Origin: an alpha proteobacterium BAL199
GTDB lineage: Bacteria; Pseudomonadota; Alphaproteobacteria; Thalassobaculales; Thalassobaculaceae
Direction of reading: 5' to 3'
DNA: 64,000 nt
NCBI GenBank assembly: GCA_000171835.1
Contig: ABHC01000009.1
Coordinates: 62,001 to 126,000 of the forward strand
Part shown: one piece after another, positions 1-64,000 of the stretch
Numbering within the stretch: the stretch's first letter is position 1
How the letters are laid out: every line of letters starts with the position of its first letter
Position numbers and translations under genes: made by a program
Notes under the pieces: model-generated
What the model was told of the DNA's origin: nothing
Databases searched by the model: none
Seen by the model: only the letters and a program-made list of their open reading frames with translations

Positions 1-993
1 GAACGCGATCTTGTCGATGATTTCCTGGCGGTTCATCGACAGCTTCAGCGCGTTGCGGACATCGACATTGTCGAACGGGGCAGTGTCGCAGAACATCGGC
101 ATGGTGATCGCGGCGCCCGACGGCACGTTGTCGACCAGGATGTTCGGCGAACGCTTCAGAAGCGACAGGGTCTTCAACTCGACCAGGGAGATGCAATCGA
201 CATCGCCGGTGACGAGCGCCGTCTGACGGGCGTTCGGATCGTTCAGGACGATCATCGTGACCTTGTCGAACCAGGCGCCTTCGCCATGCCAACCGTCGTG
301 CCGGCTCAACTGCCAGCTCACGCCGAACGCGCCGTCGTCGATCTTGTAAGGGCCGGATCCGTCGCCCGACTTCCAATCGATCGTACCGTCAGCGTTCGCC
401 GGGCAAATCGCGAGGTGATAGTCGGTCATCAACCACGGCAGGTCGGCGTTGCCTCGCGCCAGCTTGAAGGTAACGGCGTGGTCGCCGTCGGCGACGATGT
501 CGGTGACATCGGTCAGCAGTGACTTCGCCGCCGATGTCGTCGAGTCGCCCCGATGGTGGTTCATCGATGCGACAACGTCGGCCGCCGTCACCGCCTTGCC
601 GCTGTGGAAGTGCGCGTTCTTGTTCAGCGCGAACGTCCATTCGGCGGCGTCCGGGGTCGCTTTCCACTCCGTGGCAAGGTCCGGGCCGAGCGAGTTGTTC
701 GGGTTGATCATCGTCAGATAGCTTCGGTACTGGTGCGCCAGAAAGATCATCTGACGCGTCACGTAAGTGCCGGGGTCGTGCGTGTCGGACGTATTGCCGT
801 CGTGGATCCCCCACCGGAAGGTACCGCCCTTCTTCGGCGCCGCGACCGCGGTGCCGGCCCAGAGCCCGGTCGCCGTCGACGCGGCAAGTCCTGCGGCGAT
901 TGAGTATTTGATGAATTCTCGCCTCGGAATTTTCCCTTCCCGAGCCATTTCTTCGATATTTACCATGAGTTCTTGGTTAATCTTTCTAGTCAT
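1..993 (-). CDS. ABC transporter substrate-binding protein, family 5 (SBP_bac_5), 3' end outside window
   Basis: Periplasmic binding protein of the dipeptide/oligopeptide/nickel class that would deliver a ligand to an ABC importer. The visible 331 residues start at an ATG at 993. They carry a twin-arginine-like signal (PRREFIKYS at about residues 23-31, a hydrophobic stretch, then AVAAP near 49-53), so export by Tat is likely. The mature start KKGGTFRWG and the later segment beginning GPDLATEWKATPD, with HFHSGKAVTAADVV, are typical of the family. The C-terminal part is cut by the left window edge, as are any permease genes. The gene is divergent from the flavin monooxygenase at 1367. The ligand cannot be read from the sequence; the aromatic and organic-acid neighbours only hint at a catabolic role. 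Confidence 0.88.
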   Translation of the reverse strand, partial: MTRKINQELMVNIEEMAREGKIPRREFIKYSIAAGLAASTATGLWAGTAVAAPKKGGTFRWGIHDGNTSDTHDPGTYVTRQMIFLAHQYRSYLTMINPNNSLGPDLATEWKATPDAAEWTFALNKNAHFHSGKAVTAADVVASMNHHRGDSTTSAAKSLLTDVTDIVADGDHAVTFKLARGNADLPWLMTDYHLAICPANADGTIDWKSGDGSGPYKIDDGAFGVSWQLSRHDGWHGEGAWFDKVTMIVLNDPNARQTALVTGDVDCISLVELKTLSLLKRSPNILVDNVPSGAAITMPMFCDTAPFDNVDVRNALKLSMNRQEIIDKIAF

Positions 994-1366
994 GATCTCT
1001 CCTTTTCACAGACGTAACGCAGGGCTTTACAGACCCCATTCTCACAATGGAATTTTGCCTGATGCGTATTATTCCAAAGCTCGCATTTTTATGCTGAATC
1101 GACAAAACTCCACAAAATCCAATGCTTTTCAGATATTTGAACTCGCTGAGAAACTCGAGCACAGTCAGTCTCGGCCGGCGTCGGTTGCTCGCGGGACCGC
1201 CCTCCAGCTCGACTGGTCAGCGGCAGAGCGGATCTGCGCCCCTTGATGTCGTCGCGCGGTCGTTCAGGATGACGACGGCCATCGATGTTCGGGTTAGCAT
1301 GCCGCTCTCATGGGACGAACATTGGTGCGGGACGCCGGAGCGCCTGGAGCGAAGGAGCGTGATTTC
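994..1366. promoter_or_regulatory. Divergent intergenic region between the binding-protein gene and the flavin monooxygenase
   Basis: No gene is supported in this 373-base stretch. Bases 1040-1150 are clearly more AT-rich than the surroundings and contain a short dyad (GCATTTTTATGC at about 1090-1101), as expected for a promoter region serving the reverse-strand gene. No convincing -35/-10 pair was found. Confidence 0.35.
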
Positions 1367-2875
1367 ATGACCAAGCAAATCGTGGCCGAGCATGTCGACG
1401 TTCTGATCGTGGGCGCCGGGATCTCCGGGGTCGGAGGCGCCTACCATCTGCGCCGACACAACCCGGACACCAGCTTCGTCATCCTGGAGGCGGAAGAAAG
1501 CTTCGGCGGCACCTGGTGGACTCACCGGTTTCCGGGCATCCGCTCGGACAGCGACCTGCACACCTTCGGCTACAGCTTCAAACCCTGGATCGGCCCGCCG
1601 ATCGCGACCGCCGAAGAAATCCGCTCCTACATGGGCGCGGTGATCGACGAGAACGATCTGGCAAGGCACATCCGTTACCGTCACCGGATCCTGAAGGCCG
1701 ACTGGTCCTACGAGGACAGCCGCTGGGTCGTCGAGGCGGTCCGCACCGACACCGACGAGACCGTGCGCATCAGCGCCGGGTTCCTGTGGATGTGCCAGGG
1801 CTACTACCGCCACAACCAGGGCTATACCCCGCAGTGGGAGGGGATGGTCGACTTCCAGGGTACGATCGCCCACCCCGAGACTTGGCCGGAAGACCTGGAC
1901 TACGCCGGCAAGAACGTCGTGGTGATCGGCTCGGGCGCCACCGCAGCGACCGTGGTGCCGGCAATGGCCGGGACCGCCGCGCACGTGACCATGCTGCAGC
2001 GCTCGCCGACCTTCTTCCGAACCGGCCGCAACGCCATCGAGATCGCAGAGACGCTGCGCGAGTTGCAGGTCGACGAGACCTGGATCCACGAGATCTCCCG
2101 GCGAAAGATCCTGTTCGACCAGGCCGCCTTCACCGACATGTGCTTCGAGAAGCCCGACGCCGTGAAGAATGATCTGCTGGGGAACGTCCGCGCCCTGCTT
2201 GGGCCTGACTACGACGTGGACAAGCACTTCACGCCGTCCTACCGGCCGTGGCGCCAGCGCATCGCCTTCGTGCCCGACGCCGACCTGTTCAAGGCGATCG
2301 CCGACGGCACGGCGTCGGTGGCGACCGACGAGATCGACCGCTTCACCGAGACCGGCATCCGGCTGAAATCCGGCGAGACCCTGGACGCCGACATCATCGT
2401 GACCGCAACCGGCTTCAACATGAGCATGATGGGCGACATCGCCTTCACCATCGACGGCAAGCCCCTCGACTTCCGAGACACCGTCACCTACCGGGGCACG
2501 ATGTTCACCGGTGTGCCGAACCTTGCCTGGGTGTTCGGTTATTTCCGGGCAAGCTGGACCCTGCGCAGCGAGTTGGTCGCCGAGTTCGTGTGCCGGCTGC
2601 TGAACCACATGAAAGCGACCGGCGCGAAGAGCGTGGAGCCGGCGCTGCGGCCGTCCGAGCAGGACATGCCGCAGTTGCCCTGGATCGACCCGGAGAACTT
2701 CAACCCGGGCTACCTGATGCGCGCGATAGACATCCTGCCGAAGCGCGGCACCACTTCGGAATGGCAGCACACCCAGGACTACTGGCGCGAAAAGGACGCC
2801 TTCCCGGCGATCGACCTGGAGGACGAGGTGTTCGTCTACCGCTGGGGTCAGCGTTCCGAGGTCGCCGCCGAATAG
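1367..2875 (+). CDS. Flavin-containing monooxygenase, Baeyer-Villiger type
   Basis: NADPH- and FAD-dependent monooxygenase expected to insert oxygen into a ketone or oxidise a heteroatom. Residues 13-18 (GAGISG) form the FAD Rossmann motif, and GSGATAATV near 190 forms the NADPH-binding motif. The stretch FQGTIAHPETWP just before it fits the Baeyer-Villiger fingerprint FxGxxxHxxxWP. ATG 1367 was chosen because AAGGAG lies at 1352-1357; an in-frame ATG at 1310 would add 19 residues without family similarity. At 502 residues it has the usual length. It converges on tarD with only 20 bases between the stop codons. The substrate is unknown. Confidence 0.88.
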   Translation: MTKQIVAEHVDVLIVGAGISGVGGAYHLRRHNPDTSFVILEAEESFGGTWWTHRFPGIRSDSDLHTFGYSFKPWIGPPIATAEEIRSYMGAVIDENDLARHIRYRHRILKADWSYEDSRWVVEAVRTDTDETVRISAGFLWMCQGYYRHNQGYTPQWEGMVDFQGTIAHPETWPEDLDYAGKNVVVIGSGATAATVVPAMAGTAAHVTMLQRSPTFFRTGRNAIEIAETLRELQVDETWIHEISRRKILFDQAAFTDMCFEKPDAVKNDLLGNVRALLGPDYDVDKHFTPSYRPWRQRIAFVPDADLFKAIADGTASVATDEIDRFTETGIRLKSGETLDADIIVTATGFNMSMMGDIAFTIDGKPLDFRDTVTYRGTMFTGVPNLAWVFGYFRASWTLRSELVAEFVCRLLNHMKATGAKSVEPALRPSEQDMPQLPWIDPENFNPGYLMRAIDILPKRGTTSEWQHTQDYWREKDAFPAIDLEDEVFVYRWGQRSEVAAE

Positions 2876-2877
2876 GC

Positions 2878-2895
2878 GGGGTGCGGCTACGCCCC
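2878..2895. terminator. Short hairpin between convergent stop codons
   Basis: GGGGTG and CGCCCC can pair (one G-T wobble) around a 6-base loop, filling the gap between the stops of the monooxygenase and tarD. There is no T-run on either side, so a role as a bidirectional terminator is only a possibility. Confidence 0.25.
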
Positions 2896-4059
2896 CTACT
2901 CGGCCAGCTCACGCATGACTTTTATCAGGTCCGACTTGCCCTCGAAGCCGATCCCCGGCAGCTCCGGCATGACGATGTGGCCGTCTGCCACGCGAACCGA
3001 GTCCGGGAACCCGCCATAGGGCTGGAACAGGTCGGGATAGCTCTCATTGCCACCGAGCCCCAGGCCGGCGGCGATGTTCAGCGACATCTGGTGCCCGCCA
3101 TGGGGAATGCAGCGCGACGCGGACCAGCCGTGCCGGGAGAGGACATCCAGGGTGCGCAGGTACTCCACCAGCCCGTATGACAGGGCGCAGTCGAACTGAA
3201 GCCAATCGCGGTCGGGCCGCATGCCGCCGTACCGGATCAGATTCCGGGCGTCCTGGTGCGAGAAAAGGTTCTCACCGGTCGCCATCGGCCCCGGATAATA
3301 CTCCGCGAGAGCTGCCTGAAGGGCATAGTCCAGGGGGTCGCCCGGCTCCTCGTACCAGAACAGCGGGTAGTCGCGCAGCATCTTGGCGTAGGTTATGGCG
3401 GTTTCCAGATCGAAGCGGCCGTTGGCGTCGACCGCCAGCCGGGCCTCAGAGCCAATCTCCTCCAGCACAGCCTCGATCCGGCCGCGGTCTTCGTCGATCG
3501 AGGCACCGCCGATCTTCATTTTGACGACGGTGTAGCCGCGATCCAGATAGCTGCGCATCTCTGATCGGAGAGCGGAGTTGTCCTTGCCCGGGTAGTAGTA
3601 GCCGCCGGCCGCGTAGACGAAGACCCGCGGATCCGCGTCCCGGCCCTGTTTTTCCGCGAGCAGGCGGAACAGAGGCTTGCCAGCGACCTTCGCGACCGCG
3701 TCCCAGACCGCCATGTCCAGCGTTCCGACCGCAACGGAGCGCTCGCCGTGGCCGCCGGGCTTCTCGTTCGACATCAAAGCCGCCCAGACGCGGTGCGGAT
3801 CGAGGTTGCTGCCGTCGTCATCCAGCAGACTGGTCGGATCGGCGTCGATGATCCGATCCCGGAAGCGCTCGCGGATCAGACCGCCCTGACCGTAGCGTCC
3901 GTTTGAATTGAAGCCGTAGCCGACGACCCGGCGACCGTCGCGCACCACATCCGTCACCACGGCGACCAGACTGGTGGTCATCTTCGTGAAGTCGATGTAG
4001 GCGTTCCGGATCGGCGACGAGATCGGCTTGGTGGTCTCCACCACATCGACGATGCGCAT
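2896..4059 (-). CDS. tarD: D-tartrate dehydratase (enolase superfamily, mandelate racemase subgroup)
   Basis: Mg-dependent dehydration of D-tartrate to oxaloacetate. The protein closely resembles the characterised Bradyrhizobium D-tartrate dehydratase as I remember it, including the segments KPISSPIRNAYIDFTKM, GFNSNGRYGQGGLIRERF and YAAGGYYYPGK. Visible enzyme motifs are KMKIG (general base lysine), VDANG, FWYEE and TGENLFS as metal ligands, and CIPHGGHQ with the catalytic histidine. ATG 4059 follows GAGGAG by a normal spacing; the 19-residue upstream extension is not used by the family. At 387 residues it is full length. It lies 155 bases downstream of pobA on the same strand and could be co-transcribed. 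Confidence 0.9.
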   Translation of the reverse strand: MRIVDVVETTKPISSPIRNAYIDFTKMTTSLVAVVTDVVRDGRRVVGYGFNSNGRYGQGGLIRERFRDRIIDADPTSLLDDDGSNLDPHRVWAALMSNEKPGGHGERSVAVGTLDMAVWDAVAKVAGKPLFRLLAEKQGRDADPRVFVYAAGGYYYPGKDNSALRSEMRSYLDRGYTVVKMKIGGASIDEDRGRIEAVLEEIGSEARLAVDANGRFDLETAITYAKMLRDYPLFWYEEPGDPLDYALQAALAEYYPGPMATGENLFSHQDARNLIRYGGMRPDRDWLQFDCALSYGLVEYLRTLDVLSRHGWSASRCIPHGGHQMSLNIAAGLGLGGNESYPDLFQPYGGFPDSVRVADGHIVMPELPGIGFEGKSDLIKVMRELAE

Positions 4060-4214
4060 GAGTATCTCCTCGGTACGCGACGGCGCTGTCGGGTCGACGG
4101 CCGCGACGCGCATCAACGGTAGAGCGTGAAGGGGTTTGGTGGCTCGGCGGCAGAGGCCACGCTGCTTGAGTTCAGTGCTTCCCGTCTAGATCCTTGACCC
4201 GCCAGCGTCCATCT

Positions 4215-5387
4215 CTATCCGAACGGCAAGCCCACGTAGTTCTCGGCGAAAGCGTGAGACGCCGCCTCGGACCCCGTCAGGTAGTCCAGCTCGGCCAGTT
4301 GCAATCGCCGGGCGAACGGCTCGGCGCCGTCGTAGCGGTGCAGTTGGGCGGAGAACCACCAGGAGAAGCGCTGGGCCTTCCACACCCGCTTCAAGGCGCG
4401 CTCGGAGTACCCGTCGATCCCGGCGCTGGAGCCGTCGCGGAAGTGCTCGGCGAAGGCCTCGGCCAGCACCCGCACGTCGGCGACCGCCAAATTCAGACCC
4501 TTGGCGCCGGTCGGCGGCACAATGTGGGCGGCATCGCCGGCCAGGAACAGCCGACCGAAGCGCATCGGCTCGGCAACGAAACTGCGCAGCGGCGCCACAC
4601 TCTTCTCGATCGACGGGCCGGTCTCGATGGTCGCCGCCGCCTCCGGACCGAGCCGGGTCTTCAACTCGTCCCAGATCCGCTGGTCGGGCCAATCGTCCAG
4701 CTTCACGTCGAGGTCGCACTGGATGTAGTAGCGGCTCAAGGCATGGCTGCGCATCGACGCCAGCGCAAAGCCGCGTTCGTGGCTGGCGTAGATCAACTCG
4801 TCGGACACCGGCGCGGTCTGCGACAGGATGCCGAGCCAGCCGAACGGATAAACCCGCTCGTAGGTACGGATGCGGTCAGCCGGAACGCTCGGCCGGCACA
4901 CCCCGTGGAAGCCGTCGCAGCCGGCAATGAAGTCGCAGTGCAGTTCCTGCGGGCCGTCGGCGGTGCGCCAGCGAACGCTCGGCGCGTTGCCGTCGAAGCC
5001 GTCCACACTGACGTCGTCGGCCTCATAGACGATGGTGCCGCCGGCCGCCAGCCGGGCTTCGATCAAATCCTTGGTGACTTCGGTCTGGCCGTAGACCGTA
5101 ACGCTCTTCCCGGTCAGGGCGGCGAGGTCGATGCGGTGGCGCTGCCCATCAATGGCGATTTCGATACCGCCATGGACCAGCCCCTCGCGCGCCATACGGT
5201 CGCCCAGCCCGGTCTCGGCCAGCAGGTCGACGGTGCCCTGCTCCAGCACACCGGCGCGGATCCGGCCCTCGACATAGGCCCGGCTGCGGCGCTCGACGAT
5301 GACGCTGTCGATGCCCTGGCGGTGCAGCAGGTGGGACAACAGCAACCCAGCCGGCCCGCCACCGACGATCCCGACCTGTGTGCGCAT
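4215..5387 (-). CDS. pobA: 4-hydroxybenzoate 3-monooxygenase
   Basis: FAD- and NADPH-dependent hydroxylation of 4-hydroxybenzoate to protocatechuate, the entry step to the beta-ketoadipate pathway. The 390-residue protein has the FAD motif GGGPAGL at 9-15, the family signature GRIRAGVLEQGT near 42-53, CDGFHGVCR as the DG motif, and FLAGDAAHIVPPTGAKG as the GD motif. The start ATG at 5387 has GAGGGGG a few bases upstream. No pobR or pca genes are next to it, so the rest of the pathway must lie elsewhere. tarD follows downstream. Confidence 0.93.
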   Translation of the reverse strand: MRTQVGIVGGGPAGLLLSHLLHRQGIDSVIVERRSRAYVEGRIRAGVLEQGTVDLLAETGLGDRMAREGLVHGGIEIAIDGQRHRIDLAALTGKSVTVYGQTEVTKDLIEARLAAGGTIVYEADDVSVDGFDGNAPSVRWRTADGPQELHCDFIAGCDGFHGVCRPSVPADRIRTYERVYPFGWLGILSQTAPVSDELIYASHERGFALASMRSHALSRYYIQCDLDVKLDDWPDQRIWDELKTRLGPEAAATIETGPSIEKSVAPLRSFVAEPMRFGRLFLAGDAAHIVPPTGAKGLNLAVADVRVLAEAFAEHFRDGSSAGIDGYSERALKRVWKAQRFSWWFSAQLHRYDGAEPFARRLQLAELDYLTGSEAASHAFAENYVGLPFG

Positions 5388-5485
5388 GACATCCCCCTCG
5401 TCCCCGTTCCGTGCCGCCGGTCGGAACGGATCGACGTCGGGAACGTTGCTTGTCCGACCGGTATCATCTGACGAGGAGCGAGGCG

Positions 5486-5674
5486 ATGGGAATAGAAGTC
5501 AGCGGCCTGCTGGGCCTGATCATACTGGCGCTGGATATCTGGGCGATCGTCAGCGTGGTCGGCAGTTCCACCTCAACGGGCGGCAAGGTGCTGTGGATCC
5601 TGCTGATCCTGCTGCTGCCGATCCTGGGCCTGATCATCTGGTTAGTCGCCGGGCCACGGCCGGTCAGAGCGTGA
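5486..5674 (+). CDS. Small two-helix membrane protein, PLDc_N-like
   Basis: A 62-residue protein made of two hydrophobic segments (about 6-28 and 36-56) separated by a short polar loop (GSSTSTGGK). The second helix has the LLLPILGLIIWL pattern common in the phospholipase D N-terminal-like membrane domain family. ATG 5486 is preceded by GAGGAG; an upstream in-frame start would add residues unlike a membrane protein. It is divergent from pobA. Function is unknown. Confidence 0.72.
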   Translation: MGIEVSGLLGLIILALDIWAIVSVVGSSTSTGGKVLWILLILLLPILGLIIWLVAGPRPVRA

Positions 5675-5714
5675 CCGGCCGGGCCTCAGCGGCGTCGTTC
5701 AGGCGCGCCTCAGC

Positions 5715-6347
5715 TCACTTCGGCTGCGGCACGTAGCGCAGATACGGCTTCTCGGTACGCCAGCCGCCCGGGAACTTGGCCTTGGCGGCCTCATCGTTCA
5801 GGGACGGCACGATGATCACCTCGCCGCCGTGCTTCCAGTTGACCGGAGTGGCCACCGAATGCTTGGCGGTCAGCTGCAGCGAGTCGACAACCCGCAGCAC
5901 TTCGTCGAAGTTGCGTCCAGTGCTGGCCGGGTAGGTCAGGGTCAGCTTGATCTTCTTGTCCGGGCCAATCACGAACACGGTGCGCACGGTCATGCTGTCC
6001 AGCGCGTTCGGGTGGATCATGCCGTATAGGGTCGAGACCTTGCGGTCCTGGTCGCCGACGATCGGATAGTTCGGGAGCGTGCCCTGGGTTTCCTCGATGT
6101 CCTTGACCCAGACCCGGTGCTCGGAGACCGGGTCGACGCTGACCGCCAGGATCTTGACGTTACGCTTGTCGAATTCCGGCTTCAGCTTCGCCATGTAGCC
6201 GAGTTCGGTGGTGCAGACCGGCGTGAAGTCCTTGGGGTGCGAGAACAGGATGCACCAGCCATCGCCGATCCATTTGTGGAAGCTGATCTCACCTTCGGTG
6301 GTGTCGGTGGTGAAGTCAGGCGCGGTATCGCCCAGTTGCAAAGCCAT
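5715..6347 (-). CDS. 1-Cys peroxiredoxin (Prx6 type)
   Basis: Thiol peroxidase reducing hydrogen peroxide and organic hydroperoxides. The peroxidatic cysteine is Cys45 in PKDFTPVCTTELG, and the long C-terminal arm (residues 165-210, with VNWKHGGEVIIVPSL) is the Prx6 type. Length 210 is normal. The start ATG 6347 follows GGGAGGA; the longer open frame upstream has no family similarity. It is transcribed away from the cytochrome b561 gene and has a 395-base upstream region with a 16-base palindrome. Confidence 0.92.
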   Translation of the reverse strand: MALQLGDTAPDFTTDTTEGEISFHKWIGDGWCILFSHPKDFTPVCTTELGYMAKLKPEFDKRNVKILAVSVDPVSEHRVWVKDIEETQGTLPNYPIVGDQDRKVSTLYGMIHPNALDSMTVRTVFVIGPDKKIKLTLTYPASTGRNFDEVLRVVDSLQLTAKHSVATPVNWKHGGEVIIVPSLNDEAAKAKFPGGWRTEKPYLRYVPQPK

Positions 6348-6455
6348 GGTTGATCCTCCCATGTTGGTGGCCGGTCCATAAGGACGGTTGAAGCTCGGCG
6401 GGCAGCCTAGCGCCGTTCGCCGGCGAGGGCACCCCTCGATCATCCCGGCAAATAT

Positions 6456-6471
6456 GCGACCGGACGGTCGC
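6456..6471. promoter_or_regulatory. Perfect 16-base dyad upstream of the peroxiredoxin gene
   Basis: GCGACCG-GA-CGGTCGC is a perfect inverted repeat 109 bases before the peroxiredoxin start, within a gene-free stretch (6348-6742) where I see no other feature. The form resembles operators of TetR-family repressors, but no such regulator is encoded in the window. The following GTTTT on the + strand could alternatively make it a weak terminator. Confidence 0.4.
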
Positions 6472-6742
6472 GTTTTCGAGGGGGTGCGACGAACGAACAC
6501 CTGACCATCGGACCGATCCAGCTATGTGTTGGTTATCGGAGACGGGTGGTCGGATGCCCGGCTTGCCGCTTTGAGCCCCTACCACGACACGCCCGCAAAT
6601 ATCTGTTGCCAAACCCCTGAATTCGCACAACGCTGACGGGCGAGACGGGTGTCCTGATACCCATCAACGGTCCGTTCGACATCCGCAGGTCAAAGGCGGG
6701 CGACTGGCCGGTGGATTTGCGGTCGACACATTGGTGGAGGCT

Positions 6743-7315
6743 ATGTTGAGCACGAAACCCGCCCCGCGACAGGCCGTCCCATACGACACGGCGAGCATCA
6801 CGTTCCACTGGCTTACCGTTGCCCTGGTATTGGCGCTATTCACCCTCGCGACGTTTCCCGGGATCGTGAAAGGGTCGATCGCCCTGCACAAAGCCCTCGG
6901 CTTCACGGTTTTCGCGCTTGTGGTGCTGCGCATCGTCTGGCGTCTCACCTTGGGCCGCAAGCGACAGCCCGATCCGTCCGAGCCGATGCTTCTGCACCTC
7001 GGCGCCAAGGCCGCGCACGTTGCGCTCTATGCGCTGCTATTGAGCGCGCCGGTTCTGGGTTGGCTGTATCTGGAAGCCAAGGCGATTGATGTGCATCCCT
7101 TCGGGCTGCAAGCGCTGGAAATGCCAAGCGTTCTCTACTACGACCGCGAGCTCGCAATGGCGATCTACGGCTGGAAGCAGGTGGTCGTCTACTCCCTTCT
7201 GGGCCTGATCGTGGTCCATGCCATCGCCGCCATTAGCTACCATTCGGTCATCCGTAAGGACGGCGTGCTGAACGCCATGCTGCCGCGTCGCTGGCGGCGC
7301 GATGCCGAAATCTGA
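6743..7315 (+). CDS. Cytochrome b561 family protein
   Basis: Inner-membrane di-heme b-type cytochrome passing electrons between quinol and a partner. Four hydrophobic segments are visible (about 17-37, 50-69, 90-107, 146-168). Candidate haem-ligand histidines occur in FHWLTVAL near 19, LHKALGF near 53, HVALYAL near 91 and VVHAIAAISYH near 157-165. ATG 6743 follows GGTGGAGG closely; a TTG 3 bases downstream is also possible. The next gene, 56 bases on, encodes an exported protein with a haem c motif, so the two may form one redox unit. Confidence 0.85.
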   Translation: MLSTKPAPRQAVPYDTASITFHWLTVALVLALFTLATFPGIVKGSIALHKALGFTVFALVVLRIVWRLTLGRKRQPDPSEPMLLHLGAKAAHVALYALLLSAPVLGWLYLEAKAIDVHPFGLQALEMPSVLYYDRELAMAIYGWKQVVVYSLLGLIVVHAIAAISYHSVIRKDGVLNAMLPRRWRRDAEI

Positions 7316-7371
7316 CGATTTGCACGATAGCGAAACCGTGTCCTGCGATCGTACAGGAGGAACCGAAGCCC

Positions 7372-8421
7372 ATGCGCCTGAACCTCTTCTCCCGTAGGCA
7401 ATCGCGATCCCTGGGTGTCCGGCTGGCCGGGCTCGTGGTCGCGGCGGTGGGCTTCGTTCCGGCTGCTGCCGTAGCCCAGGCGCCATTCGACGTGAACAAA
7501 TACGCGGCCGAACTGGCGGCCTCGCTGGCCAAGTCCTGCCCGATGGCATCGCCTGGCGACATTGCCGCGCACGAAGCCTGCCGCAAAGGCATCGGCACCG
7601 GCGTCGAGGCCGGGATGCGCGACGACTACATCCTGTTCGGCGGGCAGCAGTCGGAGAAGCGCTGGATCAAGGACAAGAAGACCTCGGTGTTCCGCGGTGA
7701 CCTGTATCAGGACATGTACATGTCGCTGTACATGTACACGGGCGAATTCAGGGTGCAGCAGGCTCCCGATGGCCTGACCACGATCGGCGTCCAGGCGTAT
7801 TTCCGCAACCAGTTGCCGCCGGGGCGCTATCCGTACCCGTTCTGGCACGCGCCGGCGAAATGGGAAGCCTACGAGACCGCCAACGAGTTGCGGTTTCGCA
7901 TCGACGGCAACGGCAAGGTGGTCTTTGCGTACCGTGCCAGTGTCGGTTCCGACGCGAACCGTGGGCCCTATGTCCATGTCGAGCACCCGACGTTCCTGGG
8001 GGAATGGATGTGGCGCGACGACAGCGGTGGCGCGCAGCCGGTGGTGACGCTGTTCTCCGAACTGTACAGCCAGGACAACCCAAGCCTGCCGTTGCTCGAT
8101 GATGCCTACCGCAAGATGGCGATCAACTTCCGCGATGCCGACTGCACCGTCTGTCACATGCCGGAAGGACATCGCAAGATGAACAAGCTGACCCTTCTGC
8201 AGACCCCCTATCATGCGGTCAGCGCGATCGACGCGGTGCTCGACGAAGTGCGGTCGGGTAAGATGCCGGTGGACGACTACAACGACCCGAAGCCGCTCCC
8301 GCCGAAGCTGAAGGCCGATCTGCTGACCAACGGCGAGGCATTCAAGCAGCTCATCGCGAAAGCCGATGCCTGGGAAGTGGCGAACAACCGGCCGAAGGCC
8401 CGGAAGGTGGCAACGCCGTAG
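7372..8421 (+). CDS. Exported protein with one c-type haem motif (CxxCH), otherwise unrecognised
   Basis: A 349-residue protein with a signal peptide (twin arginine-like RRQSR, then a hydrophobic run ending AAAVAQA near residue 36). A single CTVCH motif at residues 258-262 should bind one covalent haem c in the periplasm, with HMPEGHRKM following. The central part is rich in Tyr, Trp and Met and I do not recognise a family. AGGAGG lies in front of ATG 7372. Placement directly after cytochrome b561 suggests that it receives electrons from, or gives them to, that protein. Confidence 0.72.
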   Translation: MRLNLFSRRQSRSLGVRLAGLVVAAVGFVPAAAVAQAPFDVNKYAAELAASLAKSCPMASPGDIAAHEACRKGIGTGVEAGMRDDYILFGGQQSEKRWIKDKKTSVFRGDLYQDMYMSLYMYTGEFRVQQAPDGLTTIGVQAYFRNQLPPGRYPYPFWHAPAKWEAYETANELRFRIDGNGKVVFAYRASVGSDANRGPYVHVEHPTFLGEWMWRDDSGGAQPVVTLFSELYSQDNPSLPLLDDAYRKMAINFRDADCTVCHMPEGHRKMNKLTLLQTPYHAVSAIDAVLDEVRSGKMPVDDYNDPKPLPPKLKADLLTNGEAFKQLIAKADAWEVANNRPKARKVATP

Positions 8422-8659
8422 CGCCGCGGTTTAACGATCTGACGAACCAGTCCGGTCGCGCCCTCCTTCCTTCAACCGTCATTCCAGGTCGGTCGCGTTG
8501 GCGCGCTCTCGTCGTCCGAATCACGACCCAAGGAGACTATCCGCTCAGACGGATACAGTGGCGCCGGCACCCGCCGGTAGGACCCTGCCGCTTGCCACGG
8601 CCGAACCCCTCGGGCTATCGACAGTCAGATCCTCTTTCCGTCTCCGATCGGACCGCACC

Positions 8660-9676
8660 GTGCCCCAGTACAGCCCAGCCGACCTGACCGACCTGATCAT
8701 CCGGGTTTTCGTGAACAGCAAGGTTGACCCGCAGACCGCGCGCGTCGTCGCCGAGGCCCTGGTGCGGGCCGAAGCAGATGGCATTTCCAGCCATGGGATC
8801 GCGCGGGTTCCGCCCTATGCCGAACAGGCGATGAACGGCAAGGTTGACGGCTTCGCCAAGCCGACGGTGACCCGCACCGCCGCCGCCGTACTCGACGTCG
8901 ATTCCCGGATCGGATTTGCGTTTCCGGCGATTCGGCTTGGGCTCGAGCGCGCTGCGGAGATCGTGAAGGAAACCGGGATTGTCGCGATCGGCATCAAGCA
9001 CAGCCACCACTTCGGGGTTGCCGGCCATCATGTCGAGGACGCCGCCAACCGAGGACTGATGGCGCTGGCCTTCTCCAACACCCCGGCGGCCATCGCGCCC
9101 TGGGGCGGCTCGAAGGCGCTGTACGGCACCAACCCGATCGCCTTCGCCTGTCCGCGCGGCGACGGTCGTCCGCCCCTGGTCATAGATCTATCCGTATCGA
9201 CGGTGGCGCGCGGCAAGGTCGTCCTCGCCGACAAGACCGGTGAGGCGATTCCGGACGACTGGGCGCTCGACGCCAATGGCCACGCAACCACCGATGCGAA
9301 GGTCGCTTTGACCGGCTCCATGGCGCCGCTGGGCGGCCGCACCGCCGGCGCCAAGGGAGCGGCACTGGGTTTGATGATCGAGTTGCTGTGCGGGGCTCTG
9401 ACCGGGTCGAACTTTGGCTACCAGGGCTCGTCGTTCTTCGAGCCGACCGGGGTGCCGCCGTCGATCGGCCACCTGATCCTGGTCATCGACTCGAATGCCT
9501 TCGGCGGCGGTGCCGGTACCGTCGCCCGCGCCGAAGAGATGTTTGCGGAAATTCTGAACCAGCCAGGCACTCGCCTGCCCGGCGACAGCCGACTTGCCAA
9601 GCGCTCGGCCGCACCGGGCGGCATCGCCATTCCGGATGCACTGGCCCAGGACCTGGAGGCCCGCGCCCGCGCCTAG
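8660..9676 (+). CDS. Malate/L-lactate dehydrogenase family oxidoreductase (Ldh2 type)
   Basis: NAD(P)-dependent oxidation of a 2-hydroxyacid, or the reverse reaction. Family motifs are ADGISSHGIARVPPY (residues about 38-52), KHSHHFGVAGHH (about 114-125), YGTNPIAFACP and KGAALGLMIELLCGALTG. I chose GTG 8660 because the family begins with a helical segment like QYSPADLTDLI; this gives 338 residues. The open frame extends back to 8498 with residues unlike the family, and no strong ribosome site marks any start. The substrate is not evident. The gene overlaps the convergent HtrA-like gene by four bases. Confidence 0.8.
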   Translation: MPQYSPADLTDLIIRVFVNSKVDPQTARVVAEALVRAEADGISSHGIARVPPYAEQAMNGKVDGFAKPTVTRTAAAVLDVDSRIGFAFPAIRLGLERAAEIVKETGIVAIGIKHSHHFGVAGHHVEDAANRGLMALAFSNTPAAIAPWGGSKALYGTNPIAFACPRGDGRPPLVIDLSVSTVARGKVVLADKTGEAIPDDWALDANGHATTDAKVALTGSMAPLGGRTAGAKGAALGLMIELLCGALTGSNFGYQGSSFFEPTGVPPSIGHLILVIDSNAFGGGAGTVARAEEMFAEILNQPGTRLPGDSRLAKRSAAPGGIAIPDALAQDLEARARA

Positions 9677-10662
9677 TAGGTCCGCTCGAGCCGCAGCCAG
9701 TCGCGCCGATCCCTGGACTTGAGGGTTACGTCCCGGACCCCGCCACGCGACAGGATCCGCAAGGGAACATCGACTCCGGCTGGACCGAGTGCACGCACCC
9801 GCCGCCACAAGGTATCGAGTTGGCCGATCGGTTCCTCCCCAAGGCCGACAATCACCTCGCCAGGCACGATGCCTGCCCGATCCGCCGGCCCGCCTGGCGA
9901 GACCCGGGAAATCATCAGCACACCTCTGGTCGGCTCCGGATACAGACCCAGCCAGGGGACAGCCGGCGCGGTCGCTCGGCCGAACGCCAGAAGGTCGGCC
10001 AGGATCGGCGGCAGCAGGTCGATCGGAACGAACATATTGCCGGGCGGTCCGGTCCCATCACCCACCGTGTCCCCGACGATCAGCGAGCCGATGCCGACCA
10101 GCCGGCCTTCGGAATCGAACAGTCCGGCACCGCCGAAGTTCGGGATCGGCGGTGTCGTGAACAGGGCGTCCTCCAGCAGGTACTCCCAGCCGCCGGCAAA
10201 GCTGCGCCGCGCGACGATGATCGCCGGAGCCACAACACCCGGAGCCGCCGCCGTAGCGGGCTGACCGGCAGCCATGACGCTTGCCGACCCCAGCCGAGCG
10301 GGCGTCGCGCGAAGCGGCCCGCCGGCGCGCAGCAGGCCGAACCCGGTCTCATGATCATAGGCCACGATCTCGGCGGGAACCTCGCGGCCGGTGGCGTCGG
10401 CCACCTGCACCCGATCGGCCTCCAGAACCAGATAACCGATGGTCAGGATCAACCCGCCCTTGTCGATGACAATCCCGCTTCCTCGGCGCATCGGCCCGAG
10501 GGTTGCGGCACTACGTGCGTCGGCCGGAACATGCGCCTCGACCATAACGACAGAGGCTTCCGGCCGGTCAGCCGCCCGCGCGGGAACGTCGCCAATGGCT
10601 CCCATACCAAGGACCGCGGCAAGTCCCGCCGCCGCTGTCTTGATCAGGAACCGAGCGACCAT
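9673..10662 (-). CDS. HtrA/DegP-like exported protein with PDZ domain and degenerate catalytic triad
   Basis: A signal peptide ends near ARA-A (residue 31), then an S1C-type protease fold (about 38-225) and one PDZ domain (about 236-315) follow. The fold is recognisable from RGSGIVID and GLILT. All three catalytic positions are changed: LTIGYLV where HtrA has LTNNHVV, HETGFGLL where HtrA has TDLALL, and PNFGGAGLF where HtrA has GNSGGPLF. The protein is therefore probably not a protease but may bind peptides or partner proteins in the periplasm. ATG 10662 is used; a GTG three bases upstream is equally possible. Confidence 0.8.
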   Translation of the reverse strand: MVARFLIKTAAAGLAAVLGMGAIGDVPARAADRPEASVVMVEAHVPADARSAATLGPMRRGSGIVIDKGGLILTIGYLVLEADRVQVADATGREVPAEIVAYDHETGFGLLRAGGPLRATPARLGSASVMAAGQPATAAAPGVVAPAIIVARRSFAGGWEYLLEDALFTTPPIPNFGGAGLFDSEGRLVGIGSLIVGDTVGDGTGPPGNMFVPIDLLPPILADLLAFGRATAPAVPWLGLYPEPTRGVLMISRVSPGGPADRAGIVPGEVIVGLGEEPIGQLDTLWRRVRALGPAGVDVPLRILSRGGVRDVTLKSRDRRDWLRLERTY

Positions 10663-10730
10663 CACTGCCCCCGGAATAAATAATTAACCTTTTACGTGGT
10701 ACCGTCCCGAGACGGTTTCCAGTACTGGCG

Positions 10731-10760
10731 TGGCAGAATCTGGCCAACTCTGGTAGAATC
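10731..10760 (+). repeat. Three tandem 10-base repeats ahead of the gene at 10789
   Basis: TGGCAGAATC, TGGCCAACTC and TGGTAGAATC follow each other without a gap and end 28 bases before the chosen start at 10789. The 10-base period matches one DNA turn, so a regulator could bind on one face. If the gene instead started at GTG 10696, the repeats would be coding, although a 10-base period does not fit codons. Confidence 0.55.
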
Positions 10761-10788
10761 GATCCGGGAACGATTTCGGGCATGGACG

Positions 10789-11166
10789 ATGGCGCGTGGA
10801 CAGGACTACGTAAAGGCCAAGGCGCTGGAAGCGCTTGAGGCAACCGGTGGGAACCGACACGAAGCGAGCCTGCTGTTGCGCGTCTGGGCGGAAGCGGATG
10901 CCAAGCTGTATAAAGCGATGACGGCACCGCTCCTGAACAACCTGGCAGCATTGGCGATCCAGCGCGCAGTCGGTCGCGCCGACCGGGTCGGCCGCCCGCG
11001 TGCGCCGATCCGCGAAGCCGAACTGCTGGCGGCCATCGGCTCCCGGAACGGCCAGTCGATGTCGAGTACCCGCAGTGTCGCGTCACCCCCGCCCCAGGGC
11101 AGCGTGCGCCACAAACAGGCCGTCACACTGCTGGCCTCCGCGTACCGGCGCAAGCCACTGGGCTGA
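10789..11166 (+). CDS. Conserved-looking small protein of unknown function
   Basis: A 125-residue protein. The first 75 residues are predicted helical (ARGQDYVKAKALEALEAT, NRHEASLLLRVWAEADAKL, APLLNNLAALAIQRAV) and the remainder is basic and low in structure. The ATG at 10789 was preferred over GTG 10696 because the extra 31 residues are unlike the ordered helical start. No domain is recognised. The helix-rich, Ala- and Arg-rich composition would suit a DNA- or partner-binding protein, but that is inference. It is flanked by other unrecognised genes. Confidence 0.6.
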   Translation: MARGQDYVKAKALEALEATGGNRHEASLLLRVWAEADAKLYKAMTAPLLNNLAALAIQRAVGRADRVGRPRAPIREAELLAAIGSRNGQSMSSTRSVASPPPQGSVRHKQAVTLLASAYRRKPLG

Positions 11167-11199
11167 AAACAATCGGGCAGCGCTCAATGGCGCTGCCCG
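11165..11199 (-). terminator. Rho-independent terminator for the gene at 11255
   Basis: A perfect 10-base stem (CGGGCAGCGC with GCGCTGCCCG, 11174-11199) with a 6-base loop. Read on the minus strand it is followed by ATTGTTTTC, a T-rich tract. It lies 55 bases beyond the stop of the reverse-strand gene and directly after the stop of the forward gene, so it may also affect that transcript. Confidence 0.7.
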
Positions 11200-11254
11200 A
11201 CTGCATTCAGATAAATTCAGACAAACCGCACGCTCAACGATCGGCCGCTCAGAT

Positions 11255-11896
11255 TTATTTCGGCCGGGCCACCAGCATGTTCTCGTAAATCTTGGCGATG
11301 TAGGTCGGATCGGCACCGATCTGCTGATTGGTCCGCGACCGATGCTCGGCCGTCTCGGCCACACCGGCCGCGATCATGATCGGCGCCGGCTCGTCCGGCA
11401 CGACCGCCAGACCGGTCTTCTCAAGCCCCGCCAGGATGTCCTGGCTCTGCTTGCGGAAGCGCTGGAACGAGGCGTCGAACATCGACGAGTCGCGCCGAGA
11501 ACTCGGGTTCGAGGCACGGGCCAACGCCATGGAGAAAATATCGAGAATAAGATTGGCGTTACGGCTTTCGAGCCAGCCGTTGAGCATGGCACCCCAGACG
11601 GCCGATATGTAACCGCGCGAGGCTGATGCCATCATTCCCTTGGACAAGGTCTGGTCGGCGGCGGCCACCATCTCGTCGCTCGGCATCTTGGGAACGATCA
11701 TGAACCCTGCCAATTCCAGGGATTCGACTACGTCCTTGGCGTCTTTCTCGTACTTGTCCCACTCGTTCTCAATCAGGAACGAGCCGAGTATGTCCACCTC
11801 GTTGTTCTGGACATTGTTGAGAAACTTCGCGAACTCCTTGGCGAAGTGCTCAATGATCGTGGGCTGTGGGCGTGGAGCCGGTGTCCTGCCGCGCAT
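11255..11896 (-). CDS. Unknown protein with an internally duplicated GF/L-x-[IV]VP motif
   Basis: A 213-residue soluble protein with no signal peptide. Two copies of one pattern are visible. Residues 51-105 contain ESLELAGFMIVPKMPSDEM and end YISAVWGAML. Residues 149-208 contain AGLEKTGLAVVPDEPAPIM and end YIAKIYENML. Both keep LE-x-[AT]G-[FL], [IV]VP, P, M-[VI]-AA, YI and ML in order. A similar short motif occurs in many small alphaproteobacterial proteins, from memory. The N-terminal 50 residues are helical. Function is unknown; the neighbours include a receiver-domain gene. A good hairpin terminator follows it. Confidence 0.7.
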   Translation of the reverse strand: MRGRTPAPRPQPTIIEHFAKEFAKFLNNVQNNEVDILGSFLIENEWDKYEKDAKDVVESLELAGFMIVPKMPSDEMVAAADQTLSKGMMASASRGYISAVWGAMLNGWLESRNANLILDIFSMALARASNPSSRRDSSMFDASFQRFRKQSQDILAGLEKTGLAVVPDEPAPIMIAAGVAETAEHRSRTNQQIGADPTYIAKIYENMLVARPK

Positions 11897-12120
11897 GCCG
11901 TGTTTTCCCCTTCGAGAGCGGTCAACCGATTCTTCGACGTTCTCGACGAAGATTCGGGCCGTTCGTCGCTCTTATCGCGATAGAGCCTCGTCCAAACCGG
12001 TCAACTTCATGAATGCCGGTCCGACGGCTGAAACAGTACTATAGCTGAAACGCGTTGTTTTTAAAAGGCCAAGCCGGTGTCTTGAACGCAAGATGTGATC
12101 GAGCATCAAACTCTGCTCGG

Positions 12121-12447
12121 TCACTTCGGGCGTAGAAAGCGGGGCGGTGTCGGGATCGTGATCCGCTCGTCACGACCGGACAGATCGCGCCAGTCGCGCG
12201 CCGTGCTCTGCAGCAGCCGAGCTTTCAAACGCTTGGCCCGCCGGGCAGCGTCGCCGCTGATGCGGGTTCTCTGCCAACCAGGCAACGCATCAAATGCCGC
12301 CGACGCCGTCCGCAGATCAGCGCTGCGGCCGGAGCGATAGGCCCGGTTGACCTCTCGGGCGACCACGCTTGCCGGTCCAAGTTCGGCCGTTACCGTCTCG
12401 GACAACAACCCCAACGCCTGACGATCCCGCGTATCGATCTCGTTCAT
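12121..12447 (-). CDS. Small basic protein of unknown function, downstream of the receiver pair
   Basis: A 108-residue protein with an Arg/Lys-rich C-terminal half (GDAARRAKRLKARLLQ) and a proline-rich end (TIPTPPRFLRPK). I placed the start at ATG 12447, where GAGGCAGG precedes it. An in-frame ATG at 12549 would give 142 residues and overlap the gene upstream by 44 bases. No family is recognised. It runs in the same direction as the genes at 12506 and 13050, so it may belong to their transcript. The 224 bases between it and the gene at 11255 hold nothing I can identify. Confidence 0.55.
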   Translation of the reverse strand: MNEIDTRDRQALGLLSETVTAELGPASVVAREVNRAYRSGRSADLRTASAAFDALPGWQRTRISGDAARRAKRLKARLLQSTARDWRDLSGRDERITIPTPPRFLRPK

Positions 12448-12505
12448 GCCTGCCTCGCCCGACGACCGTCCAACCTCGAAAAAATAGTTCACCCCGCCAC
12501 GGCTG

Positions 12506-13039
12506 TCATGCATCTCGCTGCTGGTCACCCGATCCTCCGTCACTACCATCCGGCCGGAATTTGCGACGGGCTTCGACAAAGGCATCGACAATCGCCTTTT
12601 CAACCACACCACCGCGGCCGGTGATCCGGTTTGCCAGAACGACGTACAGCGCATCAATGTGCAGTCCGACGACCGGACGCTGACGGTCGTCGAGGGATTT
12701 CAGGCCGGTAACGAAATCGTTCAGCGACTTGCCGATCAAGGTCAGCAGGTCGTATCCGATGGTTCCGCCGGCGCCTTTAATCGCCAGCGACGATTCATAC
12801 AGCGACGTGACCAGGACGTTCTGAGCTTCCGGCTCAGGCCCGGTCTCGGCCAACAACTGGCGCATGGCCGCAAGGCGCTCGCCGATATCCTTGGTGAACC
12901 CGTCGCGCGATTTGTGAACGACGTCTTCGAGTTGCTTGATCAGTTCCGGCGTCAGGCGCAGGTCGAAGCCGGTCGTCAGGTTGACGGCCTTTCGCTTCAG
13001 ATCGGAGCGAGGCGGGATGATCTGGGCGCGACGTGCCAT
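12506..13039 (-). CDS. Helical protein partnered with a receiver-domain gene; homologous to the C-terminus of the 47896 protein
   Basis: A 177-residue, mostly helical protein starting ten bases after the receiver gene at 13050. Residues 100-164 align without gaps to residues 275-339 of the protein at 47896. Identical positions include the SL pair at 105-106, G112, L116, H127, D129, V133, L135, RI at 138-139, GG at 143-144, I150, A153, A157, R159 and F161. That protein carries this segment fused behind a receiver-like domain. A segment IKGAGGTIG recalls histidine phosphotransfer domains, but the phospho-histidine position is not His, so I do not call it Hpt. Confidence 0.72.
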   Translation of the reverse strand: MARRAQIIPPRSDLKRKAVNLTTGFDLRLTPELIKQLEDVVHKSRDGFTKDIGERLAAMRQLLAETGPEPEAQNVLVTSLYESSLAIKGAGGTIGYDLLTLIGKSLNDFVTGLKSLDDRQRPVVGLHIDALYVVLANRITGRGGVVEKAIVDAFVEARRKFRPDGSDGGSGDQQRDA

Positions 13040-13049
13040 AACGCCGGCC

Positions 13050-13544
13050 TCAGCCGTCCGAGCCGCGACGATCCGTGCCGCCGAACGGTACCTGGCGGCG
13101 GCGACGGTCGGGTCCGAAATACTCGTCGGCGTTCACAAAGGAACGCGGCTTGGCGATAACCGCCACCAGCCGCCTGTACAGCCCCTCGACATTGAACGGC
13201 TTGGCCAGAAACTCCGTCACCCCTTTGTCGCGGGCATTGACGACATAGTCCTGTTCGGAATTGGCGGTCAGCATGATGATCGGGATCATCCGGTCCGATG
13301 ACTCCGAACTGCTGCGGACCCAGTCGATCAGGACCAAGCCGTTCTCCGGCTCCAGGTGGTACTCGGTGATAATGATATCGACCGGATCGCGCCGCAGGAT
13401 GGCACAGGCCCGCTCGACCGAGTTCGCCGATCGGACCGCGGTCGCCCCCAGGACGCTCAGGATGTCGCGCACCAACTGACTTGACAGTGGGTTGGAGTCG
13501 ACAATGAGGAAGCTCACCTTGGAGAAGTCGATCTTCTCGGGCAT
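13050..13544 (-). CDS. Single-domain response regulator receiver with Glu at the phospho-acceptor position
   Basis: A 164-residue CheY-like protein. The receiver covers about residues 9-132: LIVDSN gives one acidic residue (Asp16), MLTAN the switch Thr93, and FLAKPF the conserved Lys115. At the phospho-acceptor site the sequence is IIITEYHLEPENG, with Glu61 where Asp is usual. The protein may thus be locked in an active-like state or regulated without phosphorylation. The tail has GPDRRRR (144-150) and GTDRRG, a basic motif also found in the protein at 47896. It is first of a likely operon with the genes at 12506 and perhaps 12121. No histidine kinase is nearby. Confidence 0.82.
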   Translation of the reverse strand: MPEKIDFSKVSFLIVDSNPLSSQLVRDILSVLGATAVRSANSVERACAILRRDPVDIIITEYHLEPENGLVLIDWVRSSSESSDRMIPIIMLTANSEQDYVVNARDKGVTEFLAKPFNVEGLYRRLVAVIAKPRSFVNADEYFGPDRRRRQVPFGGTDRRGSDG

Positions 13545-13682
13545 TCCCCATCATCTCCCAATTGGCTCCTCGTGAAACCGGGAGCGTAACGATAGAAACC
13601 GCATTCACGCTCGTAAATCAAGCGGGCTGCAATGGCGGCAATCTTGGTGGCAGCCGCCTCGCTGCACCAGTTCAACGATGGG

Positions 13683-14615
13683 TCAGTGGCCAGTCTCCTC
13701 TCGCCGGACGCGCTCGCGAACCGAGATGTAGATCCCGCTGGCGATCAGGATGGCAATGCCGAGCCAGGTCGCGCCGTCGGGGAAATCACCGAACCAGTAG
13801 TACCCAACGATGGTCGCGGTCAGGATTTCGCCATAGCCGAACGGCGCCAGCAACGACGCCGGTGCCTTCTCGAAAGCCCGGATCATCAGGTAGTGCCCGC
13901 CGGCACCGATCGCTCCCATCGCCGCCATGGCTGCCAGCTGCATCGGCTGTGGCGTCACCCAGACCGCCGGCAGCAGGGCACTGGTGGCGACCAGACCGAC
14001 CAGCGAGGTGATCGCCAGCGTGACCAATGGTGGCGCCGCGTGGCTCAACCGCCGGGTCAGCAGAACGTAGCCCGCGAAGCTCGCACCGGCGCCGAGCGCC
14101 AGGAGCGCGCCCGGCTGCAGTACGGTCAGTCCCGGCCGCAACACCACCAGCGCGCCTCCGAAGCCGACCAGCACGGCCATCCAGCGCCGGATGCCGACCG
14201 CCTCGCCCAGCACCAGCGGCGACAGGGCGGTCACAATCAGTGGCGCGATGAACAGCAGGGCCAGAGCGTCGGCGATCGGCATGGTGCGGATTGCCGAGAA
14301 GAACAGGAAGGTCCCGATCAGGATCCCAACCCCGCGCGCCAGTTGCAGCGGGAGGTGGCTCGGCCGCAGCATCGCCTTGGGGCTGGTGCCCAACGCCAGC
14401 GGCACGATCAGCAGCGACTGGAACAGGAACCGCGCCCAGACCAGTTGGGTGATCGCAAAGCTGTCGGCCATCGCCTTGGCGAACCCGTCCATGATCGGCA
14501 GCAGTGCCACCGATGCCAACATCAGCCCGATGCCGAGCAGCGGCCGATCCGGCGGCGGCGCGGCGGGTATGTCCGGGTGCGGTGCATTGGCCAGGTCGGC
14601 AGCGGAGCGGGTCAT
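13683..14615 (-). CDS. EamA/DMT-family transporter
   Basis: Ten-helix inner-membrane drug/metabolite transporter of 310 residues, built from two EamA repeats (about 27-150 and 165-290). The first repeat shows FLFFSAIRTMPIADALALLF and VLGEAVGIRRW, the usual family landmarks; the second shows LLAPFGYGEILTA. ATG 14615 was chosen because the long open frame upstream is not hydrophobic and lies antisense to the next gene. Substrate and direction of transport cannot be read from sequence. It is divergent from the hydroxyacid dehydrogenase at 14703. Confidence 0.88.
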   Translation of the reverse strand: MTRSAADLANAPHPDIPAAPPPDRPLLGIGLMLASVALLPIMDGFAKAMADSFAITQLVWARFLFQSLLIVPLALGTSPKAMLRPSHLPLQLARGVGILIGTFLFFSAIRTMPIADALALLFIAPLIVTALSPLVLGEAVGIRRWMAVLVGFGGALVVLRPGLTVLQPGALLALGAGASFAGYVLLTRRLSHAAPPLVTLAITSLVGLVATSALLPAVWVTPQPMQLAAMAAMGAIGAGGHYLMIRAFEKAPASLLAPFGYGEILTATIVGYYWFGDFPDGATWLGIAILIASGIYISVRERVRREETGH

Positions 14616-14702
14616 GAACGATGGCTTTCCAGAGTGCGGAGCGGTTTGCGGGACCAGCCCGACACGGCCTAGCATGACGGTCCACGGAGGGGGAGGTTTC
14701 CG

Positions 14703-15701
14703 GTGACGGGTCTCGATCGGGTTCGACTGCACGTCAAGAACAATCGGGCCGGCGAGGACGTGTTCCGCATGACCGCCGAGCGGGTCGCCGAGGCCGCTTC
14801 GCGCCGACCGGAAGTGGCGCCGCGGGTCGACACGGTGATCGACTTCGACCTCGACCGGTTCGAGCAGTCGATGGCCACCGCGCACGCCCTGGTCACCTGG
14901 GACCTGCCGACCGCCGAACTGGCGCGCCGGGCGCCGGATCTGCGTTGGATCCACATCATCGGCGCCGGGGTCGAGCACCTGCGTCCGCTCGACTGGCTGC
15001 CGCGCGGCGTGACCCTGACCAACAACCGCGGGGTGCACGCCGAGAAGACTGCGGAGTCGGCGCTAATGGCGGTGCTGATGCTGAACAACCGGATCCCGGC
15101 CTACGTCACCGACCAACGGCACCGGCGCTGGGCGCCGACGTTCGCGACCCCGGTCACCGGCAAGACCGTCGTCGTGGTCGGCGTCGGCGAGATGGGCCAC
15201 GCCGCCGCCCGCGCCTTCAAGAAGGCCGGGCTTCGGGTGCTCGGGGTGCGCCGCGGCGGACGGGCGCGCCGCTATGTCGACCGGATGGTCGGCCCGGACC
15301 ACCTGCACGAGGTGCTGGCCGAAGCCGATTTCGTTCACGTCACCACGCCGCTGACCGAGGAGACCCGGCACCTGATCGATGCAGCGGCGATGGACGCCAT
15401 GAAGCCGGGTGCCCGGCTGATCAACTTCGGCCGCGGACCGGTGGTCGATGCGGCGGCACTGGCCGAGCGGCTGCGCGATGGCCGGGTCGGTGGAGCGATT
15501 CTCGATGTGCACGATCCCGAACCGCTGCCGGAAACCTCCCCGCTGTGGGACGCGCCGAACCTGATCGTCACCCCGCACGTGTCATCGGACGACGACGTCA
15601 GCTACGTGCCGAAGACCCTGGACCTGGTGTTCGACAATCTCGGACGTCTGCTCGACGGCCGACCGCTGCGCAACCGGGTCCGACCGAGCCTGGGTTACTG
15701 A
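14703..15701 (+). CDS. D-2-hydroxyacid dehydrogenase family protein
   Basis: NAD(P)-dependent reduction of a 2-ketoacid to a D-2-hydroxyacid, or the reverse. The nucleotide fold shows VVGVGEMG near residue 160. The active-site arginine lies in NFGRGPVVD, the acidic partner in LDVHDPEPLPE and the catalytic histidine in VTPHVS. The GTG start is preceded by GGAGGGGGAGG, a strong ribosome site. Length 332 is normal. It shares a divergent control region with the transporter at 14615; the two might act on the same compound, but that is only suggested by position. Confidence 0.87.
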   Translation: MTGLDRVRLHVKNNRAGEDVFRMTAERVAEAASRRPEVAPRVDTVIDFDLDRFEQSMATAHALVTWDLPTAELARRAPDLRWIHIIGAGVEHLRPLDWLPRGVTLTNNRGVHAEKTAESALMAVLMLNNRIPAYVTDQRHRRWAPTFATPVTGKTVVVVGVGEMGHAAARAFKKAGLRVLGVRRGGRARRYVDRMVGPDHLHEVLAEADFVHVTTPLTEETRHLIDAAAMDAMKPGARLINFGRGPVVDAAALAERLRDGRVGGAILDVHDPEPLPETSPLWDAPNLIVTPHVSSDDDVSYVPKTLDLVFDNLGRLLDGRPLRNRVRPSLGY

Positions 15702-15789
15702 AGGTCGTTGCGACGGCACCGCGAGGCTCTGCTAGGATCGTCGGGGGAACGTCTGAACGAGCCGGTTGTGGCTTCGCCGGAGGTGGCCG

Positions 15790-16623
15790 ATGCGATGCGG
15801 GTGGCTGCGTTGGGTCCTGGTGGCCCTGGTTGCGTGGTACAGCGCCGACCCACCGTCGGCCCACGGCCAGCCCTTGACCCCGGCAACCGGCGTTCCGGTC
15901 GATCTGGAACTGGTGCTGGAGGTCGACATCTCCCGCTCCATGGACCCGGACGAGCAGGCGCTGCAGCGCGCCGGATACGTCGCCGCGTTCCGAGACCCCG
16001 AGGTCCTGCGCGCCATCCGCTCCGGGCCGATCGGCCGGATCGCGGTCACCTACATGGAGTGGGCCGGCACCGGGCTGCAGCGGGTGGTGCTGCCCTGGAC
16101 GCTGGTCGAGGATGCCGCGTCGGGCGAGCGGGTCGCCCGGGTGCTGGCGGCGGCACCGTTTGACGCCCAGCGCCGTACCTCGATCTCCGATGCCCTGCTG
16201 TACTCCGCCGCCCTGTTCACCAACAGCGGCTTCGCCGGCAACCGCAAGGTGATCGACATCTCCGGCGACGGCCCGAACAACCAGGGCATGGCGGTGCTGC
16301 ACGCCCGCGACCGGGTTCTCGATCAGGGCATCATCATCAACGGCCTGCCGATCATGCTGAAACAGCGCTGGCCGTCCGGCTTCTTCGACGTCACCGATCT
16401 GGACATCTACTACGAAGACTGTGTGATCGGCGGGTTCGGCGCGTTCATCGTCACCATCGTCGACCCGGACGAATTCGTCTCCGCCATCCGCCGCAAACTG
16501 GTGCTGGAGATCGCATCGACGGCACCGAGACTGATCCCGGCGCAGGCGTCGGGGCCGCTGGAGCCGACCGACTGCCTGGCCGGCGAGAAGCTGTGGCAGA
16601 TGTGGATGCAGGGCATGGAATGA
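15790..16623 (+). CDS. DUF1194 family exported protein (von Willebrand A-like)
   Basis: A 277-residue protein with an N-terminal signal segment (LRWVLVALVAWYSA) followed by a VWA-like domain. The metal-site pattern DxSxS is present as VDISRSMDPDEQ, and later landmarks include RTSISDALLYSA and KVIDISGDGPNNQG. ATG 15790 has GGAGG eight bases upstream; a TTG at 15766 extends the frame without need. The family is common in alphaproteobacteria and has no established role that I know of; exported protein-protein adhesion is inferred from the fold. Confidence 0.85.
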   Translation: MRCGWLRWVLVALVAWYSADPPSAHGQPLTPATGVPVDLELVLEVDISRSMDPDEQALQRAGYVAAFRDPEVLRAIRSGPIGRIAVTYMEWAGTGLQRVVLPWTLVEDAASGERVARVLAAAPFDAQRRTSISDALLYSAALFTNSGFAGNRKVIDISGDGPNNQGMAVLHARDRVLDQGIIINGLPIMLKQRWPSGFFDVTDLDIYYEDCVIGGFGAFIVTIVDPDEFVSAIRRKLVLEIASTAPRLIPAQASGPLEPTDCLAGEKLWQMWMQGME

Positions 16624-16705
16624 ACCATGATGCCTGGGCGTCATCACTGCGTTTCCGGGCCTCTTCATCGCGAATTAACGCAATTGCCCTATATTGCCCT
16701 GCATC

Positions 16706-17413
16706 ATGATGAACGATTGCCCGCCTGAAATTCCCGACAACGTGATCCCGCTGACCCGCGAGAACATCCGCTCCGGCAAGATCCGCGAGTGGGTCGCCAA
16801 GCACGACCAGCACTTCACACCGATGTCCGACGAAGACCTGGCCGCATCGCGCGCCGCCATGTTCCCACCGGACGGCAAGCCCGACGGTGCGGTCTGGGTG
16901 TTCGGCTACGGGTCGCTGATCTGGAACCCGGCGTTCGAGTTCGACCAGAAGCGTTCGGCCACCGTGTACGGCGTGCACCGGCGGTTCTGCCTGCAGACCT
17001 TCCTCGGCCGCGGCTCGCGCGAGCGGCCGGGCCTGATGCTGGCGCTGGACCGTGGCGGCTGCTGTCGCGGCGTGGTCTTCCGGATCGCCCCGGAGCACGT
17101 GGAAAGCGAACTCGACGTGATCTGGCGCCGCGAGATGGTCACCAGTTCCTACAAACCGACCTGGATGACGGCGATGACCCCCCAGGGGCCGGTCAAAGCG
17201 ATCGGCTTCGCCATCAACCGCAAGCACGAACGCTACACCGGCGTCTTGCCGGAGGAGACGGTGGCCGAAACCATCGCCCACGCATCCGGCTTCCTCGGTC
17301 CGTGCTGCGAGTACCTGTTCAACACCGTCGAGCATCTCGACGAGATCGGCATGCCCGACGCCGGCCTGACCCGCCTCGCCAAACGGGTCCGCGAGATCCG
17401 GGCGCAGGCGTAA
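16706..17413 (+). CDS. chaC: Gamma-glutamylcyclotransferase, ChaC-like
   Basis: Cytosolic enzyme that splits glutathione to 5-oxoproline and Cys-Gly. The glycine-rich substrate loop VFGYGSLIWNP is near residue 66, and a conserved glutamate lies in WRREMVTSSYKP, as in ChaC proteins. Other landmarks are GVHRRFCLQ and GSRERPGLMLALD. ATG 16706 or 16709 are equivalent starts. At 235 residues it has the usual bacterial ChaC length. It converges on the enolase-superfamily gene, 15 bases away; no cation exchanger gene is adjacent. Confidence 0.87.
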   Translation: MMNDCPPEIPDNVIPLTRENIRSGKIREWVAKHDQHFTPMSDEDLAASRAAMFPPDGKPDGAVWVFGYGSLIWNPAFEFDQKRSATVYGVHRRFCLQTFLGRGSRERPGLMLALDRGGCCRGVVFRIAPEHVESELDVIWRREMVTSSYKPTWMTAMTPQGPVKAIGFAINRKHERYTGVLPEETVAETIAHASGFLGPCCEYLFNTVEHLDEIGMPDAGLTRLAKRVREIRAQA

Positions 17414-17428
17414 GGCAGCCCGACCCTC

Positions 17429-18514
17429 TCACTCGTCGGCGTAGCGCTCCACCGCGTCCGGGTCGAACCGGAAGCCCATGCCCGGCCGGTCGGGGATCAG
17501 CAGGTCGCCGTCGACCATCTCCAACCGCTCCTGGAACAGCTCGGCGAACCACGGCATGTGCTCGGCGTAGTTCACGTTGGAGATCGCCCCGCACAGCTGC
17601 AGGCTGTGCTCGCTGAAGATGTGCGGGCTGACCGGCACGTCGTAGGCCGCCGCCATGTGGGCGACCCGGACCCATTCGGTGACGCCGCCAACCCGTTCCA
17701 AATCCGGCATCAGCACGTCGGCCGACTTGCGCTCCAGCATGTCGCGGAAGCCATAGCGGCCGTACTCGGTCTCGCCGCTGGCAATCGGGGTGTCGATCTC
17801 CGCCGCCACCCGGGCCGAGCCCTCCAGGTCGTAGGCCTGCACCGGTTCCTCGAACCACACCAGGTCGAAGGTCTCCAGCTTGCGGCCAAGCCGGATCGCG
17901 TGGTTGACCGACAGGCCCTGGTTGGCATCGGCCATCAGCTTGATGCGCGAGCCGATGGCCGAGCGCACCGCGGCCACCCGCTCGATGTCCTCGCCGATGT
18001 CCGGCTTGCCGATCCGCATCTTCACCGCCGTGAACCCCTGGGCGACGAAATCCCTGGCTTGGGCCTCCAGCTCCGGGATGGTCATCGATGCCCACAGCCC
18101 ACCCGAGGCGTAGGCCGTCACCCGGTCGCGGCGCCGGCCGAGCAGACGCGACACCGACGCCCCCAGCGACTGGCCCAGGATGTCCCAGCACGCCCAGTCG
18201 ATCGCCGCGATCCCGAACAGCGACACGCCCTTGTGGCCGAGGAAATTGATCTCGGTCCACATCTCGTCGAACCGGGCGGTGGTGTCGCGCGGGTCCTTGC
18301 CGATCGCCCGCTCGCCCAGCATCCGCACGATCGACTCCAGCACCGGCACCCGGTGCCGGCCGATCGCCCACAGGTAGCTCTCGCCGGTGATGCCCTCGTC
18401 GGTGTCGAGCCAGACCAGCAGGCCGGAGACCCCCTCGATGCGGTGGATCGAAGTGCCGATCGGCTTGTCGAACGGAATGTGGATGCGCCGGGTGCGCAGG
18501 CCGGTGATCTTCAT
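17429..18514 (-). CDS. Mandelate racemase/muconate lactonizing enzyme family protein (acid-sugar dehydratase type)
   Basis: A 361-residue enolase-superfamily enzyme that abstracts a proton next to a carboxylate. The catalytic base motif is VKMRIG, metal ligands are in MADANQG, WFEEPVQ and SGETEYG, and the catalytic histidine is in SPHIFSEHSLQ. The Lys plus His arrangement puts it in the mandelate racemase group rather than the dipeptide epimerases. The substrate is not readable. It is the last gene of a same-strand set with an SDR and an M20 peptidase. It is only distantly similar to tarD in this window. Confidence 0.85.
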   Translation of the reverse strand: MKITGLRTRRIHIPFDKPIGTSIHRIEGVSGLLVWLDTDEGITGESYLWAIGRHRVPVLESIVRMLGERAIGKDPRDTTARFDEMWTEINFLGHKGVSLFGIAAIDWACWDILGQSLGASVSRLLGRRRDRVTAYASGGLWASMTIPELEAQARDFVAQGFTAVKMRIGKPDIGEDIERVAAVRSAIGSRIKLMADANQGLSVNHAIRLGRKLETFDLVWFEEPVQAYDLEGSARVAAEIDTPIASGETEYGRYGFRDMLERKSADVLMPDLERVGGVTEWVRVAHMAAAYDVPVSPHIFSEHSLQLCGAISNVNYAEHMPWFAELFQERLEMVDGDLLIPDRPGMGFRFDPDAVERYADE

Positions 18515-18571
18515 GGCTTCCTCCGGGAAGGCGACGGCCGGCAGGCCGCGGGCTTCTTGATTGCAGGAAGC

Positions 18572-19288
18572 CTAGACCGGCTGCACCGAGGGCAGAACCA
18601 TGATCCTGGGCACGAGTACGTGCGCCGGCTGCTCGACCGCGAACACCACAGCCCGCGCCACATCCTCCGGCAACAGCGGCTGCGGAATGTTCTGCACGAC
18701 CTCCGGGCGAACCGCGTGGTCGCGATGCAGGTCGGTGCGCACCAGCCCCGGCTCCACCACCGACACCCGCACGCCGCTGCCGGCCAGTTCCATGCGCAGC
18801 GCCTCGCACAGCGCCTCGACGGCGTACTTGGTGGCCGCGTAGCCGCCGGCGTTCGGGCGTACCTTGGTGCCGAACACCGATCCGGTCATCAGCAGATGGC
18901 CACTGCCGGCAACCTTGAAGTGCTTGGCGGTGGTATAGGCGAACCGGAACGCCGCATCGACGTTGACCCGGATCATCTCCGACAGCGCGTCCAGGTCGAT
19001 GCTGTCGACCGGTGCGGTGTGGATCAGCCCGGCGTTGGCGTAGGCGATGTCCATCCGCCCGAACCGCTGCATCGCCAGGGCGATCAACTGGTTGGGAGTA
19101 TTCGGGTCGGTAACGTCGCCGGCCAGCACCGCGCAATCCGGCAGCCGGGCGGCGTGCTGCTCCAGCACCTCGCGGCGGCGGCCGTGCAGCACCAGCTTCA
19201 CCCCGCGCGCCGACAGCGCCTCGGCGGTGGCGAGGCCGATGCCGCTGGTCCCGCCGGTGATCACCGCAACCTTGCCCGCAAGTGTCAT
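18572..19288 (-). CDS. Short-chain dehydrogenase/reductase (SDR)
   Basis: A classical SDR of 238 residues. The cofactor motif is TGGTSGIG near 11-18, followed by NAG near 90, the catalytic Ser in TGSVFG, and Tyr/Lys in YAATK near 153-157. An Arg-Arg pair (HGRRREV) after the second beta strand favours NADP over NAD, by family knowledge. It starts nine bases after the M20 peptidase stop and is probably co-transcribed with it and with the enolase-superfamily gene. Confidence 0.9.
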   Translation of the reverse strand: MTLAGKVAVITGGTSGIGLATAEALSARGVKLVLHGRRREVLEQHAARLPDCAVLAGDVTDPNTPNQLIALAMQRFGRMDIAYANAGLIHTAPVDSIDLDALSEMIRVNVDAAFRFAYTTAKHFKVAGSGHLLMTGSVFGTKVRPNAGGYAATKYAVEALCEALRMELAGSGVRVSVVEPGLVRTDLHRDHAVRPEVVQNIPQPLLPEDVARAVVFAVEQPAHVLVPRIMVLPSVQPV

Positions 19289-19297
19289 CTCGCCCTC

Positions 19298-20710
19298 TCA
19301 GTTCTTGGTTTTGGCAACGCCGGCCATCCGCGCCAGGACGGCGGCGTTGGAGCGGATGCCGTTGTGGAAGCAGACCAGCTCGAACTTCTCGTTCGGCGAA
19401 TGCACCCGGTCGTCTTCCAGGCCGAAGCCGAGCAGGATCGAGTCGATGCCCAGGTACTTGCGGATCGAACCGACCGCCGGGATCGAGCCACCGGTGCCGA
19501 TCAGATAGGCCTCCTTGCCAAACACGTCGGCCAGGCCCTGCATCGCTGCCCCCAGATAGGGCGAGTCGGTCGGCACGCGAATCGCCGGCGACCCGCCGAG
19601 CCCGATGAAGGACGCGGTGTAGCCTTCGGGAAGACGGTCGGTGATGAACTTCTGCAGGTTCGCCGCCACCGCGTCCGGGTCCTGGTCGGGAACCAGACGG
19701 CAGGAGATCTTGGCCATCGCCTCGCGGGCAATCACCGTCTTTGCGCCGGCATCGACATAACCGCCGAGGATGCCGTTCACGTCGCAGGTGGGGCGCGCCC
19801 ATTGGCGCTCAAGCGCGTTGAAACCGGCCTCGCCGCCGCCGGCCGACGGCAGGCCGATGTCGGCCATCGCCGCCTTCTCGTCGTAGCCCAGGGATTCCCA
19901 CTGCGCCTTCTCGTTGGCGCCGACCGGGATGACATCGTCGTAGAAATGCGGAATCCGGACCCGGCCCTTCTCGTCATGCAACTCGCCGAGAATGCGGGCC
20001 AGCAGGTTCAGCGGATTGACCACCACGCCCCCATACATGCCGGAATGCAGGTCGCGGCTCGGGCCGTGAATCGTCACCTCCTGGTAGACCATGCCGCGCA
20101 GGCTGTAGGTGATCGCCGGCTGATCGACATCCCACATCCCGGTGTCGCAGACCACGCAGACATCGGCCTTCAGGTCGTCGGCATTGGCGGCCATGAACGG
20201 ATCGAGCGACGGGCTCCCGCACTCCTCCTCGCCCTCCAGCAGCACGGTGATCCGGCAGGGCAGGGTCCCATGCACGTCGCGCCAGGCCCGGAACGCCTCG
20301 ATCCAGGTCATCACCTGGCCTTTGTCGTCCACGGCTCCGCGCGCCACGATCCGCTTGCCGCGTTCGGCGTCAACCAGCACCGGCTCGAACGGCCCGCTGT
20401 TCCACAGCTCCAGCGGGTCGGCCGGCTGCACGTCGTAGTGGCCGTAATACAGGATGTGCGGGGCGTCGCCGCCCGGCCCCGGATGATGGGCGACGACCAT
20501 GGGGTGTCCGGTGGTCGGTCGCACCGAGGCGGTGAAGCCCAGGCCGATCAACTCATCCGACATCCAATGCGCGGCGCGGTTCACATGCTCGGTAAACGCC
20601 GGGTCGGTGGAGACGCTGGGGATGCGCAGGATGTCGAACAACCGTTCGACCGAGGCATCGAGATTGGCGTCGACGCGCTCCAGCACCTGGGCAACGGGCA
20701 GATCGGTCAT
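19298..20710 (-). CDS. M20 family metallopeptidase (dipeptidase)
   Basis: A di-zinc exopeptidase of 470 residues. Metal and catalytic landmarks of the M20 family are visible: YYGHYDVQPADPLELW (His and Asp), GRGAVDDKGQ-like ARGAVDDKGQVMTW, EGEEECGSPSLDPFM (Glu pair) and VCDTGMW (Asp). A dimerisation domain follows, and the late GTGGSIPAVGSI segment completes the site. This length and order match the CNDP-like dipeptidases. It is the first gene of the reverse-strand set. The substrate is unknown. Confidence 0.9.
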   Translation of the reverse strand: MTDLPVAQVLERVDANLDASVERLFDILRIPSVSTDPAFTEHVNRAAHWMSDELIGLGFTASVRPTTGHPMVVAHHPGPGGDAPHILYYGHYDVQPADPLELWNSGPFEPVLVDAERGKRIVARGAVDDKGQVMTWIEAFRAWRDVHGTLPCRITVLLEGEEECGSPSLDPFMAANADDLKADVCVVCDTGMWDVDQPAITYSLRGMVYQEVTIHGPSRDLHSGMYGGVVVNPLNLLARILGELHDEKGRVRIPHFYDDVIPVGANEKAQWESLGYDEKAAMADIGLPSAGGGEAGFNALERQWARPTCDVNGILGGYVDAGAKTVIAREAMAKISCRLVPDQDPDAVAANLQKFITDRLPEGYTASFIGLGGSPAIRVPTDSPYLGAAMQGLADVFGKEAYLIGTGGSIPAVGSIRKYLGIDSILLGFGLEDDRVHSPNEKFELVCFHNGIRSNAAVLARMAGVAKTKN

Positions 20711-20759
20711 GGAAAGCTCCGGGGTTGGATCCGGAGCGGAGAGTAGCCACGGCGGATGC

Positions 20760-20780
20760 GCCCGTCACCCCGTGACGGGC
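20760..20780. terminator. Perfect hairpin between gltB and the M20 peptidase gene
   Basis: GCCCGTCAC and GTGACGGGC form a perfect 9-base stem with a CCC loop, 92 bases beyond the gltB stop. There is no T-run on either strand, so termination would need Rho or another factor. A protein-binding role is equally possible. Confidence 0.35.
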
Positions 20781-20871
20781 AGCCGACCTTGGCCCGCCTT
20801 CAGCCGTCGTCCCGGATCGGGTCACCGCGATCGGCGCCTGGGGTGGACGGCTAAAAGTGGATGCTGAAATC

Positions 20872-23800
20872 CTACGCCCGCTGCTCGCGCGCGCCGGCGG
20901 TGAGCGGCTGGGCCAGCCGGGCGATCATCTCCTTGGGCACGATCTGCCAGAACTTGGCCAGTTCGCGCTGCCAGTCCATCAGCATCCGTTCGGCGTAGCG
21001 CGACTGGGTTTCGCGGACGTGCTCGCTCACCAGACGCTTCAGCACGTCCTCCCAGTACTCGGTCTCAACCCGCTGGTAGACCACGGTTTCCTCGTTCACC
21101 CGGTGGGCGAACGTGCCGTCGGCGTCGTACAGGAAGGCCATCCCGCCGGTCATGCCGGCGGCGAAGTTGTCACCGACCGAACCGAGGATCACCACGGTGC
21201 CGCCGGTCATGTACTCGCAGCCGTTCGACCCGCAGCCCTCGACCACCGCCTCCGCCCCGCAATTGCGGACCGCGAACCGCTCGCCGGCCTGACCGGCGGC
21301 GAACAGCTTGCCGGCCGTGGCGCCGTACAGGACGGTGTTGCCGATGATGGTGTTCTCCTGCGAGGCGAACGACGCCGCCATCTGCGGTCGGACCGCGATG
21401 GTGCCGCCGGACAGACCCTTGCCGACATAGTCGTTGGCATCGCCGAACACCTCGATCTTCAGCCCCTGGACAGCGAACGCCCCGAGGCTCTGCCCGGCCG
21501 AGCCGCGCAGCCGCACGGTGATGTGGCCCGGCTGCAGCCCGGTCATCCCGTACTTGCGCACCAGCTTGGAGCTGAGTTTGGTGCCGATCGCCCGCTGGGT
21601 GTTGGCAATGTTGTAGGTGAACTGCATCTTCTCGCCGAGCTCGAACACCGGCTTGGCGTCCTTGATGATCTGGGCGTCCAGGGTCTCCGGCACCTCGTTG
21701 CGGCCCTCGACCGTGTTGTAGGACGGGAAGCCGCCGGAATCGGCGCGCACCAGGATCGGGTTCAGGTCGAGGTCGTCGAGCGACGGGTCGCCACGGCTGA
21801 CCTGGGCCAGCAGATCGGTCCGCCCGATGATGTCCTTCAACGACCGAACGCCAAGCTCAGCCAGGATCTCGCGGACCTCCTCGGCGACGAACGAGAACAG
21901 ATTGACCACCCGCTCCGGCGTGCCCTCGAATTTGGCGCGCAGCGACTCGTCCTGGGTGCATACCCCGACCGGGCAGGTATTCGAGTGGCATTGCCGGACC
22001 ATGATGCAGCCCATCGCCACCAGCGAGGCGGTGCCCAGTCCGAACTCCTCAGCGCCCAGCATCGCCGCGATCACCACGTCGCGGCCGGTCTTGATGCCGC
22101 CGTCGGTGCGCAGGGTCACGCTGTGCCGCAGCCGGTTCAGGGTCAGCACCTGATGCACCTCCGACAGCCCCATCTCCCAGGGGATGCCGGCGTACTTGAT
22201 CGAGGTCTGCGGGCTGGCGCCGGTGCCGCCGCCGTGTCCGGAGATCAGGATAGTGTCAGCCTTGGCCTTGGCGACACCGGCGGCGATCGTGCCGATGCCG
22301 GTCGACGCCACCAGCTTCACGCAGATCCGGGCCTCGGGATTGATCTGCTTGAGGTCGTAGATGAGCTGGGCCAGATCCTCGATCGAGTAGATATCGTGAT
22401 GCGGCGGCGGCGAGATCAGGGTCACGCCGGGGGTGGCGTGGCGCAGCCGGGCGATCAGGCCGTTAACCTTGATGCCGGGCAACTGGCCCCCCTCGCCGGG
22501 CTTGGCACCCTGGGCGATCTTGATCTCGATCTCGCGGCAGTTGTTCAGATACTCGGCGGTGACGCCGAACCGGCCGGACGCCACCTGCTTGATCGCCGAA
22601 CTGGCGTTGTCGCCGTTCGGACGCGGCCGGAACCGGGCCGGGTCCTCGCCGCCCTCGCCGGAGTCGGATTTCGCGCCGATCCGGTTCATGGCGATCGACA
22701 GGGTTTCATGGGCTTCCGGCCCGAGGGCACCGAGCGAGATGCCGGGTGCGACCAGACGGCGGCGGATGTCGGTGATCGACTCCACATCGTCCAGCGACAC
22801 GGCACCAGCCTTGGCCTTGAAACGCAGCAGGTCGCGCAGATTGACCGGCGGCTGGGCGTACACCGCCTCCGCGTAGCGCTTGTAGAGGTGATAGCTGTCG
22901 CTCTCCACCGCGCGCTGCAGGGCATGGATCATCGAGCCCTCGAAGGCGTGCCGCTCGCCGTTACGGCGATAGCGGTACAGGCCGCCGACCGGCAGCGGCA
23001 CGGCGGCCTCGTCGAACGCCTTGGCGTGCATCCGCAGCACCTTCTGCTGGATGCCGGACAGGCCGAGGCCGGAGATCCGGGAGTTCATGCCCGGGAAGAA
23101 CCGTGCCACCAGGGCCCGGCTGAGCCCGACCGCCTCGAAGTTGTACCCGCCGCGGTACGACGACAGCACCGAGATGCCCATCTTGGACATGATCTTCAGC
23201 AGGCCGTCCTGAATGGCTTTCTTGTAGTTGCCCAGCGAATCTTCCAGCGACGCGTCGCCGAACAGGTTGCGCACCTGGCGATCGGCGATCGCCTCCTGGG
23301 CGAGATAGGGGTTGATGGTGGTGGCGCCGACGCCGATCAGCACCGCCAGGTAGTGCACGTCCAGGCATTCGCCGCAGCGCACGTTGACCGACGTGAAGGT
23401 CCGCAGCTGCTGGCGAACCAAGTGGCTGTGCACCCCACCGCTCGCCAGGATCATCGGCAGGCCGGCCCGTTCGGCGCAGGTCGCCATGTCCGACAAGATC
23501 ACGTGGGTGCAGCCGCCGCGAACGGCGTCCTCAGCCTGACGCTGCACCCGTTCGATCGCCTCTTCCATCGCGCTCGGCCCGCCATCGGCCGGGAACGTAC
23601 AGTCGATCTCGGCCGCCGTGTCCGCCATGTAGTCGCGCATGGCGTGGAACTCGGCGTTGGTCAGAACCGGGCTTTCCAGCAACAGGTGGTCGCACTGCTC
23701 GGAATCCTCGTCGAGGATGTTGCCGAGGTTGCCGAGCCGGGTGCGCAAGGTCATCACCCGGCGCTCCCGCAGGCTGTCGATCGGCGGGTTGGTGACCTGG

Positions 23801-25413
23801 CTGAAGTTCTGCCGGAAGAAGTGGTGCAGGCCGCGGTACTTGTCGGACAGCACCGCGATCGGCGTGTCGTCACCCATCGAGCCGACCGCTTCCTTGCCGG
23901 TCTCGGCCATCGGCTGCAGGATCAGTTCCATGTCCTCCAGCGTCCAGCCGGCCACCACCTGGCGGCGGCGCAGCTCCTCGCGGGAGAACGCGGGCTTTTC
24001 CTCATGCTCGGCCCGGATCAGGTCGTCGATCTTGGTGCTTTCCTTGATCCACTCGCCGTAAGGCTTGCGGCCGGCCAGCAGGTCTTTGAGCTCCTTGTCG
24101 TGATAGACCCCGCCGTCGATCAGATCGACGCCGATCATCTCGCCCGGATCCAGGCGCCCCTTTTCCACGACGTTGGCCTCGTCGACCCGGACCATGCCGG
24201 TCTCGGACCCAGCGATCAGCAAGCCGTCGCGGGTGACGGAGTACCGCATCGGCCGCAGGCCGTTGCGGTCCATGCCGCCCAGCACCCAGCGACCGCCATA
24301 GGCGGCAATCGCCGCCGGGCCGTCCCACGGCTCCATCACCGCGTTGGCATAGGCGTACAGATCGCGCCAGGACTGCGGCATCAGGCCGCCCTCCGCCCAG
24401 GCTTCCGGAATGCACATGGTCTTGACCATGGGCAGCTCACGGCCGGCCCGCACCATCAGTTCGAACACCGCATCGAGGGCGGCGGAGTCCGACGACCCCG
24501 ACTGCACCACCGGCTTCAGGTCCTCGATCTGGTCGCCGAAGGTCTCGTGTGCCATCCGGGTCTCGTGGCTGGCCATCCAGTTGACGTTGCCGCGCACCGT
24601 GTTGATCTCGCCGTTGTGGGCGAGCACCCGGAACGGCTGGGCCAGCCGCCAGGTCGGAAAGGTGTTGGTCGAGTAGCGCTGGTGATAGATCGCGAAGTTC
24701 GAGACGAACCGCTCGTCGGTCAAATCCGGATAGAACGACGCCACCTGCTCCGCCAGGAACATGCCCTTGTAAATGATCGACCGACAGGACAGCGAGCACA
24801 GGTAGAAGTCGGTAATGTGCTCGGCCAGAGCAGCGCGCTCGATGCGCCGGCGGATGATGTACAGGTCGCGCTCGAACTCGGCGGCCGATTTGTTGACCGG
24901 GCTGGAGAACATGATCTGCTCGATCTCCGGCCGGGTCGCGTTGGCCTTCTCGCCGATCAACTCGATGTCGACCGGCACCTGACGCCAGCCGTAGATGAAG
25001 CAGCCGAACTTCAGGATCTCAGACTCGACGATGATCCGGCAGCGCTCCTGCGCGCCGAGGTCGGTGCGCGGCAGGAACACCATGCCGACCGCCATCCGTC
25101 CGTCATTCAGGGTGTGGCCGGTGTGTTCGATGTGCTCGCGAAAGAAGTCGAGCGGGATCTGCAGGTGGATGCCTGCGCCGTCGCCGGTCTTGCCGTCGGC
25201 GTCGACCGCCCCGCGGTGCCAGACCGCCTGCAGCGCGGCGATTGCCGAGGTCACCACGTCGCGACGCGGTGTACCGTCGATCGCCGCCACGAAGCCGACG
25301 CCACAGGCATCGTGCTCCTGGCTCGGATGGTAGGCGTGCGCCGCCTCCAGCTTGGCGGCGTTGTCTCGCCACGCCTGGATGAACTGCTCACCGGACTCGT
25401 TGATCTGCGTCAT
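20872..25413 (-). CDS. gltB: Glutamate synthase (NADPH), large (alpha) subunit
   Basis: Converts 2-oxoglutarate and glutamine to two glutamates. The protein of 1513 residues has a 36-residue propeptide, then the N-terminal nucleophile Cys37 (DACGVGF), which hydrolyses glutamine. The central domain, the FMN-binding synthase domain (ISGHGGGTGASP) and the 3Fe-4S cysteines in CIMVRQCHSNTCPVG follow. The C-terminal GXGXG beta-helix (GTVVILGSVGDNFAAGMTGG) completes it. It starts 14 bases after the gltD stop, so the order is gltD-gltB. The long open frame on the opposite strand is a high-GC shadow. Confidence 0.97.
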   Translation of the reverse strand: MTQINESGEQFIQAWRDNAAKLEAAHAYHPSQEHDACGVGFVAAIDGTPRRDVVTSAIAALQAVWHRGAVDADGKTGDGAGIHLQIPLDFFREHIEHTGHTLNDGRMAVGMVFLPRTDLGAQERCRIIVESEILKFGCFIYGWRQVPVDIELIGEKANATRPEIEQIMFSSPVNKSAAEFERDLYIIRRRIERAALAEHITDFYLCSLSCRSIIYKGMFLAEQVASFYPDLTDERFVSNFAIYHQRYSTNTFPTWRLAQPFRVLAHNGEINTVRGNVNWMASHETRMAHETFGDQIEDLKPVVQSGSSDSAALDAVFELMVRAGRELPMVKTMCIPEAWAEGGLMPQSWRDLYAYANAVMEPWDGPAAIAAYGGRWVLGGMDRNGLRPMRYSVTRDGLLIAGSETGMVRVDEANVVEKGRLDPGEMIGVDLIDGGVYHDKELKDLLAGRKPYGEWIKESTKIDDLIRAEHEEKPAFSREELRRRQVVAGWTLEDMELILQPMAETGKEAVGSMGDDTPIAVLSDKYRGLHHFFRQNFSQVTNPPIDSLRERRVMTLRTRLGNLGNILDEDSEQCDHLLLESPVLTNAEFHAMRDYMADTAAEIDCTFPADGGPSAMEEAIERVQRQAEDAVRGGCTHVILSDMATCAERAGLPMILASGGVHSHLVRQQLRTFTSVNVRCGECLDVHYLAVLIGVGATTINPYLAQEAIADRQVRNLFGDASLEDSLGNYKKAIQDGLLKIMSKMGISVLSSYRGGYNFEAVGLSRALVARFFPGMNSRISGLGLSGIQQKVLRMHAKAFDEAAVPLPVGGLYRYRRNGERHAFEGSMIHALQRAVESDSYHLYKRYAEAVYAQPPVNLRDLLRFKAKAGAVSLDDVESITDIRRRLVAPGISLGALGPEAHETLSIAMNRIGAKSDSGEGGEDPARFRPRPNGDNASSAIKQVASGRFGVTAEYLNNCREIEIKIAQGAKPGEGGQLPGIKVNGLIARLRHATPGVTLISPPPHHDIYSIEDLAQLIYDLKQINPEARICVKLVASTGIGTIAAGVAKAKADTILISGHGGGTGASPQTSIKYAGIPWEMGLSEVHQVLTLNRLRHSVTLRTDGGIKTGRDVVIAAMLGAEEFGLGTASLVAMGCIMVRQCHSNTCPVGVCTQDESLRAKFEGTPERVVNLFSFVAEEVREILAELGVRSLKDIIGRTDLLAQVSRGDPSLDDLDLNPILVRADSGGFPSYNTVEGRNEVPETLDAQIIKDAKPVFELGEKMQFTYNIANTQRAIGTKLSSKLVRKYGMTGLQPGHITVRLRGSAGQSLGAFAVQGLKIEVFGDANDYVGKGLSGGTIAVRPQMAASFASQENTIIGNTVLYGATAGKLFAAGQAGERFAVRNCGAEAVVEGCGSNGCEYMTGGTVVILGSVGDNFAAGMTGGMAFLYDADGTFAHRVNEETVVYQRVETEYWEDVLKRLVSEHVRETQSRYAERMLMDWQRELAKFWQIVPKEMIARLAQPLTAGAREQRA

Positions 25414-25427
25414 GGCCCAGTTCCTCC

Positions 25428-26870
25428 TCAGGCGGCGTCGCGGGAAGCGCCCGCGGCCTTGGCAGTCAGGTGATCATGGATCCGGTCGGCGGCGTCGCGC
25501 CCGTCGCGCACCGCCCACACCACCAGCGATGCGCCGCGCACGATGTCCCCGGCCGCGAACACACCGTCCAGACTGGTCATCATCGAGCGGAAGTCGATGC
25601 CGATCGTGCCCCAGCGGCTGACCTTGAGCTCGGCGGTGCCGAACGCCGACGGCAGGTCCTCAGGATCGAAGCCGAGCGCGGTGATCGCCATGTCGCAATC
25701 AATCACGAAGCTGGAGTCCTCGATCGGCTGCGGGGTCTGGCGGCCGGTCGCGTCGGCCACCCCCAGCCGGATGCGATGGCTGCGCACACCGGTCACCCGG
25801 CGATCGCCCATGAACGCTTCCGGTGCCGACAACCACTGGAAGACGACCCCTTCGTCCTCGGCGTTGGCAACCTCGCGCTGCGAGCCGGGCATATTGGCCC
25901 GGTCGCGCCGGTACAGGCAGGTCACCGACGTCGCGCCCTGGCGCACCGCGGTGCGGACGCAGTCCATCGCGGTGTCACCGCCGCCGATCACCAACACGCG
26001 CTTGCCGGCCGCGTTCAGCGTGCCGTCATCGAACGCCGGCACCGCGTCTCCGAGGCCCTTGCGATTCGACGCGGTCAGGTAATCGAGCGCCGGATAAATG
26101 CCGTCGAGCCCGACACCCGGACACTGGATGTCGCGTGCCTTGTAGACCCCGGTGGCGATCAGCACGGCGTCGTGGCGGGCCCGCAGCTCCTCCATCGAGA
26201 CCGTCACCCCGACCTCGGTGTTCGGGTGATAGTTCACCCCGCCATCGGCCAGCAGGGCGCTGCGACGCTCGACCACATCCTTCTCGAGCTTGAAGTTCGG
26301 AATCCCGTAGATCAGCAGGCCGCCCATGCGGTCATACCGGTCATAGACATGAACCTGATAGCCACGCTTGCGCAGTTGTTCACCCGCCGCCAGCCCGGCC
26401 GGACCGCCGCCGATGATACCGACGGATTCGGTCCGCTCGCGCGGCGGAACCACCGGCTTGACCCAACCGTTCTCAAAGGCCTTCTCGGTGATGTATTTCT
26501 CGACAGAACCGATCGTGACCGACTCGAACCCCTTCTCGATGACGCAGTTGCCCTCGCACAGACGGTCCTGCGGGCAGATCCGGCCGCAAATCTCAGGAAA
26601 ATTGTTGGTCGCGCTGGCGACCTCATAAGCTTCCTCGAGCCGCCCTTCGGCGGTCAGCATCAGCCAGTCCGGGATGTTGTTGTGCAGCGGACAGTGGACC
26701 TGACAGAACGGCACGCCGCATTGCGAGCAACGACCGGCCTGTTCGCCGGCACCCGCCGCATCGAACTCGGCGTAGATTTCACCGAAATCGGTCGCACGCT
26801 CGTCGGCCGACCGCTTGGTGGGCGAGCGCTTGGCGGTGTCCACGAACTTGAGCATGCGGTCTGTCGTCAC
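25428..26870 (-). CDS. gltD: Glutamate synthase (NADPH), small (beta) subunit
   Basis: Passes electrons from NADPH through FAD and 4Fe-4S clusters to GltB. The N-terminal cluster cysteines are in CSQCGVPFCQVHCP. GIIGGGPAGLAAGEQL binds FAD and VLVIGGGDTAMDCV binds NADPH; the end shows AAGDIVRGASLVVWAVRDGR. GTG 26870 was chosen because a long purine tract (GGAGGAGGAGG) stands 7 bases before it; this gives 480 residues, the usual size. It is the first gene of the operon. A hairpin sits immediately upstream of the ribosome site and an inverted repeat lies at 26936-26960. Confidence 0.95.
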   Translation of the reverse strand: MTTDRMLKFVDTAKRSPTKRSADERATDFGEIYAEFDAAGAGEQAGRCSQCGVPFCQVHCPLHNNIPDWLMLTAEGRLEEAYEVASATNNFPEICGRICPQDRLCEGNCVIEKGFESVTIGSVEKYITEKAFENGWVKPVVPPRERTESVGIIGGGPAGLAAGEQLRKRGYQVHVYDRYDRMGGLLIYGIPNFKLEKDVVERRSALLADGGVNYHPNTEVGVTVSMEELRARHDAVLIATGVYKARDIQCPGVGLDGIYPALDYLTASNRKGLGDAVPAFDDGTLNAAGKRVLVIGGGDTAMDCVRTAVRQGATSVTCLYRRDRANMPGSQREVANAEDEGVVFQWLSAPEAFMGDRRVTGVRSHRIRLGVADATGRQTPQPIEDSSFVIDCDMAITALGFDPEDLPSAFGTAELKVSRWGTIGIDFRSMMTSLDGVFAAGDIVRGASLVVWAVRDGRDAADRIHDHLTAKAAGASRDAA

Positions 26871-26885
26871 GGCGGCCTCCTCCTC

Positions 26886-26910
26886 CCGCACGTTCGTGAT
26901 CGTCGTGCGG
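26886..26910 (-). promoter_or_regulatory. Leader hairpin next to the gltD ribosome binding site
   Basis: CCGCACG and CGTGCGG form a perfect 7-base stem around an 11-base loop. In the mRNA sense the stem ends directly at the GGAGGAGGAGG purine tract, so its formation could influence translation start. I do not recognise a known riboswitch. Confidence 0.42.
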
Positions 26911-26935
26911 CTTCCAGGGACCGCTTTATACACAA

Positions 26936-26960
26936 CGTAGGCGCCAGGATAAAGCCTACG
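26936..26960. promoter_or_regulatory. Inverted repeat in the gltD promoter region
   Basis: CGTAGGC and GCCTACG are perfect 7-base arms separated by 11 bases. On the minus strand the repeat lies just ahead of TATAAA (26925-26930), a possible -10 element, so it is placed as an operator would be. The rest of 26871-27168 is AT-rich spacer without a gene. Confidence 0.4.
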
Positions 26961-27168
26961 AGCACAAACTAGGACAACAATGCTTACTATTTCCCAATCA
27001 TCATCAATGCAGTTCTGGGCCGTCGCGGCTGTGCTGGCATTGTCGTCGGAAAATTAGTACCAAATCTGGACAATTTTCTAGACTGTCCCACCAACCCGCG
27101 AATGACTAAGGTTCTGCGCCGTTGTTTGGAGGGAGTTCCGGCGACTCCGACGTTGGGGAGCGTCGTAC

Positions 27169-27969
27169 GTGCCTGTCGAGCAATTGATCATTCTTGCCCT
27201 GGTCCAGGGCATCACCGAGTTCCTGCCGATCAGTTCGTCGGCGCATCTCATTCTGGTCCCTCAGTTCACAGGGGCTGCCGATCAGGGTCCCCTGATCGAC
27301 GTCGCGGTGCATGTCGGGACGCTCGGTGCGGTGGTGCTCTATCTGTGGCGCGACGTCGTCCAGATGCTGGTCGGCATCGGCTGGGCGCTACGCGGACGGC
27401 CGGACGCCGGATTCAGATTGGCGCTGCAGATCGTCCTTGCAACCATACCACTGGTCGCGGCCGGCTATGCGGCGTCACGCTATCTCGGCACTGAACTACG
27501 CTCGATCCAGGTGATCGCCTGGGCGACGCTGGGGTTCGGTATCCTGCTGTGGATCGTCGACCGGGCGGGCATGACGGTCCGGCGGATCGAGCACATGAAA
27601 TACGGCAGAGCGTTCTTCATCGGCCTGTCGCAGGTACTGGCGCTGATCCCGGGAACCAGCCGGTCCGGCATCACCATGACGGCCGCGCGATTCCTCGGCT
27701 TTGAGCGGTCGGAAGCGGCACGATTCTCGATGCTGCTAGCCATCCCGGCGATCCTCGCAGCCGGCACGCTGGCCGGCCTTGACCTGTACAAGAGTGGCGA
27801 CGCCCAACTGACCACCGATGCGGTTATCGCCGCCGGCCTGTCGCTGATTACCGCGCTGTTCGCCATCGTTGCGATGATGGGATGGCTGAAGCGGGCAAGC
27901 TTCCTGCCGTTCGTGCTGTACCGCATCCTGCTCGGTTGCGGCCTGCTGATCTGGATCTACCTGTATTAA
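27169..27969 (+). CDS. uppP: Undecaprenyl-diphosphatase
   Basis: Inner-membrane phosphatase that regenerates undecaprenyl phosphate for peptidoglycan and other envelope polymers; overproduction gives bacitracin resistance in known cases. Both family motifs are present: QGITEFLPISSSAHLIL near residues 14-30 and GTSRSGITM near 161-169. Eight hydrophobic segments fit the family. The GTG start at 27169 has GGGGAG upstream. At 266 residues it is full length. It converges with the NDUFA9-like gene. Confidence 0.95.
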   Translation: MPVEQLIILALVQGITEFLPISSSAHLILVPQFTGAADQGPLIDVAVHVGTLGAVVLYLWRDVVQMLVGIGWALRGRPDAGFRLALQIVLATIPLVAAGYAASRYLGTELRSIQVIAWATLGFGILLWIVDRAGMTVRRIEHMKYGRAFFIGLSQVLALIPGTSRSGITMTAARFLGFERSEAARFSMLLAIPAILAAGTLAGLDLYKSGDAQLTTDAVIAAGLSLITALFAIVAMMGWLKRASFLPFVLYRILLGCGLLIWIYLY

Positions 27970-27990
27970 CGTCAGTCCTGCCGGGCTCCG

Positions 27991-28944
27991 TCAGGCCGGC
28001 GCCCGTCCGCCGGAATAGCGGCCACCAACCCGGAACTTGTCCATGTAGCTCGGCAGGATGAGTTCCACCGGCGTCGGCTCGATCCCGAGATCGGCCAGCG
28101 TCTTGGCCCCTGCCGACACGATGTTGTCGCGCTTCAGCAATTCGACCTGATCCCGGGTAACCGGTGGCACCGGCAACAGTTCCAGGACCCCGCCCAGCAA
28201 CGATGCCGCCCAGAACGGCAGCGGCAGCAACTTGCGGTTTCGCCGAGTATGCGCCTGCATCAACTCCAGCAGTTGGCGGAACGTGTAGATGGTCGGCCCG
28301 CCGAGTTCGAAGGTCGCACCGGCCGCATCGGACCGATCAAGCACCGCCAGCGCAGCATCGGCGACGTCGTCGACATAGACCGGCTGGAACTTGGTGGAAC
28401 CACCGCCAAACAGCGGCAGCACCGGCGAGATCTGAGCCATCGCCGCGAACCGATTGAAGAACGAGTCGTCCGGCCCGAAGACGATCGACGGCCGCAGGAT
28501 CGTTGCCGACGGGAACGCTGCCCGCACGGCCGCCTCGCCCGCCGCTTTGGTGCGCGCATACCTCGATCGGCTGTCCGGGTCGGCACCGATCGCCGACACG
28601 TGGATCATGGCCGTGGCGCCAGCAGCGGCCGCCGCCTTTGCGATCGTGCCGGGCGCCGTCTCCTGGACCGCTTCGAAAGTATTGCGACCTGAAGGGTACA
28701 GAATACCCACGAGACTGATGACGATGTCGGCCCCGACAATCGCACGAGCGACCGAGGCCGGGTCGGTGACGTCGGCCCGCATCGGCGTGATCTGCCCGAC
28801 GCTCCCCATCGTGCGCAGGAACTTGGCGCGCTCGGCGTCCTGGCAGGCGGCGTTCACCCGCGCTCCGCGAGCGGCGAGTTCGCGAACGATGTTCCGGCCA
28901 ACGAAGCCGGACGCTCCGAACACGGTGACGAGCTTGCCTTGCAT
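27991..28944 (-). CDS. Complex I NDUFA9-family NAD(P)-binding protein
   Basis: An atypical SDR of 317 residues related to the mitochondrial complex I accessory subunit NDUFA9. The cofactor motif is VFGASGFVGRNIVREL at residues 8-23. MIHVSAIGADPDSRSRYARTK follows, in which the usual catalytic Tyr-Lys is only partly kept, and the later ILRPSIVFGPDDSFFNRF is typical of the group. ATG 28944 is preceded by GAGGAAG. In alphaproteobacteria these proteins are thought to stabilise or help assemble NADH dehydrogenase; no nuo genes are in the window. Confidence 0.87.
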   Translation of the reverse strand: MQGKLVTVFGASGFVGRNIVRELAARGARVNAACQDAERAKFLRTMGSVGQITPMRADVTDPASVARAIVGADIVISLVGILYPSGRNTFEAVQETAPGTIAKAAAAAGATAMIHVSAIGADPDSRSRYARTKAAGEAAVRAAFPSATILRPSIVFGPDDSFFNRFAAMAQISPVLPLFGGGSTKFQPVYVDDVADAALAVLDRSDAAGATFELGGPTIYTFRQLLELMQAHTRRNRKLLPLPFWAASLLGGVLELLPVPPVTRDQVELLKRDNIVSAGAKTLADLGIEPTPVELILPSYMDKFRVGGRYSGGRAPA

Positions 28945-29062
28945 GGCAACTTCCTCTTCGGCGGTGGGCGCAACGCAACGGCTTATAATACAGCGTGACG
29001 GCCCAGGGGGAGGGCGAATTCTCAAACGTCCGGCAACCGACCGATTTCGCGTCGAAAACCCT

Positions 29063-29091
29063 TTGACAGAGGCACGGGGGGTCACTATGTC
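29063..29091 (+). promoter_or_regulatory. Sigma-70-type promoter of the tRNA-Leu gene
   Basis: TTGACA at 29063-29068 and TATGTC at 29086-29091 with a 17-base spacer. The expected transcript start lies about 30 bases before the tRNA. The -35 is a perfect consensus; the -10 is the weaker, alphaproteobacterial kind. Confidence 0.6.
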
Positions 29092-29130
29092 TGCGCTCCC
29101 GTGACGGTGCTGTACGCACCTCCGCACCGT

Positions 29131-29217
29131 GCCCAGGTGGCGGAATTGGTAGACGCGCTAGCTTCAGGTGCTAGTGGCCGAAAGGTCGTGGAAGTTCGAG
29201 TCTTCTCCTGGGCACCA
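29131..29217 (+). tRNA. tRNA-Leu (anticodon CAG)
   Basis: An 87-base tRNA including an encoded CCA (29215-29217). The acceptor arms GCCCAGG and CCTGGGC pair perfectly. The anticodon stem CTAGC/GCTAG encloses the loop TTCAGGT with anticodon CAG at 29165-29167. A long variable arm (TGGCCGAAAGGTCG) shows the class II shape, and the T-loop TTCGAGT is normal. The RNase D gene begins 23 bases downstream. Confidence 0.97.
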
Positions 29218-29240
29218 TACTTTCTCGTCGAGGCGTGCGA

Positions 29241-29852
29241 ATGACCGTGACCCTGCACCACGGCGACCTGCCCGACGGGCTCGACCTCGGGTCAGTGGTT
29301 GCAATCGATTCCGAGACCATGGGCCTTCGGCCGATCCGCGACCGCCTGTGCGTGGTGCAATTTTCCTCTGGAGACGGTACCGCGCATCTGGTGCAGTTCG
29401 CGCCGGGCGAATACGACGCGCCCAACCTGACCCGGATGCTGACCGACCCCGATGTGCTGAAGCTGTTTCACTTCGCCCGGTTCGATGTCGCTGTCCTGCA
29501 GGCCTTTCTCGGCGTCGCGACGGCCCCGATCTACTGCACCAAGATCGCCTCCAAGCTGGTCCGGACGTACACCGACCGGCATGGGTTGAAGGATCTGTGC
29601 CGGGAACTGATCGGCGTGGATCTGTCCAAGCAGCAGCAGTCGTCGGACTGGGGCGCGGCCGAGTTGACGGCGGAGCAGTTGGCCTACGCCGCGTCCGACG
29701 TGTTGCACCTGCACGCCTTGAAGGACCGGCTCGATATCATGCTGGCTCGCGAAGGGCGGACCGGAATTGCGGCGGATTGCTTTCGTTTCCTGGGCACACG
29801 GGCGGCGCTGGACCTGATCGGCTATGCCGACGAGGATATCTTCGCGCACTGA
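29241..29852 (+). CDS. rnd: Ribonuclease D-like 3'-5' exonuclease (DEDDy)
   Basis: Exoribonuclease of the RNase D family, which trims 3' ends of tRNAs and other small RNAs. The DEDDy residues are visible: Asp and Glu in AIDSETMGL, Asp in FHFARFDVAVL, and Tyr/Asp in AYAASDVLHL. At 203 residues it consists only of the catalytic domain and lacks the HRDC domains of the long enterobacterial enzyme, as is common in alphaproteobacteria. ATG 29241 follows GAGG. It sits directly behind a tRNA gene and ahead of the Lpt genes. Confidence 0.9.
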   Translation: MTVTLHHGDLPDGLDLGSVVAIDSETMGLRPIRDRLCVVQFSSGDGTAHLVQFAPGEYDAPNLTRMLTDPDVLKLFHFARFDVAVLQAFLGVATAPIYCTKIASKLVRTYTDRHGLKDLCRELIGVDLSKQQQSSDWGAAELTAEQLAYAASDVLHLHALKDRLDIMLAREGRTGIAADCFRFLGTRAALDLIGYADEDIFAH

Positions 29853-29926
29853 GCCCGATTGCCACGCCGGCTACACGGCGGCTGCCCGACACGCTATAAC
29901 CAACGCGCATGATGCAGCGGACGTGA

Positions 29927-30601
29927 GTGACCGTGTCGAACACCGACCCGACCATCGCCGAACCTATCGCCCGACGCCCGCGACCGCGCGCGCCTCGGAC
30001 GTTCGCTGTGGCGCGCGCCAGCCGGCTGGTTGCGGCCATGAAGATGCTGCTGCCGGCGATCGCGTTGTGTCTGGTGGCACTGGTGGTCATCTGGCCGCAA
30101 CTGCTGCAGGAAGCGCAAAAGTACCCGATGCGCGGCAAGCCGATCAACGCATCGGACGCCGACACACTGCGGGTCGCCAATCCCCGTTTCATCGGTGTCG
30201 ACGAGAAGGACCGTCCGTACGAGATCATCGCGACGTCGGCTCGCCAGGAAAGTGAATCGGCCGACGCGGTCCATCTGGAGCGGCCGCAGGCCGACATGAT
30301 TACTGACAAGGGTGATTGGGTGACGCTGACCGCCGGCCAGGGCGTCTGGCACAAGCGAGACGAGGTGGTCGACCTCGCCGGTGGTGTCTCGGTCTTCCAT
30401 GAGGCCGGCCACCAGTTGGTCTCCGATACCGCCCGCATCAGTCTGGGGGCCGGCACCGCCGAAAGCGACGACGCCACCAGCGGACAAAGCCCGGGCGGCA
30501 ACGTCCAGGGCGAAGGCTTCAGGTTGTTCGATCGGGGCGCCCGGATCGTGTTCACCGGCCGGGCCAAGGCAGTTCTCTATGGAGCCGGAACCAGCGGATG
30601 A
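29927..30601 (+). CDS. lptC: LPS export ABC transporter periplasmic protein LptC
   Basis: Bitopic inner-membrane protein that receives lipopolysaccharide from LptB2FG and hands it to LptA. A single transmembrane segment (MLLPAIALCLVALVVIW, about 40-56) is followed by a periplasmic beta-jellyroll (YPMRGKPINASDADTLRVAN onward). GTG 29927 is the chosen start and GTG 29933 is an alternative. At 224 residues it is typical. It overlaps lptA by four bases (ATGA), so the two are translationally linked. Confidence 0.88.
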   Translation: MTVSNTDPTIAEPIARRPRPRAPRTFAVARASRLVAAMKMLLPAIALCLVALVVIWPQLLQEAQKYPMRGKPINASDADTLRVANPRFIGVDEKDRPYEIIATSARQESESADAVHLERPQADMITDKGDWVTLTAGQGVWHKRDEVVDLAGGVSVFHEAGHQLVSDTARISLGAGTAESDDATSGQSPGGNVQGEGFRLFDRGARIVFTGRAKAVLYGAGTSG

Positions 30602-31440
30602 ACTTAAGGAACCACCCGTTGCTGCCACGGCACCCGCTGGCCATCTTGATTGCCTGTGTAGCGCTGGTGGGCTTCACGGCGGCCGTCGCTCCCGCCCGTG
30701 CCCAATTGCTTCAAGGTTCGGGCGACGATCAGGTTCCGGTCACCGTCGAGGCAGATCAGGGTATCGAGTGGATTCGTGACAGCAGCACCTATGTTGCGCG
30801 CGGCAATGCAAAGGCCACCCGCGGTGACACGCGGGTCAACGCCGACACGCTGACCGCCCGCTATCGCGAGAAGCCGGACGGCACCACCGAGATCTTCCGG
30901 CTGGAAGCCGATGGCCACGTGGTAATCACGACCCCGCGGGAGCGCGCCACCGGTGACCGGGCAGTGTACGATCTGGACAAGGCAAACGTTGTCCTGACCG
31001 GACGGGATCTTCGGTTCCAGAACGCCGGCGACGTCATCACCGCCCGGGACAGCCTGGAGTACCGTCAAGGTCAACGGGTCGCCATCGCCCGAGGAGACGC
31101 GACCGCCATCCGTGAGAACCAGCGCATTCGCGCCGATACCTTGGTTGCGCGGTTCGAGGAACGCACGAAAGGCGCCAGCACCCTGGCGGTCGTCGAAGCC
31201 AACGGCAATGTGGTGATCACCACACCGCAAGAGGTCGCTCGAGGCCGCGAAGGTGTCTATAATGCCGACAAGGAGACGGCGACGCTGACCGGGGACGTAC
31301 GCATCACGCGCGGAAAGAACCAACTGAACGGTGAACGCGCAGTGGTTAATCTCAAGACTGGAATCAGCCGCCTCCTGCCCGCCGGGAAAGGTGGGGAGCG
31401 GGTAAAAGGACTTTTCACACCGGGAAAGGCGCCGCAATGA
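30598..31440 (+). CDS. lptA: LPS transport periplasmic protein LptA (OstA domain)
   Basis: Soluble periplasmic bridge for lipopolysaccharide between LptC and LptD. A signal peptide ends near ARA-Q (about residue 35). The OstA pattern is repeated: VTVEADQGIEWIRDSSTYVA begins the first sheet, and later YDLDKANVVLTG and YNADKETATLTGDVRI show the same strand pattern. At 280 residues it is longer than the E. coli protein (about 185), as usual for alphaproteobacteria. lptB follows after 37 bases. Confidence 0.9.
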   Translation: MNLRNHPLLPRHPLAILIACVALVGFTAAVAPARAQLLQGSGDDQVPVTVEADQGIEWIRDSSTYVARGNAKATRGDTRVNADTLTARYREKPDGTTEIFRLEADGHVVITTPRERATGDRAVYDLDKANVVLTGRDLRFQNAGDVITARDSLEYRQGQRVAIARGDATAIRENQRIRADTLVARFEERTKGASTLAVVEANGNVVITTPQEVARGREGVYNADKETATLTGDVRITRGKNQLNGERAVVNLKTGISRLLPAGKGGERVKGLFTPGKAPQ

Positions 31441-31477
31441 CCGTGGCCCACACCGAGCGAAGAGGAGCGTGTGACGC

Positions 31478-32278
31478 ATGACCGGCCGCGAGGACGATAC
31501 GATCACCGCGCAAGGCCCGCGTCCACGTCTGGTGCGCACCGGTGACGGCCAGTACCCTGACGGTCTGGTCGCCCGCAATATTGGCAAGAGCTTCAAGAAA
31601 CGCCCGGTCCTGCGCGATGTATCGGTCAACGTGCGCCGGGGCGAAGCCGTCGGGCTTTTGGGTCCGAACGGCGCCGGCAAGACCACGTGCTTCTATGTCA
31701 TCACCGGACTGATCTCGGCCGACGCCGGCTCAGTGGCCCTGGATGGTAACGACGTTACCGATCTGCCGATGTACCGTCGGGCTCGGTTGGGCATCGGTTA
31801 TCTCCCGCAGGAAGCATCGATTTTCCGAGGCCTGACGGTTGAGCAGAACATCCGCGCGGTCCTGGAGGTGGTCGAGCCGAACGCCAACCGGCGCGACGCC
31901 ATGCTGGACGACCTGCTGGCGGAATTCTCGATCAGCCATCTGCGCCGCACGCCGTCGCTGGCGCTGTCCGGCGGCGAACGCCGACGCGTCGAGATCGCGC
32001 GGGCCCTGGCCTCGCAGCCGAACTTCATCCTGCTGGACGAACCGTTGGCCGGCATCGACCCGATCGCGGTATCCGAGATCCGCGACCTGATCTCCCATTT
32101 GACGGATCGAGGACTCGGCGTGCTGATCACCGATCACAACGTACGCGAGACGCTCGATATCGTAGACCGCGCCTACATCCTGCACGACGGCATGGTGCTG
32201 ATGGAAGGAGCGCCGGGAGACATCGTCGCACACCGCGACGTCCGGCGTTTCTACCTCGGAGAGCGGTTCAGCCTCTGA
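31478..32278 (+). CDS. lptB: LPS export ABC transporter ATP-binding protein LptB
   Basis: ATPase of the LptB2FG lipopolysaccharide extractor. Walker A is GPNGAGKTT, the signature is LSGGERRRVEIARAL and Walker B is FILLDEPLAGIDP, followed by the switch His in ITDHNVRETL. An N-terminal extension of about 25 residues precedes the ABC domain. At 266 residues it is slightly longer than usual. It is followed after 12 bases by rpoN, the common alphaproteobacterial order. Confidence 0.96.
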   Translation: MTGREDDTITAQGPRPRLVRTGDGQYPDGLVARNIGKSFKKRPVLRDVSVNVRRGEAVGLLGPNGAGKTTCFYVITGLISADAGSVALDGNDVTDLPMYRRARLGIGYLPQEASIFRGLTVEQNIRAVLEVVEPNANRRDAMLDDLLAEFSISHLRRTPSLALSGGERRRVEIARALASQPNFILLDEPLAGIDPIAVSEIRDLISHLTDRGLGVLITDHNVRETLDIVDRAYILHDGMVLMEGAPGDIVAHRDVRRFYLGERFSL

Positions 32279-32290
32279 CGGATGTAGTCG

Positions 32291-33862
32291 ATGGCGCTCT
32301 CGCAACGACTTGATCTCCGCCATTCGCAGTCGCTGGTCCTGACGCCCCAGCTGCAACAGGCGATCAAGCTTCTGCAGCTCAACAATATCGAACTGGCTGA
32401 ATACGTAGACGGCGAACTCGCCCAGAATCCGTTGCTGGAACGTGACGATGGCGACGGTCCGGCAACCCTGGAGGCTGTCGGGCAGGACAACCTGCTGCGG
32501 CACGACGACGGCAGCAACACCGAGCCGCCGAGCGAGCGCGCCACCGCCGAGCGCGCCGCCACCGACACCCTGCCATCGGCCAAGGACGACCCAAACGACG
32601 TCGACTACGACAACCATTGGAGCAGCGCCGGCATCGATGAAAGCAGCGGTGTCGCGGCCATGGGCGCCGGCGCAGGGGATCTTGCCGGGTGGCGCACCAA
32701 CAATGGCACCGGCGGCGGCAGTGACGAGTTCGGGCTGGAAGACACGTTGTCCGACAGCAAGACCTTGCGCGACCATCTGCTCGACCAAGTGTCGATGGAG
32801 ATCACCGATCCGGCGGATCGTCTGATCGCTGCGCATCTGGTCGACCTACTGGACGGTGCTGGTTACCTCTCAGGGTCGATCGAGCCGATCGCCGACCAGT
32901 TGGGTTGCCCGCTCCAGGAGGTCGAGCGGGTGCTCGACCGGCTTCAGAAGTTGGATCCAGCGGGTGTGTTCGCCCGCAATCTCAGCGAGTGCCTGGCCCT
33001 GCAGCTTAAGGACCGCAACCGCTATGACCCATGCATGTCCGCCCTTCTGGCGCATCTGCCGATGCTGGCGCAGCGCGACTTTGCCGGCCTGCGCCGGGTT
33101 TGCGGGGTCGACGACGAGGACCTCCTGGAGATGATCGGCGAGATCAAGGCGCTGAATCCAAAGCCGGGCGAAGCTTTCGAGCCGACGCTCGATCAGCCGG
33201 TGGTGCCCGACGTCATCATCCGGCGTGGCCAGGACGGCGGCTGGGCGATCGAGTTGAACGCCGAAACCCTGCCCCGGGTGCTGGTCAACAACGCCTATTT
33301 CTCCGAGGTCTCCCGCCGGTCCGGCAAAGACAAGAAGACCAAGGAATATCTGTCTGAATGCATGCAGTCGGCGAACTGGCTGGTGCGCTCCCTCCACCAG
33401 CGCGCCACCACCATTCTGAAGGTGGCGACCGAGATCGTGCGGCAACAGGACGGATTTCTTGAACGCGGCGTCCAACATCTGCGCCCGCTGGTGCTGCGTG
33501 ACATCGCCGACGCTATCGGCATGCACGAAAGCACGGTCAGCCGGGTGACCAGCAACAAGTTCGTCACCACGCCGCGCGGCGTCTTCGAACTGAAGTATTT
33601 CTTCACCGCTTCGATCGCCTCGTCCGGCGGCGGCGAAGCCCATTCCGCCGAAGCGGTCCGCGACCGGATCAAACGCCTCATCGACGGCGAACCCACATCT
33701 GCCGTACTATCCGACGACCGCATTGTTGAGCTGCTGCGCGGCGATGGCGTCGACATCGCCCGCCGCACAGTCGCTAAGTATCGAGAAGCGTTGCGCATAC
33801 CGTCTAGCGTGCAACGACGGCGCGACAAGGCGACGATGGTCGGCCAGCCGGCCCGGAACTGA
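32291..33862 (+). CDS. rpoN: RNA polymerase sigma-54 factor
   Basis: Sigma factor for -24/-12 promoters that need an AAA+ activator, classically nitrogen metabolism. Region I is the glutamine- and leucine-rich start (RLDLRHSQSLVLTPQLQQ). An acidic, low-complexity region II spans about 58-135. The C-terminal RpoN box appears as ARRTVAKYRE near residue 496. At 523 residues it is full length. It is probably co-transcribed with lptB and sits ahead of hpf and ptsN, the nitrogen PTS context. Confidence 0.97.
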   Translation: MALSQRLDLRHSQSLVLTPQLQQAIKLLQLNNIELAEYVDGELAQNPLLERDDGDGPATLEAVGQDNLLRHDDGSNTEPPSERATAERAATDTLPSAKDDPNDVDYDNHWSSAGIDESSGVAAMGAGAGDLAGWRTNNGTGGGSDEFGLEDTLSDSKTLRDHLLDQVSMEITDPADRLIAAHLVDLLDGAGYLSGSIEPIADQLGCPLQEVERVLDRLQKLDPAGVFARNLSECLALQLKDRNRYDPCMSALLAHLPMLAQRDFAGLRRVCGVDDEDLLEMIGEIKALNPKPGEAFEPTLDQPVVPDVIIRRGQDGGWAIELNAETLPRVLVNNAYFSEVSRRSGKDKKTKEYLSECMQSANWLVRSLHQRATTILKVATEIVRQQDGFLERGVQHLRPLVLRDIADAIGMHESTVSRVTSNKFVTTPRGVFELKYFFTASIASSGGGEAHSAEAVRDRIKRLIDGEPTSAVLSDDRIVELLRGDGVDIARRTVAKYREALRIPSSVQRRRDKATMVGQPARN

Positions 33863-33902
33863 TGGCGTGCAACAGGCTCAGGAGGTACGCATTCAACGCG
33901 AC

Positions 33903-33931
33903 TTGACGGCACCGCGGGCCACGACTAGGTT
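33903..33931 (+). promoter_or_regulatory. Candidate sigma-70 promoter for hpf
   Basis: TTGACG at 33903-33908 and TAGGTT at 33926-33931 with a 17-base spacer, in the 192-base gap between rpoN and hpf. The -10 is a poor match, so this is a tentative call. Confidence 0.35.
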
Positions 33932-34054
33932 CCGCGACCTCGCGCCCGGGTGCCCTGTGGGGGTTCGCGGTCGTCTCCATAAAGGAGCTTGCCTCTTTCG
34001 ACGAGGTCCGAACGACCCCATGTCGAAGTGCGGGACAACTACACGGACAGCATC

Positions 34055-34636
34055 ATGAAGATTTCGGTCCAGGGCAAACAGCTCGACGTGGGTGACACGC
34101 TGCGCCAGCGCATCGAGTCGACCATCGAGTCCATCACCGCAAAATATTTCGCCAATCCGATCGAGGCGACCGTGACCTTGTCGCGGCAGGGTTCGGAGTT
34201 CCGAGCAGACGTCGGCGTTCACATCGGCAAGGGCATTTCGGTTCAAGCCGAAGGCAGGAACGATGATGCCTATGCCGCCTTTGGAAGTGCCGCCGAACGC
34301 ATCGAAAAGCAGTTGCGCCGCTACAAGCGCCGGCTGCGCGACCACCACAAGGGGCACTCCGGCGACGTTGTCCCGGCCGCCCAGTACGTACTGGCCGCCG
34401 AAGCCGAGGACAGCCCGGAACCCGAAGGCGCGGATGGCTGGGAGCCGGTCGTGGTTGCCGAGATGGAGACCAACATCGACGCGCTGACGGTGGGCGAGGC
34501 CGTCATGCGCATGGATCTGGCCAGCGCTCCTGCGCTGATGTTCCGGAACCGTGCGCATGGGGGGCTGAACATGATCTACCGACGGCCGGACGGCAATGTC
34601 GGTTGGATCGATCCGCCGAGCCAGACCCAGAGCTGA
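34055..34636 (+). CDS. hpf: Ribosome hibernation promoting factor, long form
   Basis: Binds the 30S subunit and helps form inactive 100S ribosomes in stationary phase or stress. The N-terminal HPF/YfiA domain begins MKISVQGKQLDVGDTLR and includes the basic patch KQLRRYKRRLRDHHK. The C-terminal dimerisation domain (about 135-190) shows VVAEMETNIDALTVGEAVMR and GGLNMIYRRPDGNVGWI. ATG 34055 was chosen because the domain starts there. At 193 residues it is the long form, which dimerises ribosomes without RMF. Confidence 0.94.
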   Translation: MKISVQGKQLDVGDTLRQRIESTIESITAKYFANPIEATVTLSRQGSEFRADVGVHIGKGISVQAEGRNDDAYAAFGSAAERIEKQLRRYKRRLRDHHKGHSGDVVPAAQYVLAAEAEDSPEPEGADGWEPVVVAEMETNIDALTVGEAVMRMDLASAPALMFRNRAHGGLNMIYRRPDGNVGWIDPPSQTQS

Positions 34637-34695
34637 CGACGACGTGAACCGCCGATGGGTATCCCCCACTGAGCGGTGAAAGGACGATTTCGGCA

Positions 34696-35160
34696 ATGGA
34701 CATTACGGATCTGATCTCCAGCGACGCGATACTCCCGTCACTGCGAGCGCCGAGCAAGAAGCAGGCGCTCCAGGAGCTGGCCCGCAAGGCCAGCGAATTG
34801 ACCGGGATGGAAGCGCGCGAGATCTTTGACGTGCTGCTGGAGCGCGAACGGCTCGGCACCACCGGTGTCGGGCATGGGATCGCCATTCCGCACGGCAAGT
34901 TGGCCAAGCTCGGCAAGCTCTACGGCGTGTTTGCACGCATGGAACACCCGATCGATTTCGAATCGATTGACGACGAACCGGTCGATCTGCTGTTCCTGCT
35001 GCTGGCGCCGGAAAGCGCCGGGGCCGATCACCTGAAGGCGCTGGCCCGTGTTTCCCGACTACTGCGCGACCGCACCGTGTGCAACAAGCTGCGCGGTTGT
35101 GAGAGCCGGGATGCGATTTTCGCGCTGTTCACCGACGCGACGGCCAGCCACGCCGCCTGA
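34696..35160 (+). CDS. ptsN: Nitrogen-PTS EIIA protein
   Basis: Terminal phospho-acceptor of the regulatory nitrogen PTS, which controls potassium and nitrogen functions rather than sugar uptake. The phosphorylated histidine is His66 in VGHGIAIPHGKL. The start ATG 34696 lies 59 bases after hpf. At 154 residues it is standard. The neighbourhood rpoN-hpf-ptsN is the conserved one. Confidence 0.95.
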   Translation: MDITDLISSDAILPSLRAPSKKQALQELARKASELTGMEAREIFDVLLERERLGTTGVGHGIAIPHGKLAKLGKLYGVFARMEHPIDFESIDDEPVDLLFLLLAPESAGADHLKALARVSRLLRDRTVCNKLRGCESRDAIFALFTDATASHAA

Positions 35161-35208
35161 TCCTTCGGGCCAGGGACCTACCGAGCCCGGGCTTGGCGTA
35201 GCGCCGAT

Positions 35209-35415
35209 TCAGTGGACGCTGACCGGCTCCAGATCGTTCTGACGAATGGCGAGCCGGGCGAGTTCTCGGCTGGGAAACAGCGTGACCCCGGTCCCGTCAG
35301 CGGCATGCACCGCATAGCGCTGCTCGTGCTCGACTTCGACGGCCTTGACGTAGGCGACTTGGTTGACGCCCAGCGCCGCCAACGCTTCCGGGCTGATGCT
35401 GCGAATATCGGTCAT
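35209..35415 (-). CDS. DUF1150 family protein
   Basis: A 68-residue alphaproteobacterial protein of unknown role. The motif EALAALGVNQVAYVKAV and the VTLFPSRELARLAIRQNDLEP end fit the DUF1150 family. ATG 35415 has a strong ribosome site (AAGGAGGTG). It follows the small heat-shock gene on the same strand by 82 bases; this pairing next to ptsN is common, so a link to stress control is plausible but not shown. Confidence 0.87.
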   Translation of the reverse strand: MTDIRSISPEALAALGVNQVAYVKAVEVEHEQRYAVHAADGTGVTLFPSRELARLAIRQNDLEPVSVH

Positions 35416-35497
35416 CGTCACCTCCTTCGCTCCGGCCGGTCCGGCCCGGAGCCTGCGGTACGTTCTGCTCGAGCCGGCCAACGCGGCGGCCCGGCGC

Positions 35498-35956
35498 TCA
35501 GTTCGTTTCCGGGATTACGTCGATGGATCGGCTGGCCGACTTCCGGTCGGCGCCGCGGATCTCGACCGTATGAACCTTGGTTTCCGGCACCGGCCGAACC
35601 AGGTCGATGTGCAGCAAACCGTTGTCCAGCTCCGCACCCTCGACCCGAATGCCTTCCGCGAGGACGAAGGTTCGCAGGAACTGCCGCGCGGCAATCCCTC
35701 GATGCAGGTAGACGCGCGCGTCATCCTCGGCCTGCCGGCCGCGCACGACCAACTGGTTGTCCTCGATCTGTACACTCAGGTCAGCCATCGAAAACCCGGC
35801 GACCGCCAGAGTAATCCGCAGGCCGTTTTCCGAGATCTGCTCAATGTTGTAGGGCGGATAGCCGTCCGCCTGGGCTTTCTGCACCCGATCAAGGGCGCGC
35901 TCGAAATGATCGAAGCCCAGCAGCAGGGGCGAATTGAACAGCGACATGCGCGACAC
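35498..35956 (-). CDS. Hsp20/alpha-crystallin small heat-shock protein
   Basis: Chaperone that holds unfolding proteins. The N-terminal arm MSRMSLFNSPLLLGFDHFER and the segment DGYPPYNIE precede the alpha-crystallin domain (about 35-130), with RGIAARQFLRTF and ELDNGLLHIDLVRPVPE. The C-terminal IxI motif is not obvious. GTG 35956 was chosen because GAGGAGAG is seven bases upstream; an ATG three codons later is an alternative. At 152 residues it is a normal length. Confidence 0.92.
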   Translation of the reverse strand: MSRMSLFNSPLLLGFDHFERALDRVQKAQADGYPPYNIEQISENGLRITLAVAGFSMADLSVQIEDNQLVVRGRQAEDDARVYLHRGIAARQFLRTFVLAEGIRVEGAELDNGLLHIDLVRPVPETKVHTVEIRGADRKSASRSIDVIPETN

Positions 35957-36106
35957 CGGTCTCTCCTCGTCTGAGCGAGAACCAAAAAAACACCGACCCG
36001 CACCAAGCGGCGTCGAGCGCGATCCGCCCCGTAAGGCCGCAGACCACTTCGTATAAGGTGGGAGGGGGCGAGCCTCGGGTCAAGGGAGACGGCCGGTCAT
36101 TCACCG

Positions 36107-36796
36107 TCATCTACCGGCATGGCGGCGCACCCGGGCACGATCGAGGGGCTCTGCGAGACCCACATTGCCTCGGCGTCCGACGTGGATTGCCGCGACCGCC
36201 AGGCCCGTGCCGGTATCAACCAGGATCGGCGCACCGGAGTCACCACCGATTGCCTCGCAATCATGCCGCCAGTATCCGTCGGTCGACCAGCCGAGGAACC
36301 GGCAGGCCGGATCGACCGTCAGCACGTGTCCCTTGTCGCTGCTGTAGCCGGCCTCGAACAGCGCGGTACCCGGTTCGCTGTCGCGGTCGACGATCGGAAT
36401 CGGCCGCATTGCCGCCGGATGGTCCAACCGCACCAGGACGGCCTCGGTCCCGACCAGTTCGTATCCAACTGCCTGATAATGTCCCAGATACTCGCCGCGC
36501 GCGTAGCCAGGCAGGAAATGAACCAGTTCGGGCGCCACCCAGCCTTCACCAAGAAAGTCGCCAAGGCAGTGCTTGGCGGTCAGCGCCAAGGTCGGCGCCA
36601 CCAGCGTGGCCGTGCAATGTCGTCGAATCCGGAAGCCGGCAACGTTGAGCCGGCCGATCGCGGACCATGGTCCGGTGTCCGGTGCGACAATCACCCGTCC
36701 GCCGACATCAGCACCATAGGCCGGCACCGCTGCCGGCAGCAGTACCGCCAGCCCGAGCAGACCCACCAGACCCGGAGCGAGGCGGCGAATGACCAT
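36107..36796 (-). CDS. Exported trypsin-like serine protease (S1 family) with altered Asp position
   Basis: A 229-residue protein with a signal peptide ending near AYG-A (residue 29). The catalytic His is His76 in LTAKHCL and the nucleophile Ser187 in GGDSGAP. Where chymotrypsin-type enzymes have the third triad residue before the LLRL strand, this protein reads TEAVLVRLDHP, so Glu118 takes the Asp place if aligned without a gap. Cysteines at 61/77 and 165/180 could form the usual disulphides. ATG 36796 was chosen as the start of the signal peptide. The substrate is unknown. Confidence 0.8.
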   Translation of the reverse strand: MVIRRLAPGLVGLLGLAVLLPAAVPAYGADVGGRVIVAPDTGPWSAIGRLNVAGFRIRRHCTATLVAPTLALTAKHCLGDFLGEGWVAPELVHFLPGYARGEYLGHYQAVGYELVGTEAVLVRLDHPAAMRPIPIVDRDSEPGTALFEAGYSSDKGHVLTVDPACRFLGWSTDGYWRHDCEAIGGDSGAPILVDTGTGLAVAAIHVGRRGNVGLAEPLDRARVRRHAGR

Positions 36797-36917
36797 CCTT
36801 GATATGTACGGTGCCGCGCCGCGATCGGCCAGAGGTCGCAATGTGGAAGTCGAGCGCGACTGCCGGATCGTCTGAGGACACCGGTTGAACTTACACGACC
36901 GCCGTCGCGATCGGGGA

Positions 36918-37589
36918 CTATCGGCCTGCTGGAGCCGCCCGATCTTCGGCGAGCATCCACCGGAAGAACCAGGTTGCGAGAATCGCTGCCACAATTTGGA
37001 CCGCGACAAAGCTTCCCACGTCGGCCGGGCTGATGCCGGCGAAGGTGTTCGAAAACCCGCGGGCTATGGTCACAGCCGGATTAGCGAACGACGTCGAGGA
37101 GGTGAACCAGTACGCTGCGGTAATGTAGAGTCCAACCGCCATCGGCACAGCGTCGGCGCGCGCCTTCAGGCACGCCAGGATCGTTCCGACCAACCCGAAG
37201 GTGGCGACGAACTCTCCGACCCACTGCCCGGTTCCCGTCCGCACGGTCGTGGAAGGGTCAATCAGAGCATTGTCGAACATGACATGAGCGGCAAAGACCC
37301 CGGCGATGCCGCCGATCACCTGCACGACCACATACAGGCACGCGTCCCGCGGGGCGATCTCCCGGCGCAGCGCGAAAGCCAGGGTCACGGCAGGATTGAA
37401 ATGTGCGCCGGAAATCGGACCAAATATTGTAATGAGCACCACGAGTATCGCACCAGTCGGGATGGTGTTCCCCAGCAGGGCGATGGCCACATTGCCGCCA
37501 GCCAGCCGCTCGGCCATGATTCCGGATCCGATAACCGTAGCCAGCAGAGAAAAGGTGCCGAGCCACTCGGCCGCAAGTTTGCGCTGCAT
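36918..37589 (-). CDS. Aquaporin family channel (MIP), AqpS/AqpZ-like
   Basis: A 223-residue six-helix channel for water or small neutral solutes. Both NPA boxes are intact: GAHFNPAVT near residue 66 and TSFANPAVT near 172. It lies 17 bases beyond a PLP dehydratase gene on the same strand and faces an ArsR-type regulator across 171 bases. In Sinorhizobium a related channel (AqpS) is part of the ars operon and lets arsenite out; the context here suggests, but does not prove, the same. Confidence 0.88.
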   Translation of the reverse strand: MQRKLAAEWLGTFSLLATVIGSGIMAERLAGGNVAIALLGNTIPTGAILVVLITIFGPISGAHFNPAVTLAFALRREIAPRDACLYVVVQVIGGIAGVFAAHVMFDNALIDPSTTVRTGTGQWVGEFVATFGLVGTILACLKARADAVPMAVGLYITAAYWFTSSTSFANPAVTIARGFSNTFAGISPADVGSFVAVQIVAAILATWFFRWMLAEDRAAPAGR

Positions 37590-37606
37590 ATGTCGTTCCC
37601 TCGTCT

Positions 37607-38599
37607 CTAGTGGTCGTTCAGCAATCGACAGAATCGCTCGGCATCGACGTTCCCGCCGGTGATCACCGTCGCAACCGTCTGGTCTCGAATGTCGATCCGG
37701 CCGCTCAGCACCGCAGCCAAGCCAACCGCCGCACCGGGTTCGACTACGATCTTGAAGTTCTCGTAGGCGTAGCGCATGGCCGTGCGGACCTCCTCGTCGT
37801 CCGCCACATGGCCGCCGGCCAGCAGGGCGAGGTTGATCGGGAACGTCAGCGCGTTGGGAATTGGCGTCATGATCGCGTCGCAGATCGTTCGACGGCCCGT
37901 CGGGTTCGCCACCCGCTCCCCCGCCTGCAGCGAGCGGCTCGTGTCGTCGAACAGTGCCGGCTCAGCGGCATAAACCCGTGTGCGCGGCGACAACGCCTGC
38001 ATAACCACCGCGGTCGATGCGGTCAGCCCCCCGCCGCCACAGGGTACCAGGACCGAGTCGATCACCGTACCGAGACCCGCCGATTGAGCGACCATCTCGA
38101 GAGCGACTGTTCCGGCCCCGGCCAGAACGCGGGAATCCGCGCTCGGCGGTACAACGAGGCGGCCGGTTTCTTCGCTCTGCGTTGCCACGACAGCGTCGCT
38201 GTTCTCGGTGTCCCGGTCGAAGGTGATGATCTGAGCTCCAAGAGCCTGGACTGCCTCACGCTTCGCAGCGGGCACGTCGCTCGGCATCACAATCACGGCG
38301 GATGAGTGCAGCAGCCGCGCCGCAAGGGCGACACCCAGGGCATGGTTGCCCGAGGAATAGGTGATTACCCCCCGTGTCCGCTCCGCTTCGGTAAGTTGAT
38401 GGATGCAGTTGTAGGCGCCACGGATCTTGAAGGCCCCGGTGCGCTGAGCGCATTCCGCCTTGATCAGCAGGCGACCACCGAGCGCAGCGTTGACATCGGC
38501 GTTCTCCAGCAGCGGCGTGCGGAAGACGATATCGCGCAGTCTCTCGGCCGCTCGATCGACGTCGTCGATCGTGAGAGGAAAATCGGCGCCGCGGTTCAT
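37607..38599 (-). CDS. Threonine/serine dehydratase family PLP enzyme
   Basis: A fold-type II PLP enzyme of 330 residues, deaminating serine/threonine or a related hydroxy-amino acid. The PLP lysine is in GAFKIRGAYN near residue 60. YSSGNHALGVALAA binds the substrate carboxylate, and PCGGGGLTAS is the phosphate-binding glycine loop. There is no C-terminal ACT domain, so it is not the biosynthetic, isoleucine-regulated form. ATG 38599 follows GGGGGAG. Serine racemase or hydroxyaspartate dehydratase activities are alternatives. Confidence 0.87.
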   Translation of the reverse strand: MNRGADFPLTIDDVDRAAERLRDIVFRTPLLENADVNAALGGRLLIKAECAQRTGAFKIRGAYNCIHQLTEAERTRGVITYSSGNHALGVALAARLLHSSAVIVMPSDVPAAKREAVQALGAQIITFDRDTENSDAVVATQSEETGRLVVPPSADSRVLAGAGTVALEMVAQSAGLGTVIDSVLVPCGGGGLTASTAVVMQALSPRTRVYAAEPALFDDTSRSLQAGERVANPTGRRTICDAIMTPIPNALTFPINLALLAGGHVADDEEVRTAMRYAYENFKIVVEPGAAVGLAAVLSGRIDIRDQTVATVITGGNVDAERFCRLLNDH

Positions 38600-38750
38600 C
38601 TCGGACTCCCCCACTTTGTGTGTCCGACAGCACGCGCCGCCGGTCCCCGTCCGGTGTCCGGGTCGTTGATGTTTAATTTCGATAATTCTGGGAAAACCAA
38701 ATCAATGCCCCACTTGCTATCGACGAAGCCGGCTATTGTCAAGCTTCGGC

Positions 38751-38770
38751 ATTTCGGGCATAACCGAAAT
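38751..38770. promoter_or_regulatory. Candidate ArsR operator abutting the arsR start
   Basis: ATTTCGG and CCGAAAT are perfect 7-base arms with a 6-base spacer, ending at the base before the ATG at 38771. A half-site TTTCGAT with AT-rich flanks lies at 38677-38683. The whole divergent gap (38600-38770) is AT-rich, as expected for a control region. Confidence 0.5.
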
Positions 38771-39100
38771 ATGAATCAGGAATTCGCAATCGAAGCCTTC
38801 GCAGCGCTCTCGCAGTCATCCCGCATGACGGTGTTCCGACTGCTGGTCCGCACCGGCCCGCAGGGCTTGCAAGCCGGCGAGATCGCGCGCCGTCTCGACA
38901 TCATCCCTTCGACGCTCTCTGGGCATCTATCAGTGTTGAAACGCTCGGGTCTGCTGAAGGCAACGCGCCATCAGAGGGAGATCCATTACTCCGCCGACCT
39001 CCAGGCGGTGAACGCGCTTGTGAGCTTCCTGCTGTCCGACTGCTGCGATGGCCGCGTAGAGAACTGCGCTGAGATCATGTCCCTGCTCGAACCCGGATGA
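38771..39100 (+). CDS. ArsR-family transcriptional regulator
   Basis: A 109-residue winged-helix repressor that releases DNA when metal(loid) binds. The recognition helix region is IIPSTLSGHLSVLKRSGLL. The C-terminal CCDGRVENC holds three cysteines of the kind used for As(III) in several ArsR proteins; the usual ELCVCD site of helix 3 is absent. It is divergent from the dehydratase and aquaporin genes and probably controls them and itself through the dyad just before its start. Confidence 0.88.
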   Translation: MNQEFAIEAFAALSQSSRMTVFRLLVRTGPQGLQAGEIARRLDIIPSTLSGHLSVLKRSGLLKATRHQREIHYSADLQAVNALVSFLLSDCCDGRVENCAEIMSLLEPG

Positions 39101-39280
39101 CGGGCCGGCAGACCACCATCGTCGCTCCCGACGTTGCACAGGACGCTGACCTGGACATCAGGTGTTCGATGTCGAGCGCGGCCGCCGGATGTCCTGGCGT
39201 CGTTAACGCTCCGTTCATGGTTTCCGCGGCAACCTGTCCGGCCACTCCGTCTGGAGCCAGATGTGTTGAGCGTTGATCCG

Positions 39281-39850
39281 ATGCACGGCGAATCGCCAGC
39301 AATGATGCCATTGCCGGCAAATATTTCCGTCGACCCGGACATCCAGGCGATGGTCGAATACTGGCGCGCGCGTATAGGGCTGGGCGAAACGATCCCGCAC
39401 CGCGACGATCTCGACCCGCTGCTCGACGTGCCGCACTTGGTCCCCAATGTTTTTCTCGCCGATGCCCTGGATGGGGGCGATGATTTCCGGATCCGACTGT
39501 GCGGTACGCGGATCGCCGATATGCTGGGGTGCGACTCGACCGGCCTGAAACTCTCCGAACTCACGACTGGTCATTATCTTCAAGCCATCGCCAGTGTGTA
39601 TCGGCAACCCCTTGTCCTCGGGGTGCCGGTCTACAGCCGGTCGGAATACCGTCCACCGAGCGGTGAGCCAATCGAGGTCGAACGGCTGACGCTGCCCCTG
39701 CGCCGGTCACCGCCCGAGGCACCGATGCTGATGGTCATCCAGAAATTCCATGGCCAGCGAACCCCGGTCCATGGTCGTTTCGCCCAGGTCATCGCCGCCG
39801 CCAGCCACAGCCCGGAAAGCTACGACTTCACCTGCTATCTGCTCGACTGA
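39281..39850 (+). CDS. PAS_5 family protein (small sensor-like domain)
   Basis: A 189-residue protein. Residues about 20-150 fit the alphaproteobacterial PAS_5 family: EYWRARIGLGETIPHRDDLDP, HLVPNVFLADAL, DFRIRLCGTRIADMLG and LKLSELTTGHY. No output domain is attached. The start at ATG 39281 is uncertain: the ribosome site is weak, and ATG 39302 or 39305 are possible. Ligand and partner are unknown. Confidence 0.78.
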   Translation: MHGESPAMMPLPANISVDPDIQAMVEYWRARIGLGETIPHRDDLDPLLDVPHLVPNVFLADALDGGDDFRIRLCGTRIADMLGCDSTGLKLSELTTGHYLQAIASVYRQPLVLGVPVYSRSEYRPPSGEPIEVERLTLPLRRSPPEAPMLMVIQKFHGQRTPVHGRFAQVIAAASHSPESYDFTCYLLD

Positions 39851-39996
39851 TCGATCGATTGGGTCCGGTGATTCTGTTTTTCCAAATCAATTACTCGAAA
39901 ACTAATAGTTTCCCGATGCTACCAGCCACACCATTCTTGGACTGAACCGGCAAGGCTATCGGCCTGCCGCGGTTGAGCCATTGCTGGAGGTCGACC

Positions 39997-41517
39997 ATGA
40001 TCCGAACGGGTGCCCAATACCGTGACTCGATCCGCGACGGCCGCGCCGTCTACATCGGCGGCGAGCGGGTCAAGGACGTCACCACCCATCCGATGTTCAA
40101 GCCGCTGGTCGACATCCGGGCGCGCATCTACGACATGCAGCACGAGGCCGCGACCCGCGGGGCGTTGACGTTCGAGAAGGACGGCGAGGTCAACGCGATC
40201 GCCAACAAGCTGCCGATGGTCCAGCAGGACTGGTGGGACAAGCGGCGCGCTACCGACACCGTGCTCGAGGACATCGGCGGCATCGTCACCCGGGTCGGCG
40301 ACGAGACGGTCGGCGAGATGTGGTCGCTGTACGACGGCCAGGACGTGCTGAACGAGGTCGACCCCCAATTCTCCGCCAACATCCGCGCCCATATCGATCA
40401 CGTGCTGCATGCCGACCCGTTCCATGTCTCGGCCAACACCGATCCCAAGGGCGACCGCTCCAAGGCGCCGCAGGACCAGGACCCGGACATGCTGCTGCAT
40501 GTCGTCAAGGAAACCGACGTCGGCATCATCGTGCGGGGCGCTAAGTACGAAACTGCCGCCGCCTACGCCAACCAAGCCTTCACCAAGCCGACCATCGCCA
40601 ACTGGGGTAATGCCGCCCTCAGCGACTACGCCGTCGGCTTCGTGTGCGACCTCGGCTCGCCGAACCTCAAGTTCATCTGCCGCACCGGCTTCGCCGGCCG
40701 CGCGCCGGCCGAGGATTACCCGCTGTCGAACCGGTTCGACGAGGTCGACACCCTGGTCATCTTCGACAACGTGCTGATCCCCTGGGAGAACGTGCTGTTC
40801 TACCGGCACACCAAGGCGGCGACCTTCATCCGCTCCTGCTTGCATCGCTACTCGGCCTTCGCCTTCGTGCAGCGCAACCTGAAGCTGGCCGACATGATGA
40901 TCGGCGCCGCCCTGTTCAACGCCCGGCAGACCGGGCTCGACAAGCAGCAGGCGGTGCAGGAGAAGCTGTCGACCCTGGCGGTCTACCGCGAGGGCATCAA
41001 CGCCCACCTGACCGCCGCCATCGCGCTGGCCGAGCGCAGCCCGGCCGGGCTGCTGATGCCGAACCAGTCGCTGCTGTACACCGGCCGGGTGCTCGCCTGT
41101 TCGCAGCTTCACGAAATGATGCATCTCGCCCGCGAGCTGTGCGGCGGCCAGATTTGCGTGACCCCGGATGCCGCCGCCTTCGCCGCGCCGGAGACCAAGC
41201 CCTGGCTCGACAAGTACTACACGGTCAACGAGGACTGGGTGGCCGACGACCGGCGCCGGCTGCTGGCCCTGGCGCGCGACATGCTGAATTCCGACTACGC
41301 CGGGCACCGGCTGACCTTCCAGTTGTTCGCCCAGTCGCCGCCGTTCGCGCATCTGGCAGCGGTGCACCGCAACTTCGATTGGGACGGCCCGCTGCAGTTC
41401 GCGAAGAAAGCCGCTGGCCTGTCTGACAAGGTCCTGCTCGACACCGGGCGGACACCCGGCGACCGTGCCGTGAACCAATGGTTCAGCGAACAGATCGCCG
41501 ACAAGGCGGCCGAGTGA
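39997..41517 (+). CDS. 4-hydroxyphenylacetate 3-hydroxylase (HpaB) family oxygenase
   Basis: Reduced-flavin-dependent aromatic hydroxylase of 506 residues. The N-terminal domain starts RTGAQYRDSIRDGRAVYIGG, the flavin/substrate region includes DFDNVLIPWENVLFYR-like TLVIFDNVLIPWENV, and CGGQICVTPDAA lies near the end. ATG 39997 is preceded by GGAGG. The flavin reductase follows one base later and a RidA protein after that. The substrate is unknown; relatives act on phenols, halophenols and heterocycles. An AT-rich spacer precedes the gene. Confidence 0.87.
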   Translation: MIRTGAQYRDSIRDGRAVYIGGERVKDVTTHPMFKPLVDIRARIYDMQHEAATRGALTFEKDGEVNAIANKLPMVQQDWWDKRRATDTVLEDIGGIVTRVGDETVGEMWSLYDGQDVLNEVDPQFSANIRAHIDHVLHADPFHVSANTDPKGDRSKAPQDQDPDMLLHVVKETDVGIIVRGAKYETAAAYANQAFTKPTIANWGNAALSDYAVGFVCDLGSPNLKFICRTGFAGRAPAEDYPLSNRFDEVDTLVIFDNVLIPWENVLFYRHTKAATFIRSCLHRYSAFAFVQRNLKLADMMIGAALFNARQTGLDKQQAVQEKLSTLAVYREGINAHLTAAIALAERSPAGLLMPNQSLLYTGRVLACSQLHEMMHLARELCGGQICVTPDAAAFAAPETKPWLDKYYTVNEDWVADDRRRLLALARDMLNSDYAGHRLTFQLFAQSPPFAHLAAVHRNFDWDGPLQFAKKAAGLSDKVLLDTGRTPGDRAVNQWFSEQIADKAAE

Positions 41518-41518
41518 G

Positions 41519-42043
41519 ATGGCGGTCGCCCGAGCCATGACCGCCGATCCGACGCTGCGCGACCGGTTCCTGGACGCCATGAGCGCCACCGCCTGCACGG
41601 TCAGCATCGTCACCACCGACGGCCCCCACGGGCGGGCCGGGGTCACGGTATCGGCGATGTCCTCGATCTCGGCCGATACGCACCAGCCGACGCTGCTGGT
41701 CTGCGTCCATCACCTGAGCCCAGCGGCCGGCGCCATCCTGAAGAACCGAGCCTTCTGCGTGAACGTGCTGCGCGACGACCAGTCCGCTGTGGCCGACCGG
41801 TTCGCCGGCCGGGTCCCCGTGGTCGACGGCGACAAGTTCGCCGGCGGTGCCTGGACACCGATGGCGAGCGGGTCGCCGCGGGTCGTCGATCCGCTGGCGG
41901 CCTTTGACTGCCAACTGTTGTCGCACCAGCGGGTCGGCACTCACTTCGTGCTGGTCGGTGCGGCCGACGACATCTTCGTGGCAGATCAAGGAGCCCCGCT
42001 GGTCTACGCTCGGCGCGCCTACGCCACTGCCACTCCTCTCTGA
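41519..42043 (+). CDS. Flavin reductase (HpaC-like) partner of the HpaB-type oxygenase
   Basis: Supplies reduced FAD or FMN to the oxygenase encoded just upstream. The 174-residue protein has the family landmarks TACTVSIVTTDG, GVTVSAMSSISADTHQPTL, FCVNVLRDDQ and a final HFVLVGAADD. The ATG is one base after the preceding stop codon, indicating translational coupling. An alternative start at the ATG six codons later is possible. Confidence 0.88.
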   Translation: MAVARAMTADPTLRDRFLDAMSATACTVSIVTTDGPHGRAGVTVSAMSSISADTHQPTLLVCVHHLSPAAGAILKNRAFCVNVLRDDQSAVADRFAGRVPVVDGDKFAGGAWTPMASGSPRVVDPLAAFDCQLLSHQRVGTHFVLVGAADDIFVADQGAPLVYARRAYATATPL

Positions 42044-42059
42044 GCCGGAGCCCGCCCCC

Positions 42060-42479
42060 ATGGTCGTCCACAAGCGCATCCGCCAGTTCAATACCGCCGA
42101 CACCTATCCGGAGCAGAAGCTCGACAACGACCTGTGCCAGGTGGTGGTGGCGCGCGGCAGCATGGTGTTCGTGCGCGGCCAGATCGGCCAGGATCTCGAC
42201 ACTTCGGCCAGCGTCGCGGTCGGCGACGCCGCCGGCCAGGCCGAGCAGGCGATGGCCAACATTGCGATGCTGCTGGACGAGGCGGGCGCCAAGCTGGAGC
42301 ACGTCACCAAGATCACCATTTACCTGATCGACCCACGCTACCGTGAGGCGGTGTACCGTGTGGTCGGCCGCTGGTTGAAGGGCGTGTTCCCGGTCTCCAC
42401 CGGCATCGTCGTGTCCGCCCTGGCTCGCCCCGAATGGCTGGTCGAGATCGACGCCATCGCGGTGATCCCGGACGACTGA
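42060..42479 (+). CDS. RidA family (YjgF/UK114) protein
   Basis: A 139-residue RidA-type protein. Members hydrolyse reactive enamine/imine intermediates, and some act in ring-degradation pathways as 2-aminomuconate deaminase. The conserved arginine lies in SALARPEWLVEIDAIAVI, with VFVRGQIG and KITIYLIDPRYREAVY as further landmarks. It starts 16 bases after the flavin reductase stop, so it is part of the same operon. Its place here suggests handling of a nitrogen-bearing product of the hydroxylase. Confidence 0.88.
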   Translation: MVVHKRIRQFNTADTYPEQKLDNDLCQVVVARGSMVFVRGQIGQDLDTSASVAVGDAAGQAEQAMANIAMLLDEAGAKLEHVTKITIYLIDPRYREAVYRVVGRWLKGVFPVSTGIVVSALARPEWLVEIDAIAVIPDD

Positions 42480-42510
42480 GCAGGCCGGCCCATCGTGGCG
42501 GTGTGGTGCG

Positions 42511-43914
42511 TCAGGGTGACATCGCCCGACGCAAAGTCTCGAAGATCCGCGGCTCGGCGCATTGCGCGACGTTGAAGCGCAGGTACCGCCCGGCCGAGCC
42601 CGACGGACTGAACACGTTTCCCGGCGCCAGGACCACGCCTTCCTCCAGCGCCCGGCGCGCCACTGGCGCCGAATCGAGGCCATCCGGCAACGCGGCCCAC
42701 AGGAACATGCCGCCCCGCGGTTCGCTCCACAGCGTCAGCCCGGCCGCCCGCAGGCGGCGCGCCGTCTCGGTCATCGCCCGCGCCAGCTTGCCCCGCACCG
42801 CCTCCATGTGCCGGCGGTAGCTGCCGTCGATAAGCATCCGATGGACCAGTTGGGCCGTCATTGCCCCGTTGCCGAACGACGTGGCGAGCTTCAGGTCGGC
42901 AATGCCGTCGACCCAGTCGGGCCGGGCCGCTACGAACCCGCAGCGCACCGCCGCCGACAGGGTCTTGGAGAAGCTGCCGATGTGGATCACCCGCTCCAGC
43001 CCGTCGAACGCTGCCAGACGGGGCGCCGGCTCGACCTCGAAATCGGCGAAGATGTCGTCCTCGACCACCACGATGTCGTGGGCCTCGGCGATCTTCAGCA
43101 ACCGGTGAACGCTGGCCGCCGCCAGGCTGGCGCCGGTCGGGTTGTGCAGGGTCGCGTTGGTCACATACAGCCGCGGCCGGTGCTCGGCGGCCGCCCGCGC
43201 AAACGCCTCGAGGTCCGGCCCGGACGTCGTGTAGGGCACGCCAATCACCGTGACCCGGTGCGCCCGCATGATGGCCTGGAAGTTGAAGTAGCACGGGTCG
43301 TCGAGCAGCACCGTGTCACCCGGCTGCAGCAGAAACCGGCAAACGAGGTCGATCGCCTGGGTCCCGGAGTCAGTCAGCAGTATCTGATCCGGTCCCGCAT
43401 CGATTCCGCGACCGTCCAGGCGATCGGCGAGATGGCTTCGCAACGGCGCAAAACCGAGCGGCGAATCGTACTCTCCCAGGTCGGCCGTCGAATCCCGGGC
43501 AAGGCCGCGCATGGCCCGGCGCAGCGCCGCCTCAGGCAGCCAGTGCGGCGGCAACCAGCCGCAACCCGGCTTCGGCACATCGCCCCCAAGATCCAGCGAC
43601 TGCCGCATGATCCACAGCGGATCGATCGCCTGGTCGACCTTGGGCGCACGCGGCGCCAGCGAGAACGGTCGGGTGCGGCGGGTCACGAAGAAGCCGGAGC
43701 CCGGACGTGCCACGATCGCGCCCTCGGCCGCCAGCCGATCATAGGCCTCGACCGCGGTCGACTTCGAGACCCCGAGCGATCCGGCCAACCGGCGCAGCGA
43801 CGGGACGCGGGCGCCCGGCGTCAGGCTGCGGGTGGCAATCCGCTGCCGGATCACCTCCATCACGGCCTCCACCAGGGTTTGGTCGGGCGCTGTTTGCAAC
43901 TCCGAGACGGCCAT
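42511..43914 (-). CDS. MocR-type regulator (GntR helix-turn-helix fused to aminotransferase fold)
   Basis: A 467-residue fusion of a winged helix (about 10-75, with LTPGARVPSLRRLAGSLGVS) and a fold-type I aminotransferase domain that binds PLP as effector. The PLP lysine is in GSFSKTLSAAVRCG, and NATLHNPTGAS and DDPCYFNFQAIM are aminotransferase landmarks. ATG 43914 gives the domain start. It is divergent from an EamA transporter, the usual arrangement in which MocR controls the neighbouring exporter and itself. Confidence 0.9.
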   Translation of the reverse strand: MAVSELQTAPDQTLVEAVMEVIRQRIATRSLTPGARVPSLRRLAGSLGVSKSTAVEAYDRLAAEGAIVARPGSGFFVTRRTRPFSLAPRAPKVDQAIDPLWIMRQSLDLGGDVPKPGCGWLPPHWLPEAALRRAMRGLARDSTADLGEYDSPLGFAPLRSHLADRLDGRGIDAGPDQILLTDSGTQAIDLVCRFLLQPGDTVLLDDPCYFNFQAIMRAHRVTVIGVPYTTSGPDLEAFARAAAEHRPRLYVTNATLHNPTGASLAAASVHRLLKIAEAHDIVVVEDDIFADFEVEPAPRLAAFDGLERVIHIGSFSKTLSAAVRCGFVAARPDWVDGIADLKLATSFGNGAMTAQLVHRMLIDGSYRRHMEAVRGKLARAMTETARRLRAAGLTLWSEPRGGMFLWAALPDGLDSAPVARRALEEGVVLAPGNVFSPSGSAGRYLRFNVAQCAEPRIFETLRRAMSP

Positions 43915-44003
43915 CCGTACACCTGTTCTTGCCAGTACAGTTTGGATAAATTGTATTGTACCGTCCCTGGCCGATACCGCCATCTGGAAACATCATCACC
44001 ACC
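43915..44003. promoter_or_regulatory. Divergent control region of the MocR gene and EamA transporter with GTACA half-sites
   Basis: GTACA occurs at 43917-43921 and 43935-43939, and its inverse TGTAC at 43957-43961, within a short AT-rich gap. The direct and inverted arrangement is like MocR-type operators, which combine direct repeats with a third site. Confidence 0.5.
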
Positions 44004-44903
44004 ATGAACACGCAATCCATCGCGCTCGCCCGCCCGACGGCGACCCAAAGCGCCTATGCCTGGGGCAATGGCCTGCTCGGCGTGGCGATCTTCAGCGGCT
44101 CGCTGCCGGCAACCAAGATCGCCGTCATGGCGTTCGATCCGATGTTCCTGACCCTGGCGCGTGCCGCGATCGCCGGGCTGGCCGGCATCGGGCTGCTGGT
44201 CATCCTGCGCCCGCCACGGCCCGCGCGGAGCGATCTCGGCCCGCTGATCATCGTCGCCCTTGGCGTGGTTCTCGGCTTCCCGTTGCTCACCGCCCTCGCC
44301 CTGCAGTTCGTGACGTCGGCGCACGCCATCGTCTTCATCGGCCTGCTACCGATCGCGACCGCGGTGTTCGGGGCGATCCGGGCCGGCGAACGGCCCCGGC
44401 CGCTGTTCTGGGTCTTCTCGTTGATCGGCGCTGCCATCGTAAGCGGCTACGCCGCCAGCGGCGGCACCGATGGATCACTGGCAGGCGATCTGCTGATGCT
44501 GGCGGCGGTGGTCGTCTGCGGCCTTGGCTACGCCGAGGGCGCGCGGCTGTCCCGGCACCTCGGCGGCTGGCAGGTGATCTCCTGGGCGCTTCTGCTGTCC
44601 CTGCCGGCAACCCTGCCGGCCGCCCTGATGACCCAGCCAGACAGCTGGTTGGGCATCGGCTGGCCGGCGCTCACGGCGCTCGGTTACGTGTCACTGTTCA
44701 GCATGCTGATCGGCTTCGTGTTCTGGTACCGCGGCCTGGCGCTTGGCGGCATCGCCGCGGTTGGACAGTTGCAACTGCTGCAGCCGTTCCTCGGCTTCGC
44801 GCTCGCCGCGGTGCTCCTGTCCGAGCCGGTCGGCTGGCCGTTGCTGGTGGCCGCCGGCGCGGTGGTGCTGTGCGTTGCCGGCGCACGGCGGTTCGCAGGT
44901 TGA
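44004..44903 (+). CDS. EamA/DMT-family transporter linked to MocR
   Basis: A 299-residue ten-helix transporter with two EamA repeats (about 15-140 and 155-295). Landmarks are FSGSLPATKIAVMAFDPMFL in the first helix pair, HAIVFIGLLPIATAVFGAI, and FWYRGLALGGIAAVGQLQLL in the second repeat. ATG 44004 is the first Met of the hydrophobic protein. It is divergent from a MocR regulator. It may export an amino acid or vitamin B6-related compound, as inferred from that partner. Confidence 0.88.
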   Translation: MNTQSIALARPTATQSAYAWGNGLLGVAIFSGSLPATKIAVMAFDPMFLTLARAAIAGLAGIGLLVILRPPRPARSDLGPLIIVALGVVLGFPLLTALALQFVTSAHAIVFIGLLPIATAVFGAIRAGERPRPLFWVFSLIGAAIVSGYAASGGTDGSLAGDLLMLAAVVVCGLGYAEGARLSRHLGGWQVISWALLLSLPATLPAALMTQPDSWLGIGWPALTALGYVSLFSMLIGFVFWYRGLALGGIAAVGQLQLLQPFLGFALAAVLLSEPVGWPLLVAAGAVVLCVAGARRFAG

Positions 44904-44910
44904 AGCTGCG

Positions 44911-45552
44911 ATGACGGCAGCAATCGACCCGGCCCGCCTTGCAGCGTTCGCGTTGATCGCGTTGGGGATGGTCCTCACACCGGGACCGAACATGATCTAC
45001 CTGATCTCGCGCTCGATCTGCCAAGGCCCGATGGCCGGGCTGGTCTCGCTCGCCGGCGTGGCCGTCGGCTTCATGATCTACATGGTGTGCGCGGCGTTCG
45101 GGATCACCGCCCTGGTGTTCGCGGTGCCTTATGCCTACGACGCCCTGCGGCTGGCCGGTGCCGCCTACCTGCTGTATCTGGCCTGGCAGGCGATTCGGCC
45201 AGGCGGACGCTCGCCGTTCCAGGTCCGTGACCTGCCGCGCGACGGTCCACGCAAGTTGTTCCTGATGGGGCTGGCAACCAACCTGCTGAACCCGAAGATT
45301 GCCATGCTGTACCTGTCCCTGTTGCCGCAGTTCATCGATCCGCACAACGGCAGCGTGCTGGAGCAGTCGCTGGTTCTCGGGACCGCCCAGATCACGGTTA
45401 GCGTGACCGTCAACGCGCTGATCGCGATCGCCGCCGGCTCGATTGCCGGCTTTCTCGGCCGTCGCCCGTTCTGGCTTGCGGTCCAGCGCTGGCTGATGGG
45501 AACGGTACTGGCCGGATTGGCCGTCCGAATGGCCGCCGAAGGATCGCGGTAG
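44911..45552 (+). CDS. LysE/RhtB family amino-acid exporter
   Basis: A 213-residue inner-membrane exporter with about six helices. The family start LTPGPNMIYLISRS is near residue 21-34, AGAAYLLYLAWQAI follows, and LATNLLNPKIAMLYLSLLPQF contains the conserved NPK. It begins seven bases after the EamA transporter stop, so both exporters probably share a transcript under MocR control. Confidence 0.9.
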   Translation: MTAAIDPARLAAFALIALGMVLTPGPNMIYLISRSICQGPMAGLVSLAGVAVGFMIYMVCAAFGITALVFAVPYAYDALRLAGAAYLLYLAWQAIRPGGRSPFQVRDLPRDGPRKLFLMGLATNLLNPKIAMLYLSLLPQFIDPHNGSVLEQSLVLGTAQITVSVTVNALIAIAAGSIAGFLGRRPFWLAVQRWLMGTVLAGLAVRMAAEGSR

Positions 45553-45570
45553 GTCGGACGTGCCGGGTTT

Positions 45571-45864
45571 CTATCCCAGCCGCGCCCAGACGGAGCATGC
45601 CGACGTCCCGGGATACTGGACAAACCGATCGGTCCGACGGTCCCAATAGAACGACACCCCGCGCGAACCTTTCGGCAAGAAAACCACGAGTTGGTTCATC
45701 GACATGCCCCGCCGTTGACACAACCCGAAGTCATCTTCCGTCGGCTGCAAATGTTCTGAGATCGGTGCCTTGATCAGAATGCTGGCCGCAGCGGTCGCAC
45801 CGACAGGCGGCAACGCCAGGGTTGCCAGCGCCACGCCGACCCAGAAGAAAGTCCGTTTAGGCAT
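45571..45864 (-). CDS. Small exported protein of unknown function
   Basis: A 97-residue protein with a signal peptide (FFWVGVALATLALPPVGATA, residues 5-24, then AAS). The mature part has two cysteines (in FGLCQRRG and TSACSVW) that could form a disulphide, and the segment FLPKGSRGVSFYWDRRTDRF. No family is recognised. The 194 bases ahead of its start (45865-46058) hold no gene I can support. Confidence 0.6.
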   Translation of the reverse strand: MPKRTFFWVGVALATLALPPVGATAAASILIKAPISEHLQPTEDDFGLCQRRGMSMNQLVVFLPKGSRGVSFYWDRRTDRFVQYPGTSACSVWARLG

Positions 45865-46058
45865 CAGATCAACGGTAGTCCCAACCAACCGAATGAGGGG
45901 TTACGAACTCGCCGGTGCCCGCAGACCGTCTGCGAGTTCGAAAGAGCATATGGATCAAACCTGGGCGAGATCGGGAAGACGAGGTCGTTCTATCACCCAA
46001 CACTGAACAGTTCGTTTACGCCGACCCGACAATCGAGCCTCGCGCGCCTTAAAGCTGC

Positions 46059-46427
46059 TCAGCGATTCATCGGCGGGGCGTGGGTCTGCATCAGCATCTC
46101 GATGGAATCGATCTGCCCGATTCGCAGAGCGAATCGGCCGTGCAGACGTTCCAGAATTTTCTCCGAAACCATCGGCATCGGGATCTTCCTCGCGAGGCAA
46201 TCGTCGATCAACGCTTCCAGGATTTCCTCGGACTTGAACGGGACGATGGTGGCCGGGCCAAGGCCGCTTTCTACCATGAGCCTGCCGTTGATCTTCTTCT
46301 CGCCGACCGGTTCGGCGTTGACGACCTTGCCGTCGGGCAACGGCTTGTTGTGGCTGCGGGCGTAAGCCGTCAGGGCAGCCGCCGCTTCGCTGGGAGTGAA
46401 CACCAGAAATCGAAATTCAGCCGGCAC
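46059..46427 (-). CDS. Conserved-looking cytoplasmic protein of unknown function
   Basis: A 122-residue protein, mixed alpha/beta, with FRFLVFTPSEAAAALTAYAR at the start, then VNAEPVGEKKINGRLMVES and a helical end. GTG 46427 was chosen because GGGAG stands seven bases upstream; the open frame continues back to 46781 with low-complexity residues. The middle segment PFKSEEILEALIDDCL is ordered and acidic. No family is recognised, and no neighbour explains it. It is divergent from a LysR regulator. Confidence 0.6.
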   Translation of the reverse strand: MPAEFRFLVFTPSEAAAALTAYARSHNKPLPDGKVVNAEPVGEKKINGRLMVESGLGPATIVPFKSEEILEALIDDCLARKIPMPMVSEKILERLHGRFALRIGQIDSIEMLMQTHAPPMNR

Positions 46428-46770
46428 CGTCACTCTCCCATGCGCCCTGGTCGACGACGACCGCCGCTTACACATCCGAGGATCAGGCCGAGCGGTTCGG
46501 TTCGCAGATGCACCATGCGGGAATCGCCGTGAGAATGCATCCTCAACCGTGACCGCTGCGTTAATCCCGTAGTCCCACGCGCCACATACCGGCAGCGCCG
46601 GATCAGCCAACGGGCCTCCGGGGTGCGTTTGCCCGGCAGCGCCGGCTCTATCATAGTGACCGTGGCGGCCAGGACCGTCTCGGTCTGCCACAAAGCGCGT
46701 TGATGCTGGAAGGAGGACGGATGCCCAGCCGCATTGCACGCCGGGGCGCAGCAAGACCGACCCCCTAGAT
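46428..46770. other. Intergenic stretch between the orphan gene and the LysR gene
   Basis: Open frames here have low-complexity translations and no ribosome site. Apart from serving as the divergent promoter region of the two flanking genes, I see no structure, repeat or RNA in it. Confidence 0.3.
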
Positions 46771-47706
46771 ATGCGCTTCACTTTTCGTCAACTGCAGTAC
46801 TTCATCGCCGCCGGTGAGGCCGGCAGCATCACCCTTGCCTCCGCGACCATCCGGATCTCGCCGCCATCGATCTCAACCGCGATCAGCCAGCTTGAGCGCG
46901 AGTTGGGGGTTCAACTGTTCGTCCGTCATCATGCCCAGGGCCTGTCCCTGACCCCGACCGGCCGGATACTACTCCGCGAAGCCAGACGGCTGATCGAGCA
47001 GGCGGAAGGACTGTATGCCGCGGCGTCGGAAGCGGGTGACCAAGTGCGCGGCGAACTCGCAGTCGGTTGCCTCGTCACCCTGGCACCGATGGTGCTGCCG
47101 GAACTGACCCATTCCTTCACGGCCGCATTCCCCCAAGTGACGATCCGCCATCACGAAAACCATCAGGAGTGGTTGCTGAACAGCCTGCGCCGGGCCGAGA
47201 TCGATGTTGCGGTCACGTATGATCTGCAGATCCCCGACGGCATCACATTCACGCCGCTCGCCAGCCTGCCGCCGCACGCGCTGGTGGCCGAAGCCCATCC
47301 GATGGCCGGGCGCACCGCCGTGACGCTTGCCGAATTGGCGGCCGAGCCCCTGGTCCTGCTCGACCTGCCGATGAGCCGGGAATACTTCCTGGCCCTGTTC
47401 ATGAAAGAGGGTGTGCAGCCGACCATCCACTCCCGTTCGCCACACCAGGACGTCGTGCGCACCATGGTAGCCAACGGGTACGGCTACACGCTGGCCAACG
47501 TGCGGCCACGCTCCGATCTGGCCCTCGACGGCCGGAGGGTGGTGCGTGTCCCGCTGGCGGGCGAACAGGCGCCGATGCGGATCGGCATCGCCACCCTGGC
47601 CCAACTCCGGACTTCGCGACTGGTCCAGGCGTTCGAGGAGCATTGCCAAAGCTACATCTCGGATGCCCGCATTCCGGGCATGGACGCGCCGACGGCCGAA
47701 CAGTAG
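46771..47706 (+). CDS. LysR-type transcriptional regulator
   Basis: A 311-residue regulator with the N-terminal helix-turn-helix (FRQLQYFIAAGEAGSITLAS, ISPPSISTAISQLERELGVQLF, residues 4-50) and a periplasmic-binding-like effector domain (about 90-300). It is divergent from the orphan at 46059, a candidate target. The substrate domain resembles regulators of aromatic or amino-acid metabolism only in general terms. Confidence 0.92.
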   Translation: MRFTFRQLQYFIAAGEAGSITLASATIRISPPSISTAISQLERELGVQLFVRHHAQGLSLTPTGRILLREARRLIEQAEGLYAAASEAGDQVRGELAVGCLVTLAPMVLPELTHSFTAAFPQVTIRHHENHQEWLLNSLRRAEIDVAVTYDLQIPDGITFTPLASLPPHALVAEAHPMAGRTAVTLAELAAEPLVLLDLPMSREYFLALFMKEGVQPTIHSRSPHQDVVRTMVANGYGYTLANVRPRSDLALDGRRVVRVPLAGEQAPMRIGIATLAQLRTSRLVQAFEEHCQSYISDARIPGMDAPTAEQ

Positions 47707-47895
47707 GCACGGCATACCCGGCAGAATCCTCCCCCTTCCCCGCGACCGCAAGCTGGTCGGACACCTGAGCCATCGGCAACCCTTACGCGTCGGACCAACA
47801 GACTCGTTATCCGTGAATGACTCAATTGGTTAAGCCGGCAACCGGCACGCCTCTTGCTCCGTGGACTCCGCTACAACCAGGACGGGGAGTCGAAC

Positions 47896-48987
47896 ATGAC
47901 GCAGCGGCAGGAGGGACGCATTCTGGTCGCCAGCGGCCAGCGCGATGACGCGGTCCGCATCCACAACGCCTATCCGGCACTCGACGACACTTCAATCGAA
48001 TGGGTCGCAACCTCGACCGAGGCGGTCGACCGGCTGCGCGACCCGCGCCACCCCTTCACCATCGCCCTGCTCGACCGGGATCTGACGCCGGAGCCGGCGC
48101 ATGCAGTGTTCAATTTCATTCGGCGCGATCCAGCCAGTCCCTACCCCGGCCTGGCCATCGGACTGATCGGTACCGGGATGCAGCCCCAGGACGTCCGTCG
48201 TGCGATGTACGCCGGCTGCCTGCTGTCGCTCAGCCGGCCGTTCCAACCGGAGACACTCGCCGCGGCGGTTCAGCGCTGGCCGCTCGACCGCTCCGATTTC
48301 CTGGTCAGCGGTGCCTATGTGGGGCCGGAGCGCCGACGGTCCGGCGACACCGCCGATGCCGACCAACGACGCCGGACACTCGCGGTCGAGCAATCGATCG
48401 CCTCGACCGCCGCAGTTTACGACATCGCACCGGAGACCACGGGGTTCCGGTTCAAGCGCCTACCGGCCGGCAACGCCCCTTCGGCCACAGCCCTGTCGCT
48501 GCGCAATGGTCTGAGACGCACCACCCTGACCCCGGCTGTCGCCCATATCGTGATCAAGAAGCGCGAAGGGCTGGGCATGCTCGGCCGCCAGGCCGAGGCG
48601 ATGCGCGAAACCTGGCAGCATCTGCAGGCGACACTGGCGCCGCGCTTGCTGGCCCGGCTGAACGGCCAGGCCGTGCAATGCGCCGACCTATCGTCGGAGC
48701 GCGGCCTGCTGCTGATGGGCGCAATCAGTCGCTCGCTGACCAAGTACAGCGCCGGACGCCATCGGCTGGGTCCACGTCTGGTCGCCTTCCTGCGGGCGCA
48801 TCTAGACGGAGTGACGGTCGCGCTCCGCCATCGCATCGACGACGACGGCGGGCCGACCGGTCGCTGCATCATGGCGGCGCTGAAGGACGCCGAGCGGCGG
48901 TTCGTCGATCCCGACCAGGATGGGCAGAACCCGTCTCCGCCCCCGACCGTCTCCGGCGAGACGAATGCGCGCCGGGCCGATGCCTAG
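47896..48987 (+). CDS. Receiver-like domain fused to a helical domain shared with the 12506 protein
   Basis: A 363-residue cytoplasmic protein. Residues 6-128 look like a degenerate receiver: Asp60 in IALLDRDLTPE occupies the phospho-acceptor place, but the acidic pair is lost (GRILVASGQ) and the conserved Lys is Arg114 in SLSRPF. GPERRR at 143-148 repeats the basic tail seen in the receiver at 13050. Residues 275-339 align without gaps to 100-164 of the protein at 12506. The protein is thus a fusion of two modules that are separate genes elsewhere in the window. ATG 47896 follows GGGGAG. No kinase is near. Confidence 0.75.
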   Translation: MTQRQEGRILVASGQRDDAVRIHNAYPALDDTSIEWVATSTEAVDRLRDPRHPFTIALLDRDLTPEPAHAVFNFIRRDPASPYPGLAIGLIGTGMQPQDVRRAMYAGCLLSLSRPFQPETLAAAVQRWPLDRSDFLVSGAYVGPERRRSGDTADADQRRRTLAVEQSIASTAAVYDIAPETTGFRFKRLPAGNAPSATALSLRNGLRRTTLTPAVAHIVIKKREGLGMLGRQAEAMRETWQHLQATLAPRLLARLNGQAVQCADLSSERGLLLMGAISRSLTKYSAGRHRLGPRLVAFLRAHLDGVTVALRHRIDDDGGPTGRCIMAALKDAERRFVDPDQDGQNPSPPPTVSGETNARRADA

Positions 48988-49928
48988 TCTCCGGTGGTGC
49001 GGCTGGTCTTGGCCGGCTCGACGGTCGGACGGCCGACTTCACGGGCCCGCGATTCGCGATGGGCGATGAACAGCGCGCTCGCGATGATGATCGCCGACCC
49101 GATCCAGGTGTAGAGGCCTGGCGCCTCGGCGAACATTGCGTAGCCGATCAGGGCCGACCACAGCAATTGCAAGAACTTGGCGGCCTGGATCGCCGACATT
49201 TCGCCGACCTTGAAGCCCTGGGTCATGCACAAGTGACCGACGGTCGCCAACCCGGCGATCACGATCGTGATGCCCCACTCCTCAATCGTCGGCGCCTTCC
49301 AGACCAGCATGGCCGGAACGAACGTCACCACGGTCACGATGATCGACAGGTAGGCCACGACCGCCGGCCCGCTCTCCCGCCGGGTCAGCGACTTCGCGCA
49401 CAGGTCCGATGCGGCGAAGATCGGCGCGGCAATCAGCATGGCGATGGCGCCGGGATCCACCTCGACAAACCCCGGTCGCACGATCAGCAGCGCTCCGAAC
49501 AGCCCCACCACGACGGCGGCGATACGAGGCAGCCGGATGCTTTCACCCAGGAACAGCACCGCCCCGATGGTGGCGAACACCGGGTTGGTGAACCCGATCG
49601 CCGTCACCTCGGCCAACGGAATGCGGGTCATCGCGTAGAACCACAGCATCACGCCGGTGCCGTGCATCAGGCCGCGCAGCAGGTGCAGCTTCAGGTTGGC
49701 CGCCACCACGTCCGGCCAGCGCAGCTTGATGAAGAACGGCGCCAGGAACAGCAGGCCGAAGCCATAGCGCATGAACGAGGTCTGGATCGGGTCCATGTGC
49801 GAGCCCACATGCCGGACCAGCGCCATGAAGCACGAGAAGATCAACCCGGACAGGGCGATCCACAACATTCCCTGGACGTTCGGAGGTACTGCCGCTAAAG
49901 CGGCGCGCCACTTGGTGACGAGCGGCAT
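48984..49928 (-). CDS. EamA/DMT-family transporter
   Basis: A 314-residue ten-helix transporter. The first repeat has MLWFYAMTRIPLAEVTAIGF and FLGESIRLPRIAA; the second has LQLLWSALIGYAMFAEAP. ATG 49928 gives the hydrophobic start PLVTKWRAALAAVPPNVQGM. It overlaps the convergent fusion-protein gene by four bases and is divergent from sseA. It is closest in architecture to the DMT gene at 50945. Substrate unknown. Confidence 0.88.
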   Translation of the reverse strand: MPLVTKWRAALAAVPPNVQGMLWIALSGLIFSCFMALVRHVGSHMDPIQTSFMRYGFGLLFLAPFFIKLRWPDVVAANLKLHLLRGLMHGTGVMLWFYAMTRIPLAEVTAIGFTNPVFATIGAVLFLGESIRLPRIAAVVVGLFGALLIVRPGFVEVDPGAIAMLIAAPIFAASDLCAKSLTRRESGPAVVAYLSIIVTVVTFVPAMLVWKAPTIEEWGITIVIAGLATVGHLCMTQGFKVGEMSAIQAAKFLQLLWSALIGYAMFAEAPGLYTWIGSAIIIASALFIAHRESRAREVGRPTVEPAKTSRTTGD

Positions 49929-49994
49929 CAGATGATTTCCGGGTATGCTCGGCACCGACAGGCACCATGGACACCGACAAGGGAGCACGCAGCC

Positions 49995-50873
49995 ATGACC
50001 GGATCAAGCCTCATCACCCTGCCGGACAGTCTGGTGTCCACCGACTGGCTGGCCGCGCATCTCGGCTCGCCAGGCCTGCGGGTGTTCGACGCTACCTGCT
50101 TCCTGCTGCCCGACCCCAAAACCACGCTGCGCGCCGAATCCGGACGCCCGGCCTACGAAGCGGCGCACATTCCGGGTGCGGCCTTCCTCGACATCACCGG
50201 CGACGAGTTCTCCGATCCGGCCGGCGCGTTCCGTTTCACCATGCCGAAGCCGCAGCGGCTGGCCGACGCGTTCGGCGCCCATGGCATCGGAGACGACACG
50301 GCGGTCGTCCTGTACGCCGTCGACAACCCGAGTTGGGCCACCCGGTTCTGGTGGATGCTTCGGGTTGCCGGGTTCGACAACGCCGCCGTGCTGGATGGCG
50401 GGTTGAAGAAATGGCAGGCCGAGGGTCGGCCGGTTGAAACCGGAACTGCGCGCTATCCCTCGGCCTCGATGACCGCCAGACCGCGGCCGCATCTGGTGGT
50501 CGGGCGCGACGGCGTGCTGGAGGCACTCGGCGGCGGCGCCTGCGTCATCAACGCGCTGTCGCCCGAGCAGCATCGTGGCGACGGCACTCACTACGGCCGG
50601 CCCGGCCGGATTGCCGGCTCGGGCAACGTTGCGTCGCGAGACCTGCTCGACCCCGCCACCAACGCCTTCAAGCCGCAGGCCGAGATCGCCGGCATGATGC
50701 GCGGCTCCGGCGCGCTCGACGCCGAACGGGTGGTGCCATATTGCGGTGGCGGGATCGCCGCCAGCGTCACCACCTTCTGGCTGACCCGTCTCGGTCACAC
50801 CAACGTCGCGCTGTACGACAACTCGCTGTCGGAATGGGTCACCGACCCGAGCCTGCCGATGGAGACAGGGTGA
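49995..50873 (+). CDS. sseA: 3-mercaptopyruvate sulfurtransferase
   Basis: Two-rhodanese-domain enzyme that moves sulfur from 3-mercaptopyruvate to an acceptor. The N-terminal inactive domain has VSTDWLAAHLGSPGLRVFDA and YEAAHIPGAAFLDI; the C-terminal domain has the active-site cysteine in VVPYCGGGIAAS. The loop CGGGIA is close to the CGSGV loop of this enzyme and unlike the CRKGV of thiosulfate rhodaneses. At 292 residues it is full length. ATG 49995 follows GGGAG at a longer spacing. Confidence 0.9.
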   Translation: MTGSSLITLPDSLVSTDWLAAHLGSPGLRVFDATCFLLPDPKTTLRAESGRPAYEAAHIPGAAFLDITGDEFSDPAGAFRFTMPKPQRLADAFGAHGIGDDTAVVLYAVDNPSWATRFWWMLRVAGFDNAAVLDGGLKKWQAEGRPVETGTARYPSASMTARPRPHLVVGRDGVLEALGGGACVINALSPEQHRGDGTHYGRPGRIAGSGNVASRDLLDPATNAFKPQAEIAGMMRGSGALDAERVVPYCGGGIAASVTTFWLTRLGHTNVALYDNSLSEWVTDPSLPMETG

Positions 50874-50944
50874 CCGGCGCAGGACACGGCACCGTTTCCC
50901 CACGGGCGCTTGTCGCACTGCAGCATGGCGACTAGCTTCGGGCG

Positions 50945-51913
50945 GTGACACTCAGCCCAATCCCGTCCAGATCCTGGTCGATCTCTGCCCCGCTTGCCGG
51001 CGTCCTGATGATGGCCGCCGCCGCCGCGGCGTTCAGCTTCATGCACGCCGCCATCCGGCATCTCAGCGGCGAGATGCATCCGTTCGAGATCGCGTTCTTC
51101 CGGGTGTTCTTCGGCTTCGTCGCCCTGGCGCCGGTGTTCATGCGGCAGGGTTGGGCGCCTCTGCAGACCAAAAACGTCAAACTGTTCGCCTACCGCGGAC
51201 TGCTGAATGCCGCGGCGATGCTGATGTTCTTCTACAGCCTGTCGATCACGCCGCTGGCCACGGTGGCCGCACTCGGCTTCACCGCTCCGCTGTTCGCCAC
51301 GCTGCTGGCCATGCTGATGCTGGGCGAGGTGGTCCGGTTGCGGCGCTGGACCGCGATCCTGATCGGCTTTGCCGGCACCCTGATCATCCTGCGGCCCGGC
51401 GTGGTCGAGGTCGGGCTCGGCCCGCTGCTGGTGGTCGCCTCCTCGGTGGTCTGGGCGTTCGCCCTGATGATCATCAAGGTCCTGACCCGCACCGAATCCA
51501 GCGTGACCATCACCGCCTATGCCTCGATCTTCCTGTCGCCGATCTGCCTCGCGGTCGCCATTCCCTACTGGACCTGGCCCGGCCTGGAGCAGTTGGCCTG
51601 GCTGGCGGCAATCGGCGTCGTCGGGACGATCGCGCAGACCGCGATGAACCAGTCGTTCAAGCTGGCCGACGCCTCGGCTGTGCTGCCGGTCGACTTCACC
51701 AAGCTGATCTGGGCTTCAGCCATCGGCTTCGCGCTGTTTGGCGAAACACCGGACATCTGGACCTGGGCCGGCGGCGGCCTGATCTTTGCCAGCGCCACCT
51801 ATATCGGTATCCGCGAGTCGCGGCTGCGCAAGCAGGGCAAGTTGCCGCCGGGACCGCCGTCAACTGCGGTTGACCGCGCGCCGCCGAGCGAGGATAAGCC
51901 CGGCCAAGCCTGA
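50945..51913 (+). CDS. EamA/DMT-family transporter
   Basis: A 322-residue ten-helix transporter with AAAAAAFSFMHAAIRHLSGEM, MLMFFYSLSITPLATVAALG and MLGEVVRLRRW in the first repeat. QTAMNQSFKLADASAVLPVD lies in the second, and a proline-rich tail follows. The GTG start at 50945 is uncertain because no good ribosome site is seen; an ATG within the first helix would remove about 20 residues. It ends 27 bases before purH on the same strand. Confidence 0.85.
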   Translation: MTLSPIPSRSWSISAPLAGVLMMAAAAAAFSFMHAAIRHLSGEMHPFEIAFFRVFFGFVALAPVFMRQGWAPLQTKNVKLFAYRGLLNAAAMLMFFYSLSITPLATVAALGFTAPLFATLLAMLMLGEVVRLRRWTAILIGFAGTLIILRPGVVEVGLGPLLVVASSVVWAFALMIIKVLTRTESSVTITAYASIFLSPICLAVAIPYWTWPGLEQLAWLAAIGVVGTIAQTAMNQSFKLADASAVLPVDFTKLIWASAIGFALFGETPDIWTWAGGGLIFASATYIGIRESRLRKQGKLPPGPPSTAVDRAPPSEDKPGQA

Positions 51914-51940
51914 TTGTTGCGTTGCTAGGAGCTTGCCCCG

Positions 51941-53530
51941 ATGGCCGAGATCGATCGCGTCTCCATCGCCCGTGCCCTGATTTCCGTGTCGGACAAGACC
52001 GGTCTGGTCGAGTTCGGCCGGGCCCTCGCCGAGATGGGCGTCGAGATCCTGTCGACCGGAGGGACGGCCAAAGCGCTGTCCGACGCCGGGGTCCCGGTGG
52101 TGGAAGTCGCCGACCGCACCGGCTTCCCGGAAATCATGGACGGCCGGGTCAAGACCCTGCACCCGACGATTCACGGCGGCCTGCTCGGGCGTCGCGACCT
52201 ACCCGACCATATGGCGGCGATGCAGGCCCACGGCATCGCGCCGATCGATCTGCTCGTGGTCAACCTGTACCCGTTCGAAGCGACCCGCGCCCGTGGCGCC
52301 GGCTGGGACGAGTCGGTCGAGAACATCGACATCGGCGGCCCGGCGATGATCCGCGCCGCCTCCAAGAACCACGATTTCGTGACCGTGGTGGTCGACACCG
52401 AGGACTACGCCGCGGTGCTCGACGAGATGCGCGCGAACCAGGGCTCAACCTCGCGCGCACTGCGCCGCCGTCTGGCCGCTACCGCCTATGCTCGGACCGC
52501 CGCCTACGATTCATCGATTGCCGACTGGCTAGCAAACGAACTGGACGATCCGTTCCCGCGCCGCTTCACCCTGGCCGGCTCCGCCCCGCAGGTCTTGCGC
52601 TACGGCGAGAACCCGCATCAGCAGGCCGCATTCTACAAGACCGGTGACGCCCGGATCGGCGTCGCCACCGCCGAGCAGTTGATGGGCAAGGCACTCAGCT
52701 ACAACAACCTGAACGACACCGACGCCGCCTTCGAGCTGGTGGCGGAACTGGGCGAGACGGGCATCGCCATCATCAAGCACGCCAACCCCTGCGGCGTGGC
52801 AGTTGCCGACACGCTCAGCGCCGCCTGGGACGCAGCCCTGGCGTGCGACCCGGTCAGCGCCTATGGCGGGATCGTCGCCCTCAACCGCACGCTGGACGGC
52901 GAGACGGCTGAGAAGATCGGCCGGATCTTCAGCGAGGTGATCATCGCGCCGGACTTCGGCGACGACGCCATTGCAGTGTTCGCCGCCAAGAAGAACCCGC
53001 GGATCCTGCTGCGCACTGGCGGCTTGCCCGATCCGACGGCCCCGGGAATGATGGTCAAGAACCTCGCGGGCGGCCTGCTGGTGCAGTCGCGCGATGCCGG
53101 TCGGGTGACCGCCGGCGACCTCAAGGTCGTCACCAAGCGGGCGCCGACCGACCAGGAGATGAAGGACCTGCTGCTGGCGTTCCGGATCGGCAAGCACGTA
53201 AAGTCGAACACCATCGTCTATGTGAAGGACGGCTCCACCGCCGGCATTGGCGCCGGTCAGATGAGCCGGATCGACTCCGCCCGTATTGCCGCCCAGAAGG
53301 CGCAGGATGCCGCCAAGGCCGCTGGCTGGGCGCAGCCGCGCACCGTCGGCTCGGCCGCCGCGTCCGACGCGTTCTTCCCGTTCGCCGACGGCCTGCTGGC
53401 AGTCGCCGAGGCCGGTGCTACCGCGGTGATCCAGCCGGGCGGATCGATGCGCGACGACGACGTGATCGCCGCCGCCGACGAGAAGGGCCTGGCCATGGTG
53501 TTCACCGGGATGCGGCATTTCCGGCACTGA
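51941..53530 (+). CDS. purH: Bifunctional AICAR formyltransferase/IMP cyclohydrolase
   Basis: Last two steps of purine synthesis, AICAR to FAICAR to IMP. The N-terminal MGS-like cyclohydrolase domain has [20 protein letters not shown] and STGGTAK (residues 9-40). The C-terminal transformylase domain shows the catalytic Lys-His in [14 protein letters not shown], and the end has [12 protein letters not shown] and IQPGGSMRD. Length 529 is standard. AGGAG precedes ATG 51941. Purine repression signals were not recognised upstream. Confidence 0.97.
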
Positions 53531-53548
53531 GGGCGCGGCAGCGGCGAT

Positions 53549-54631
53549 CTACGCCAGATGCATGAGCGCCTGCCGCACCACCTTGGCCATCACCGTCGGC
53601 AGGGCGGCGCTGTCCAACGCATTGATGGGCCACCACTGCCCGCCGTCGATTGCGGGCTCGTGGCGCAACCGCACGGCGGCCACTTCAAGCTCCAGGTGAA
53701 AGTGGCTGAAGGTGTGGCGCACGATGCCGGGAATCGCGATCCAGGCCGCGTCATCCACCGGCGCATGATCGTCCGCGTCCACCTCCCAGCCTGACTTGCG
53801 ATCCCAGGGCGTGGCAGGCACTTCGTGCATGCCGCCGAGCATGCCCTTGGCCGGACGTTGCCGCAGCAGCAGATTGCCCGGACCGCTGAGCACCACGAAG
53901 GCGGTTCCCCGGCGGGTTGGCTTGTCGGCCTTGGGCGTCTTTCGCGGCAGGGTTTCGGCGATCCCCGCGATCCGACCCCGACAGGAAGTCGACCACGGGC
54001 ACGACAGACAGGTTGGGCTGCGCGGTGTGCACACCGTGGCCCCCAGATCCATCACCGCCTGGGCGTAGTCGCCGGGCCGGTGTTCGGGGGTCAGGGTCGC
54101 CGCCCGTTCCCGCAGCCGCGGCTTGGCGGCCGGCATTGGTTCCTCGATCGCGAACATCCGAGCCATCACCCGCTCGACATTACCGTCCACCACCGTTGCC
54201 TTCCGGTCAAAGGCGATCGCGGCGATCGCGGCGGCGGTATAGGCACCGACGCCGGGCAGGGTCAGCAGAACAGCCTCAGTATCGGGAAACACTCCGTCAT
54301 GCCGGTCCACCACTGCCCGGGCGCAGGCGTGCAGGTTGCGAGCCCGGGCGTAGTAGCCGAGCCCGGCCCAGGCCGACAGCACCTCGTCGAGCGGGGCGAA
54401 GGCAAGGTCGCCGACCGTCGGCCAGCGCGCGACGAACCCGTTGAAGTACGGACCGACGGTGGCCACGGTGGTCTGCTGCAGCATGATCTCGCTGAGCCAG
54501 ACCCGGTAGGGGTCGACCGGCTGTCCCGGCTTGGCCCGCCACGGCATCCGCCGCCGGTGGCGGTCGTACCAGGCCAGCAACAGGCCGGGTAACGCTGCGT
54601 TGGCGACGTCGTGAGGTGCGGAAGCGTCCAT
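53549..54631 (-). CDS. mutY: A/G-specific adenine DNA glycosylase
   Basis: Removes adenine mispaired with 8-oxoguanine. [15 protein letters not shown] (Glu catalytic) and the helix-hairpin-helix [17 protein letters not shown] with the catalytic Asp in VVDGNVERV are present. The 4Fe-4S cysteines appear as [17 protein letters not shown], and a NUDIX-like 8-oxoG-sensing domain fills about 235-355. At 360 residues it is complete. It is divergent from dciA, a common alphaproteobacterial order. Confidence 0.95.
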
Positions 54632-54687
54632 GGGCTGGCAAGATACGGATCAGGCCGCCGGCAGGCCAGCCGATACAGCGAGTTCGA

Positions 54688-55227
54688 ATGACCGACGACA
54701 GCCCAGGCGCACCACGCTCCAAGTCGACCCTCAAGCCCGCTTCCGAGGTGCGGCGCGCTGGCCTGCGCGCGCTGGCCGGAGTGACGCCGGGGCTGACCGA
54801 CCCGCTGCTGCGCAAGCGCGGTTTTGTCGAAGGCCGGATCGTGCACGACTGGCCGTTGATCGTCGGCGCCGACCTGGCCGCGTCCTGTCTGCCCGAGTCG
54901 CTGGCCTTTCCGCGCGGCAAGCGCGACGGCGCGACACTGCGGCTGCTGGCGGCACCGGCCCGTGCGCTTGAACTGCAACACGCGCTGCCCCAGTTGATCG
55001 AGCGGGTGAACGCGCATTTCGGTTGGGCCGCGGTCTCCCGGGTTGCCATTCGCCAGGGACCGTTGCCGGCACGCCCCAAACCGCGCCTGCGACCGATGCG
55101 GCCATTGACGCTGGCCGAGAGGGCTGGTGTGGCGGAACGGGTGGCCGCCGTATCCGACCCGGAACTGCGGCGACGGCTGGCTGCACTCGGCGAGGCGGTG
55201 CGTGGCGCGAAACCCGCCGAAAAATAG
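54688..55227 (+). CDS. dciA: DciA family protein (DUF721)
   Basis: DciA is the ancestral loader of the replicative helicase DnaB in bacteria lacking DnaC. The 179-residue protein has the DUF721 core (about 40-125) with VHDWPLIVGADLAASCLPESL and ALPQLIERVNAHFGWAAVSRV, followed by a basic, proline-rich segment. ATG 54688 is the first Met in frame after the divergent gap; the ribosome site is weak. The next gene, a DsbA-like protein, starts 83 bases on. Confidence 0.85.
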   Translation: MTDDSPGAPRSKSTLKPASEVRRAGLRALAGVTPGLTDPLLRKRGFVEGRIVHDWPLIVGADLAASCLPESLAFPRGKRDGATLRLLAAPARALELQHALPQLIERVNAHFGWAAVSRVAIRQGPLPARPKPRLRPMRPLTLAERAGVAERVAAVSDPELRRRLAALGEAVRGAKPAEK

Positions 55228-55310
55228 CCTGAATCGACGTTTATGCACGGCTTGCCTGGGATGTCGCCTTCAGCGTATGTTCATCAACATCTGGTATCGA
55301 GGGTCTTGGA

Positions 55311-55919
55311 ATGAACCGTAGGACACTAAATATTGGTCTTCTGGCCCTCGGGGCTTCAACCTTGGTTCCGCGATTCTCGTGGGCGGCGGTGGATCACGAT
55401 GCGGCCTTGAAGCCACGCGTCGAGGGTGATCCGAACGCCAAGCTGACCATGATCGAGTATTCGTCGCTGACCTGCCCGCACTGCGCGACCTTCCACAAGG
55501 AGACGCTGCCGCAGATCCGCGAGACCTACATCAACACCGGAAAGCTCAAGCTGGAGATGCGCGACTTCCCGCTCGACCAGTACGCGCTGCGGGCCGCCGC
55601 CATGGCGCGCTGCGCCCCGGACAGCCGGTACTTCCCGCTGATGGACATGCTGTTCGCCCAGCAGTCGAAGTGGACCCGTGCCACCGATCCGGTCGGTGCC
55701 ATCAAGCAGATCGGCCGGCTGGCAGGCATCAGCGCCGAACAGGCCGACGCCTGCATGACCGACGAGAAGCTGATGGATGGCATCCTGCAGTTCCGGCTGG
55801 CCGGTCAGACGGACCACGACGTCAGTTCGACCCCGACCTTCGTGATCGGCGATCAGAAGGTCGTCGGCGCCCAGCCGTTCGAAGCCTTCCAGAAAGCCAT
55901 CGACCCGCAGCTCGGCTGA
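55311..55919 (+). CDS. DsbA family thiol-disulfide oxidoreductase
   Basis: Exported thioredoxin-fold protein of 202 residues that handles disulphides in the periplasm. A short signal segment (LNIGLLALGASTLVPRFSWA, with RR at 3-4) is followed by the active site CPHC in SSLTCPHCATFHKE and the cis-proline loop SSTPTFVIGDQ. There is no lipobox. The four-base region before smc shows tight coupling (16 bases between genes). Partner proteins are not adjacent. Confidence 0.92.
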   Translation: MNRRTLNIGLLALGASTLVPRFSWAAVDHDAALKPRVEGDPNAKLTMIEYSSLTCPHCATFHKETLPQIRETYINTGKLKLEMRDFPLDQYALRAAAMARCAPDSRYFPLMDMLFAQQSKWTRATDPVGAIKQIGRLAGISAEQADACMTDEKLMDGILQFRLAGQTDHDVSSTPTFVIGDQKVVGAQPFEAFQKAIDPQLG

Positions 55920-55935
55920 CCGGAGACGTCACGCG

Positions 55936-58900
55936 GTGCATTTCAGCAAGCTGCGCCTCGCCGGGTTCAAGTCCTTCGTCGACCCGACGGAAGTCATCAT
56001 TGAACCCGGCCTGACCGGCGTCGTGGGTCCGAACGGCTGCGGCAAGTCCAACCTGGTCGAGGCATTGCGCTGGGTGATGGGCGAATCCTCCGCCAAGCAG
56101 ATGCGCGGCGGCGGCATGGACGACATCATCTTCGGCGGCACCACCGCGCGGCCGAAACGCAATATGGCCGAGGTCTCGCTGCTGGTCGCCAACGAGGATC
56201 GGCGGGCGCCGGCCCAGTTCAACGACAGCGAGGAACTGGAGATCATCCGGCGGATCGAGCGGGAGCGCGGTTCGCACTACCGGGTCAACGGCCGCGAGGT
56301 CCGGGCCCGCGACGTGCAATTGCTGTTCGCCGACGCCGCTACCGGCGCCCGGTCCGCCGGCCTGGTCAGCCAGGGCAAGATCGGCTCGATCGTGCAGGCC
56401 AAGCCGCAGGACCGGCGTATTCTGCTGGAGGAAGCGGCCAACATTCGCGGCCTGCACTCCCGCCGGCACGAGGCCGAGCTGCGCCTGAAGGCGGCGGAAC
56501 AGAATCTCGAACGACTCGACGATGTCATGAAGGCGCTGGAAGGCCAACGTCATGCGCTGCGCCGCCAAGCCAAGCAGGCCCAGCGCTACCGGGCGCTGAG
56601 CGAACAGATCCGCCGCGCCGAATCGATCGTCCTGCATCGGCGCTGGACCGCCACCATCGCCGAGCGCGAGGTGGCCGGCCGCACGCTGGCCCAGGCCGGC
56701 GACCGGGTGGCGCTGGCCACCGAGGCTGCCGCCAAGGCGTCGACCGCTCAGCTTGAGGCTGCCACAACCCTGCCGGAGCTGCGCCAGACCGAGGCCGCCG
56801 CGTCGGCCGAACTGCAACGCTTGACCATCACCCGCGGCGGGCTGGACGCAGAGGAACGCCGGATCGCCACGGCCCGCAGCGAGGCCGAGACCCGCCTTCG
56901 CCAGGTCGCCGACGACGCCGGCCGCGAGCGGGCGCTTCTGGAGGAAGCCGCCGCCACCCTGGCCCGGCTGTCCGAGGAGCGCGATGCCCTGACGGTCGCC
57001 GGCAACGGCGAGGCCGAGGCCCAAGCCGCCAGCCAGGCCGAACTCACCCGGATCAACCGGGCTGCCGAGGAAGCCGAGGAAGCGGTCCATAAGGCGACCG
57101 AAGCGATTGCCGTAGCCGACGCCCGCCGCGCCGCCCTGGAGCGGCAGGTGCGGCAGTCCGCCGATCGCATCGCCCGGCTGGAGCGCCAGCAGGCCGAGAT
57201 GGCCGAACGCCGGGCGGAACTGGCCCGACAGGCGGTTCCGGCCGCCGACCGCGAGGCCGCAACCAAGGCGGTCTCAGCCGCCGAGACCGCCGTCGCCGAA
57301 GCCGAAGCCGCCGTCCCGGCGGCGCGAGAGGCGCGGGAAGTCGCTAAAGCAAACGACCATCGGGCCCGCGACGCCCTGCGTGCCGTTGATTCTGCGGTCG
57401 CCGCCCTTGAAGCCGAGGCCGACGGTCTGCGCCGCCTGTTGGTTCAGAAACAGGACAAGCGGGCGCCGATCGTCGATCAGGTAACCGTAAAGCCCGGTTG
57501 GGAGACCGCGTTCGGCGCTGCGCTCGGGGACGACCTGGAAGCGCCGGCACTGGGCGATGGCGACAGCGACACCACCACCGGCTGGCGAAATCCCGGCCAG
57601 GCGGCCGACGACGCGGCATGGCCGCAAGGGGTCGAGCCGCTGGCGCCGCAGGTGACGGCGCCGGAGGCCCTCAAGCGGCGACTGGCTCGCGTCGGCATCG
57701 CCGCCGATCCGGCTGCCGCCCGTGCCGCCCAGGCCAATCTGCCCGCCGGTGCCCGGGTCGTGACCCGCGCCGGTGGTGTATGGCGCTGGGACGGTTACAC
57801 GCTGGCTCCAGGCGCACCGTCGGCCACCGCGATCCGGCTGGAACGACGCAATCGGCTGGCCGAGCTTGATAAGGATCTGGCCGCCCGCGCAAGCGATCGG
57901 ACCACCGCCCGAGCCGCCGTGTCCGAAGCCGAGGCCCGACTGGCCGCCGCGGACGAGGCGGTGGAGGCCGCCAGCAACCGGCTGTCCGAGGCATCCACTG
58001 CTCGCTCCGCCGCACGGTCGCGCGCCGCCGAACTGGACGCCCGGGTTTCCGCGGTTGAAACCAAGCTATCCGCGCTCGACGACGGGGTGGTGCGGCTGGC
58101 CGAGGAACGCGCCGAGGCGACCGCGCAGCGCGAGGCCGCCGATGCGGGTCTCGCCGAACTGCCCGACGTCGACGCCCTGCGCCGCGACTCGCAGTCGCAC
58201 CGCGCCACCTTGGCCGAACGCCGGGCCAATCTGGTGGAAGCCCGCACCGAGCACGACCGGCTGGTCCGCGAGAGTGCCGCGCGGCGCAGCCGTCTGGCCC
58301 AGGTGGTCCAGGAGATCACCACCTGGACCGATCGGCGGACCCGGGCGGAAGCCCGGGTCGGCGAACTCGACGGCCGGCGCGACGCCGAACAGGCCGAGAT
58401 CACCCGGCTGGAGGCCCGTCCCGAGCAGATCAAGGTGCAGCGCCGCGTGCTGACCGAGAAACTGGAAGCGTCGGAGACCAACCGGCGGACCGCCGCCGAC
58501 CGGCTGATCGCCGCCGAGAGCCAGCAGGCCGAGCTCGACCGGGTCGCCCGCGACGCCGAGCGCGCGGCCGCCGAGGCCCGCGAGGCCCGGATCCGCGCCG
58601 AGGCCGCGCTGGAGCAGATCAACCAGACTTTGCGGGTTGAGCGCGAGCGCATCGCCGAACGCCTGGACTGCGCGCCGGACAAGATCCTGGAGGCGGCGGG
58701 GATCGATACCAGCGAGCCGCTGCCGGACGCGGCACCGACCCAATCGAAGCTCGACCGCCTGATCGGCGAGCGCGAATCGATCGGCCCGGTGAACCTGCGG
58801 GCCGAGACCGAACTGGAGGAACTCGACCAGCAGATCCAGGGCATGGAGAACGAGCGCGACGATCTGACCGCGGCGATCCAGCGCCTGCGCGGCGCCATCT

Positions 58901-59406
58901 CCTCGCTGAACCGCGAAGGCCGCGAGCGGTTGCTGGAGGCATTCACCCGGGTCGACGGGCATTTCCAGACACTGTTCCGCCGGCTGTACTGCGGTGGAGA
59001 GGCTCACCTGAAGCTGACCGAGGCCGACGATCCGCTGGATGCCGGCCTTGAGATCCTGGCCAGCCCGCCGGGGAAGAAAATGCAGCACCTGTCGCTGCTG
59101 TCCGGCGGCGAACAGGCGCTGACCGCGGTCGCCCTGGTGTTCGCGGTGTTCCTGACCAACCCGTCGCCGATCTGCGTGCTCGACGAGGTCGACGCCCCGC
59201 TCGACGATTCCAACGTCGACCGGTTCTGCTCGCTGCTGCACGACATCGTAAAGGAGACCGGCACGCGATTCCTGGTCATCACCCACCACCGCCTGACCAT
59301 GGCGCGCATGGACCGGCTGTTCGGCGTGACCATGGCCGAACGCGGCGTCAGCCAGTTGGTCTCGGTCGACTTGGCGCGTGCCGAGCGGCTGCGCGACGCC
59401 AGCTGA
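55936..59406 (+). CDS. smc: Chromosome segregation protein SMC
   Basis: Condensin ATPase of 1156 residues. Walker A is GPNGCGKSN near residue 32. Long coiled coils (about 165-480 and 640-930) are rich in Ala, Glu and Arg. The hinge lies between them with PIVDQVTVKPGWETAFGAAL. The C-terminal signature is SLLSGGEQALTAVAL, and Walker B is ICVLDEVDAPLDDSNVDRF. The GTG start HFSKLRLAGFKSFVDPTE is the canonical N-terminus. No scpA/scpB genes are in the window. Confidence 0.97.
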   Translation: MHFSKLRLAGFKSFVDPTEVIIEPGLTGVVGPNGCGKSNLVEALRWVMGESSAKQMRGGGMDDIIFGGTTARPKRNMAEVSLLVANEDRRAPAQFNDSEELEIIRRIERERGSHYRVNGREVRARDVQLLFADAATGARSAGLVSQGKIGSIVQAKPQDRRILLEEAANIRGLHSRRHEAELRLKAAEQNLERLDDVMKALEGQRHALRRQAKQAQRYRALSEQIRRAESIVLHRRWTATIAEREVAGRTLAQAGDRVALATEAAAKASTAQLEAATTLPELRQTEAAASAELQRLTITRGGLDAEERRIATARSEAETRLRQVADDAGRERALLEEAAATLARLSEERDALTVAGNGEAEAQAASQAELTRINRAAEEAEEAVHKATEAIAVADARRAALERQVRQSADRIARLERQQAEMAERRAELARQAVPAADREAATKAVSAAETAVAEAEAAVPAAREAREVAKANDHRARDALRAVDSAVAALEAEADGLRRLLVQKQDKRAPIVDQVTVKPGWETAFGAALGDDLEAPALGDGDSDTTTGWRNPGQAADDAAWPQGVEPLAPQVTAPEALKRRLARVGIAADPAAARAAQANLPAGARVVTRAGGVWRWDGYTLAPGAPSATAIRLERRNRLAELDKDLAARASDRTTARAAVSEAEARLAAADEAVEAASNRLSEASTARSAARSRAAELDARVSAVETKLSALDDGVVRLAEERAEATAQREAADAGLAELPDVDALRRDSQSHRATLAERRANLVEARTEHDRLVRESAARRSRLAQVVQEITTWTDRRTRAEARVGELDGRRDAEQAEITRLEARPEQIKVQRRVLTEKLEASETNRRTAADRLIAAESQQAELDRVARDAERAAAEAREARIRAEAALEQINQTLRVERERIAERLDCAPDKILEAAGIDTSEPLPDAAPTQSKLDRLIGERESIGPVNLRAETELEELDQQIQGMENERDDLTAAIQRLRGAISSLNREGRERLLEAFTRVDGHFQTLFRRLYCGGEAHLKLTEADDPLDAGLEILASPPGKKMQHLSLLSGGEQALTAVALVFAVFLTNPSPICVLDEVDAPLDDSNVDRFCSLLHDIVKETGTRFLVITHHRLTMARMDRLFGVTMAERGVSQLVSVDLARAERLRDAS

Positions 59407-59474
59407 ATTCCGTCCGCTCAAAACATCGTTTTATTTCAAATAATTATCATCCTTTCGCACTGCGGTGCACAGCC

Positions 59475-59503
59475 TTGACACCCCTAGGGGCCGTGCGTAT
59501 GGT
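59475..59503 (+). promoter_or_regulatory. Sigma-70-type promoter of the atp operon with a palindromic spacer
   Basis: TTGACA at 59475-59480 and TATGGT at 59498-59503 with a 17-base spacer, about 120 bases before atpI. The first ten bases of the spacer, CCCCTAGGGG (59481-59490), are a perfect palindrome. The AT-rich 59430-59455 lies just upstream. The remaining 118 bases to atpI form a leader without a visible gene. Confidence 0.65.
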
Positions 59504-59621
59504 TGCGCCGCTTTCGCCGGGGGACCGGCAAGGTGCGGGTGGGCGCATGCCGAAAGCGTGAACTTGCCCGGTATCACAACCGATTTTGGGCCGCAGGCAA
59601 CTGTGGAACCCTGGTCTGGGG

Positions 59622-59996
59622 ATGCAAGACCGAGACTCCCCGCCTTCGCTCGATGATCTGGATGCCCGCCTCAAAAAGGCACGGGGCTCCGAGGAACGGG
59701 TGCGGCAGTCGGAGATGCTCTCGCCGAACCTTCCGGGGTCGGCCATGGGTCTGGCGTTTCGGGTCGGGGTCGAGATGGTGGCAGGGGTCGCCGTCGGGAC
59801 CGGAATCGGGTATGCGCTGGATTATTGGTTGGGGACGGGCCCCTGGCTGATGATCGTGTTTTTCTTTCTCGGGGCCGCGGGTGGCATGATGAATGTCTAC
59901 CGTGCCGCGATGGGCCAAGGGATGGCGGTCGGTTACCGCAAGCCCGCGGACGACGCGGAAGACGGTCGCCGGGATGAGACGGAGCGAGAGGGGTAG
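59622..59996 (+). CDS. atpI: ATP synthase protein I
   Basis: Small membrane protein thought to help assemble the c-ring. The 124-residue protein has a polar start (QDRDSPPSLDDLDARLKKAR) and two hydrophobic hairpin helices (about 43-64, with GVAVGTGIGYALDYWLGTGP between, and 72-92), then a charged tail. ATG 59622 follows a weak ribosome site; a TTG at 59586 is an alternative. It heads the F0 operon. Confidence 0.88.
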   Translation: MQDRDSPPSLDDLDARLKKARGSEERVRQSEMLSPNLPGSAMGLAFRVGVEMVAGVAVGTGIGYALDYWLGTGPWLMIVFFFLGAAGGMMNVYRAAMGQGMAVGYRKPADDAEDGRRDETEREG

Positions 59997-60002
59997 CAGC
60001 GC

Positions 60003-60728
60003 GTGGCGTCGCCGGTTGAGCAATTCAAGCTGAAGCCACTGGTCCCGATCGAGATCGGGGGCGTGGATCTCTCGTTCACCAACTCCGCGCTGTTCATGGC
60101 GCTGGCGGTGGCGGCAGTAGCGGTGTTCCTGATCCAGTCGATGCGCGGCCGGCACTTGGTGCCGAACCGCTGGCAGTCGATGGCGGAACTGTCCTACGAG
60201 TTCATTGCGAACATGGTGCGTGAGAACGTCGGCTCCGACGGCCGGCCGTACTTCCCGTTCATCTTCGCGCTGTTCATGTTCATCCTGCTCGGCAACCTGC
60301 TCGGCATGGTGCCGTACAGCTACACCTTCACCAGCCAGATCATCGTCACGTTCGCCCTGGCGATCACTGTGTTCATCGGCGTGACGCTGGTAGCGATCGT
60401 GCGGCACGGCGTGCATTTCCTGACCTTCTTCTTCCCGGCCGGCGCGCCGATCTACATGGCGCCGCTGCTGATCCCGATCGAGATCCTGTCGTATCTCTCG
60501 CGCCCGGTCAGCCTGTCGGTTCGGTTGTTCGCGAACATGATGGCCGGCCACACCATGATGAAGGTGTTCGGCGGCTTCGTGGTCGCGCTCGGCGTGTTCG
60601 GCGTGGCCCCGATGGTCGTGCTGGTCGCGCTGACCGGGTTTGAAATCCTGGTCGCCGTCCTGCAAGCCTACGTGTTCACGATCCTGACCTGCATTTATCT
60701 CCGCGACGCCCTGCACCTGCATCACTGA
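60003..60728 (+). CDS. atpB: ATP synthase F0 subunit a
   Basis: Stator subunit that forms the proton half-channels. The essential arginine is in LSVRLFANMMAGHTMMK near residue 175, and FLLGNLLGMVPYSYTF-like ILLGNLLGMVPYSYTF and the final YVFTILTCIYLRDALHLHH are family landmarks. The GTG start at 60003 follows GAGAGGGG. At 241 residues it is standard. atpE follows after 54 bases. Confidence 0.96.
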   Translation: MASPVEQFKLKPLVPIEIGGVDLSFTNSALFMALAVAAVAVFLIQSMRGRHLVPNRWQSMAELSYEFIANMVRENVGSDGRPYFPFIFALFMFILLGNLLGMVPYSYTFTSQIIVTFALAITVFIGVTLVAIVRHGVHFLTFFFPAGAPIYMAPLLIPIEILSYLSRPVSLSVRLFANMMAGHTMMKVFGGFVVALGVFGVAPMVVLVALTGFEILVAVLQAYVFTILTCIYLRDALHLHH

Positions 60729-60782
60729 GCAGGCCGCCGCACCCACTGACCACCATTCTCGCTAAACGGAAGGACGCATATC

Positions 60783-61007
60783 ATGGACCTCGCATCCGCC
60801 AAGATGATCGGAGCCGGCATCGCCGTGATCGCCCTGATGGGCGTCGGCGTCGGTATCGGCAACATCTTCTCGACCCTGATCTCCTCGATCGCCCGCAACC
60901 CGGCCGCCCGCAACGAAGTGTTCGGCATCGGCATTCTGGGCTTCGCGCTGACGGAAGCCGTCGCGCTGTTCGCGCTGCTGATCGCGTTCCTCATCCTGTT
61001 CACCTGA
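60783..61007 (+). CDS. atpE: ATP synthase F0 subunit c
   Basis: Forms the rotating proteolipid ring. The 74-residue hairpin has the glycine-rich first helix ([10 protein letters not shown]), the polar loop ARNPAARNE and the proton-carrying Glu in [12 protein letters not shown] of the second helix. The loop RNPA and length match alphaproteobacterial c subunits. A strong ribosome site (GGAAGGA) precedes ATG 60783. Confidence 0.97.
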
Positions 61008-61060
61008 TCCGGGCGGCACCGGTACAACCGGTGCGGCTCTCCCGCGAGGAGGGTGAAGGC

Positions 61061-61660
61061 ATGATGCGCAACGCGTGGCTGCGTGGATCGACGTTCGGCG
61101 TGACGGCCCTGACCGGGCTGTTCGCGTCGTCGGCGTTCGCCGCCAACGACGGGCACGATCCGAGTGGCCTGCCGCAGCTCGACGTGCACAGCTACCCGAC
61201 CCAGATCTTCTGGCTGATCGTCGCTTTCGTGGTCCTTTACGCGATCATGTCGAAGGTGGCGCTGCCGAAGATCGCCGAGGTGCTCGAAGAACGCCAGGAG
61301 CGGATTGCCGACGACATCGAGACGGCCGAACGGCTGCGCTCGGAGGCGGCGGCGGTCCAGGCCGAGTACGAGAAGGCACTGGCCGGAGCTCGCGGCAAGG
61401 CCCAGGAGCTGTTCCGCGAGACCGCTGACGTGGTCGCCAAGGAACACGCCGAAGCCGAGGCTGAAGCGGCGAAGAAGCTGAACCGCAAGACCAAGACCGC
61501 TGAGACCCGCATCGGCAAGCAGCGGGACGAAGCGTTGGAAAGCCTGCGGGCCGTCGCCAGCGAGACCGCGGCCGCTGCCACCGCCAAGCTGATCGGGGTG
61601 GAGCCGTCGGCCAAGGCCGTCGAGAAGGCGGTCGAAGCGGCTGCCGGAGGAGCTAGCTGA
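61061..61660 (+). CDS. atpF': ATP synthase F0 subunit b'
   Basis: Second peripheral-stalk subunit, typical of alphaproteobacteria and photosynthetic bacteria. The 199-residue protein has a signal-like N-terminal stretch (GVTALTGLFASSAFAAN), one membrane segment (YPTQIFWLIVAFVVLYAIM) and a long charged coiled coil. ATG 61061 follows GAGGAGGG. Its stop codon overlaps the atpF start by one base (TGATG). Confidence 0.93.
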   Translation: MMRNAWLRGSTFGVTALTGLFASSAFAANDGHDPSGLPQLDVHSYPTQIFWLIVAFVVLYAIMSKVALPKIAEVLEERQERIADDIETAERLRSEAAAVQAEYEKALAGARGKAQELFRETADVVAKEHAEAEAEAAKKLNRKTKTAETRIGKQRDEALESLRAVASETAAAATAKLIGVEPSAKAVEKAVEAAAGGAS

Positions 61661-62142
61661 TGTTCGCCGATCCGACATTCTGGGTTGCCGTCTCGTTCGT
61701 CCTGTTCGTCGCCCTGACGTTCAAGATGGTCTGGCAGAAGGCGACAACCGCCCTCGATGCCCGGGCCAATGAGATCCGGAACCGCCTTGAGGAGGCGCAG
61801 AACCTTCGCGAGGAGGCCCAGGCCGCCAAGGCGAACTACCAGCGCCTGCAGCGCGACGCATTGAAGGAAGCCGAAGCGATCCTGGCGCACGCCCGCGAAG
61901 AAGCGAAGCGGATGCGCGAGGAAGGCGAGAAGAAGCTTGAGGCGTCCCTGGCCCGGCGCGAGCAGTTGGCCATCGAGAAGATTGCCGCCGCCGAAGCAAA
62001 GGCCCTGCAGGACGTTCGCGAGCAGATGGTCGATCTGGCGATGGCCGCGACCCGGCAGCTCATCGAATCGAACATCGATGGCGCGGTACGGTCCCGGCTG
62101 GTTGCCGATGCGGTCGCGGAGATCCCGACCCGCCTGCAATAG
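61660..62142 (+). CDS. atpF: ATP synthase F0 subunit b
   Basis: Peripheral-stalk subunit of 160 residues: a single N-terminal membrane helix (FWVAVSFVLFVALTFKMVW), then a coiled coil rich in Glu, Lys and Ala (about 35-150). It is the last gene of atpI-B-E-F'-F. A hairpin terminator lies 38 bases past the stop, inside the end of the convergent GntR gene. The F1 genes are not in the window, as usual in alphaproteobacteria. Confidence 0.95.
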   Translation: MFADPTFWVAVSFVLFVALTFKMVWQKATTALDARANEIRNRLEEAQNLREEAQAAKANYQRLQRDALKEAEAILAHAREEAKRMREEGEKKLEASLARREQLAIEKIAAAEAKALQDVREQMVDLAMAATRQLIESNIDGAVRSRLVADAVAEIPTRLQ

Positions 62143-62163
62143 ACAGCGTTACGGTTCGCGGCG

Positions 62164-62904
62164 TCAGCCGCCACCCGACACGGCCCGGCCCTCCGCCGGG
62201 CCGTTCGTCGTTGCGGGGCCGGCCGCCGCCGCTTCCTCTCCGAACATGATCCGGATCCGCGCTCGCTGGGCCGAACGGATGTGGGCCCGGGCCGCCGCCT
62301 CGGCCGCCTCCGGATTGTGCTCCTCGATCGCCCGCACGATCGCTTCGTGCTCGTCGAACGCGGTGTCGGACCGGCCGGTCAGCGACAGCGTGGTCATGCC
62401 CAGTAGCGCCATGGCGTCGCGCAGCACGTTCAGCGTCTTCAGCAGATAGCGGTTGTGGGCTGCTCGGTAGAGCGCGCCGTGGAACTGCCGATTGTGCTGG
62501 GCCAGGCGCTGCGGATCGGCGTCGTCGCCCGGATCGGTGACCATGATGTCGCGCAACACCGCGACCTCCGCCTCCGACGCGTGCCTGGCCGCCAGACCGG
62601 CGGCGGTGCCTTCAAGCACCTCGCGCATCTGGTACAGCTCCATCACCGCCTGATGATCAAGTTCGGCAATCACCATCCCGCGGTACGGCGCAAAGGTCAG
62701 CAGCCCGTCCGCCTCGAGCCGGCGCAATGCCTCGCGCACCGGCGTGCGGCTCATGCTCAGCCGCTCGGCCATCTCGATCTCGCGGATCCGCTCGCCGGGC
62801 TTGAGCAAGCCCGCCTGGATCGCCTCCTTCAGGCGGGCGTAGGCGACCTCACCACGGGATTCCGGGCCTTCACCCGTTGGACTCTTGCCATTGCCGCGCG
62901 CCAT
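62164..62904 (-). CDS. GntR family regulator, FadR subgroup (FCD domain)
   Basis: A 246-residue repressor/activator. The winged helix lies at about 20-85 (LLKPGERIREIEMAERL, SRTPVREALRRLEADGLL). The FCD effector domain follows, with MELYQMREVLEGTAAGLAA and EEHNPEAAEAAARAH carrying the metal-site histidine. ATG 62904 follows GGGAGGAA. It lies 31 bases behind the TcuA-like flavoprotein on the same strand, so it likely controls that gene and others to the right. Confidence 0.9.
   Translation of the reverse strand: MARGNGKSPTGEGPESRGEVAYARLKEAIQAGLLKPGERIREIEMAERLSMSRTPVREALRRLEADGLLTFAPYRGMVIAELDHQAVMELYQMREVLEGTAAGLAARHASEAEVAVLRDIMVTDPGDDADPQRLAQHNRQFHGALYRAAHNRYLLKTLNVLRDAMALLGMTTLSLTGRSDTAFDEHEAIVRAIEEHNPEAAEAAARAHIRSAQRARIRIMFGEEAAAAGPATTNGPAEGRAVSGGG
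62180..62204 (+). terminator. Terminator of the atp operon, inside the end of the GntR gene
   Basis: ACGGCCCGGC and GCCGGGCCGT form a perfect 10-base stem with a 5-base loop CCTCC, followed by TCGTCGTT. The position 38 bases beyond atpF suits termination, although the T tract is interrupted. The same bases encode the C-terminal residues of the convergent regulator. Confidence 0.55.
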
Positions 62905-62935
62905 CGCCGTTCCTCCCGCATCCGCCGGGCTGGTG

Positions 62936-64000
62936 TCATTCGGCGGCGCGGGCTGTCCCTCCCATCGCCGCCTTGCCCGCTCCGGTTCCGGCCAACCGGC
63001 CGAACACCGCGCCGGACATCAGGCCGGTTCCGCCGGGGTAGTTGAAGTAGAACAGCCCGCCGACCAGCTCGCCCGCCGCATATAGCCCGGGAATCGGCGC
63101 CAGATCCACATCCTGCACCTGCCCGTTGCCGTCGATGCGCAGGCCGCCGAAGGTGAACGTCACCCCGCAGGTGACCTGATAGGCCTCGTAGGGTGGGGTG
63201 TCGAGCCGGTTCGCCCAGTTCGACTTGGGCACAGTCAGGCCCCGGGTGCTACGGCCGTCCTTGACGTTCGGGTCGAACGGCACCTCGGTCATCACCGCGT
63301 CGTTCCAGGCGTTCAGCTCCGCAAGGGCTGCTGCCGGATTCACACCTTCCAGCTTGCCGACCAGTTCCTCCAGCGTCGGCGCCGTGACCTTGGTCACCCG
63401 CTTGATCCGGTACTCGTCGCGCAGCAGATGCGTGACTTTCTGGTCGAAGACCTGCCAGGCGAACTGGTTCGGCTGGTTCAGGATGACCCGCCCGTACTTG
63501 GCGTAGGTGTAATTGCGGAAGTCGGCGCCCTCGTCGACGAAGCGCTTGCCGTCGGCGTTGATCATGATGCCGAACGGGTAGGAGTGCTTCTGGAAGTTGT
63601 CGCCGACCGTCAGGTCGCCGAACTCCGGCGCGTTGTAGTCCCAGCCGACCGCGTGGCTGCCCGACCAGTTGCCGTAGGGTGCCGCGCCGATGTCGAGCGC
63701 CATGCGGATGCCGTCACCGGTGTTGAAGCGGCTGCCGCGCACCTTGGCCAGTTCCCAGCCGGCGCCGAGATAGCGGGTGCGCCACTCCGGGTTGGCCTGG
63801 AAGCCGCCGGCGGCCAGCACCACCGCCTTGGCGTTGATGCTCTCCACGCCGTTCGGGGTCTTGACCCGCACGCCGGAGACCTTGATGTCGTCGTACAGCA
63901 GGTTGAGCACCCGCGACGAGTAGCGAATCTCGATGCCCTGGCGCGCCGCCGATTGCCACAGCGCGTCGACCAGACCCGGCCCGCCGCCCCAGGCTTCGAT
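62936..64000 (-). CDS. FAD-dependent dehydrogenase, tricarballylate dehydrogenase (TcuA)/fumarate reductase-like, 5' end outside window
   Basis: Flavoprotein of the fumarate reductase/succinate dehydrogenase group. The visible 354 residues begin IEAWGGGPGLVDALWQS and run through VKTPNGVESINAKAVVLAAG, GGLRIDGNGQV and YAAGELVGGLFYFNYPGGTG to a final FGRLAGTGAGKAA. The GELVGGLFYFNYPGG segment and lack of a fused cytochrome domain favour the TcuA type. The N-terminal FAD-binding part is cut by the right window edge. A GntR regulator follows downstream, 31 bases on. Confidence 0.85.
   Translation of the reverse strand: MEAWGGGPGLVDALWQSAARQGIEIRYSSRVLNLLYDDIKVSGVRVKTPNGVESINAKAVVLAAGGFQANPEWRTRYLGAGWELAKVRGSRFNTGDGIRMALDIGAAPYGNWSGSHAVGWDYNAPEFGDLTVGDNFQKHSYPFGIMINADGKRFVDEGADFRNYTYAKYGRVILNQPNQFAWQVFDQKVTHLLRDEYRIKRVTKVTAPTLEELVGKLEGVNPAAALAELNAWNDAVMTEVPFDPNVKDGRSTRGLTVPKSNWANRLDTPPYEAYQVTCGVTFTFGGLRIDGNGQVQDVDLAPIPGLYAAGELVGGLFYFNYPGGTGLMSGAVFGRLAGTGAGKAAMGGTARAAE

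Follow-up and report, generated by a model that had tools for sequence, protein, structure and literature searches.

A conserved pseudo-receiver/pseudo-HPt gene pair and a separately degenerate fused relative in an alphaproteobacterial genome

Results

Organization of the two loci

The 64,000-nucleotide stretch of DNA analysed here (the window) carries two loci that encode receiver and HPt-like modules (Table 1). At one of them, a stand-alone receiver (R) and a pseudo-HPt protein (A) are encoded on the minus strand, ten bases apart and with R first, so that the gene order, R then A, is also the domain order of the fused protein (F) encoded at the other locus. For F, a longer open frame is possible from a TTG start at 47854. 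Two further conserved genes, X and Y, belong to the same block as R and A. X follows R-A in all 16 loci from the window's own bacterial family and accompanies 4 of the 16 pairs outside it, at least one of these 16 ending near a contig end; relatives of Y are located at the same four outside loci. Genes for EamA-family permeases adjoin both R-A (13683-15038, minus strand) and F (48984-49988, minus strand) in the window, which may be due to chance.

Table 1. Position of the genes and features described in this work
Feature	Position in the window	Strand	Basis
R, stand-alone receiver, 164 aa	13050..13544	minus	Pfam Response_reg (2.2e-18), alignments
R C-terminal end, YFGPDRRRR...GTDRR	within 13050..13544	minus	sequence
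R Glu61 at the phospho-Asp site	codon 13362-13364	minus	alignments
A, pseudo-HPt, 177 aa	12506..13039	minus	alignments, profiles, structure model
A Leu85 at the phospho-His site of intact relatives	codon 12785-12787	minus	alignment
A His127 of the HxD motif, retained	12659-12661	minus	alignment
X, small conserved gene after A, 108 aa (MNEIDTRDRQ...), no Pfam match	12121..12447	minus	
Y, conserved gene, next in the block after X, 213 aa, no Pfam match	11255..11896	minus	
F, fused receiver and pseudo-HPt, 363 aa	47896..48987	plus	ATG at 47896 to stop ending at 48987
F receiver part, residues 1-148, ending in GPERRR	47896..48339	plus	alignments, Foldseek
F Asp60, retained	codon 48073-48075	plus	alignment
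F pseudo-HPt part, about residues 206-340	48511..48915	plus	alignments, profile-profile comparison

R and A lack both phospho-acceptors

R scored 66.9 bits against Pfam PF00072, above the cut-off of 30.2. Alignment placed Glu61, within the stretch I-I-T-E-Y, at the position of the phospho-acceptor, and the acidic pair reads Asp-Ser, the second acidic residue being replaced by serine; the active-site Thr and Lys are retained. With the phospho-Asp and the second acid gone, R is a pseudo-receiver in the sense of PMC12632262, where the loss of any of five conserved residues defines the term. In A, the motif S-L-A-I-K-G-A-G-G-T-I-G-Y is found where intact members have sequences such as L-H-D-L-R-G-Q-A-G-T-F-G-Y, so that Leu85 takes the place of the phospho-accepting histidine. 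Both phospho-acceptors have been lost, a point that the original prediction for this DNA had not made, and these sequences show that the R-A pair cannot hand on phosphate in the canonical way. The same genome also encodes an intact paralogous pair (C69, L002), in which the histidine is present and the receiver shows the residues DD/D/S/K.

The identity of the C-terminal module was examined by profile and structure comparisons. A alone fell short of the Pfam Hpt model (PF01627; 12.8 bits, E 0.14, cut-off 24.6), and 47 of the 55 members of its alignment, A itself not among them, matched that model at E<=0.1. The A profile retrieved CheA P1 structures, with an E of 6.8e-9 to 2ld6. A structure model of A (pLDDT 83.5) showed the helical-bundle fold of HPt proteins. 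CheA P1 came on top in Foldseek with the modest best E of 6.7e-3, and was also the best match in structural comparison, with Z up to 14.9, a scale on which unrelated designed four-helix bundles reach 12.9. The A module therefore has a CheA-P1-like HPt fold, and the statement that no name was available for this system no longer holds for its C-terminal part. CheA P1 is the best solved-structure relative of A, which differs from it in standing alone, in having no kinase and in missing the histidine.

The HxD histidine, His127 in A, was retained in 207 of 214 HPt domains of the family, compared with 139 of 215 for the canonical phospho-His. It is present in 29 of 33 pairs that combine a Glu receiver with a non-His HPt domain and in 95 of 97 intact HPts; because it is equally retained in the latter, a structural role of His127 is more likely than catalysis.

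F is homologous to R-A over both modules

It had been proposed that F joins two modules that are encoded separately by R and A, on the basis of an ungapped alignment of residues 275-339 of F to residues 100-164 of A with about 20 identities and of the similar tails of both receivers. We counted 19 identities over these 65 positions, and both tails are present, F having GPERRR and R having GPDRRRR. The best ungapped F-A diagonal scored 86, compared with 27 for the next best. Smith-Waterman scores were 99 for F against A (shuffled mean 33, SD 4.8) and 71 for F against R (shuffled mean 32), and in both cases none of 2000 shuffles scored as high; the homology of F spans A nearly end to end. In a profile-profile comparison from whose A profile F had been excluded, the C-terminal segments of F and A were assigned to the same family (E 6e-12, probability 97.5%, 109 columns), and the receiver part of F matched the profile of the R class with an E of 1.1e-10. 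These alignment and profile-profile scores rule out unrelated C-terminal families for the two proteins.

The active sites of F are degenerate in a manner of their own. In its receiver part the acidic pair is gone, Lys is replaced by Arg and the Thr site aligns to Gly; with acid pair and Lys missing, F is likewise a pseudo-receiver as defined in PMC12632262. In the pseudo-HPt part the HxD motif is kept and the phospho-His motif is unrecognisable, the aligned residue being Val in an unsure alignment. Searches of F against Pfam and NCBIfam listed no match. Foldseek of a model (pLDDT 65 overall, mostly 70-90 in the receiver part and under 50 in the linker) matched the N-terminus to CheY-like receivers.

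Relatives of F were found in 6 of 36 genomes of the order, namely the three genomes of the genus, G005, G034 and, as a weak match, G035. In the tree F forms a long separate branch of unsure placement; 6.4 changes per column separate its ancestor from the nearest non-F row, and only 65-131 HPt columns are aligned in the F rows. Against class profiles, which differ in size and diversity and so allow a weak comparison, F scored 167 with intact pairs, 163 with fused members, 162 with other non-His/Asp members, 136 with the R-A class and 133 with the His/Asn class. F represents a distinct and much more diverged lineage, a fused member of the family that has degenerated separately. Given that it retains Asp, that its HPt motif is unrecognisable and that the R-A class is not the closest to it, the window carries two differently degenerate members of one family, and not one module present once in split and once in joined form. 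Of the proposed split/fused relationship, the common family and the common order thus stand, and the reading of F as the joined form of the window's own R-A does not.

The same genome encodes a second fused relative (F2, C53). In this genome, in G001 and in G002 the F2 copy is flanked by a radical-SAM gene on one side and, on the other, by a gene for a B12-binding protein with DUF1638 after it; the single F copy of G005 has the same neighbours. Such corrinoid operons with F-type genes are those at L253 (893-6646), L273 (6100-10500), L274 (4893-9233) and L287; in L253, Pfam identified Memo/AMMECR1 and radical SAM before F, and B12-binding protein, DUF1638 and Virulence_fact after it. This arrangement suggests that the F-type proteins within the operon are regulators of that pathway. 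Near the window's F, its G001 and G002 orthologues and the G034 copy, no radical-SAM, B12-binding or DUF1638 genes were found.

Distribution of the family in Alphaproteobacteria

A match to the HPt-family profile at E<=0.001 was obtained in 192 of 385 alphaproteobacterial genomes, 31 of which had a best E weaker than 1e-10 and may hold other Hpt proteins. At most nine candidates were scored per genome, in this survey and in that with the class profile described below, so copy numbers are lower bounds; the richest genomes have at least nine matches. The family table comprises 221 distinct HPt-family domains from 214 loci, chosen by profile hits and not at random, with rows merged only if identical. 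A partner receiver was accepted if the tail was present or if its score exceeded 120 bits against a profile in which the tail is included. A receiver lies directly before the HPt domain in 136 cases (R-A order), after it in 4 (A-R) and is fused to it in 47; for the remaining 34 no receiver was present within 700 bases, and 4 of these domains are close to the end of their locus. In line with the genome survey that had been proposed, a receiver was thus adjacent or fused to 187 of 221 domains, and 180 of these 187 receivers carried a GPDRRR-type tail. Neither of the outcomes named beforehand as refuting the relationship, different families for the C-terminal segments or no co-occurrence with GP[DE]RRR receivers, was observed.

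Table 2. Residues at the phospho-acceptor sites of the 221 HPt-family domains
HPt site/receiver site	Number
His/Asp	68 adjacent, 30 fused
His/Asn	22
His/Ala	2
non-His/Glu	33
Leu/Asp	14 fused, 5 adjacent
other non-His/Asp	9
site unreadable	4
HPt without receiver	His 18, Phe 9, Leu 5, Trp 1, Asn 1

The combinations of residues at the two phospho-acceptor sites are given in Table 2. Non-His members made up 76 of 215 at a score of 75 or more, a share that is inflated relative to the published 0.9% because the profile was partly built from A orthologues; in the available part of that source, 90 of 10,312 Hpt domains are without the histidine and 2.0% of receiver domains without Asp (PMC12632262). 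No His/Glu pair was present among the 221 domains. The Leu/Asp fused subgroup (L071, L080, L084, L092, L095, L099, L108, L113, L115, L118, L121 and others), with phospho-His lost and Asp kept, interleaves with intact fused rows in the tree. In seven loci of the His/Asn class, including L060 (7923-8525), a Flavoprotein-family gene, UbiX-like by eye, is situated shortly downstream on the same strand, and a GapR-like gene on the opposite strand occurs near fused members in 12 loci, including L102 (2949-3194).

Within the window's genome, the DNA pattern for GP[DE]RRR occurred at 56 sites compared with 6 in the control. Most of the 30 sites that were read correspond to frames without sign of a receiver; clear receiver or F-family sites among them are those in C53, C54, C57 and C61. 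A tailed Asp receiver is located beside a hybrid kinase (C57). A stand-alone Glu receiver with the GPDRRR tail is encoded at C54 14717-15199 (G000, L335) with no family HPt within about 1.5 kb, which indicates that Glu needs no pseudo-HPt neighbour.

The Glu/non-His pairs are essentially one old clade

All 33 Glu receivers of the paired set have a non-His HPt partner and none has a His partner; 16 of the 33 come from the window's own bacterial family. The residue at the phospho-His position of these pairs is Leu in 21, Phe in 7, Arg in 2, Tyr in 2 and Ile in 1. The second acidic residue of the receiver is lost in 31 of 33, and Thr/Ser and Lys are kept in all 33. Glu61 is invariant in the 19 aligned class receivers (alignment A5, which excludes L052), and two further receivers of the class, found by profile score alone, also carry Glu, their HPt partner being cut off by contig ends. 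That Glu is constant and the His position varies suggests, at the level of sequence, that the receiver residue is under selection and that the HPt residue has been released from it. In the 33 pairs the frames of the R and A domains are uninterrupted; some rows carry flags for stops, and those that were read lie beyond the HPt domain.

When the class profile was run over the 385 genomes, at least 21 hits reached 229 bits or higher, spread over 18 genomes from nine families, and the next hit scored 185. An HPt partner adjoins 19 of these 21 receivers, and the remaining two are truncated at contig ends. A tree was calculated from 129 pairs thinned at 75% identity (20 of them from this class), after removal of the two phospho-site columns, of rows scoring below 75 bits, of the rows for F and of pairs in which a site could not be read. 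In it, 19 of the 20 Glu/non-His pairs formed one clade with a support of 100. The remaining pair, that of Caenispirillum bisanense (L052), has its two genes in the opposite order, sits on a very long branch and scored 128 bits with the class profile, compared with 214-257 for the other 16 held-out members and at most 170 for non-members; a common origin of all 20 rows was not rejected (p-AU 0.38). The class that has lost both sites is essentially one old clade present in nine families, and since both sites were lost essentially in a single event, the association of Glu with non-His has not been replicated many times.

Mean receiver identity was 55% in the class, 45% in intact pairs, 55% in His/Asn and 56% in fused Leu/Asp members; as the class equals two other classes in this respect, the value shows conservation and not a special constraint. 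The correlation of R and A distances in the class was 0.82, or 0.68 without L052, with none of 500 permutations as high either way; part of it comes from shared species history, and intact pairs show 0.50.

Discussion

We propose that R and A form a phosphate-independent binding pair that evolved from a phosphorelay step, a reading to which we assign a probability of about 0.5. R and A derive from a widespread alphaproteobacterial phosphorelay cassette, and in this paralogue both phospho-acceptors disappeared long ago, Asp being replaced by Glu in R and His mostly by Leu or Phe in A. According to our proposal, R would be locked in one, probably active-like, conformation with the help of Glu61, A would bind the locked R, and the complex, perhaps together with X where it is present, would act as a phosphate-independent docking or regulatory unit. 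The more specific idea that this is an old, dedicated phosphate-free receiver-HPt complex, in which the two proteins remained partners and took on a new function, we hold more tentatively, at somewhat below even odds.

The main rival, which we regard as unlikely, is that A and/or R are decoys that occupy kinases, receivers or HPts of intact relays and thereby damp them. Plant AHP6, a pseudo-HPt with the HPt fold and no phospho-His, is the system to which such a role can be likened. The domains of R and A do belong to the same families as the parts of intact relays, and potential targets are available in the same genome, which encodes the intact paralogous pair and ten Pfam Hpt matches elsewhere. 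For a decoy, however, one protein would suffice, whereas every class receiver not cut by a contig end has its HPt partner adjacent and R and A diverge together. Transfer of phosphate through other residues, for example from the near-invariant His127 of A to an alternative site in R, is far less probable: the retention of His127 beyond that of the canonical histidine, also in most of the class without acceptors, would fit it, but this residue is just as conserved in intact HPts and is missing in 4 of 33 members of the class, and Glu in R together with the near-general loss of the second acid argues against acyl-phosphate chemistry.

The original reading of F as the joined form of the R-A module with the same job is about as improbable. 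Significant homology over both parts in the same order speaks for it, but F keeps Asp and is missing the HPt motif, the R-A class is not its closest relative in the weak comparison with class profiles, some F relatives belong to a corrinoid operon, and its long branch, estimated from few HPt columns, places it far from any other row; the view that F arose by joining R and A of the window was rejected for these reasons. That R and A are decaying duplicates without function, as the loss of both active sites could imply, is the least credible of these explanations, and pseudogene decay was dismissed in view of the unbroken frames, the spread over nine families, Glu in all 21 class receivers and the conserved neighbour genes.

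Fusions of receiver and HPt, pseudo-receivers and His-less HPts are each already known separately. For RR-HPt fusions, 312 proteins in 264 species are given in Table 2 of PMC4558063; as in F and the 47 fused members, receiver and HPt are in one chain, and F differs from the fusions described in that table in that its HPt motif and the greater part of its receiver active site are gone. In the available parts of PMC4395418 and PMC12632262, Glu is the most frequent replacement in aspartate-less receivers (26%), and according to the former it can give constitutive activity, although Asp-to-Glu alone often fails to activate receivers. Like R, such receivers have lost the phospho-Asp and the second acid, carry Glu and keep Lys; R differs in being a stand-alone protein with a neighbouring pseudo-HPt, a pair not named in those parts of the two papers. 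A resembles ChpA of Pseudomonas in having an HPt fold without the phospho-His, but, as far as the cited part of that work goes, the His-less domains of ChpA lie inside a large kinase, whereas A is a separate protein encoded next to a Glu receiver (PMC10542144). HmrX (CC_1220), a putative HPT of Caulobacter that affects motility and biofilm, shares with A its published Foldseek matches 8C5V, 2LD6 and 1I5N, as would any P1-like protein, and has in the part of the source considered a candidate phospho-His, H81, that is absent from A (PMC11481889); a kinship based on these common structure matches is only a lead. In the open-access literature, a coverage outside which most subscription papers fall, we found no description of a conserved pseudo-receiver/pseudo-HPt pair and no paper with 'GPDRRR' in its full text.

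The R-A pair thus offers a pseudo-receiver with a candidate partner that is itself a pseudo-HPt, across nine families, for which the intact paralogous pair of the same cell can serve as a control, and the half-dead states of the family, His with Asn and Leu with Asp, provide a natural series of what can be lost. The question is testable with two small proteins. If our proposal of a phosphate-independent pair is true, R-A would be a natural system for learning how a partner takes the place of phosphate in controlling a pseudo-receiver, and it may help to show how receiver and HPt parts function without phosphate.
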